Positions 1-30,988 of a DNA stretch of 30,988 bases are shown here, piece by piece. Position numbers and translations under genes: made by a program. The notes below the pieces were generated by a model that was not told where the DNA came from, made no database searches, and saw nothing but the letters and a program-made list of their open reading frames with translations. Every line of letters starts with the position of its first letter. The first letter of the stretch is position 1. The DNA comes from a virus, in IMG/VR virus record IMGVR_UViG_3300028925_001669, positions 1 to 30,988 of that record. One strand, given 5' to 3'.

Positions 1-327
1 GGAATGATACAATGCTTCACTTGTGGAGTAGTTAGAGGATACAAAGATGGAATGCAAAACGGTCATTTCCAATCTAGGAAACACTTAGCAACAAGATTTG
101 ATGAAGAAAATTGTCAGGTACAGTGTGTAAAATGTAATATGTTTTCTCAGGGAGAACAGTTCAAGTTCGGAATTAATTTAGATACTAAGTATGGAGAAGG
201 TAAAGCAGAGGAATTACAATACTTAGCTAGAACAACTTTAAAGTTAAGCAGGTATGATTATGAAGATAAGATAAGTTATTACGGTACACTTGTTGAAAAG
301 TTAAAAAAAGAAAAAGGAATTCAGTAA
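1..327 (+). CDS. NinG-like recombination protein, 3' part (5' end outside window)
   Basis: The reading frame is open from base 1 and the first ATG in the window (base 4) is internal. Aligned with the full-length copy at 28370, about 25 N-terminal residues are missing to the left. The visible part has a CFTC pair, a conserved MQNGHFQSRKHL stretch, a DEENCQVQC stretch and a second CxxC (CVKC), so it probably binds zinc. This pattern is that of the lambda NinG family, which acts in phage recombination. The lysine-rich C-terminus (LVEKLKKEKGI) is shared with the second copy. The stop lies just before a promoter-like box for the next gene. Confidence 0.75.
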   Translation, partial: GMIQCFTCGVVRGYKDGMQNGHFQSRKHLATRFDEENCQVQCVKCNMFSQGEQFKFGINLDTKYGEGKAEELQYLARTTLKLSRYDYEDKISYYGTLVEKLKKEKGIQ

Positions 328-336
328 CTTTTTTTT

Positions 337-344
337 TAACTTTG
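337..344 (+). promoter_or_regulatory. Bacteroidetes-type -7 box (TAACTTTG), cassette copy 1
   Basis: TAACTTTG matches the Bacteroidetes -7 consensus TAnnTTTG and ends four bases before the ATG at 349. The equivalent box TAAGTTTG sits at the same place before the copy 2 gene (28785-28792). No good -33 TTG is visible at the usual 19-base distance. If used, the transcript would start at or next to the ATG and be leaderless. Confidence 0.45.
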
Positions 345-348
345 GCGT

Positions 349-705
349 ATGACAGAACCAATTTACGCAAATGAAAAACATAAAACAGTAATAGATACCT
401 ACTTAGTTATGTGTCAAGAGTTTGCTAAAGATGTTAGTACAAAAAGTAGATACAATAATTATTTAGAGGTAGTGGAAATTATAATTGAATACCATAATAA
501 TTACGGAGCAGGACAGAGGGAAAACAACTTTTGGGATTGGATGATGATTATACCAATAAATTTAGCAGTAGCAACAAATGGGTTCTTTGCAGGAGTAGAA
601 ACAAAAAGTAATGCAGCAGTAGTAAGAGCGTATCGAATAGTATTAGATGAGCTAACACAGAATACTGTAGATGAAATTGATAAAATAGAAATAATAAATG
701 ACTAG
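349..705 (+). CDS. Conserved phage protein of unknown function (118 aa), cassette copy 1
   Basis: I do not recognise a family. The protein is acidic and mostly helical by composition, with no membrane segment and no signal peptide. It is clearly homologous to the protein at 28796-29152: shared stretches include MTxPIYA at the start, KSRYNNYL, and VATNGFFAG near the middle. The strong conservation of a tryptophan-rich centre followed by an IIPIN stretch suggests a folded domain. Its last codons overlap the start of the sigma-like gene by eight bases, and that pairing is kept in both cassettes. A co-factor or regulator of the sigma-like protein is possible but only an inference from position. 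Confidence 0.7.
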   Translation: MTEPIYANEKHKTVIDTYLVMCQEFAKDVSTKSRYNNYLEVVEIIIEYHNNYGAGQRENNFWDWMMIIPINLAVATNGFFAGVETKSNAAVVRAYRIVLDELTQNTVDEIDKIEIIND

Positions 706-1255
706 TATTTATGTAGAAATATCTAAATTGTCGAGTAAGTTCAGGACTATGGCATACGGATTAACTACAGATGAAAATGAAGTGAATGAAGCAGTACAGG
801 AGCTGATGCTTTATTTCCTACAGATGAACCCTGAAACTTTGAAATCAATTTGGGATAAAGATGGAGTATTAGGAATTACAAAGTATGGAGCAGTAGCATT
901 AAGGAGAGCTTTAACAAGTCCGAGAAGTAACTACTATTATAAATACAAAAAATATTACTCACACATACAAGATTATAATGAGTATGAAGAAGGGGAGCAT
1001 ATAAGGGGAAACCATAAAGGAATACATAACATACCAAATATAAAAGTAGATAACAATCAATGGGTGCAACTAGAAAGCATTGATCAAATATTAGCTAAAG
1101 ATTTCAAATGGTATGATAAAAAAGTATTTGAGCTTTATTACTATGAGGGCAATACTTTGGACTCACTCGCAAAGAAAACAGGAATAAGTAGGAACAGCTT
1201 GTTTACAACAATAGATAAGGTCAGGACTATATTAAAAGAAAAACTGAATGAGTAA
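698..1255 (+). CDS. Sigma-factor-like transcription regulator, cassette copy 1
   Basis: This 185-aa protein has the two-part layout of a small (ECF-like) sigma-70 factor. Residues about 10-75 resemble region 2, including a NEAVQE stretch at 30-35 where sigma factors have a DAVQE/DLVQE helix, followed by an alanine/arginine-rich helix. Residues about 140-183 resemble region 4, with VFELYYYEG followed by a helix-turn-helix (LDSLAKKTGISRNSL, about 154-168). The linker is variable. The paralogue at 29145 has an almost identical region 4. If it is a sigma factor it would direct host RNA polymerase to phage promoters, and the five late motifs in this window are candidates. A DNA-binding regulator that only borrows the region 4 fold is the main alternative. 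Confidence 0.6.
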   Translation: MTSIYVEISKLSSKFRTMAYGLTTDENEVNEAVQELMLYFLQMNPETLKSIWDKDGVLGITKYGAVALRRALTSPRSNYYYKYKKYYSHIQDYNEYEEGEHIRGNHKGIHNIPNIKVDNNQWVQLESIDQILAKDFKWYDKKVFELYYYEGNTLDSLAKKTGISRNSLFTTIDKVRTILKEKLNE

Positions 1256-1655
1256 TTTTTTTACTTCAGATAAAATATACAAAGAAAGAATAAGCATCTG
1301 TAGATCTTGTGTTTATTATTTTAAACCAACAGGTCAATGTAAACGTTGCCTATGTTTCATGAAAGTCAAAGCAAGGATTGCAAACCAAGAGTGCCCTGAA
1401 AAATTTTGGCTAAGCACAAAAGAAGTAGAGGTCATGGAAGTTATACCAAAAGAAATAGTACAAGAGGTTTTATTAGTGTGGGAAGATCTAAAAACAGGAA
1501 GGGCTAAAGACCAAGCGGCTAAAAAGAAAATGATTGAATTATATAATACAATTTACAGTAGTAATTTCTCAACAAGGACAAATTGCAGCTCATGTATAGC
1601 AACCTGTTACAATGGGATAAAAAATATATATGAAGAATACTCAGAAAATAATTAA
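1248..1655 (+). CDS. Cys-rich, probable zinc-binding phage protein (135 aa), copy 1
   Basis: Function unknown. The N-terminal 60 residues hold a cysteine cluster (CRSC, then CKRCLC, then ECP) that looks like a zinc ribbon, ending in a KFW motif. The centre is a charged helix with KTGRAKDQAAKKKMIELYN. The C-terminus has a second cluster, NCSSCIATCYNGI. The protein at 29707 shares all of these cysteines and the KTGRAKDQAAKK stretch. The start overlaps the end of the sigma-like gene by eight bases, an arrangement kept in the second cassette (29707 against the stop at 29714). Conservation of both cysteine clusters makes a structural zinc site likely; a nucleic-acid or protein-interaction role would be a guess. 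Confidence 0.7.
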   Translation: MSNFFTSDKIYKERISICRSCVYYFKPTGQCKRCLCFMKVKARIANQECPEKFWLSTKEVEVMEVIPKEIVQEVLLVWEDLKTGRAKDQAAKKKMIELYNTIYSSNFSTRTNCSSCIATCYNGIKNIYEEYSENN

Positions 1656-1711
1656 TAATAAATACAGGGTAAGACCTAAAAGCATTTAATTTTTCAGAAC
1701 TGAGTAGTAGA

Positions 1712-1733
1712 GGGGGGTTTTCAGATGCCCCCC
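1712..1733 (+). other. G6/C6 hairpin in a gap between genes
   Basis: GGGGGG at 1712-1717 can pair with CCCCCC at 1728-1733 around a ten-base loop. It lies between the Cys-rich gene and the next small gene. No T tract follows, so it is not a classical intrinsic terminator; it could be an RNA stability or pausing element. Such GC runs are rare in this AT-rich sequence. Confidence 0.4.
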
Positions 1734-1753
1734 AATACAATAAACAAAGAAAT

Positions 1754-1897
1754 ATGGAGCAAAAAATACAAAGGGCAGCTTTAATATTATTGATACTAAT
1801 GTTAGTTCTATCACTTGTAATAAAGAACAAAGAAGTAAAAGTAGATGATACAGAGAATACTTGGAAGGGAAACAACGGAATTGAATTTAATGAATAA
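1754..1897 (+). CDS. Small membrane protein (47 aa)
   Basis: A short open frame starting with MEQKIQRA followed by a strongly hydrophobic segment (LILLILMLVLSLVI) and a charged tail. It would be a single-pass membrane protein with the acidic tail on the far side. It sits in the same orientation as its neighbours in an otherwise unexplained stretch. No equivalent is present at this place in cassette copy 2, which has the non-homologous 44-aa frame at 30101 instead. Family unknown. Confidence 0.45.
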   Translation: MEQKIQRAALILLILMLVLSLVIKNKEVKVDDTENTWKGNNGIEFNE

Positions 1898-1930
1898 AAT
1901 AATAAACATGAATAAAAATATAATAGTAAT

Positions 1931-2107
1931 ATGGCCATAGAAAGAACATACAAAACAATTAAATGGATATTGAAAGACAATATTAAAAAAAATGTCAGAA
2001 GTCTTTGGACTTGGAAGGATGATAACTTTACAATGATATATGAAAACTATAGCGGAGATGATAGAATTTATACAAACTCTCAGCTTTTAAAAATTTTAAA
2101 CAAATGA
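1931..2107 (+). CDS. Small conserved phage protein with YKTIKW and LWTW motifs (58 aa), copy 1
   Basis: A 58-aa frame starting at ATG 1931. It is homologous to the protein at 30219-30410: both have a YKTIKW start, a SLWTW/TLWTW motif, a central NFT...YxNY stretch and a C-terminal QLL. This between-copy conservation at protein level is the main evidence that it is a real gene. It is soluble, basic and of unknown function. Its end overlaps the next start by four bases. Confidence 0.65.
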   Translation: MAIERTYKTIKWILKDNIKKNVRSLWTWKDDNFTMIYENYSGDDRIYTNSQLLKILNK

Positions 2108-2283
2108 TTATATTTACAGTACTAGGAATTTTTACAGCAATCTTTTTTGTGGTTATTATTCTAATGAGCATAATAGAAACAAGGATTAAGAACAGAACCA
2201 AAAAACAGTTATTCTATAAAATGGATAAGGTAGTAACCAAAACAGGAGGACTAGAAAATGACAGGATAAATGAAAGACCATAA
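2104..2283 (+). CDS. Small single-pass membrane protein (59 aa)
   Basis: The frame starts at the ATGA overlap with the previous stop. The first 25 residues (MIIFTVLGIFTAIFFVVIIL) form a clear transmembrane helix, followed by a basic, soluble tail (KNRTKKQ). Its end overlaps the start of the DUF3310 gene in another frame by 14 bases. It has no counterpart in cassette copy 2. Function unknown; a membrane-targeting accessory protein is possible. Confidence 0.5.
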   Translation: MIIFTVLGIFTAIFFVVIILMSIIETRIKNRTKKQLFYKMDKVVTKTGGLENDRINERP

Positions 2284-2533
2284 AGTTAATCCTAAAATGC
2301 TATTAAGAAAGGATGAGCTAGACTACAGTAAGAATAAGATTCCTAACTACTACATTGGAAGTCGGTATAAGTATGAAGCAAGGAAGGTAATAGAGGACTT
2401 TGAACTCGGCTATAATACAGGAACGGCTGTAACTTACTTGTTAAGAGCTGAAAGGAAACACGCTAGTCCTGTAGAGTGCATACAGAAAGCTATTAATCAT
2501 TTACAGTTTGAATTAGATAAATTAAAGAAGTGA
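2270..2533 (+). CDS. DUF3310-family protein, copy 1
   Basis: The conserved part (IPNYY, then FELGYNTGTAVTYLLRAERK, then IQKAINHLQFELDKL) matches the layout of DUF3310 proteins, common small phage proteins with a YLxRA...K motif followed by a helix rich in leucine and histidine. Members of this family include the T7 gp1.7-type nucleotide kinase, but most have no assigned role, so I do not claim that activity. The protein at 30394 is its paralogue. Its stop overlaps the GTG start of the methyltransferase gene. Confidence 0.65.
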   Translation: MKDHKVNPKMLLRKDELDYSKNKIPNYYIGSRYKYEARKVIEDFELGYNTGTAVTYLLRAERKHASPVECIQKAINHLQFELDKLKK

Positions 2534-3264
2534 TAGATTTAAGACTAGGCGATTGTTTAGAGGTAATGAAGTCTATACCTGATGCAAGTATTGATGCAAT
2601 CATAACAGACCCTCCTTATGGTACTACTGCGTGTAAATGGGATTCAGTAATAGACTTTGAATTAATGTGGGAGCAACTCAACAGGATAATAAAGCCTAAT
2701 GGAGCAATAGTTTTATTTGGAAGTGAACCATTTAGTTCTGCTTTAAGAATGAGTAATATTAAAAATTATAAGTATGATTGGATATGGCAAAAAAACAGAC
2801 CGTCTCTATTCCAGCATGCAAAAAGAAGACCAATGAAGGATCATGAAAATATATGCGTATTTTACAGTAAGCAAGTGACTTACAATTTAGAGTTAAGAGA
2901 TAAAAAAATTCCTACAAATAATTATAGAAAAAACAAGTCAGGTACTTTCATGAGTGGAGGTTGTGATAACAAAAATCAAATACAAACAAAGACAGGATAC
3001 CCTAGGCAGATAATTAATTGCGGAATGCACAATGTAGGTCAAGTACATCCAACACAAAAACCAATAGCATTAATGGAGTACCTAATAAAAACTTATACAA
3101 ATGAAGGTGAAGCAGTATTAGACTTTACTATGGGTTCAGGAAGTACAGGAGTAGCTGCTAAGAATCTAAACAGAAAGTTTATGGGAATAGAGCAAGAAAC
3201 TGATTACTTTAACATAGCAACAGATAGAATTAACAAGGAAGAAAAACAATTAAAGATATTATGA
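2530..3264 (+). CDS. DNA methyltransferase, N4/N6 type (beta-class order)
   Basis: This 244-aa enzyme would transfer a methyl group from S-adenosylmethionine to an exocyclic amino group of adenine or cytosine. The catalytic motif DPPY is at residues 27-30, an HPTQKP motif is near 173, and the cofactor-binding FTMGSGSTG motif is near 199-207. Catalytic motif before cofactor motif is the beta-class order. The start is a GTG overlapping the previous stop; MIDLRLGDCLEVM is the usual N-terminus of this family and the next ATG would delete it. The target sequence cannot be read from the protein. No cognate restriction gene is adjacent, so it probably protects phage DNA from host nucleases. Confidence 0.9.
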   Translation: MIDLRLGDCLEVMKSIPDASIDAIITDPPYGTTACKWDSVIDFELMWEQLNRIIKPNGAIVLFGSEPFSSALRMSNIKNYKYDWIWQKNRPSLFQHAKRRPMKDHENICVFYSKQVTYNLELRDKKIPTNNYRKNKSGTFMSGGCDNKNQIQTKTGYPRQIINCGMHNVGQVHPTQKPIALMEYLIKTYTNEGEAVLDFTMGSGSTGVAAKNLNRKFMGIEQETDYFNIATDRINKEEKQLKIL

Positions 3265-3509
3265 CACTATACACTTGCAAATGTGGTAACACTAGAGAGC
3301 TAGCGAAAGTAACCATAGTACATAGGGACGGTAATTGGGAAGCAAAGGAATCTGAGTGCGAGTGTGGGTTGTACATGGATAGCGTGCCAACAGAAGGAAT
3401 ACCAACTTTACAGAGAACAGAACCTAGCCTAAGCAAGAATAGAGAAAACTTATGGAAAGGATTTAAAGAAAAAGCTACAGGTACAAGAGGCATCAATGAG
3501 GACTTTTAA
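3261..3509 (+). CDS. Small zinc-ribbon-like protein (82 aa)
   Basis: The N-terminal half has CKCGN and CECG about 30 residues apart, a four-cysteine pattern typical of a zinc ribbon. The C-terminal half is charged and without hydrophobic segments. The start overlaps the methyltransferase stop by four bases (ATGA), so it is translated with that gene. It lies between two methyltransferases, but no link in function can be shown. Family not recognised. Confidence 0.6.
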   Translation: MTLYTCKCGNTRELAKVTIVHRDGNWEAKESECECGLYMDSVPTEGIPTLQRTEPSLSKNRENLWKGFKEKATGTRGINEDF

Positions 3510-3536
3510 ATAAATTACATTAATTTCTATTATATA
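3508..3536 (+). promoter_or_regulatory. Late-type bipartite motif 1 (AAATAAA, 9 bases, TTTCTATTATATA)
   Basis: AAATAAA is at 3508-3514 and TTTCTATTATATA at 3524-3536, with exactly nine bases between. The motif ends two bases before the ATG of the ParB-methyltransferase gene at 3539. It is the first of five copies, each placed before a late gene. The geometry (about -35 and -10) fits a promoter that would give an essentially leaderless message here. Confidence 0.7.
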
Positions 3537-3538
3537 CT

Positions 3539-4660
3539 ATGAAACAACAAGTTAAGATCAGTAAAGTAAAGGGAAACCCAAGCAACCCTAGAATAATTAA
3601 GAATGATAAGTTTAAAAAGCTAGTAAAGTCAATACAAGAATTTCCTGAAATGTTAAAGCTAAGACCTATTGTAGTTGATGAGGACATGATGGTACTAGGT
3701 GGCAATATGAGATTAAAGGCAAGTAAAGAAGCAGGACTATCAGAAGTATGGATAGACATAGCTGAAGGACTTACAGAAGAACAGAAGAAAGAGTTTATAG
3801 TTAAAGACAATGTAGGGTTTGGAGAATGGGAATGGGATATACTAGCAAACGAATGGGATAGCGTACAACTGGCTGAATGGGGTTTAGATGTATGGGAAAA
3901 CCTAGATGATGCAGAACCTGAATCAGGACTTATTGATGATCATGAAATACCTGAAGTAACTGAAAGCATAGTTAAGCGTGGGGATATTTGGCAACTAGGA
4001 GAGCATAGGATAATGTGTGGAGATAGTACAAGCTCAGATGATGTAGAGAAACTAATGAATGGAGAAAAAGCTGATATGGTATTTACAGACCCTCCTTATG
4101 GAATTGCACATAGTGGTAAAGGGATTAAAGGAGCAACTAAAGAAAATGATTTTGGAGAGATATTAGGCGATAGTAATATAAGTGTGGCAAAAGATTGTTT
4201 TAATTTAATAAGTAATCTTTACTCAGATTGCTTACAAGTTTGGTGGGGTGCTAATTATTATTGTCAATCAATACCTAATGGCTTTGGTTGGTTGGTATGG
4301 GATAAAGAAAGAGAAGGAAATACTTTTAGTGGTGCTGAACTAGCTTTTGTAAATAAAGGAGTCAAAGTAGATGTATTTAAACATAGGTGGCACGGAATGA
4401 TTAAAGCAAGTGAGATGGGGGAAAAAAGAGTACACCCAACCCAAAAACCTATTGCTTTAGCTGAATGGTGTTTTGATAATTATGAAGCAGGAAACTTAAT
4501 TTTAGATATATTTTTAGGTAGTGGCTCAACACTAATAGCAGCAGAGAAACTTAATAGAAAATGTTACGGAATGGAGTTAGATGAAAAGTATTGTGATGTA
4601 ATAATAGAAAGATGGGAACAATTTACAGGTAAAAAAGCAATTAAAAATGGAACAGAATAG
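3539..4660 (+). CDS. ParB-like domain fused to a DNA methyltransferase
   Basis: The first 110 residues resemble the ParB/Srx nuclease-like fold: a partner-setting KxxPxNPR-type start, then VLGGNMRLKA at about 52-61, where ParB has GxxR. The rest is an amino-methyltransferase with DPPY at 184-187, HPTQKP near 299 and DIFLGSGST near 323. This fusion is common in phages and mobile elements and often precedes terminase genes. The ParB-like part may help DNA binding; its nuclease activity is not established. The gene has its own late-type promoter motif and overlaps the terminase small-subunit gene by 14 bases, suggesting that methylation is coupled to packaging time. Confidence 0.88.
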   Translation: MKQQVKISKVKGNPSNPRIIKNDKFKKLVKSIQEFPEMLKLRPIVVDEDMMVLGGNMRLKASKEAGLSEVWIDIAEGLTEEQKKEFIVKDNVGFGEWEWDILANEWDSVQLAEWGLDVWENLDDAEPESGLIDDHEIPEVTESIVKRGDIWQLGEHRIMCGDSTSSDDVEKLMNGEKADMVFTDPPYGIAHSGKGIKGATKENDFGEILGDSNISVAKDCFNLISNLYSDCLQVWWGANYYCQSIPNGFGWLVWDKEREGNTFSGAELAFVNKGVKVDVFKHRWHGMIKASEMGEKRVHPTQKPIALAEWCFDNYEAGNLILDIFLGSGSTLIAAEKLNRKCYGMELDEKYCDVIIERWEQFTGKKAIKNGTE

Positions 4661-4985
4661 AACAAAAATAGCAAAGGAACAAATGTTAAAAGCACTAGAG
4701 GGAAGTCTAGGGATAGTTACAACAGCTTTAAAGTCTTGCGACCTTTCAAGAACTAACTACTATAAGTGGCTAAAAGAGGATGAGGTCTTTGCTCAAGCAG
4801 TAAATGATGTAGAGTTAATAGCTAAAGACTTTGTAATGTCTAAATTCTATGAATGTATAAAAGACAAAGTGCCTTCAGTTGTAATACACGCAGCAAAGAA
4901 TATTTGCGGTATGAATGAAACTAATAAGATAGACTTGACTTCAGGAGATGAGAAAATAAAAATCAATATCAATCTTGGAGATTAA
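4647..4985 (+). CDS. terS: Terminase small subunit (probable)
   Basis: A 112-aa protein directly before the large terminase. The N-terminal 55 residues look like a helix-turn-helix (GIVTTALKSCDLSRTNYYKWL), the DNA-recognition part of small terminases, and the rest is a helix that would serve oligomerisation, with an acidic/lysine-rich tail. Position and the YYKW pattern are the main evidence; sequence conservation in this family is low. Small terminase recognises the packaging site and recruits the large subunit. It overlaps genes on both sides, so all three are co-translated. Confidence 0.7.
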   Translation: MEQNRTKIAKEQMLKALEGSLGIVTTALKSCDLSRTNYYKWLKEDEVFAQAVNDVELIAKDFVMSKFYECIKDKVPSVVIHAAKNICGMNETNKIDLTSGDEKIKININLGD

Positions 4986-6285
4986 TGCTGAATTTACAAG
5001 AACACAAAAAGAGTGTTTAAAGTATCTATTTGACAATACAACTAAAGAGGTTTTATTCGGGGGTGCAGCAGGAGGTGGCAAGTCTTGGGTTGGAGTAAGC
5101 TACTTAATAACTATGTGCCTTCAATATCCAAAGACTAGATACTTAATGGGGCGTTCTAAATTAGATGCACTAAAAAAGACTACACTAAACACTTTCTTCG
5201 AAGTATGTCAGGCTTGGAATTTAAAGAGTGGTAAAGACTACACATTCAATGGCTCAAGCAATGTAATAACCTTTTACAATGGCTCAGAGATAATACTTAA
5301 AGACTTATTCTTATATCCTTCAGACAGGAACTTTGATAGCTTAGGCTCTTTAGAAATTACAGGAGCTTTCATAGATGAGGCAAACCAAGTAACTGAAAAG
5401 GCTAAGAATGTAGTAGGATCAAGACTGAGATACAAGTTAGATGAGAACGGATTGATACCTAAAATGTTAATGACTTGTAACCCTGCTAAGAATTGGACTT
5501 ACACTCAATACTACAAACCTGCAAAAGAAGGAACTATAAGACCTTACAGAAAGTTTATACAAAGTCTGGTAGGTGATAATGAATACATAAGTAAACATTA
5601 TGAAAAACAATTATCTGAGCTTGATGAGTTAAGTAGGCAAAGACTTCTATATGGAAATTGGGAATATGATGCAAGTAATGATAGTCTAATAGATTATGAC
5701 GCTATTCTAAATATGTTTACTCAAAAAGGAGTTAATGGTGATAAATACATAAGTTGTGATGTAGCGCGATTTGGAAGCGATAAGACAGTCATAATGTATT
5801 GGGAAGGGCTATACCTTAAAAAGATTAGAAGTATTCTTAAAACGGCTGTAAATGAGGTTGTGGATGAAGTGAGGGCTTTACAGCAGGAACACGCTGTACC
5901 ATTAAGGAATATTATTGTAGATGAGGATGGAGTGGGTGGTGGTGTTAAAGATTACTTAAGATGTATTGGCTTCACAAATAATGCAAGAGCTTTAAAGAAC
6001 GAGAACTATCAGAACCTAAAGACGCAATGCTATTACAAATTAGCAGACTTAATAAATAAAGGTCAGCTAGGAATTACTTGTCCTGATGTTAGTATTAAAA
6101 ATCAAATCATTGAAGAATGCGAACAAGTAAGAATGAAAGACGCAGACAAAGATAATAAGCTACAAATACTTACTAAAGATACTATTAAGGCTATCATAGG
6201 AAGAAGCCCTGACTATTCAGATGCTATGGCTATGAGATGCTATTATGAGATAGATGCAAACTTTGGGAAGTATTTTGTTCAGTAA
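4975..6285 (+). CDS. terL: Terminase large subunit (packaging ATPase/nuclease)
   Basis: This motor cuts concatemeric phage DNA and pumps it into the prohead. Walker A is GGAAGGGKS at about 29-37; Walker B with catalytic glutamate is AFIDEAN near 133; the RNase-H-like nuclease part has CDVARFGSDKT near 261-271 and VDEDGVGGG near 315-323, supplying the metal-binding aspartates. Length (436 aa) is normal. The start appears to be TTG at 4975, overlapping the small-subunit stop; the ATG at 4985 is out of frame and no in-frame ATG occurs before the ATPase motifs. A hairpin terminator follows at 6333. Confidence 0.93.
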   Translation: MEINAEFTRTQKECLKYLFDNTTKEVLFGGAAGGGKSWVGVSYLITMCLQYPKTRYLMGRSKLDALKKTTLNTFFEVCQAWNLKSGKDYTFNGSSNVITFYNGSEIILKDLFLYPSDRNFDSLGSLEITGAFIDEANQVTEKAKNVVGSRLRYKLDENGLIPKMLMTCNPAKNWTYTQYYKPAKEGTIRPYRKFIQSLVGDNEYISKHYEKQLSELDELSRQRLLYGNWEYDASNDSLIDYDAILNMFTQKGVNGDKYISCDVARFGSDKTVIMYWEGLYLKKIRSILKTAVNEVVDEVRALQQEHAVPLRNIIVDEDGVGGGVKDYLRCIGFTNNARALKNENYQNLKTQCYYKLADLINKGQLGITCPDVSIKNQIIEECEQVRMKDADKDNKLQILTKDTIKAIIGRSPDYSDAMAMRCYYEIDANFGKYFVQ

Positions 6286-6332
6286 CCTAGTGAATCTTAT
6301 TTCTGCTAACATAAGGGGACAAGTAAAGAAAA

Positions 6333-6358
6333 AGGGCTGCCTAATTATAAGCAACCCT
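6333..6358 (+). terminator. Hairpin terminator-like element after terminase
   Basis: AGGGCTGC (6333-6340) pairs with GCAACCCT (6351-6358) with one C-A mismatch and a ten-base AT loop, followed by ATTTC. It stands in the 160-base gap between the terminase gene and the next late-type promoter motif, where a terminator would be expected. The T tract is short, so it may be leaky. Confidence 0.5.
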
Positions 6359-6407
6359 ATTTCAGAACAAGAAAGAATATGAAGAACTTGGCAAATATAC
6401 ACGAATA

Positions 6408-6436
6408 AACTAAATAACAAGTATTTCTATTATATA
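6408..6436 (+). promoter_or_regulatory. Late-type bipartite motif 2
   Basis: AACTAAA (one mismatch to AAATAAA) at 6408-6414, nine bases, then TTTCTATTATATA at 6424-6436. The motif ends nine bases before the ATG at 6446 of the tail-chaperone gene. Spacing is identical to the other four copies. Confidence 0.68.
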
Positions 6437-6445
6437 TTATACACT

Positions 6446-7111
6446 ATGAAAGTAAAAATTAAAAAAGAAGGAAACAAAGAAACTTACAATCTAATCAATT
6501 CTTGGTCTGATGTTAGTCTTGAATCTTGGGTAAAAGTTATTGACTTAGAAACAGGAAGTAAAACAAAAGAAGCAGAAGAAACAATAGCGGCACTATCAGA
6601 CATTCCTAGAGAGTTAATTAAGGAACTATCAATTAGAGATGTAGCTATTATTATGAGTAAGATAGCAGAATTACAAGGTGAGCAGAATACAGTATTAAAA
6701 AAGGTTTTTGAAATAGATGGAGTTGAGTACGGAATGCACCCCGACCTTTCAGAGCTGACGCTTGGAGAGTATGCTGATATTGAGAGTTTTATAAAAACAG
6801 GGCTTGAAAAAAATATGCCTGAAATAATGGCTGTACTATTTAGACCTATTACAAGAAGTGGAGATGACTATACTATACAAGCGTATGACGGGAATATAAA
6901 TAAAAGAGCAGAAGAAATGCAGAAGATGTCAGCAGAACAAGTACAAGCAAGTCTTTTTTTTTTCTCAAATTTAGGGAAGGAATTATTCAGGACTTTGCCA
7001 TCGTTTTTGATGGATCGAGTGAAGGAGATAGTGGAGCAGCTAAAGACGGAAGTTTTGCCGAAAAGTGGGGGTGGTTTGGCGTCCTTCATAGGCTCTGCAA
7101 CCAAGACATAA
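6446..7111 (+). CDS. Tail assembly chaperone, short (unshifted) form
   Basis: A 221-aa helical protein with the features of gpG-like tail assembly chaperones of Bacteroidetes phages: an FEIDGVEYGMHPDLSELTLGEY segment split around residue 92-114 and an acidic helical body. Such chaperones coat the tape measure protein during tail building and are made in a short and a frameshifted long form. Near codon 170 the message carries a run of ten T, a slippery site; the zero frame continues to a stop at 7109-7111 and ends in a glycine/serine-rich tail. The long form is listed separately. The gene has its own late-type motif. Confidence 0.7.
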   Translation: MKVKIKKEGNKETYNLINSWSDVSLESWVKVIDLETGSKTKEAEETIAALSDIPRELIKELSIRDVAIIMSKIAELQGEQNTVLKKVFEIDGVEYGMHPDLSELTLGEYADIESFIKTGLEKNMPEIMAVLFRPITRSGDDYTIQAYDGNINKRAEEMQKMSAEQVQASLFFFSNLGKELFRTLPSFLMDRVKEIVEQLKTEVLPKSGGGLASFIGSATKT

Positions 7112-7218
7112 GTAAACTAGAAGCAATAACAAAACTCAATCTCTTGGAGTGCTTAACTTGGTTGTGTTATGAAACAGATTTAAATTTACAAAATACAGTA
7201 AAAAGAAATGATAGCTAA
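6446..7218 (+). CDS. Tail assembly chaperone, long form by -1 frameshift at T10
   Basis: The -1 frame is open from about 6901 to a stop at 7216-7218. After the ten-T run (6954-6963; zero-frame codons CTT TTT TTT TTC, containing the slippery heptamer T TTT TTT) it encodes an acidic/serine linker (FDGSSEGDSGAAKDG) and then KWGWFGVLHRL, DISKLEA and LECLTWLCYETD. This WGW...DI..L...LTWL pattern is the conserved T-domain seen after tail chaperones in Bacteroidetes phages. The fusion would be about 257 aa. It explains the apparent 96-base gap between 7111 and 7208. No ATG precedes the T-domain in its own frame at a suitable place, which supports frameshifting. Confidence 0.72.
6954..6963 (+). promoter_or_regulatory. 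Programmed -1 ribosomal frameshift site (T10)
   Basis: Ten consecutive T within the tail-chaperone gene. In the zero frame the codons are CTT, TTT, TTT, TTC, so both tRNAs can re-pair after slipping back one base. No strong stem-loop is obvious downstream by eye. Slippage on such a run may occur at the ribosome or at the polymerase. Confidence 0.65.
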
Positions 7219-7747
7219 CAAGACATACAATAACGTAATAGACACGCTGAAACAATTAGGGATTGAGCATAAACAGATTACGACTACAACAACGGGGGAT
7301 ATTTACGATATTGATTTGTCTAAAAATACGCTGTTCCCTTTGTTTCACATAAACCCCGTAAGCGTAGCAACAAGCCCATCCGAGCTGACATATAACTTTC
7401 AGCTATTCGTTATGGATGCTGTAAGTCAAAAGGACGATTGGACTGAAGCAAATTTACAATCAGCAGACAACCTAAGTAATGAGCAAGAAGTCCTTAGTCA
7501 ATGCTTACAGGTTTGTGTTGATATTATAGGAATTATGAGGCATAGTAAATGGCAGTCAGCAGACGCTAGTAACCCTTTAGATATTGACGACCCCGTTTAC
7601 TTTACAGAAGGGGAGTTTTCTTTAGAGCCGTTCACAGAAAGATTTGACAACCTTTTGACTGGTTGGGTTTTCTCAATAGGGATAGTAGTACAGAATGACT
7701 TTCAGACTTGCTTTATTCCTATGGATAATAATCCAATAGGGAAATAA
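7208..7747 (+). CDS. Probable virion/tail-completion protein (179 aa), family unknown
   Basis: The start overlaps the end of the frameshifted chaperone. The protein has a threonine-rich N-terminus, a SELTYNFQLFVMDAVSQKDDW segment (split about residues 58-78), a helix around NEQEVLSQCLQVCVDIIGIM and a C-terminal FDNLLTGWVFSIGIVVQ stretch. It has no signal or membrane segment. Comparable proteins sit between chaperone and tail genes in Bacteroidetes phages and look like tail terminator or neck proteins (mixed alpha-beta, about 180 aa), but this assignment rests on position and size. Confidence 0.6.
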   Translation: MIANKTYNNVIDTLKQLGIEHKQITTTTTGDIYDIDLSKNTLFPLFHINPVSVATSPSELTYNFQLFVMDAVSQKDDWTEANLQSADNLSNEQEVLSQCLQVCVDIIGIMRHSKWQSADASNPLDIDDPVYFTEGEFSLEPFTERFDNLLTGWVFSIGIVVQNDFQTCFIPMDNNPIGK

Positions 7748-7812
7748 TGAAATTTAGAATAGGAAAATATAAAATAGAAATAGGGTTTTTTAAAATAACA
7801 ATAAAATTATAA
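7747..7812 (+). CDS. Possible 21-aa microprotein
   Basis: A short frame whose ATG overlaps the preceding stop (TAATG) encodes a basic peptide with alternating hydrophobic and charged residues (MKFRIGKYKIEIGFFKITIK). The junction between flanking genes would otherwise be 74 bases empty, which is longer than usual here. It may be a genuine beta-strand peptide or chance in AT-rich DNA. Confidence 0.25.
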   Translation: MKFRIGKYKIEIGFFKITIKL

Positions 7813-7821
7813 AATAAAATT

Positions 7822-8274
7822 ATGGCAGATCTAACCACAACCGTTACCGAATCGGTCGTCTTAAACGGAGCATTAAGAGGCAATACAAACTCAGTAACAA
7901 CAACAGGAATTAATAATGTATTTGAAAGAATTGTAACTTGCATTCATTCTCAGACAACAACAGTAGCGGTATTTGATACAGCTCCTTACACTTCAGCAGG
8001 AGCAATAGATGTAGAGAATGTACGCTATATTAGGGTAACTAACTTAGGGGCAGATAGTGCTGTGGTTTTAGCAGTAGTAACTACTAATACTAATTATCAA
8101 GTAAGACTAACGCCAGGCACATCTCATATTGTTCCAAGAGGAGAAGCTGAAATAATAGGAGAAGAAGATACAACTCCTGCATTTTCAACTTTAGAGAATA
8201 TAACTTCTTTACAAGTAAGACCTGAAGGCACAACTTATAGCCCTCAGGTATCAGTATTTGTTGGAGCGATATAA
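7822..8274 (+). CDS. Small virion structural protein (150 aa), beta-rich
   Basis: Threonine/valine-rich and probably all-beta, starting with MADLTTTVTESVVLNG. It has no membrane segment or signal and contains RYIRVTNLGADSAVVLAV and a SHIVPRGEAEI stretch, like cupin- or jelly-roll-type virion decoration proteins. Proteins with this N-terminus occur among structural genes of marine phages. A tail or head decoration role is likely but unproven. The stop overlaps the next start (TAATGA type). Confidence 0.6.
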   Translation: MADLTTTVTESVVLNGALRGNTNSVTTTGINNVFERIVTCIHSQTTTVAVFDTAPYTSAGAIDVENVRYIRVTNLGADSAVVLAVVTTNTNYQVRLTPGTSHIVPRGEAEIIGEEDTTPAFSTLENITSLQVRPEGTTYSPQVSVFVGAI

Positions 8275-8819
8275 TGAATACAGAGAATATAGAAGCGTAT
8301 CTTAACTCTTTTGGAAAGCAAGTAGTTAATAGAGCTAAAGGGAGTTTAAACAAAGCTAAAGGCGGTGGAACAGCATTAGCAAAGTCTATTAGGTTTGAAG
8401 TAAAGCGTGATGGCAAAGGGTTTGTTGTTAAATTCTATATGGATGAATATGGAGAGTATTTAGACAAAGGGGTGTCAGGAAATAAAAAGAAACAATCCTT
8501 TAAAAATCAAAAGAACCAACTGGAAACAAGCCCTTACAGTTACACTACAAAAGGACCGCCTATTGACATTTTATCTAAATGGATAAAAAGAAAAGGTATT
8601 AAGCCAAAAGGTCTAGGAACGGGAAGATCAAAAAAGACAGGACAATTTGTTTCAGGGTTTGCTTACTTAATAAGCAGAAAAATAAAAAGAGATGGAATAA
8701 AAAGTCTTAGTTTTTTTCAGAAACCTTTAAGGCTTGGAATGAAAGAGTTTGGCAAAGAATTATTAGGAGCAATTACAACAGATATTACAGATAGCATATC
8801 GCAAATACAAGTAAAATAA
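8274..8819 (+). CDS. Head-tail/tail completion protein, HK97 gp10-like
   Basis: A 181-aa, very basic protein. The EYGEYLDKGVSG motif near residue 60, the PPIDILSKWIKRKGIKP motif near 98-114 and the C-terminal FAYLISRKIKRDGIKSL...FF stretch are the pattern of HK97-gp10-like tail completion proteins, which close the tail end that joins the head. Sequence order and length fit the family. It lies among tail genes as expected. Confidence 0.7.
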   Translation: MNTENIEAYLNSFGKQVVNRAKGSLNKAKGGGTALAKSIRFEVKRDGKGFVVKFYMDEYGEYLDKGVSGNKKKQSFKNQKNQLETSPYSYTTKGPPIDILSKWIKRKGIKPKGLGTGRSKKTGQFVSGFAYLISRKIKRDGIKSLSFFQKPLRLGMKEFGKELLGAITTDITDSISQIQVK

Positions 8820-8823
8820 AATT

Positions 8824-10236
8824 ATGGCATTATTAATAACACAACAGCCGTTCTACGATACACTACCAATAGGGCAACAGATAATTTTTGCAGTTTCAGA
8901 CCCTACTATAGTAGCACTTAAATATAAGGTAAAATATGTAGCTCAGGTTCACGTCAGCAACTTCCCTATCAATCCGAGCAATAATAACGCTTTAATAGGA
9001 ACATTCAAGACAACACCTAATAATGCAGGGGTAGGGATATTTGATTTAAGACCTATTTTAGAAACATTTGTAAAACCCGACCACGAACCTCAAACGAATA
9101 TTGTTACAAGTTCAGATTCGGAGTATAAGGGAGTAAAAGCGCAGGACACGATGTTTCCCATTCATTTAGTGGATAAGTTTGCAATAAGCAAAAATAGTAT
9201 GCAGCGGTTTGCTATTAATTTCTTTATAGAATATTCAGAAACAGCAACAGGAGCGGTCATAGACTTTACAACCCTAGACCCTACTTCTTCTGATAGCTAT
9301 AAAATGTTCAATGGAGTTATACAATATGACGAGGTGCTAGATGTGTACCAGAATGACTACGGGTTTAATATTAACAAGTATTATTTAGATGGGCCGAGTA
9401 GACATCTTCTTACTACAGCACCTGACACTCAATACGCTAGACTTGAAGATTATGGCACTTTATCATTTTTACATATAGCTTATCAACCAGACTTTCCTTT
9501 TTATGGCTTTAACATTAACTATAGAGATAGTGCAGGCGGAAGTTTAGGGGGGGAAGTAGTACAATGGGTTACAGCTAATGGGGGAGCTACATCGCAAGGT
9601 CCGCTTTCAAATACGAGATTAAATTATTTCGGAGCATTTCCTGCTAACTTAAAAAATTGGTCAAGCACTTTCGCTACTGCTGTAACTAATGGATTATCGT
9701 ATTACACAGTACAAGCTGTAGGCTCAGGAGTGGGAGAAATTTGGAGCAAGCCTTATACAATCAATATTCAATGCCCTAATTTAAAAGGATATGAAGGAGT
9801 AAGACTTACTTGGCTTAACAAGTGGGGAACTTGGGATTACTATACTTTTAATATGAAGTCCACTAGGTCGGTAACAACTAACAGAACTTCTTACACTCAG
9901 CTAGGCGGAACTTGGAATGAGAGAGCCTTTAAAATAGCAGGCTATAAGGGGGGTAAGAAAAACTTTAGGGTAAATTCAACTGAAAAGATTAAGCTAAATA
10001 CAGACTTTGTTACTGAAGCTGATGGGGTGTGGTTTGAGCAATTAATAAACAGTCCAGAGGTCTACGTATTAGAGGGTTTCCAAACTGATGGCAATTTCTC
10101 GTCTTTAAACAATTACGTAGAGCCTGCAACTGTTACAACTTCAAGCTATATAAGAAAGACAATAGCAAATGATAGATTAATGCAATATACTTTTGAGATT
10201 GAGAAAAGTAAAATGAAAAGAACACAGTCTGTATAA
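8824..10236 (+). CDS. Tail protein, Bacteroidetes phage type (470 aa)
   Basis: Large beta-rich protein that begins MALLITQQPFYDTLPIGQQI, contains FDLRPILETFV near residue 77 and ends in MQYTFEIEKSKMKRTQS. The repeated aromatic/glycine pattern (for example WLNKWGTWDYYTFN near 336) is like distal tail or baseplate-ring proteins of Bacteroidetes phages. No enzymatic motif is visible. It precedes the 922-aa tail protein and shares a TAATGA junction with it, so the two are probably made together for the tail tip. Exact family not recognised. Confidence 0.65.
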   Translation: MALLITQQPFYDTLPIGQQIIFAVSDPTIVALKYKVKYVAQVHVSNFPINPSNNNALIGTFKTTPNNAGVGIFDLRPILETFVKPDHEPQTNIVTSSDSEYKGVKAQDTMFPIHLVDKFAISKNSMQRFAINFFIEYSETATGAVIDFTTLDPTSSDSYKMFNGVIQYDEVLDVYQNDYGFNINKYYLDGPSRHLLTTAPDTQYARLEDYGTLSFLHIAYQPDFPFYGFNINYRDSAGGSLGGEVVQWVTANGGATSQGPLSNTRLNYFGAFPANLKNWSSTFATAVTNGLSYYTVQAVGSGVGEIWSKPYTINIQCPNLKGYEGVRLTWLNKWGTWDYYTFNMKSTRSVTTNRTSYTQLGGTWNERAFKIAGYKGGKKNFRVNSTEKIKLNTDFVTEADGVWFEQLINSPEVYVLEGFQTDGNFSSLNNYVEPATVTTSSYIRKTIANDRLMQYTFEIEKSKMKRTQSV

Positions 10237-13004
10237 TGAGTACTCAATTAATATTATATCCGCAGAACTATAAAGGGCAATACAATTTTACTAGCACTCC
10301 ATCTCCTGATGAATTTATAGTTAATGGCATTAATTTTACAGGACTTAATAGTACTACTAGCTATGACACAACAGACAATTATCCTTCTGAAAGTGCTATC
10401 CTTAACAGTCCTGCTGCTGCTTTAGGGAATTGGTATAGATATACAACAACAGGCGCACCTTGGGGAATTGTACCTCTACCAACAGTTGCAGGGGGCAATG
10501 TAATTTTCTTGTATAATGCTACAGAAGGTCATACGGGGATATATCAGCAGCTATCAGGATTGACAGTAGGAGCTATGTATGATGTCATAATTAACATTAG
10601 CACTCCTGTTGTTGGGCTTTTAACGATTGAGTTTTATTCTGGTACTGTTATTCAATATACTCAGCAATTCAGTTCTAATGTATCACAAATAGGCGCAACC
10701 TTTACGGCTCAATCTACAAACTTAACTTTCTTGCTAGATTATTCAAGCACAACAGCAGCAGTTGAAGTTGTAGATATATCAATCAAAGGTTCTCCTGCCG
10801 ACACCCCTAACTTAATTTACACAGACTTAAATGACGGACAAGTTATTTGCGATTTATACCAAGAGGAAGATATACCATTAAGTCTAAGTATAGACGACTT
10901 TAAAAATGTAGCGGAACAAGTCAAGTCGTACTCTAAAGACTTTAATCTACCTGCAACAAAAAGGAACAATCAGATATTTAATAATATGTTCGAGGTCACA
11001 AGGGTAGATAGCGATAGAGGTATTATATTCAACCCCTACCGAAAAACTCAATGCGTATTAAAGGAAGACGGCTTTATTTTATTTGAAGGCTATTTAAGAC
11101 TGATAGACGTTAAAGATCAAGATGGCGAAATTAGCTACAATGTAAATTTATACTCAGATGTTTTAGCTTTAGCTGACATCTTAAAAGATAAGACCTTTGC
11201 AGAATTAGACTTTGCAGAATTAGAACATAACTACACCTTTTCAAATATTAGGGAAAGTTGGCAGGGAATTTTAGGATTGATTAACCCTTTACCTGTCGGA
11301 AGTTTTGCAGGAACAGGGGGTGCTTCAGTTACAGGTGTTCTCAAATACCCCTTTATAGACTGGAATCATCAGTTCTACCCTGACGCAAGTGGCAACCCTG
11401 TTATGACTACTTTAGAAAGTGCCTTTAGACCTTGCATTAAATTAAAGTATTTAATTAATAAAATATTTGCAGCTTCTGGTTTTAATTGGACTTCTACTTT
11501 TTTTGATAGTGTAGACTTTGGGAAACTGTATATGGACTTTAATTGGGGTGCGGGAAATTCTCCTGTTAGCTTTGAGACAGCAGGCTACAGTACGACAGCG
11601 GAAGGAGATGCTAATAATTGGGCGGGAAATGGAACTTGGACTACTTTATTGTTTCCTCACGACTTCAGCCCTGCTTGGGATTGGAGTACCGAATCAGGCT
11701 ATGACGAGAGTACAGGGGTGTTTACAGTAGTTCAAGATAATACAACTCACGCTATAGCAACAAGCATAGAGATAAACTTTACTATAGGGACTGTCGGGAC
11801 TGTCTGGGTAGAATGGGTTTCAGTTGATGTAGCGACAGGGATAGAAACTGTACACGCTTCTGACGATTGGACTAGAACTGCAAGCGATTCTCTATATCAT
11901 CACTTTGGGATAAATGCGTGGCCACCTCCATTAAATACAGGCGATATTCTGTACCCAAGATTTAAGGCTAACGGGTTTCAAATCGTAAAACAGAATCAGC
12001 AAGAAACTGGCCTACTAAGTGCTAATGTAAGTTCTTCTGTATTTACAACAGGAACGCTTTTGCAAACTCTTAGAGGTGAGCTAGGACAATGGGACTTTTT
12101 AAAAGGCATTATGACTATGTTTAATTTAGTTTCTTTAGTAGATGAAACAGACCCTAACAATATCTTAATAGAGCCTTATTCAGATATATTTATAAATAAC
12201 ACAAATAGCGGTAATACAGGAAATTTAACTCTAGCCGCTAGAAGCATTCAGCACGATTGGACGGAAAAGGTAGATGTTTCAGAAATGGAATTAAAACCCT
12301 TGACAGACTTAAACAAATCAACAGTCTTTAAGTTTGTAGAAGATGATGATGATTATGTATTTAGTAACTATAAAAACAGTACAAGCGGGCATTTATACGG
12401 AAGTTTAATATGGAATGCTGACGGCTTTACAATCTTAGACGGAGTTGAAGAGATAATAGCAGAACCATTTGCTGCTACTGTTTCAAAACCTTTAATGACA
12501 CAGTATACTGACTTTATCGTGCCTGCTATATATGCTAAGTCAGAGGATGGTTCTTGTGATGGGTTTGATAATTCACCTAGAATATTCTATGACAATGGTG
12601 TTAAAACTTTGGCAAGTTGTACATATAGCGTACCATCTCAGAATTGTCCTGCATCTTGTAATGTACCTTTTGAAGATGAATTTTTACAGTTTAGCCATTT
12701 GTCAGATATACCTACAACAACAACGTCTAGTGACTTTGTGTTCGGAGCGCAACAGTTATTATTTCCTTTGCCGACTACCTCTCCCACAGACAATTTGTTT
12801 AGTCTTTATTGGCAGCCTTACTTTTGTGAGCTTTACAACGCTAATACTAGGACTATGACTTTGAAAGTAAATTTAAGCCCTACAGATGTAGCGAATTTCA
12901 AGTTCTATGATGTAGTTTTTATTAAAAACAGAAGTTTTAGAGTGAACAAAATAGACTACAAGCCTAATGACTTAGCAACAGTTGAATTTATACTAATAAC
13001 ATAA
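10236..13004 (+). CDS. Large tail-tip protein with N-terminal carbohydrate-binding-like domain
   Basis: A 922-aa protein and the largest in the window. Residues about 60-185 look like a jelly-roll carbohydrate-binding module (YQQLSGLTVGAMYDVIINIS, then a VEVVDISIKG end). Residues about 190-320 (LPLSLSIDDF-type start with DIPLSLSIDDFKN, LPATKRNNQIFNNMFEV, FEGYLRL) are a conserved tail domain of Bacteroidetes phages. A second beta-rich insertion lies near 450-590. A cysteine cluster (GSCDGF, ASCTY, NCPASC) is near 768-815. The C-terminus (FYDVVFIKNRSFRVNKIDYKP) looks like a tail hub end. A hub or receptor-contact role at the tail tip is likely. Confidence 0.68.
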   Translation: MSTQLILYPQNYKGQYNFTSTPSPDEFIVNGINFTGLNSTTSYDTTDNYPSESAILNSPAAALGNWYRYTTTGAPWGIVPLPTVAGGNVIFLYNATEGHTGIYQQLSGLTVGAMYDVIINISTPVVGLLTIEFYSGTVIQYTQQFSSNVSQIGATFTAQSTNLTFLLDYSSTTAAVEVVDISIKGSPADTPNLIYTDLNDGQVICDLYQEEDIPLSLSIDDFKNVAEQVKSYSKDFNLPATKRNNQIFNNMFEVTRVDSDRGIIFNPYRKTQCVLKEDGFILFEGYLRLIDVKDQDGEISYNVNLYSDVLALADILKDKTFAELDFAELEHNYTFSNIRESWQGILGLINPLPVGSFAGTGGASVTGVLKYPFIDWNHQFYPDASGNPVMTTLESAFRPCIKLKYLINKIFAASGFNWTSTFFDSVDFGKLYMDFNWGAGNSPVSFETAGYSTTAEGDANNWAGNGTWTTLLFPHDFSPAWDWSTESGYDESTGVFTVVQDNTTHAIATSIEINFTIGTVGTVWVEWVSVDVATGIETVHASDDWTRTASDSLYHHFGINAWPPPLNTGDILYPRFKANGFQIVKQNQQETGLLSANVSSSVFTTGTLLQTLRGELGQWDFLKGIMTMFNLVSLVDETDPNNILIEPYSDIFINNTNSGNTGNLTLAARSIQHDWTEKVDVSEMELKPLTDLNKSTVFKFVEDDDDYVFSNYKNSTSGHLYGSLIWNADGFTILDGVEEIIAEPFAATVSKPLMTQYTDFIVPAIYAKSEDGSCDGFDNSPRIFYDNGVKTLASCTYSVPSQNCPASCNVPFEDEFLQFSHLSDIPTTTTSSDFVFGAQQLLFPLPTTSPTDNLFSLYWQPYFCELYNANTRTMTLKVNLSPTDVANFKFYDVVFIKNRSFRVNKIDYKPNDLATVEFILIT

Positions 13005-13846
13005 TGGAATATTTAACAGGATATACAGTAAAACCCTATCAAATTTCAGCATTAGGGCAGGTAGTTTTTACGGATGGTAGAGAAACAAATTTAAGTGTTA
13101 ATCAAGTAACTTGTGAAGCCTATGGGCATACTTATGACCAAGCGTCAGGAACTTGTATGGCTTTTAGATTGAACACAAACTTAGACAGAAACCTAGCTAA
13201 TATTAATAATAAGAATAACGGTTCAGGAAATACAAACCAATTCGGGTCTAATACTATTCAAATAAACGGAACACAAAACACAACTAAGGGGTTTAATAAT
13301 AACTGTTTTATTAATGGGATAAATAATGAAATAGCAAATGGAGTGGATAACGTTAGTCTTACAGGCACTTTTGGAGAAGCTACGGCAACTAACTCTATTG
13401 TCTTAGGGGGTAACGCAGCAGCAGATGCTTTAGGTGAAAGACAGACAATTACTGTAATGTACGGAACAACAACTGATGACAACAGCACAGTAAATAGTTA
13501 CTTAAATAATACAGTAGATAGTTATTTTGAAATTCCAGATAATACCATTATTGCTTTTCATACTGAAACTGTAGCCGTCAGAGTAGGTGGCTCAGGTGGG
13601 GGAAATCTAGGCGACTTTAAGGCTATTGTAGAAATTGGTGCTGCTATTAATAAAAACGGAACTCTAAGCATAGACAAGACAAGAAATGTGATAGCAAATG
13701 TAGGGACTACAACAGGTTGGATATCAGACATAGGCGTTTCGGGGACTAATCTTATTCAACAAGTAAAAGGAGCAAATAACAGAGATTTAATGTGGACTAC
13801 TACAATTAGAATGACTCAAATTAAAACAGGGGTAGTTCTTACATAA
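13004..13846 (+). CDS. Tail fibre / receptor-binding-like protein (280 aa)
   Basis: After a short N-terminal domain with a YGHTYDQASGTCMAF motif, residues about 60-125 are very rich in asparagine and glycine with short hydrophobic turns (NNKNNGSGNTNQFG), the look of a beta-helical fibre. The C-terminal 140 residues (IVLGGNAAADALGERQ, then FHTETVAVRVGGSGGG) resemble the exposed head of a fibre. Its place between the tail-tip protein and the tape measure supports a virion surface role. No family name can be given with confidence. Confidence 0.6.
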   Translation: MEYLTGYTVKPYQISALGQVVFTDGRETNLSVNQVTCEAYGHTYDQASGTCMAFRLNTNLDRNLANINNKNNGSGNTNQFGSNTIQINGTQNTTKGFNNNCFINGINNEIANGVDNVSLTGTFGEATATNSIVLGGNAAADALGERQTITVMYGTTTDDNSTVNSYLNNTVDSYFEIPDNTIIAFHTETVAVRVGGSGGGNLGDFKAIVEIGAAINKNGTLSIDKTRNVIANVGTTTGWISDIGVSGTNLIQQVKGANNRDLMWTTTIRMTQIKTGVVLT

Positions 13847-13856
13847 AAACAAAACA

Positions 13857-15563
13857 ATGGCAACAGAAATATTAAACTTAGAAGTAAAATCAAATATAAA
13901 GGCGGCAACTACCGACACAGATAAACTTGGGAAAAGTATAGAAAGTGCTGTAAAAGAAACAAAAGACTTAGGGGATGGACTAGATGATGCGGGGAAAAAA
14001 GGAAAGAAAGGGCTACAAAAAATAGAGGGTGGCTTTAAAGGATTAATGAAAGCAGCAGGTATTATATGGCTTTTAAATAAAGCGTTTGAAGTCTTTAAAG
14101 AAGTGCTAGGTAAAAATCAGAAGGTAGTAGACTTCTTCAGTATTGCTATGAATACTTTAAGCATAGCGTTCAATGACCTGTTTAAATTCTTAGAAAATAA
14201 TGTCGGAAGTGTAATAGATTGGTTCAAAGAGATTTTTGAAGATCCAAAACAAAGTCTAATAGATTTTGGAACTGCTATTAAAGAAAACCTTATAGAACGA
14301 TTTATGAGTTTGTTAGACGTATTTGGGTTCTTAGGGAAAGCACTAAAGGAATTAATGGATGGAGAATTTGGTAATGCTTGGGATGCAGTTAAAGAAGCAG
14401 GGAAAGAGATGGTGGATGTTTATACAGGAGTTGATGATAGTGTTGATAAACTAAAAGAAACTTTTACTGAAGGAGTAGACGCAATCAAGAAGTATGCTAA
14501 AGCAACAGTTGAACAAGCAACAGCACTTAAAGACGCAGAGAAAGCCGCAGGTAGAGCAGCCGTTCAATTTGCTAAATTAAATGCTCAGTATTTAAAAGAA
14601 GCAGAAGATCAAAGACAAATAAGGGATAATGTTAATCTAACTTTTGAAGAAAGAATCGCTGCCAATGAAGAATTAAGTAAGGTATTAGAAAAGCAACAGA
14701 AACTCCAAAAGGCTTCAGTACAAACTCAAATTGATTATTTACAAGCACAGTATAATATTAACGCTAGTGAGGAAAATTTTATAGCACTAGGAAATGCAGA
14801 AGTAGAAATGCTCTCTTTACAAGAAGCTATTAACGGACAACTATCTGAGCAAAAAACAAATCAGATAGGGCTAGAAAATGAATTAAGGGAAGCTAAGAGT
14901 CAATCTTTTTTAGAAGGAATTAGAGGTACTGAAAGAGAATTAGCAGAACTAGACGCAGCTTATCTGTTAAAGTTAGATATGGCACGTAAAGCAGGAGTAA
15001 AAAGTGTTGAAATAACTAAGCAATACGAAATAGAAAGACAGAAAATAATAAAAGACGCTGCTAAAGCTAAAACAACAATAATTGATAAAGAAATTGCAGA
15101 TGAAAAAACATTAGCAGATGCTAAATTAGCTATGGAGATTGGTATGGCTAATCAAGGACTTGAAATAATAAAAGACGCAGCAGGAGAAGGCACAGCAATA
15201 GCAAAGGCGGCAGCAATCGCACAAGCTACAATGTCAGGTATTCAAGGTGTTCAAAATGCCTTTACTTCAGCCAACGCAAATATAGGAGCAACGGCAGGTA
15301 CTTTTGGTGCATATCCTGTAACAATGGCAGCAATAGCAGGAGTATTCGCTGCTGCAAATGTCGCTAAAATTGCTTCAGGCTCGCCTGTTGGGACTACTGT
15401 TCCTGATACAGATACAAGCATTCCTGCTCCACAGATGATGTCAGGAGCATTTCAATTAGAAGGCGGGCAAGCCCCAGAGCCTATGCAGGCTTATGTAGTT
15501 TCGGATGACATAACAAATAATCAAAACAAACTAGCTATTATTAGAAGAAGAGCTACAATCTAA
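13857..15563 (+). CDS. Tape measure protein
   Basis: A 568-aa largely helical protein. It starts with an NLEVKSNIKAATTDTDKLGK motif, has a hydrophobic segment near 65-80 (LMKAAGIIWLLNKAFEVF), a long coiled-coil middle (residues about 180-440) and an alanine/glycine-rich hydrophobic stretch near 460-510, then a conserved end AYVVSDDITNNQNKLA. This layout is that of tape measure proteins, which set tail length and occupy the tube. At about 0.15 nm per residue the tail would be around 85 nm. It is unusually far from the chaperone gene, with five to six tail genes between. Confidence 0.75.
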   Translation: MATEILNLEVKSNIKAATTDTDKLGKSIESAVKETKDLGDGLDDAGKKGKKGLQKIEGGFKGLMKAAGIIWLLNKAFEVFKEVLGKNQKVVDFFSIAMNTLSIAFNDLFKFLENNVGSVIDWFKEIFEDPKQSLIDFGTAIKENLIERFMSLLDVFGFLGKALKELMDGEFGNAWDAVKEAGKEMVDVYTGVDDSVDKLKETFTEGVDAIKKYAKATVEQATALKDAEKAAGRAAVQFAKLNAQYLKEAEDQRQIRDNVNLTFEERIAANEELSKVLEKQQKLQKASVQTQIDYLQAQYNINASEENFIALGNAEVEMLSLQEAINGQLSEQKTNQIGLENELREAKSQSFLEGIRGTERELAELDAAYLLKLDMARKAGVKSVEITKQYEIERQKIIKDAAKAKTTIIDKEIADEKTLADAKLAMEIGMANQGLEIIKDAAGEGTAIAKAAAIAQATMSGIQGVQNAFTSANANIGATAGTFGAYPVTMAAIAGVFAAANVAKIASGSPVGTTVPDTDTSIPAPQMMSGAFQLEGGQAPEPMQAYVVSDDITNNQNKLAIIRRRATI

Positions 15564-15567
15564 AATC

Positions 15568-15596
15568 AAATAAACTAATTTAATTTCTATTATATA
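15568..15596 (+). promoter_or_regulatory. Late-type bipartite motif 3
   Basis: AAATAAA at 15568-15574, nine bases, TTTCTATTATATA at 15584-15596, in the gap after the tape measure gene. The ATG of the next gene is at 15611, so a leader of about ten bases is possible. Confidence 0.7.
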
Positions 15597-15610
15597 CCAA
15601 AGACTAAATT

Positions 15611-16249
15611 ATGCCGTGTACTAAATGTGAAGAAGGAAACTATAAATGGGGTGAAACAGGAGAATGTGAATACGACACTCTTGATGCCTGCGAATCAGCT
15701 AACCATAAATATAATAAAATGCAACCAACACCACTAGGGAAAAAGACGTATGACGAATACGAAAAAGAATTAAAAGAATTTAATTTAAGTTCAGTACATA
15801 GAGTAGAATTAGGTTTAGCTGATGATGTTGAGAAACTTACTCAACAAGCCAAAGATTTAATCCCTGACTTAAATAGAGATATTGAAGGTATTAAAGATTA
15901 TGAAAAGAGTGAGCTAAAAGATATGAGATTAGTAGAAAAGAGAAATGTTGCCTATGTAAAAGCTGAGGAAAAATATTACGACCTTAGAAATAAAATGGAA
16001 AGTGCAGAAGATAAAGAAGATACAACCGAAAGGGAAGCTAATGAAGCGATAAAGTCATTAGAAGGATATAGAAAAAGTATAGATGACCTAGAAAAAAGAT
16101 TAGACAAAAATAAAGGACAGGCAACTAAAGTAAGAACTAATTTACAAAAGAAATTAGATGCTTTAGAAAAAGCTGCAAAAGATTTAGGAGTTAAAATACC
16201 AACAGGTGAAGCATCTAAAGTATTAGCTAAATTAATTTCATTATTATAA
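15611..16249 (+). CDS. Cys-motif coiled-coil protein (212 aa), linked to prohead protease
   Basis: The first 36 residues form a cysteine motif (MPCTKCEEGNYKWGETGEC, then DACESANHKY) that suggests a small metal- or disulfide-stabilised module. The middle is a long charged coiled coil (about 60-185). The C-terminal stretch has VELGLADDVEKLT near 72 and LEKAAKDLGVKIPTGEASKV near 182-202; related segments (VELGLVDDLTKKT and KQAKELGVDLPSEV) occur in the C-terminal part of the next protein. The two adjacent genes therefore share a domain. A scaffold-associated or internal-core role is plausible. Own late-type motif upstream. Confidence 0.6.
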   Translation: MPCTKCEEGNYKWGETGECEYDTLDACESANHKYNKMQPTPLGKKTYDEYEKELKEFNLSSVHRVELGLADDVEKLTQQAKDLIPDLNRDIEGIKDYEKSELKDMRLVEKRNVAYVKAEEKYYDLRNKMESAEDKEDTTEREANEAIKSLEGYRKSIDDLEKRLDKNKGQATKVRTNLQKKLDALEKAAKDLGVKIPTGEASKVLAKLISLL

Positions 16250-16250
16250 T

Positions 16251-17192
16251 ATGAATACAACTAAAATAGTAGAATTAGTAATAGATGAAGACTCACAAGA
16301 GTTGGCGATTGACGCTATTAGTCTTGTATCAGCACCTGCGATAGAAGAAAATTGGGTGTTCTTTGGGAAAGAGAAAAATAACTTGACTTTAGCTAAAGTA
16401 GATGAAGAAAAGAGAATGTTGGTTAGTCCTGCTTTAATTCCTGACAAGCAAATCTTTAGGTATGACCCGAATACCGATTCTGAATACTATGTTTACTTTT
16501 CAAAAGACACCGTAAGAAAAGCGTCAGAACTTTATTTAAAAAATAACAATCATCACAAAGCTACTCAGGAACATTCAGAAAGAGTATCAGGAGTCCTGAC
16601 AGTTGAGTCTTGGATTATAGAAGATACTAAAACTGACAAATCTACTTTGTACGGCTTCAGTTTACCAAAAGGAACTTGGATGGTAAAAATGAAAATTGAA
16701 AATGACGAGCTTTGGAGTAAGATAAAATCAGGAGAACTTAAAGGACTTTCCATTGAGGGTTACTTTACCGACAAGATGGAAAAGATGTCAGAAACAACTC
16801 CAACTGATTACGAAATACTTTCAGCTTTAAATGAAATAATAAGAAACAAAACTGAACTAAAAGCAGAAAAGGTTGAGTTGGGTTTAGTTGATGATTTAAC
16901 AAAGAAAACAAAGAAAGCAATAGATACGTTTAATAGTATTAATGCTTCAGCGAGAAAAGCAGGACAAATAATAGACAAAGCAGAAAGTGAAGCTAGTAAA
17001 CTTAATAAAACATTTAAAGATTTAGAAGGTGATTGGGATAAGGTAAAAAAACAAGCAAAAGAATTAGGAGTTGATTTACCAAGTGAAGTAGCTGCTTTAG
17101 TAACAAATGCAAGTGCTTATGAAAATAGCACAAGAAATGCAGCAAGTCAATTAGAAAAAGCTTCATCTATTGTTTATGGTATTGAAGATTAA
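16251..17192 (+). CDS. Prohead protease, XkdF / peptidase S78-2 type, with C-terminal helical domain
   Basis: Residues about 1-185 match the XkdF-like phage serine protease: SAPAIEENW near 28, RMLVSPALIPD near 55, the histidine in TQEHSERV (about residue 108), GFSLPKGTWMVKMKI near 140 and the serine in GLSIEGYF (about 167). These proteases cut the scaffold during capsid maturation. The C-terminal 110 residues are a helical extension with VELGLVDDL and KELGVDLPSEV segments shared with the preceding protein. Its place just before scaffold and capsid genes fits. The gene begins one base after the previous stop. Confidence 0.8.
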   Translation: MNTTKIVELVIDEDSQELAIDAISLVSAPAIEENWVFFGKEKNNLTLAKVDEEKRMLVSPALIPDKQIFRYDPNTDSEYYVYFSKDTVRKASELYLKNNNHHKATQEHSERVSGVLTVESWIIEDTKTDKSTLYGFSLPKGTWMVKMKIENDELWSKIKSGELKGLSIEGYFTDKMEKMSETTPTDYEILSALNEIIRNKTELKAEKVELGLVDDLTKKTKKAIDTFNSINASARKAGQIIDKAESEASKLNKTFKDLEGDWDKVKKQAKELGVDLPSEVAALVTNASAYENSTRNAASQLEKASSIVYGIED

Positions 17193-17202
17193 TCTAAAAA
17201 TC

Positions 17203-17231
17203 AAATAAATAAATAACTATTCTATTATATT
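17203..17231 (+). promoter_or_regulatory. Late-type bipartite motif 4
   Basis: AAATAAA at 17203-17209, nine bases, then ATTCTATTATATT at 17219-17231, which differs from the consensus at the first and last base. It is followed by TATATAACAA and the scaffold ATG is at 17256, giving a leader of roughly 20 bases. Confidence 0.66.
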
Positions 17232-17255
17232 ATATAACAACTATTAAAAGAAACT

Positions 17256-17903
17256 ATGGATTTAAAAAAGCAAATATTAGTAGCACTTGGACTTAATAAA
17301 GAAGAAGTGATGATGGCTTGGCAGTCAAAGCTAGAGGACGGCACTATTGTTGTATCTACGGCAGAAACTTTAGAATCAGGAGTTGATGCTTCAGTTCTCA
17401 CAGAGGACGGAACTACGATACCTTTACCGATTGGAACGTACAAGACAGAGGATGGCTTAACATTCAGAATTGAAGAAGAAGGGGTAGTCGCTGAAGTAAT
17501 GGAAAGTGAAACTGAGGAAAAAGAAGAAGCTTCTGAAGAAGTTGAGGCTGCTGAAGAAGCAGACGTAGCTGATTGGCAGGGAATGGAAAAAAGAATTGAG
17601 AACCTCGAAATAGCGGTCAGTAAACTGAAGGAAGCTAAAGTAGGTGGTGATGATGAGTCAGAAGAAATGGCTGAAGAAACTCCATCAACTAATCCTAAAA
17701 CTATAACAACTAAAGAAGTGAAAGAATTTTCTATTGAAGAATTAAAAGCAGAAAATGAAAAACTTAAAACGGAATTAGCAGAAGCACCTGCTGAAGCTCC
17801 TTTAAATACAAATAAATTTAGCTCAGATAGAAAACCTGCAACTAAATTACAATATAGCAAAATGAGTAAGAACGAGAAGTTTTTACATAACTTATATAAT
17901 TAA
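17256..17903 (+). CDS. Capsid scaffold-like protein
   Basis: A 215-aa, strongly acidic protein directly before the major capsid gene. Residues about 85-108 are a run of glutamate and alanine, 110-127 a coiled coil (EKRIENLEIAVSKLKEAK), 160-178 a second one, and the C-terminus is basic with SKMSKNEKFLHNLYN, the usual capsid-binding helix-loop-helix type end of scaffolds. It lies next to the protease that would remove it. Acidic composition, coiled coils and place support the call; families in this group are highly diverse. It has its own late-type motif. Confidence 0.72.
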   Translation: MDLKKQILVALGLNKEEVMMAWQSKLEDGTIVVSTAETLESGVDASVLTEDGTTIPLPIGTYKTEDGLTFRIEEEGVVAEVMESETEEKEEASEEVEAAEEADVADWQGMEKRIENLEIAVSKLKEAKVGGDDESEEMAEETPSTNPKTITTKEVKEFSIEELKAENEKLKTELAEAPAEAPLNTNKFSSDRKPATKLQYSKMSKNEKFLHNLYN

Positions 17904-17922
17904 CTAAAAAAAATAAATTACT

Positions 17923-18849
17923 ATGGCGTTTACTACGACATCAAACTTCGCTGGAAAAGCCGCTGGTTTTTACATCAGCGCAGCACTTAAACAAGCAGTA
18001 TCACTTGACTATTTAACAGCAATAGAAAACGTGAAATTTAAAAGTAACATACAAAAAATGGATGCGACAGTTACTCCTATCGCAGCCGCAACGTGCGACT
18101 TTACAGGAGCAGGAACACTTGCCCTCACAGAAAAGGTTTTAGAACCTGCGAATCTACAAATTAACTTAGATTTATGTAAAGCGACTTTACTAGATTCTTG
18201 GGAAGCGTTACAAATGAGAGCAGGAGCAGGCGCTCCACCACCTGCAAGTTTTGACGATTACGTTATTTCTTATATGGGGGATATTATCGGACAAGCAACT
18301 GAAAATTCTATCTGGGCAGGAGTAGCAAATGCAGGTGGCGACTTTATCGGCTTCACAGGAGCAGGTGCAGCAGGATGGCTAAGAGCAGGTAATGACGCAA
18401 CAGTTGTTCAAGCAGTCTTAACAGGTGGTGCAGGTGTGGCTCCTGTAGTTGGAACTATTATAGCTGATATGCAAGTAGCACTTGATGCAGTACCTTCAGC
18501 AGTTATTGGGAAAGAGGACTTACATATCTATGTTAATCAAAAGAACTACCAATTATACATCCAAGCTATTTCAGCATTAGGTTACTTAAATGCTTATAAT
18601 ATGCAAGGAGATTATGTACCATTATTTAGTGGAGTAAAAGTAGCAGTTGTTAATGGATTACAAAATGCAGCAATCGTAGTTGCTGAAAAGTCAAATATGT
18701 TTTTCGGAACTGACCTTTTAAGTGACCAAACGCGTATTAACTTGCTGGATATGAGTACTTTAGACGGAAGTGACAATATGAGAATGGTTGCTCGTTATAG
18801 CGCAGGAACTCAGACAGGAGTAGGATCTGATATTGTACTTGTATCATAA
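17923..18849 (+). CDS. Major capsid protein
   Basis: A 308-aa alanine/glycine-rich protein starting MAFTTTSNFAGKAAGFYIS. It has the typical capsid composition, no membrane segment, an ALQMRAGAG/PPPASFDDY stretch near 90-107 that may be the loop region, and a conserved C-terminal part (FSGVKVAVVNGL, then MFFGTDLLSD and MRMVARYSAGTQ) as in HK97-fold capsid proteins of Bacteroidetes phages. Position after protease and scaffold is classic. It is followed by a perfect hairpin at 18862, consistent with very high expression and message protection. Confidence 0.8.
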   Translation: MAFTTTSNFAGKAAGFYISAALKQAVSLDYLTAIENVKFKSNIQKMDATVTPIAAATCDFTGAGTLALTEKVLEPANLQINLDLCKATLLDSWEALQMRAGAGAPPPASFDDYVISYMGDIIGQATENSIWAGVANAGGDFIGFTGAGAAGWLRAGNDATVVQAVLTGGAGVAPVVGTIIADMQVALDAVPSAVIGKEDLHIYVNQKNYQLYIQAISALGYLNAYNMQGDYVPLFSGVKVAVVNGLQNAAIVVAEKSNMFFGTDLLSDQTRINLLDMSTLDGSDNMRMVARYSAGTQTGVGSDIVLVS

Positions 18850-18861
18850 TAATAAAAAAAC

Positions 18862-18883
18862 GGGAGTGCGTAAAAGCACTCCC
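18862..18883 (+). terminator. Perfect 8-bp hairpin after the capsid gene
   Basis: GGGAGTGC (18862-18869) pairs perfectly with GCACTCCC (18876-18883) around a six-base loop; a short TTAACTT follows. An A7 run precedes it. It may be a partial terminator or an RNA-stabilising hairpin setting different capsid and tail-tube amounts. Confidence 0.7.
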
Positions 18884-18905
18884 TTAACTTAAAACATAAA
18901 AAAAT

Positions 18906-19472
18906 ATGGCTTGTATAGCATTAACTAAAGGACGCGGATTATCGTGCGACAGGAGTTCTGGAGGCGTGAAATACATATATTTCGGTGTCTATGACCAATT
19001 TTCTCCGCTACCTCTTGTAGTAGCTTCAGAAGTTACAGATATTGAGATGGCAGCAAATACTCTTTATAGATATACTCCGCCTAGAGGAAGTTCTCAGGCA
19101 ATGGAAACTATAACGGGAAGTACTGAAAACGGCACTATCAGCTACCAACCTACTGTTTCTATGGTACTGAACCGTCTATCCAAAGAGGATCAAAACGAAA
19201 TAAAATTATTAGGACAGACGCAACTTATCATTTTTTGTCAATTAAACGAACAATTAGCAAACGGACACGATGTTATTGTAGCTTTAGGAGTTACAAATGC
19301 TATGCAGTTGAATGCAGGTACGGCTGATTCTGGGACTGCTTTTGCGGACAGAAACGGATACACTCTAAACTTTGACGGCTTCGAAGCTGATCCTTTCCCA
19401 ATGGTCGCAGATTACACGACAGCGCCATTCGATAATGCAGCGTTTACAATGGGTACAATAGTTGTTTCTTAA
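18906..19472 (+). CDS. Major tail tube protein (probable)
   Basis: A 188-aa beta-rich protein beginning MACIALTKGRGLSCDRSSGG, with VKYIYFGVYD near 21-30, DIEMAANTLYRYTPP near 45, and a C-terminal NGYTLNFDGFEADPFPM segment near 158-174. This arrangement is that of tail tube proteins of Bacteroidetes phages, which polymerise around the tape measure. It is followed by an intrinsic terminator, as expected for a strongly expressed structural gene. A secondary capsid protein is the alternative. It sits in the head module rather than with the other tail genes. Confidence 0.65.
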   Translation: MACIALTKGRGLSCDRSSGGVKYIYFGVYDQFSPLPLVVASEVTDIEMAANTLYRYTPPRGSSQAMETITGSTENGTISYQPTVSMVLNRLSKEDQNEIKLLGQTQLIIFCQLNEQLANGHDVIVALGVTNAMQLNAGTADSGTAFADRNGYTLNFDGFEADPFPMVADYTTAPFDNAAFTMGTIVVS

Positions 19473-19500
19473 TTAGTAGTTTTCATATATTCTTTGATTA

Positions 19501-19527
19501 GGGCAGCTTTTAGCTGCTCTTTTCTTT
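19501..19527 (+). terminator. Intrinsic terminator after the tail tube gene
   Basis: GGGCAGC (19501-19507) pairs with GCTGCTC (19513-19519) with one G-T pair and a five-base loop, followed by TTTTCTTTT at 19519-19527 region. This is the clearest rho-independent terminator in the window and ends the capsid/tail-tube transcript. Confidence 0.8.
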
Positions 19528-19536
19528 TAGCCTTAA

Positions 19537-19605
19537 TTATATGTTTTAAGCGTATCTAAGCTACTTAAAGTGCTTTTAGCTATATGACTATTAAAAAACA
19601 TATAA
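19537..19605 (+). other. Structured intergenic segment with 11-bp inverted repeat
   Basis: TTATATGTTTT (19537-19547) is the reverse complement of AAAACATATAA (19595-19605). Between them lie shorter complementary pieces (CTAAG near 19556 with CTTTTAG near 19573, and AAGC with GCTT). Together they could form a branched RNA in the 255-base gap between the terminator and the next late-type motif. No coding frame of note occurs here. Role unknown; a small RNA or regulatory site are options. Confidence 0.4.
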
Positions 19606-19694
19606 GTTTAAAACACTAGAGTAGGAGCAACATTTTAAAAAATATTATGTTAAATTATAATTTTGTCTATTTTTACTCAAATTTCTTGATAAGC

Positions 19695-19723
19695 AAATAA
19701 ATAAAGGCTTTTTCTATTATATA
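19695..19723 (+). promoter_or_regulatory. Late-type bipartite motif 5
   Basis: AAATAAA at 19695-19701, nine bases, TTTCTATTATATA at 19711-19723, four bases before the ATG at 19728. The next message would again be leaderless or nearly so. It restarts transcription after the terminator at 19501. Confidence 0.7.
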
Positions 19724-19727
19724 TTAG

Positions 19728-20441
19728 ATGATACAAGCAATACGAGAAACCAATTTTGATGCCTTTATAGAAACTAAAGCGAACAGAATAGCTTTAACAA
19801 GTTCAGCTCAGGTAAGACATTTAGTGAAATTCACGAATGACTTAGATGGAGCTGTTTTTTATGCTTATCCTTCATTGTCAAATATTTATGATAGATATAC
19901 TTCTATGGCTTTTGCTTACAATTTAGCTACTAACAGATATACGGGGAAAATAAATTTAAAACCTGCGGGCTATTACAAATATGAAGTCTATGAAGTCAGT
20001 TGGATTGGTACAGTAGCTTTAGGAAAGGCAACTGCCCCGTCAACGGAAACAGATATATTGCCTGTACATAATAATAATGGAGTAGTAGAAGGGCTTGTGG
20101 CTATTGGAAAATTGTATTTAGCAGAAAAGGACGGAAGCGAGGAAGTACAATACATTCAAAGTGCAAAAAGAGTAATGACTTTAAGTATCGCTTTCGGTGG
20201 TACAGGGTATGGAGTAGCACCGACAGTTACAATAGCAGCTCCTGCAACGACAGGGGGAATACAAGCTACAGCGACCTGTACTATAGATGGTGGGGGTGTA
20301 GTTAATACTGTAACAATCACCTATGCAGGTAGTGGTTATGAAGCTATCCCAATAGTAACTTTAACAGGTGGCGGGTTTACTACTGCTGCAACTATTACAG
20401 CAACAATAGAACAAACTAATTACATATATTACGGACAATAA
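19728..20441 (+). CDS. Virion structural protein with Ig-like/glycine-rich C-terminus (237 aa)
   Basis: Residues about 1-150 form one domain (FIETKANRIALTSSAQ, FYAYPSLSNIYDRYTSM, LKPAGYYKYEVYEV). The last 85 residues are glycine, threonine and valine rich with two related units, GGTGYGVAPTVTIAAP and YAGSGYEAIPIVTLTGGG, the pattern of small surface-exposed repeats in phage structural proteins. No signal or membrane segment. It directly precedes the portal gene with a TAATGG overlap, so a head or neck accessory role is likely. Family not named. Confidence 0.6.
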   Translation: MIQAIRETNFDAFIETKANRIALTSSAQVRHLVKFTNDLDGAVFYAYPSLSNIYDRYTSMAFAYNLATNRYTGKINLKPAGYYKYEVYEVSWIGTVALGKATAPSTETDILPVHNNNGVVEGLVAIGKLYLAEKDGSEEVQYIQSAKRVMTLSIAFGGTGYGVAPTVTIAAPATTGGIQATATCTIDGGGVVNTVTITYAGSGYEAIPIVTLTGGGFTTAATITATIEQTNYIYYGQ

Positions 20442-22291
20442 TGGAAAATATACTAAGCATAAATTTAAGCACAACAACAGCTCCAGTCGTATCAGAATCG
20501 CGTTCAAAACATTGGGTAGATTACGGCACAGAAGATTGGGCGAATCTCTACCCTCAGTTCTTAATTGACCTTTATTATAACAGCTCAACCCAAGCGGCTA
20601 TTATTAACGCAACGGCAGAGATGATAGCAGGAGAGGATATAGTCATAGAAGATGAAGAAGAAAGAGATTTAGAAGCAGTTGTGAAATTAAAAAAGTTTTT
20701 CAATTCAGCTAATAGTAATGAAACATTACAGGAAGTCATTAAAAAAATATCTTTTGACTTTAAGCTACAAGGAGCTTTTGCTCTTAACATAGTATGGTCG
20801 CAAGACAGGACTAGAATATCGGAGATCTATCATATCGGAGTAGACAAAATTAGAGCAGAAAAACCAAACGAATTAGGAAAAATTGAAGGATATTATGTTT
20901 CAGCAGATTGGTCAGATACTAGAAAGAACAAACCTTATAGAGTGCCTGCTTTTAATACTAATGACAGAACCTCGCCTAATCAGATTTTATATACAGGGCT
21001 TTACAGTCCTAATATGAACGCTTATCATACACCAGATTACGTTGCTGCAAATAATTGGGCTTTAGTAGATCAACGGGTGGCTGAGTTCCATCTTAACAAT
21101 ATCTCGGCAGGCTTTTCTGGGAGTTTCCTAATATCCTTCGCGAATGGAGTTCCGACACAAGAAGAACGTTTTCAAATAGAACAAAGTTTAGCGGCTAAAT
21201 TCACAGGAGCTGACAACGCAGGGAAGTTCATATTGACGTTTTCAGACGATAAGACAAGAACTCCTGAGATTACAGCAATAAGTCCTTCAGACCTCGATAA
21301 ACAGTACCTCGCACTCCAAGAGCTTTTGGTTCAAAACATTTTAACAGGACACCGAGTAACGAGTCCAATTTTAATGGGAATTAAGAGCGATAGTGGATTG
21401 GGAAATAACGCAGACGAACTGAACTCGGCAGCGAATTTTTATAGCAATACGGTAGTAAAACCATTTCAACAGCATATTTTAAAAGTCCTTAAAAAAATCT
21501 TTACAGTTAATAATATGGATATGCCTGTAAGATTTGAGCAGCTTAAACCAATAACAACAAGATTCACAAATCAAGACTTAGCGGCTGTAATGACACAGGA
21601 CGAAATACGCGAGGAACTCGGATTAGCGCCTCTAAAGGAAGATGTAGTAGTTAATGAGGACTTTACTAAGATGACGGAATATACTGCCTTAGACGCGTTT
21701 ATAGACGAGTGTGGAGAAGATATGTCAGACGAATGGGAATTGGTAGAAGAAGAAGAAGTAGATGGCGAGCACCAAGACTTTAACTTTGAAGAAACGCTTA
21801 ACGAAATAGCATCAGAGAAACTAGAACTAGCTTCAACTCCTAGAGCAATTCCAAGCCGTAAGTCAGAACAAGATGGTATCTCTAAAAAAACTTATGATTA
21901 TTTTAGGGTAAGGTATGTTTATTCTAATGACAATTTCTTAACTAACAAGTCAGGAACTAGCAGGGACTTTTGCAAGAAAATGGAGTCAGCTAAAAAACTT
22001 TACAGAAAAGAAGATATTATAAGAACAAAAAGTAATAGTGTTAATCCTGGTTTCGGACATAATGGTGCAAATTACAATTTGTTTTTATACAAAGGCGGTC
22101 CTCAATGTTTTCATTTTTGGAGTCGTAGAATTTTCAAGACTGTAATAGGGGAATCTAGGACTACTAAAATAGAAGATGCTGAAGCAATAGGGTACACTAA
22201 GGCAAAGTCAGAAGGGTTTACCGCTAAAAAGAATGACAGGCTAGTAGCAATACCACCAAGAAAAATGAAAAATAACGGATATTACAATTAA
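20441..22291 (+). CDS. Portal protein with extra C-terminal domain
   Basis: A 616-aa protein. Residues about 1-400 have portal features: SRSKHWVDYG and LIDLYYNSSTQAAIINATAEMIAG near the start, GAFALNIVWS near 110, EFHLNNISAGFSGSFLISF near 208, and a long helix region with ILTGHRVTSPILMGIK and NNADELNSAANFY. The portal is the dodecameric DNA channel at the head vertex. After an acidic stretch (about 425-460), residues about 485-600 form an added domain with CKKMESAKKLYRKEDI, NPGFGHNGANYNLFLYKGG and CFHFWSRR. This extra part is found in Bacteroidetes phage head proteins but has no assigned role. Confidence 0.8.
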   Translation: MENILSINLSTTTAPVVSESRSKHWVDYGTEDWANLYPQFLIDLYYNSSTQAAIINATAEMIAGEDIVIEDEEERDLEAVVKLKKFFNSANSNETLQEVIKKISFDFKLQGAFALNIVWSQDRTRISEIYHIGVDKIRAEKPNELGKIEGYYVSADWSDTRKNKPYRVPAFNTNDRTSPNQILYTGLYSPNMNAYHTPDYVAANNWALVDQRVAEFHLNNISAGFSGSFLISFANGVPTQEERFQIEQSLAAKFTGADNAGKFILTFSDDKTRTPEITAISPSDLDKQYLALQELLVQNILTGHRVTSPILMGIKSDSGLGNNADELNSAANFYSNTVVKPFQQHILKVLKKIFTVNNMDMPVRFEQLKPITTRFTNQDLAAVMTQDEIREELGLAPLKEDVVVNEDFTKMTEYTALDAFIDECGEDMSDEWELVEEEEVDGEHQDFNFEETLNEIASEKLELASTPRAIPSRKSEQDGISKKTYDYFRVRYVYSNDNFLTNKSGTSRDFCKKMESAKKLYRKEDIIRTKSNSVNPGFGHNGANYNLFLYKGGPQCFHFWSRRIFKTVIGESRTTKIEDAEAIGYTKAKSEGFTAKKNDRLVAIPPRKMKNNGYYN

Positions 22292-22294
22292 ATT

Positions 22295-22870
22295 ATGGCT
22301 TACGTTTTATTTATAAGTGAGGAACGCTTAAAAGATTCCACGACAATCGGTCTTAATGTAGACCCAGAGCTTTTGCTACCGTATATTAAACAGGCGCAAA
22401 AATTGTATTGTGAAACGAAGTTAGGCACAGACCTAAACGAGAAGCTAAAATCTTTAATTATAGCAGGAACAGTAAATAGCGTTCCTGCCAATGCAGCTTA
22501 TGCAACTTTATTAAATGATTACATAGCAGAACTTTTGCCGAGTTACGCTCTATATATGGCACTCCCTTTTTTACGCTTCAAAATTGAGAACGGGAATATA
22601 TTTTCGAAGACTTCAGAAACGGGAAATGCCTTATCAACGGAAGAAGCTCAACACCTTAGAAATGAGGTTTTGAATACTGCTGAGTACTATATGGAACGAA
22701 TGATAGACTATATAAGAAACAATACAGCTAGTTTTCCTGAGTACACGACCAACACAGGCGCAGACGTAAACCCAGATCGCAACTCGTTTTACTCCAATAT
22801 GAATCTTGAAAGACCTAACCAACAGGGCAGCAAGTTAACATTAAGGAATTTTTTAAATGCAGGTAGTTAA
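22295..22870 (+). CDS. Head-tail connector, DUF6712-like (probable)
   Basis: A 191-aa helical protein following the portal. Its N-terminus, LFISEERLKDSTTIGLNVDPELLLPYIKQAQ in two parts around residue 20, and the LGTDLNEKL motif near 44 match the connector/adaptor proteins seen after portals in Bacteroidetes phages (DUF6712 type, from memory). Two amphipathic helices (LLNDYIAELLPSYALYMALPF and NEVLNTAEYYMERMIDYI) would pack in a ring under the portal. The C-terminus is polar and probably exposed. Confidence 0.6.
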   Translation: MAYVLFISEERLKDSTTIGLNVDPELLLPYIKQAQKLYCETKLGTDLNEKLKSLIIAGTVNSVPANAAYATLLNDYIAELLPSYALYMALPFLRFKIENGNIFSKTSETGNALSTEEAQHLRNEVLNTAEYYMERMIDYIRNNTASFPEYTTNTGADVNPDRNSFYSNMNLERPNQQGSKLTLRNFLNAGS

Positions 22871-23013
22871 TGAAAAAGACTTATAGAGTAAAAGAGAAAA
22901 ACAAAACTAAATTAAAATCATATTTAAAAAATGGCACTAAAACAACTAGCAAAGGAAGCAGGGGATGTAGTCCTGTTAAACACGACAATATTAAGCGTAA
23001 CGACTTTCAGTAA
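22870..23013 (+). CDS. Small basic protein (47 aa), overlapping the next gene
   Basis: The ATG overlaps the connector stop (TAATG), the favoured junction in this phage. The peptide is very basic (MKKTYRVKEKNKTKLKSYLK, then GTKTTSKGSRGC). Its last 27 codons overlap, out of frame, the start of the membrane protein at 22931. Short KGTKT...GSRGC peptides occur at this place in related Bacteroidetes phages as I recall, but here the usual cysteine-rich end is absent. It could be a decayed or alternative gene. Confidence 0.38.
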   Translation: MKKTYRVKEKNKTKLKSYLKNGTKTTSKGSRGCSPVKHDNIKRNDFQ

Positions 23014-23113
23014 CATTGAAGTAGTCTTAAAGATAATCTTGTTAGTAGTGTCTATTGCATACACAGCCGACAAGTGGTACTTTCAAAAGAAAAGAAGAAA
23101 TGGCAAAAAATAA
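22931..23113 (+). CDS. Small membrane protein, holin-like candidate (60 aa)
   Basis: The segment IEVVLKIILLVVSIAYTADKW (about residues 29-49) is one clear transmembrane helix followed by a strongly basic tail (QKKRRNGKK). The N-terminus is amphipathic. Location just after head genes and before DUF5675 and a second membrane protein suggests a part in lysis, such as a holin or its regulator; this is inferred from context. The last codons overlap the next small gene by 14 bases. Confidence 0.6.
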   Translation: MALKQLAKEAGDVVLLNTTILSVTTFSNIEVVLKIILLVVSIAYTADKWYFQKKRRNGKK

Positions 23114-23225
23114 GATAATTGAAACTGTTAAGTCAAATAGTAAAAAGCGTAAAGGAGTTCATTCTAAAAATGCTTCAAAAAATCAAAATGCTTACAAGCA
23201 AAAATACAGAGGTCAAGGGCGTTAA
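23100..23225 (+). CDS. Small basic conserved peptide (41 aa) with KRKGVHSKN motif
   Basis: The frame runs from ATG 23100 to a stop at 23223-23225 and encodes MAKNKIIETVKSNSKKRKGV, then HSKNASKNQNAYKQKYRGQG. The KRKGVHSK...KYRGQGR pattern is a short peptide that recurs in marine Bacteroidetes phages, to my recollection. It overlaps the N-terminal part of the DUF5675 frame, so the two compete for the same bases; this is why a later start is preferred for that gene. Function unknown; the composition suggests nucleic-acid or ribosome contact. Confidence 0.55.
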   Translation: MAKNKIIETVKSNSKKRKGVHSKNASKNQNAYKQKYRGQGR

Positions 23226-23622
23226 TCTGCTTATCATACGAGAAACTTTTACTGAAGTTTCAACTATCGGTAATCTGTACTTAAATGGAGAATGGCTTTG
23301 CGATACTTTAGAGTTACCTTATTTAGACAATCAAAGAAGTGTATCTTGCATCCCTGAAGGTCAGTATAAAGTAAGATTAAGAACAGCAAGAGAATCAGCA
23401 ACAAGAGATTATTTACACTTGTTAGTTGAAGATGTACCTAATAGAGATTTTATCTTAGTGCATATCGGAAATAAAAGCTCAGATACTAGAGGTTGCGTAT
23501 TGGTGGGAATTGGAACTGAACAGGACTTTGTTAAAAACTCACGACTTGCTATGGAGTTGTTGATGAAGGAAATACTTAATTTAGGCGGAACAAATATTAA
23601 TTTAATAATCAAAAATAAATAA
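23188..23622 (+). CDS. DUF5675-family protein
   Basis: From the ATG at 23188 the protein has about 144 residues. LLIIRETFTEVSTIGNLYLN, CDTLELPYLD, CIPEGQYKVRL and FILVHIGNKSSDTRGC, in that order, form the conserved core of the DUF5675 family, found near lysis genes in Bacteroidetes phages and prophages. The cysteine and histidine residues suggest an enzyme, perhaps acting on the cell wall, but no activity is proven. An in-frame ATG at 23119 would add 23 basic residues that only mirror the overlapping 41-aa gene, so I favour 23188 (23170 is also possible). Confidence 0.7.
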   Translation: MLTSKNTEVKGVNLLIIRETFTEVSTIGNLYLNGEWLCDTLELPYLDNQRSVSCIPEGQYKVRLRTARESATRDYLHLLVEDVPNRDFILVHIGNKSSDTRGCVLVGIGTEQDFVKNSRLAMELLMKEILNLGGTNINLIIKNK

Positions 23623-23623
23623 A

Positions 23624-23803
23624 ATGAAAAAGTGGTTAATCAGTCAGATGCTAAAATCTAAGAAATTTTGGTATGCAATCGGTAGTATTATTATTCCTAT
23701 TCTAGTAACTTATTTAGGAGTAGATGAAGCAACAGCAACAAACCTATTTTATGCAGCCCTTACTTTAGTTATAGGACAGGGAATTGCGGATAGTGGAAAG
23801 TAA
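23624..23803 (+). CDS. Two-segment membrane protein, holin-like (59 aa)
   Basis: MKKWLISQMLKSKKFWYAIG is followed by a hydrophobic segment (SIIIPILVTYLGV), a short polar turn with DEATATN, and a second segment (LFYAALTLVIGQGIA), ending DSGK. Two short transmembrane helices with a basic N-terminus are typical of class II holins, and comparable FWYA...GQGIAD proteins lie in lysis regions of many phages. It sits between DUF5675 and the metallophosphoesterase. The best holin candidate in the window. Confidence 0.6.
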   Translation: MKKWLISQMLKSKKFWYAIGSIIIPILVTYLGVDEATATNLFYAALTLVIGQGIADSGK

Positions 23804-24512
23804 TAGATACAGATTAAAACCCCACGAGGTAGCTGCTTTACAGAAATTGCGAGAAACTGAAACTAGGAACATTTTAGTCATTGGAGATTTGCACGAACCC
23901 TTCTGTTTAGACGGCTATCTTGATTGGTGTTTAGAACAGTACGAAACCTTTAACTGCAATCAGGTTATATTTATTGGCGACATCCTTGATAATCACGCGT
24001 TTAGCTATCACGAGCCAGACCCAGACGGAATGTCAGCAGGGTTAGAACTTGAAAAGACTATCAAAAAAGTTTCTGAATGGTACAATGCTTTCCCTGATGC
24101 TGATATTTGTATTGGCAATCACGACAGGATGGCTGCTAGAAAATCATTCTCAGGCGGCATTCCTAAAGCGTGGATAAGGTCTTACAATGAAGTCTTAAAA
24201 ACTCCTAATTGGAATTGGGTAGAGTCTATCTCTTATGATAATGTGCTTTACGAACACGGGGAAGGCGGACAGGCAGCCGCTAAGTCAAAAAACAACCTGA
24301 TGTCAAGCGTTTGCGGTCATACTCATACATTAGCCTATGTACAATGGTTCTGTGGAAAGAAGTACAGAGTCTTTGGAATGCAGGTCGGATGTGGAGTGGA
24401 CTGTACTACCTACGCAGCAGCATACGCCAAGAACTTTAAGAAACAATCAATCGGCTGTAGTGTCGTTTTGAATAACGGAACTCTACCTATAAACCTATTA
24501 ATGCCTTTATAG
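23793..24512 (+). CDS. Calcineurin-like metallophosphoesterase
   Basis: A phosphoesterase of the two-metal family: GDLHEP (D and H near residues 32 and 34), GDILDNH near 67-73, GNHDR near 111-115 and GHTHT near 178 are the metal-binding motifs, in canonical order, and a further histidine is in YEHGEGG. Phage members cut phosphodiesters or phosphoproteins, but the substrate cannot be inferred. I chose GTG 23793 as the start; TTG 23784 lies further inside the preceding gene. It is the last gene before a 190-base gap that ends in the early promoter. No endolysin is recognisable near it. Confidence 0.85.
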   Translation: MESNRYRLKPHEVAALQKLRETETRNILVIGDLHEPFCLDGYLDWCLEQYETFNCNQVIFIGDILDNHAFSYHEPDPDGMSAGLELEKTIKKVSEWYNAFPDADICIGNHDRMAARKSFSGGIPKAWIRSYNEVLKTPNWNWVESISYDNVLYEHGEGGQAAAKSKNNLMSSVCGHTHTLAYVQWFCGKKYRVFGMQVGCGVDCTTYAAAYAKNFKKQSIGCSVVLNNGTLPINLLMPL

Positions 24513-24590
24513 CACCCCCCCCTCAGCCCTCTAAGGCACTTTCTTTCTTTTTTGACCCCTATATACTACACAAGCCTTAAAGTCTTTCCT

Positions 24591-24603
24591 AGAGTTAAAC
24601 TCT
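24591..24603 (+). promoter_or_regulatory. Palindrome AGAGT-TAA-ACTCT, possible operator
   Basis: AGAGT (24591-24595) and ACTCT (24599-24603) are reverse complements around TAA. It lies in the 190-base gap before the early genes, a few bases upstream of the repeated element at 24610. It could be a repressor site or a weak hairpin. Confidence 0.35.
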
Positions 24604-24609
24604 TAATTT

Positions 24610-24627
24610 GTTAATAACTTTGTTTAT
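24610..24627 (+). promoter_or_regulatory. Early repeated element, copy 1 (18 bases; contains TAACTTTG)
   Basis: GTTAATAACTTTGTTTAT at 24610-24627 recurs with one change (C to A) at 25456-25473. It contains a Bacteroidetes -7-like box TAnnTTTG. GTTAAT is found again at 24634 and 24646, so the copies are spaced by 24 and 12 bases. No -33 TTG stands at the proper distance. Either a promoter core or binding sites for a shared regulator. Confidence 0.5.
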
Positions 24628-24643
24628 TATTGTGTTAATATAG

Positions 24644-24673
24644 TTGTTAATTCAAATATTCTTTTTAATTTTG
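24644..24673 (+). promoter_or_regulatory. Host-type early promoter (TTG, 19 bases, TAATTTTG)
   Basis: TTG at 24644-24646 and TAATTTTG at 24666-24673 are separated by exactly 19 bases, the Bacteroidetes primary sigma consensus. Transcription would start near 24680, about 20 bases before the ATG at 24703. The third GTTAAT repeat (24646-24651) overlaps the -33 element, a good position for repression. Confidence 0.75.
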
Positions 24674-24702
24674 CTTCATATTAATTAAAACAAAAAAAGA
24701 AA

Positions 24703-24915
24703 ATGTCAGAATTTAAAATGAAAGAAGCAATTAACAAGAAGGAAGCTATTATCAGCTTATTAGATGTGCAAAAAAACAAGCCTGAATTATTGCCTACTCT
24801 AATCAAGTTTAATAAAAAAGAATTGCAGGAATTAAAATTTACAGAGGTAAGAGATTTATTTATTCACGTAAAGACAATGTACTACAGCTCTATTGATTGG
24901 TCAAAAAAGTTTTAA
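24703..24915 (+). CDS. Early protein of unknown function (70 aa)
   Basis: First gene after the host-type promoter. A helical, lysine-rich soluble protein (for example KKEAIISLLDVQKNKPELLP) with an aromatic C-terminus (YYSSIDWSKKF). No motif recognised. First position in the early operon suggests a host-takeover or regulatory role, which is only an inference. An A-rich leader precedes the ATG. Confidence 0.6.
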   Translation: MSEFKMKEAINKKEAIISLLDVQKNKPELLPTLIKFNKKELQELKFTEVRDLFIHVKTMYYSSIDWSKKF

Positions 24916-24916
24916 G

Positions 24917-25207
24917 ATGGATATACAAGACGCAGAATATCAAGAATGGTTTAATGAACCTCAAAATAATTCTTGGTCAAAAGAACCATTAGACAATACA
25001 AAAGTACTATGTGAATATTGGAGCTTAAAAAATACTCCTGATGTCAAAGTCATAGGAACTGAATTACAATGCTACAATCTATTTACTAAGATGCTTAAAG
25101 AAGAAGGGTGGCAAATTAACTTAGACCATCCAGAAGAATTACTCCCTGAATATGCAGAAGCGTATGAGGACAATAACAAGAAACCTTTAATAATTAATTT
25201 AAAATAA
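24917..25207 (+). CDS. Early protein of unknown function (96 aa)
   Basis: I use ATG 24917, one base after the previous stop; a TTG at 24893 would lie inside the previous gene. The protein is acidic and polar with several tryptophans (EWFNEPQNNSWSKEPLD, EYWSLKN, EGWQINLDHPEELLPEYAE). No known family recognised. Its end overlaps the start of the next gene (TAATGA), so it belongs to the same operon. Confidence 0.6.
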   Translation: MDIQDAEYQEWFNEPQNNSWSKEPLDNTKVLCEYWSLKNTPDVKVIGTELQCYNLFTKMLKEEGWQINLDHPEELLPEYAEAYEDNNKKPLIINLK

Positions 25208-25455
25208 TGACAAAAAAAGAATTAGAAGAACAACTAATGCAAATGCCTGAGTTAGAAAATGAATTGATACACAAAAGAATGAATGATATTAATACATTCC
25301 AAGCTCACGAAAACGAACTTTATTTAAGAGGTACGGATGAATACGGCAAAGACTTTCAAATCTGTTTTGACTCTTATAACTTCCTAGAATGGATTGATAC
25401 AGAACATTTAGAGTATATAAAAGAACAATTAGTTAAACATATCAAGACAAAATAA
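25207..25455 (+). CDS. Early protein of unknown function (82 aa)
   Basis: Acidic helical protein (KKELEEQLMQMPELENELIH) with a YLRGTDEYGKDFQICFDSYN centre that may form a small beta-sheet and a C-terminal helix. Co-translated with the previous gene. It ends right before the second copy of the early repeated element. Function unknown. Confidence 0.6.
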   Translation: MTKKELEEQLMQMPELENELIHKRMNDINTFQAHENELYLRGTDEYGKDFQICFDSYNFLEWIDTEHLEYIKEQLVKHIKTK

Positions 25456-25478
25456 GTTAATAAATTTGTTTATATTTG
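25456..25478 (+). promoter_or_regulatory. Early repeated element, copy 2, with two -7-like boxes
   Basis: GTTAATAAATTTGTTTAT (25456-25473) differs from the copy at 24610 by one base. TAAATTTG (25461-25468) and TATATTTG (25471-25478) both match TAnnTTTG. The ERF gene starts 49 bases downstream, after a GC-richer leader (GGGAAAGCCGAAGCCC followed by TTTT) that might fold. This likely starts the recombination/replication operon. Confidence 0.5.
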
Positions 25479-25527
25479 CACACAGGGAAAGCCGAAGCCC
25501 TTTTAAGTAGGCACAAAAAAAGAATAT

Positions 25528-26079
25528 ATGAAAACAGAAGAAAAGATAGACTATTTAATAGCTATCCAAAGTGAGCTTAAAGCTCCAAAGAATCAGTTTA
25601 ACGGTTTTGGAAAGTATAAGTACAGAAGTGCTGAAGATATACTAGAAGCTGTAAAACCATTACTAAAGAAGTACAACTGTTATTTAACTATTACAGAATC
25701 AACTTCAGAAATTGCAGGCTATTTAGTCTTAAACTCAAAAGTATCTATTTCAGATGGAGAAACCAATATGTCTGTAGAAGCACAAGCAGGGATTAACCCT
25801 GAAAGGAAAGGAATGGATATTGCTCAGAGCTTTGGCTCTAGCAGTTCTTATGCTAAGAAATACGCTTTAGGAAATCTATTTTTATTAGATGATACTAAGG
25901 ACGCTGATAGTAATAAAGTAAATGAGCCTATTGCTAAGAAAGAAAAACTAGATGAAGTAAAGTTTAAGGCTATGCTTAAAGCATTAGAAGATGGGAAGGC
26001 TGAAGCAGTAAAAGAAAAGCTGCCTAACTATATATTATCAAAAAGTCAAGAAGGAATTATTAATCAATTAATTAAATAA
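25528..26079 (+). CDS. erf: ERF-family single-strand annealing protein
   Basis: A 183-aa recombinase of the ERF superfamily, which anneals complementary single strands in phage recombination and repair. The characteristic part is FNGFGKYKYRSAEDILEAVK near residues 24-43, followed by a beta-rich core and the GMDIAQSFGSSSSYAKKYAL segment near 96-115. The C-terminal third is a helical charged tail. It is followed four bases later by an SSB-like gene, the normal partner. ERF plus SSB plus NinG indicates a phage-encoded recombination pathway. Confidence 0.88.
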   Translation: MKTEEKIDYLIAIQSELKAPKNQFNGFGKYKYRSAEDILEAVKPLLKKYNCYLTITESTSEIAGYLVLNSKVSISDGETNMSVEAQAGINPERKGMDIAQSFGSSSSYAKKYALGNLFLLDDTKDADSNKVNEPIAKKEKLDEVKFKAMLKALEDGKAEAVKEKLPNYILSKSQEGIINQLIK

Positions 26080-26082
26080 AAA

Positions 26083-26394
26083 ATGGAAATAACAGGTAAA
26101 CTAATTTCAAAATTAGAAAGAGAAACAGGAGTTTCAAAAACAGGTAAGACTTGGGAAAAACAATCTATCCTTGTAGAGCAATCAGGAACAGACTACAACA
26201 AGGAAGTAGCTATAAGTTTCTTTGGCGATAAGATTAAAAAGATTAGGGACATTGAAGTCGGTTCTGAAGTTAGTGTTTCAATTAACTTATCTTCAAGAGA
26301 GTACAACGGTAAATACTTTCATAATATAGACGGGTGGTTTATAGCTAAATTAGGTCAGGAAACTGTTGGCGAAACTGATGAATCTCCTTTCTAA
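26083..26394 (+). CDS. ssb: Single-stranded DNA-binding protein, DUF3127 / OB-fold type
   Basis: A 103-aa protein. MEITGKLISKLERETGVSKT, then TWEKQSILVE, then VAISFFGDKI and SREYNGKYFHNIDGWFI, is the DUF3127 layout, an OB-fold family of Bacteroidetes. The C-terminus ends ETDESPF, an acidic tip with final PF like the protein-docking tail of bacterial SSB. It therefore probably coats single-stranded DNA and recruits host or phage replication proteins. Adjacent to ERF, and its stop overlaps the next start. Confidence 0.8.
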   Translation: MEITGKLISKLERETGVSKTGKTWEKQSILVEQSGTDYNKEVAISFFGDKIKKIRDIEVGSEVSVSINLSSREYNGKYFHNIDGWFIAKLGQETVGETDESPF

Positions 26395-26903
26395 TGACAG
26401 CAGAAGATAATTTTAAAAACCTATGCAACCTCACTACGAGAGTTTTGGGGTTGCCTGATGGCGCACTTGCTTTAAAAAGCAGGAAGCGACCTTTACAAGT
26501 AGCTAGGGCAGTTACAGGCTATATAGCTAGAACTGAAGAAGATATACATAGAACAATAATAGGCAAAGGTCTAAATAGGGACAGAAGTTTAATCTATCAT
26601 TATGAACTCAGGCACAATCCTTTGTATAGAAGCTGTCCTGTTTATCGTGATACCTACAACAAAGTCTACAAAGCCTATAAAGATATTGGCGGAACTAAAG
26701 AGTTTTTTTTAAATAAAGATTATATGAAAAGCTACTTATTAAAAAATGGAGTTAAGGAAGCTTTAGAATTTAATGTTTTGTTAGAAGTAACAAGTGGTCA
26801 AGTCAAGTGTATAATAAAAACTTCTTATTTTGACTTCTATAATCAATTAGAAAATGTTAAGTTAGCCCTCAAAAATTATCACTTTACAATTAAGATTATA
26901 TGA
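26394..26903 (+). CDS. DnaA domain IV-like DNA-binding protein without ATPase
   Basis: The 169-aa protein carries RPLQVARAV (about 32-40), IHRTIIGKGLNRDRSLIYHY (about 51-70) and a following helix, the layout of the DnaA C-terminal origin-binding helix-turn-helix (basic loop, then RDRSLIYHYE in place of RDHSTVIHA). No AAA ATPase domain is present. The last 60 residues are a separate beta-rich part. It may bind the phage origin or a DnaA-box-like site, or compete with host DnaA. Its neighbours are SSB and a replication initiator. The similarity is moderate. Confidence 0.55.
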   Translation: MTAEDNFKNLCNLTTRVLGLPDGALALKSRKRPLQVARAVTGYIARTEEDIHRTIIGKGLNRDRSLIYHYELRHNPLYRSCPVYRDTYNKVYKAYKDIGGTKEFFLNKDYMKSYLLKNGVKEALEFNVLLEVTSGQVKCIIKTSYFDFYNQLENVKLALKNYHFTIKII

Positions 26904-27517
26904 AACACTTGCTCAGTAGTTCAGCATTCCTAGTATTAAATAAAGAATTGGCAAGGCAAGTTGGATTGAAAGAAGCAGTCCTACTTGCTGACCTAATTAG
27001 TAAAGAAGAATACTTTATAGCTAATGGAATGACTGATGGGTGGTTTTTTAATACTGAAGCTAATATAGAGAAAGACACTACACTAACTGCATATCAGCAG
27101 AGAAAGTGCCTTAAAGAGCTTAAAAAGCATCAACTGATAGAAGTTAAGCGCAAAGGCATTCCTGCTAAACAATACTTCAAAATAAATGAACAACAAGTTA
27201 TGCAGTTACTAAACAACTTGTCAGCTACAAACTTAACAACTATTAATAAGAATAAAGAAATAAGAATAATAAATAAATACTTTAATAAGCCCACTATTTT
27301 GGAAGTTGAAAATTATTGTATATTACGCAAGAATAATGTAGACGCTGAAGCCTTTATAGCTTTTTATGAATCTAAGGGATGGATGATAGGGAAAAATAAA
27401 ATGAAGGATTGGAAACAAGCCATTATCACTTGGGAGAAAAGACAGTATAAAAAACCAACAATGTCAAAAATAGATTCACAAATTAATGAATATTTAAAAG
27501 GAAAAGAATACTTATGA
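26900..27517 (+). CDS. Winged-helix replication initiation protein
   Basis: The first 100 residues are a winged helix typical of phage replisome organisers (LNKELARQVGLKEAVLLADL, GWFFNTEANIEKDT, QQRKCLKELKKHQLIEVKRK), and the C-terminal part has FYESKGWMIGKNKMKDWKQA, then ITWEKR, the DnaD-like pattern that loads a helicase. A replication origin is likely in or near this gene, though I see no iterons in it. It overlaps its neighbours by four bases, and the following unknown gene may be the helicase loader partner. Confidence 0.7.
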   Translation: MKHLLSSSAFLVLNKELARQVGLKEAVLLADLISKEEYFIANGMTDGWFFNTEANIEKDTTLTAYQQRKCLKELKKHQLIEVKRKGIPAKQYFKINEQQVMQLLNNLSATNLTTINKNKEIRIINKYFNKPTILEVENYCILRKNNVDAEAFIAFYESKGWMIGKNKMKDWKQAIITWEKRQYKKPTMSKIDSQINEYLKGKEYL

Positions 27518-27882
27518 AGCCATTAAAACAAGAGAACTTAAAAGAACTTACAGAAAAAGTTTATGATTTACTAAATACAACTAAAGTAGAAATAGGTCAT
27601 AATACAGATGGAAAGACATTAGCTAGTCTTAGTAAGATATTTGCTAAAGACTTAATAAGGGAAAAGCGTTTTGGAAATATGAGCTTTAATCAAGTAGCAG
27701 ATGCTTTCCACTATGGAGTGAGATTTGGCAAAGACGAGCCATTTTTAAATATCCGAACTTTTTACAGATGGACTTATAAAATGAAAGAAATGTGCGATAA
27801 TGCTTATTATGAAGTCCACACATTAAACAAGCCAAAAGGAAATACCCTTTGGTATCAAGAACCCTTAAAACAAATAAGATGA
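27514..27882 (+). CDS. Early protein of unknown function (122 aa), next to replication initiator
   Basis: A basic, helical protein (SLSKIFAKDLIREKRFGNMS, FNQVADAFHYGVRFGKDEPF, NIRTFYRWTYKMKEM). No ATPase motifs are present, so it is not a complete DnaC or P helicase loader, although the position after the initiator would suit a short loader or adaptor. Starts ATGA-coupled to the previous gene. Confidence 0.6.
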   Translation: MKPLKQENLKELTEKVYDLLNTTKVEIGHNTDGKTLASLSKIFAKDLIREKRFGNMSFNQVADAFHYGVRFGKDEPFLNIRTFYRWTYKMKEMCDNAYYEVHTLNKPKGNTLWYQEPLKQIR

Positions 27883-27974
27883 AAGGAGAAACAGAATACA
27901 CTTGTTGCGGTGATGAAATTACCCAAGAAGTAAAAGAAATAGGGCGCTGCCCTAATTGCTCAGAAAATATATAA
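27879..27974 (+). CDS. 31-aa zinc-ribbon peptide
   Basis: The ATG overlaps the previous stop (ATGA). The peptide MKGETEYTCCGDEITQEVKE continues with IGRCPNCSENI: a CC pair and a CPxC pair about 14 residues apart, the spacing of a minimal zinc ribbon. Below usual gene-calling length but coherent in composition and junction. Confidence 0.55.
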   Translation: MKGETEYTCCGDEITQEVKEIGRCPNCSENI

Positions 27975-27975
27975 A

Positions 27976-28065
27976 ATGAAGATACTAATAATAGTATGGC
28001 TAACAACAATATTAGTCTGTATTTTAGAAGCTATATTCTATACTAAATGGGAAGATGAATTTTAA
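27976..28065 (+). CDS. 29-aa single-pass membrane peptide
   Basis: MKILIIVWLTTILVCILEAI is a transmembrane helix, followed by FYTKWEDEF. The frame begins one base after the previous stop and ends ten bases before the next ATG, filling the gap exactly. Role unknown. Confidence 0.45.
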   Translation: MKILIIVWLTTILVCILEAIFYTKWEDEF

Positions 28066-28074
28066 AACTATAAT

Positions 28075-28383
28075 ATGAAAACAAAAGAAAAAGTAAAGTA
28101 TTGGCTAAAGATGTACCCTGATTTAAGAGATAATGACAATAGACTTTGCTCTAATATATGGGCAGAAGAACTTACTCATATGGAAGGAATAACTCAAGCA
28201 ACACCAATTGTAGAGTTTTTAATGTTATATTCTAAGAATAAATTTACTTCAGCTCCAAGCATTAAAAGGGCAAGGGCAAAGCTACAAGAAGAAGAACCAA
28301 AATACAGAGGAAAAAAATACTACTTAAGAAAAGGAACTTATCAGGATAAATGGCGTAAAGACTTAGGATATGAAAACAATTAG
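28075..28383 (+). CDS. Early protein of unknown function (102 aa)
   Basis: A basic helical protein with KYWLKMYPDLRDNDNRLCSN near the start and SIKRARAKLQEEEPKYRGKK near 63-82, then a basic, tyrosine-rich tail (YYLRKGTYQDKWRKD). The PSIKRARAKLQ part is a probable DNA-contacting helix and is common in phage proteins of this position. Its end overlaps the NinG-like start by 14 bases, so the second cassette is co-translated with the early operon. Confidence 0.62.
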   Translation: MKTKEKVKYWLKMYPDLRDNDNRLCSNIWAEELTHMEGITQATPIVEFLMLYSKNKFTSAPSIKRARAKLQEEEPKYRGKKYYLRKGTYQDKWRKDLGYENN

Positions 28384-28774
28384 TAAACTAAAAAAAGAAC
28401 TAGACACTATCTTTAGTCTTTACATAAGGCTTAGAGAATCAGAAGAAGGGTTAGTACAGTGTTTCACGTGCAACAAGGTCAGTCATTACAAATCAGGAAT
28501 GCAGAATGGACACTTTCAAAGCCGTAAACACTTAACTACAAGATGGGATGAAGAAAATTGTCAAGTACAATGCGTGGGTTGTAATATGTTCAAAGCAGGA
28601 GAACAATATAAATTTGCCATTAACTTAGATGCAAAGTATGGAGAGGGAAAAGCTGAAGAATTACAATTTTTATCTAAAACAATTATGAAAGTTAGCCGTA
28701 TAGATTATGAAGAAAAAATCAGTTATTACAAAGACCTTGTTGAAAAGTTAAAAAAAGAAAAAGGAATTGAGTAA
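28370..28774 (+). CDS. NinG-like recombination protein, full length, copy 2
   Basis: 134 aa. A charged helix (ISKLKKELDTIFSLYIRLRE) precedes the CFTC pair near 32-35, the MQNGHFQSRKHL stretch, DEENCQVQC and CVGCNMF near 72-78, then a LDAKYGEGKAEELQFLS helix. It matches the NinG family, used with ERF/Red-type annealing. Length equals the expected full form and so defines what is missing in copy 1 (about 25 N-terminal residues, outside the window). Its stop lies just before the TAAGTTTG box of the next gene. Confidence 0.78.
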   Translation: MKTISKLKKELDTIFSLYIRLRESEEGLVQCFTCNKVSHYKSGMQNGHFQSRKHLTTRWDEENCQVQCVGCNMFKAGEQYKFAINLDAKYGEGKAEELQFLSKTIMKVSRIDYEEKISYYKDLVEKLKKEKGIE

Positions 28775-28784
28775 ACTTTTATTT

Positions 28785-28792
28785 TAAGTTTG
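28785..28792 (+). promoter_or_regulatory. Bacteroidetes-type -7 box (TAAGTTTG), cassette copy 2
   Basis: TAAGTTTG ends three bases before the ATG at 28796 and corresponds to TAACTTTG at 337-344 in copy 1. A TTG lies at 28767-28769, 15 bases upstream, shorter than the usual 19. Conservation of the box while flanks differ suggests it is used. Confidence 0.5.
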
Positions 28793-28795
28793 CGT

Positions 28796-29152
28796 ATGAC
28801 AAAGCCAATCTACGCAAGCGAGGAACACAGAAATATAATTGAAGCCTATCTTATTATGTGTCAAGAGTTTGCAAAAGAGGTAAGTTCAAAAAGTAGATAC
28901 AATAATTATCTTGATGTGCTAGAAACAATAATTCAATATCATAATGCCTATGGCTCTGGGAGATCTGAAAATAATTGGTACGATTGGCTAGTCATTATTC
29001 CTATTAATACATCAGTAGCAACAAATGGGTTTTTTGCAGGACTTGAAACAAATAAAAACAGAGCTGTAATACGAGCTTACAAGACAGTATTAAATGAATT
29101 AGTAATTGATACAGTAGATAAGATAGACAACTTAGAAGAACCAAGTGAATAA
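28796..29152 (+). CDS. Conserved phage protein of unknown function (118 aa), cassette copy 2
   Basis: Start taken as ATG 28796, which aligns with the copy 1 start (MTKPIYA against MTEPIYA); the upstream TTG at 28790 lies inside the -7 box. Shared segments with copy 1 are MCQEFAKEVS, KSRYNNYLDV, YDWLVIIPIN, VATNGFFAGLET. No family recognised. It overlaps the sigma-like gene by eight bases exactly as in copy 1, which argues for joint function or at least joint expression. Confidence 0.7.
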   Translation: MTKPIYASEEHRNIIEAYLIMCQEFAKEVSSKSRYNNYLDVLETIIQYHNAYGSGRSENNWYDWLVIIPINTSVATNGFFAGLETNKNRAVIRAYKTVLNELVIDTVDKIDNLEEPSE

Positions 29153-29714
29153 AGTTTATATTGAAATATCAAAGCTAAGTGAGAAATTTAGGACTATGTG
29201 TTATGGTATTACTAAAGATAAGGAACAAGTAGATGACGCGGTGCAGGAATGTATGCTTTATTTTTTACAAATGAACCCCGAACAACTAAAAAAAATATAT
29301 GACAAAGATGGCTTAGATGGAATTACTCGCTATGGTGCAGTAGTTCTAAGACGGGCTTTAACAAGTACAAGAAGTCCTTTTTATTATCAGTACAAGAAAT
29401 ACTATACTCATATTGATAGCTTTACAAGCAACGTAACTTATGACGTAATAGAAACTGGGGAAGTAATACCTACTAAGAACCTTTACAATATAGCAGAAGA
29501 ACCTGCTGTTAAGAATTTAAAGTTTGAAAAGCTAGATAGTATCGACTTAGTTCTGAACGATTTATATTGGTATGACCGCAAGGTTTTTGAGCTTTACTAC
29601 TCAGGAGAGACATTAGACTCTTTAGCAAAGAAAACAGGAATAAGTCGTAACAGCTTATTCACTACAATAGACAAAGTAAGAACAATACTTAAAAGAGAAT
29701 TGACAGATGAATAA
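29145..29714 (+). CDS. Sigma-factor-like transcription regulator, cassette copy 2
   Basis: 189 aa, GTG start overlapping the previous stop. Region 2-like part with DDAVQECMLYFLQMNP near 30-45 and a following ITRYGAVVLRRAL helix; a variable linker; region 4-like part with VFELYYSGETLDSLAKKTGI and SRNSLFTTIDKVR. The DAVQE stretch is closer to canonical sigma factors than that of copy 1, and the helix-turn-helix is almost identical in the two copies, so both should read the same upstream DNA element while the region 2 parts differ. Alternative: DNA-binding regulator with sigma-like domains only. Confidence 0.6.
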   Translation: MNKVYIEISKLSEKFRTMCYGITKDKEQVDDAVQECMLYFLQMNPEQLKKIYDKDGLDGITRYGAVVLRRALTSTRSPFYYQYKKYYTHIDSFTSNVTYDVIETGEVIPTKNLYNIAEEPAVKNLKFEKLDSIDLVLNDLYWYDRKVFELYYSGETLDSLAKKTGISRNSLFTTIDKVRTILKRELTDE

Positions 29715-30108
29715 ATTTTTTGTACCTGATGAAGTCTATAATGATAGAATAGCTATCTGTAAGGAATGTATTTATTATTCAAAGACGTTAGGTCAATGTA
29801 AACGGTGTTTATGTTTCGTAAAGTTGAAAGCAAGACTTGCTCCTATGGCTTGTCCACAAAAATTTTGGGATAAGACTACTGAGATGGAAGCTCCTGATGA
29901 CTTGCCACAAGAAATGATAGATGAAATACTTGACTTATGGAAAGACTTAAAAACAGGAAGGGCAAAGGATCAAGCAGCTAAAAAACGAATGATTGAGATT
30001 TACAATACAATCTATAATTCAAATTATGGAACAGGAACTAATTGTGGTTCTTGTATATCAACTTGCTTTGATGGAATTAAAAAACTATATAATAAATACA
30101 ATGACTAA
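29707..30108 (+). CDS. Cys-rich, probable zinc-binding phage protein (133 aa), copy 2
   Basis: Paralogue of the protein at 1248. It has CKECIYYSK, CKRCLCFVK, a PMACPQKFW end of the first cluster, the helix KTGRAKDQAAKKRMIEIYN and the C-terminal NCGSCISTCFDGIKKLY. Both cysteine clusters are kept, so a zinc-binding fold is likely. Its place right after the sigma-like gene in both cassettes, with an eight-base overlap each time, suggests that the two act together. Confidence 0.7.
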   Translation: MNKFFVPDEVYNDRIAICKECIYYSKTLGQCKRCLCFVKLKARLAPMACPQKFWDKTTEMEAPDDLPQEMIDEILDLWKDLKTGRAKDQAAKKRMIEIYNTIYNSNYGTGTNCGSCISTCFDGIKKLYNKYND

Positions 30109-30235
30109 AGTAAAAATGTACTGCCCGAAAACAATGGGAACTTTTAAAATGATGTTCGGTTTTGCACAGCCATTAAACTATACAAAACATTTTAAACCTA
30201 AATTAAAAAAACAAAACAATGACAAGAAACTATAA
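30101..30235 (+). CDS. Small basic protein (44 aa)
   Basis: The frame is open further upstream inside the Cys-rich gene, but the natural start is ATG 30101, which overlaps that gene's stop. The peptide (MTKVKMYCPKTMGTFKMMFG, then FAQPLNYTKHFKP) is basic with a polylysine-like end. It has no homologue at the same place in copy 1. Function unknown. Confidence 0.42.
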   Translation: MTKVKMYCPKTMGTFKMMFGFAQPLNYTKHFKPKLKKQNNDKKL

Positions 30236-30410
30236 AACAATTAAGTGGGTTTTAAAGCAACAAATTGAAAATGCTACTAAAACTCTTTGGACTTGGAGAA
30301 AAGGAAAGAAAGAAAACTTTACTTGTATATATAAAAATTACAATGATGACCTACCGATCTATACTCCTACTCAATTATTAAATGAAATAGAAGATGCCAA
30401 TACCAATTAA
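30219..30410 (+). CDS. Small conserved phage protein with YKTIKW and LWTW motifs (63 aa), copy 2
   Basis: Homologue of the 58-aa protein at 1931: NYKTIKWVLKQQIENATKTL, then WTWRKGKKENFTCIYKNYND and YTPTQLLNEI. Conserved aromatic positions in both copies support a real, folded small protein. Overlaps the DUF3310 start by 17 bases. Function unknown. Confidence 0.65.
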   Translation: MTRNYKTIKWVLKQQIENATKTLWTWRKGKKENFTCIYKNYNDDLPIYTPTQLLNEIEDANTN

Positions 30411-30678
30411 CTACAGAAATACTATGGAAAAAACAGATGATACAATCCCTGAATACTATAAAGGGAAGAACGGATATATGGCAAAAGATGTCATATCTAA
30501 TTTTGAACTAAGTTATAATGTCGGAACAGCTGTCACTTACCTACTAAGAGCAAATAGAAAACACGACACTCCAATAGATGATATTAGAAAGGCTATACAT
30601 CATTTGCACTTTGAGTTAGATGTACTGACTTCAAAGACTAGGACAGGAGCTTTATCACCAACAGGAGTAAGGAAGTAA
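30394..30678 (+). CDS. DUF3310-family protein, copy 2
   Basis: 94 aa. The core (IPEYYKGKNGY, FELSYNVGTAVTYLLRANRK, IRKAIHHLHFELDVL) matches copy 1 and the DUF3310 layout. The N-terminal residues before the core and the C-terminal extension (TSKTRTGALSPTGVRK) differ from copy 1. ATG 30394 overlaps the previous gene; ATG 30424 is a possible alternative start. It is the last gene before the non-coding region. Confidence 0.65.
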   Translation: MPIPINYRNTMEKTDDTIPEYYKGKNGYMAKDVISNFELSYNVGTAVTYLLRANRKHDTPIDDIRKAIHHLHFELDVLTSKTRTGALSPTGVRK

Positions 30679-30930
30679 TAGTGAGTGGCTGTTGGGAGAA
30701 ATAACCTAATATTAATTAAGCGTTTATATTTTTTTTACTACATCCCAACAACTACAAACTAACTATATGCAAATAAATATAATACAGGCGAAACACCCCT
30801 TAAAGAATGTAATTGCATATAATATGTCTTGTTTATTAATCAATTTAAAAGACACATCTGTCACAAAAATAGGTTATAATTGTGACAAAAGAGTAAAGTC
30901 CCTCTCACTAATTATAGGCGAAATAGAATT
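30679..30930 (+). promoter_or_regulatory. Non-coding region with two inverted repeats before the next gene
   Basis: No convincing frame is present in this 252-base stretch. TGTTGGGA (30690-30697) is the reverse complement of TCCCAACA (30743-30750), 45 bases apart, with a T8 run between them. TGTCACAA (30859-30866) is the reverse complement of TTGTGACA (30880-30887), 13 bases apart, about 45 bases before the ATG at 30931. The second is placed like an operator; the first may be a terminator-like or DNA-protein site. Confidence 0.5.
30859..30887 (+). promoter_or_regulatory. Perfect 8-bp inverted repeat, operator-like
   Basis: TGTCACAA, 13 bases, TTGTGACA. A palindromic site of this kind upstream of a start suits a dimeric repressor. 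It does not match the CRP/FNR spacing. The repressor is not in the window. Confidence 0.4.
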
Positions 30931-30988
30931 ATGAAAACAATTACATTAAATTTTAAAAATTGGAACAACGGAGCGTCAGGAGGTAGGC
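30931..30988 (+). CDS. Partial gene at the right edge, function unknown
   Basis: An open frame begins MKTITLNFKNWNNGASGGR and runs off the window. The A-rich upstream region and the inverted repeat before it support a real start. Too short to name. It shows that cassette copy 2 is not followed by the methyltransferase/terminase genes that follow copy 1. Confidence 0.45.
   Translation, partial: MKTITLNFKNWNNGASGGR

Follow-up and report, generated by a model that had tools for sequence, protein, structure and literature searches.

The window analysed here, a complete IMG/VR record of 30,988 bases, carries all of its main genes on the plus strand. Early genes (Erf, SSB and replication) lie at approximately 24.7–28.4 kb and are followed by a cassette encoding NinG, a 118-aa protein, a predicted phage sigma factor and a DUF6171-like protein, which leads into the methyltransferase, terminase and virion genes. 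The sequence-only reading had placed two sigma-like proteins in early-side cassettes, and both open reading frames were recovered, at 698..1255 (+, 185 aa; copy A, with sigma-2 at about nt 698–952 and sigma-4 at about nt 1052–1243) and at 29145..29714 (+, 189 aa; copy B). The codon for Arg76, the residue found below to track a motif base, lies at 923..925 (+) in copy A and 29370..29372 (+) in copy B. The sigma operon opens with the gene for the conserved 118-aa protein (349..705, + and 28790..29152, +, for copies A and B respectively), and the gene 3' of sigma encodes a Cys-rich DUF6171-like protein (1248..1655, + and 29707..30108, +). The sigma genes thus sit between early and late genes and, as described below, under a host-type promoter box, in agreement with the placement proposed earlier.

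Copies A and B are 66% identical at the protein level, and the homologous cassettes at the two ends of the record (1–4117 and 28370–30988) share 70% DNA identity, with 99% matches to different contigs. Contig L278 is 99% identical to window positions 1–4117, whereas its early genes show only ~70% identity with the right end of the window, and contig L005 runs from the right-hand cassette directly into the 3261 gene region. Exactly one sigma gene was present in 26 of 27 near-full-length relatives, the second copy of the 27th being truncated by its contig end. A true duplication of the cassette was not favoured, as a single copy is the rule and L278 matches the left end far better than the right. 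The record is instead probably an opened circular map, in which overlapping ends from two strains were joined in one assembly, with copy B, on the overlapping end of the contig, probably being the second strain's allele. Both genes of the sequence-only reading stand, but two sigma factors per genome are doubtful given the single copy in relatives. As Arg76 is found in both copies, the mechanism proposed below is unaffected by the two-strain interpretation.

Profile comparisons and structure prediction both placed the protein among sigma-70 family members. The NCBIfam model TIGR02937 (sigma70-ECF) matched copy B (E=9e-9, residues 10–186) and copy A (E=6e-6), as well as 62/62 non-redundant relatives (E<=0.01). 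We call the protein ECF-like, since the window copies score under the curated cut-off (35.2 and 25.9 bits against 42.9). The AVQE helix recognized earlier as region 2-like corresponds to residues 32–35 of copy A, with V33, Q34 and E35 invariant in 62 relatives; region 2.2 is the usual core-contact segment of sigma factors. The C-terminal helix-turn-helix, previously described as region 4-like, is likewise genuine and nearly invariant (ISRNS.FTTIDKVR). AlphaFold modelled confident sigma-2 (~1–85) and sigma-4 (~119–182) domains joined by a disordered linker (91–118), with no folded region 1.1 or 3 between the domains of the 185-aa protein, and with a relative domain placement that is unreliable (pTM 0.47). 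The top Foldseek match was the ECF factor SigL within a transcription initiation complex (E=1.7e-4), and all structure matches listed were sigma factors or complexes thereof. The sigma-2 domain superposed on SigR 1h3l (1.9 A, 70 residues) and the sigma-4 domain on 3mzy (1.9 A, 69 residues), the latter also matching 2h27, in which sigma-E region 4 is bound to -35 DNA. Profile comparison with FecI region 4 gave E=9e-7; in hhalign comparisons with E. coli sigma-E and FecI, region 4 alone was aligned and residue 76 was not mapped onto region 2, while PDB sequence searches with the single protein or a profile returned nothing useful. Since a sigma-2 domain with conserved VQE and a sigma-4 domain are both present, the predicted fold is not one devoid of region 2 contacts for core polymerase. 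On these models, the proteins at 698–1255 and 29145–29714 are divergent two-domain sigma-70-family factors.

The conserved neighbours of sigma, the 118-aa and DUF6171-like proteins, were looked at for a cognate anti-sigma gene. Among relatives, the 118-aa protein always adjoins sigma on its 5' side, and the DUF6171-like protein lies directly 3' in nearly all. The 118-aa protein was modelled as a confident four-helix bundle without a significant fold match in the PDB, which gave no grounds for equating it with a known anti-sigma; it may act as an anti-sigma or a co-activator.

The sequence-only reading had referred to a uniform late motif without spelling it out. We identified this motif as TTCTATTATATA, the lower box of a bipartite element, AAMTAAA-N10-TTCTATTATATA, with fixed spacing. 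Exactly five copies of TTCTATTATATA or its T-ending form occur on the plus strand of the window, each with AAMTAAA starting seventeen bases upstream, against a mean of 0 hits in simulated windows (n=200); none with an upstream box was found on the window's minus strand. Each copy lies just upstream of a late gene: late promoter 1 (3508..3536, +) precedes the ParB/methyltransferase-terminase genes; promoter 2 (6408..6436, +) precedes 6446 and the genes leading to the tail region; promoter 3 (15568..15596, +) precedes 15611; promoter 4 (17203..17231, +) precedes 17256 and then 17923, probably the capsid gene; and promoter 5 (19695..19723, +) precedes 19728 and the portal gene. The expected uniform motif was thus confirmed, with the architecture of a promoter and marking late units only. 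In 62 non-redundant sites from relatives, TAAMTAAAT upstream and TTTCTATTATATAnTA as the lower box are both conserved, a constant distance apart, and the bases separating them are less so; the lower-box conservation in this set is by construction, as sites were selected by that box. Across non-redundant lineages, the motif precedes orthologues of 3539 in 78%, 6446 in 92%, 15611 in 77% and both 17256 and 19728 in 100%; overall it was upstream of the five late genes in 191/216 cases, compared with 15/1869 for other genes.

The distance from the late motif to the start codon is about 2–30 bases, often 2–6. Assuming a normal spacing to the transcription start, TATTAT would form the -10 hexamer, which would leave several late mRNAs with little or no leader. 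Only 2–4 bases separate the start codon from the host-type box of the sigma operon (337–344) and from several late motifs (for example at 3525–3541), gaps that suggest leaderless or nearly leaderless mRNAs.

On the early side, host-consensus promoters had been proposed, and this proposal held in part. Promoters of the E. coli type (TTGACA/TATAAT) were rejected, with no clear excess over shuffles, but boxes of the Bacteroidota type were found. The primary sigma of flavobacteria has TAnnTTTG as its -7 box (PMC9723704). This box immediately precedes the sigma operon's opening gene in 37/43 lineages, with both n positions varying, compared with ~3/43 in simulated upstream regions and 79/2001 in the upstream regions of other genes. 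In the window, such boxes directly precede the sigma operon in copy A (TAACTTTG, 337..344, +) and copy B (TAAGTTTG, 28785..28792, +). Two more, TAACTTTG and TAATTTTG, precede the first early gene (24615..24673, +; starting at 24615 and 24666) and another, TATATTTG, the Erf gene (25471..25478, +), these early-operon boxes being conserved less well than that of the sigma operon.

When the viral collection was scanned for this two-box motif, at least 80 loci were returned, and 78 of the 80 matches listed belong to this phage group. Among the matches listed, all group contigs of at least 27 kb encode the sigma factor, which is cut by the contig end in one 25.7 kb contig and lacking from some shorter fragments. 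By terminase, the closest cultured phages are Flavobacterium phage 11b (55%), Cellulophaga phage phi10:1 (52%) and Polaribacter P12002L (37%), and neither sigma nor motif was found in these three phages (50 of 53.7 kb covered for phi10:1). From the nearest cultured terminases and the host-type promoter box we infer a Bacteroidota host, and the group, a very common one of uncultured marine phages, probably infects this phylum. Bacterial and archaeal genomes yielded just two loci, and since both are phage-sized MAG contigs, neither a host nor a prophage was identified. These contigs of the phage group, L165 (PBGL02000003.1) and L166 (PAPR01000004.1), occur in MAGs named Euryarchaeota archaeon and Pseudooceanicola sp., where they are probably misbinned, making the MAG names uninformative on the host.

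Beyond co-occurrence, the sigma protein and the motif change together. Some relatives carry a variant lower box, TTACATTATATA, with the sites within one genome changing together, such that 125 multi-site loci were all CT, 6 all AC, 8 mixed CT/AT and 1 AT. Region 2.4 is part of a long helix, and residue 76 lies in the turn that follows this helix. The sigma proteins of all 202 CT loci (157 distinct proteins) have Arg there, and those of all 31 AC or AT loci have Asn or Tyr; in general, Arg or Lys at this position accompanies C as the third base of the motif, and Asn, Tyr or His accompanies A. The association was also seen in new data, where contigs selected by TTATATTATATA alone contained 13 sigma genes covering residue 76, with 12 Asn, 1 His and 0 Arg. 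Relatives with Lys76 keep the C at two of the sites read, while another late site is degenerate and has lost the motif. Eight multi-site loci with Arg76 mix C and A sites. Three Arg76 phages, L256, L260 and L261, combine two C-type sites with a single A-type site, possibly a transitional or tolerated state.

When 95 sigma proteins were placed in a tree, its well-supported branches required the motif base to have changed three separate times, each on a branch where residue 76 changes too. A sign test on these independent switches gives p=0.25, three events being unable to reach significance, but for a column with three changes placed randomly by branch length the probability of falling on just those three stems is ~3e-6. 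Across 14 other gene families from the same contigs (~2,100 columns; the families with usable columns, including the NinG, 118-aa and DUF6171 neighbours, terminase and tail genes), no column separated the two motif classes, leaving residue 76 of sigma as the sole column that does so. The link between protein and motif, put forward earlier on the grounds that such a phage needs a switch factor, is now backed by comparative sequence evidence from hundreds of relatives, namely co-occurrence and residue–base co-variation in three separate clades.

We therefore favour, with a probability of roughly 87%, the interpretation that the gene product is a late sigma factor of the phage, with sigma-2 and sigma-4 domains as in ECF factors, that would direct the host core polymerase to the late genes. 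Counting against it are the sub-cut-off scores of the window copies, the uncertain domain arrangement, the small number of independent switches, the Arg76 loci that mix C and A sites, the degenerate site of the Lys76 relatives, and the closeness of some late sites to the start codon, which would leave hardly any leader. The best surviving alternative, though improbable, is a sigma-like DNA-binding activator of the ArpU/RinA or Q kind that sits beside the promoter and aids the host holoenzyme without replacing its sigma. Weak matches to phrog_36 (phage transcriptional regulator) and phrog_79 (Q-like) are consistent with such an activator but cover the helix-turn-helix only, whereas the protein keeps a full sigma-2 domain with invariant VQE, the residue tracking the lower box sits in that domain, and the late units are without the host -7 box expected at activator-assisted promoters. 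Very unlikely is a host alternative sigma reading the late motif while the phage protein has another role: flavobacteria do have several ECF sigma factors (PMC9723704), but the described flavobacterial ECF motif has a CGT -10 box (PMC9723704), and the late motif is nearly confined to this phage group among the matches listed, missing from three cultured phages whose hosts belong to the same phylum and co-variant with the phage protein. Equally hard to credit is one of the operon partners as the motif reader or a required co-reader, for although the 118-aa and DUF6171 proteins are both conserved beside sigma, neither has a motif-tracking column and the former, a bundle of helices, matches nothing in the PDB significantly; a helper role for either would not conflict with a late sigma factor.

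For the late sigma factor, we infer the course and timing of transcription from the computed fold, motif, placement, co-occurrence and co-variation. Early in infection, the host primary sigma (Bacteroidota type, TAnnTTTG) would transcribe the early genes together with the small operon of the 118-aa protein, sigma and the DUF6171 protein. The phage sigma would then bind the host core RNA polymerase through region 2.2, with region 4 reading the upstream box AAMTAAA, and region 2.4 and the turn after it reading TTCTATTATATA. Within the lower box, residue 76 would read the third base, Arg/Lys with C and Asn/Tyr/His with A, with Arg76 or Lys76 probably touching the G opposite the C of the motif. 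Five late units would thereby be switched on: methyltransferase-terminase, 6446 and tail, 15611, 17256–17923 and 19728-portal.

The nearest worked example is phage 7-11, whose sigma SaPh711_gp47 uses the host core polymerase at bipartite late promoters before late genes, as proven in vitro, with early genes under the host primary sigma (PMC8948821). The two systems share a phage-coded sigma, bipartite late promoters and host-sigma early genes, a parallel drawn here from comparative genomics, but phage 7-11 is a C3 podophage of an enterobacterial host with the consensus GTAAtg-(16)-aCTA, and no natural specificity switch was reported there. Similarly, phiEco32 has its own sigma, gp36, which serves the middle and late genes from a small number of nearly uniform promoters, but gp36 recognizes a single-box promoter (tAATGTAtA) and has no recognisable region 4, whereas region 4 and an upstream box are present here (PMC8948821, PMC4331800). 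The sigma-2 plus sigma-4 layout is that of ECF sigmas such as E. coli sigma-E, M. tuberculosis SigL and T. tengcongensis RpoE1, from which the present family differs in its AT-rich boxes without a CGT-like -10 and its score under the curated cut-off. In Tt-RpoE1, a region 2.4 residue sets the -12 base preference, as found by mutagenesis (PMC3397946), whereas the specificity position here was found by natural co-variation; our guess is that residue 76 corresponds to the Arg of the DXXR motif. A tblastn search of copy B against 50,697 phage records gave no match, and no description of this sigma was found in the open-licence literature covered. The sigma family, its promoter and the specificity position thus appear undescribed, although phage late sigmas as a kind are already known from phiEco32 and 7-11.

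Overall, it is likely that a previously undescribed late-sigma family controls a very large group of uncultured marine Bacteroidota phages, and that a switch of its promoter specificity has occurred in nature at least three times, through residue 76 (Arg versus Asn/Tyr/His) and a coordinated change of one base across a genome's late promoters. This would provide a transcription programme for a phage group known only from metagenomes, and a Bacteroidota-phage sigma–promoter pair ready for in vitro testing. It would also represent a natural case of co-evolution between a sigma factor and its regulon, in which the late sites of one genome change along with one amino acid, and the sigma–promoter pair might be usable as an orthogonal expression system in Bacteroidota.
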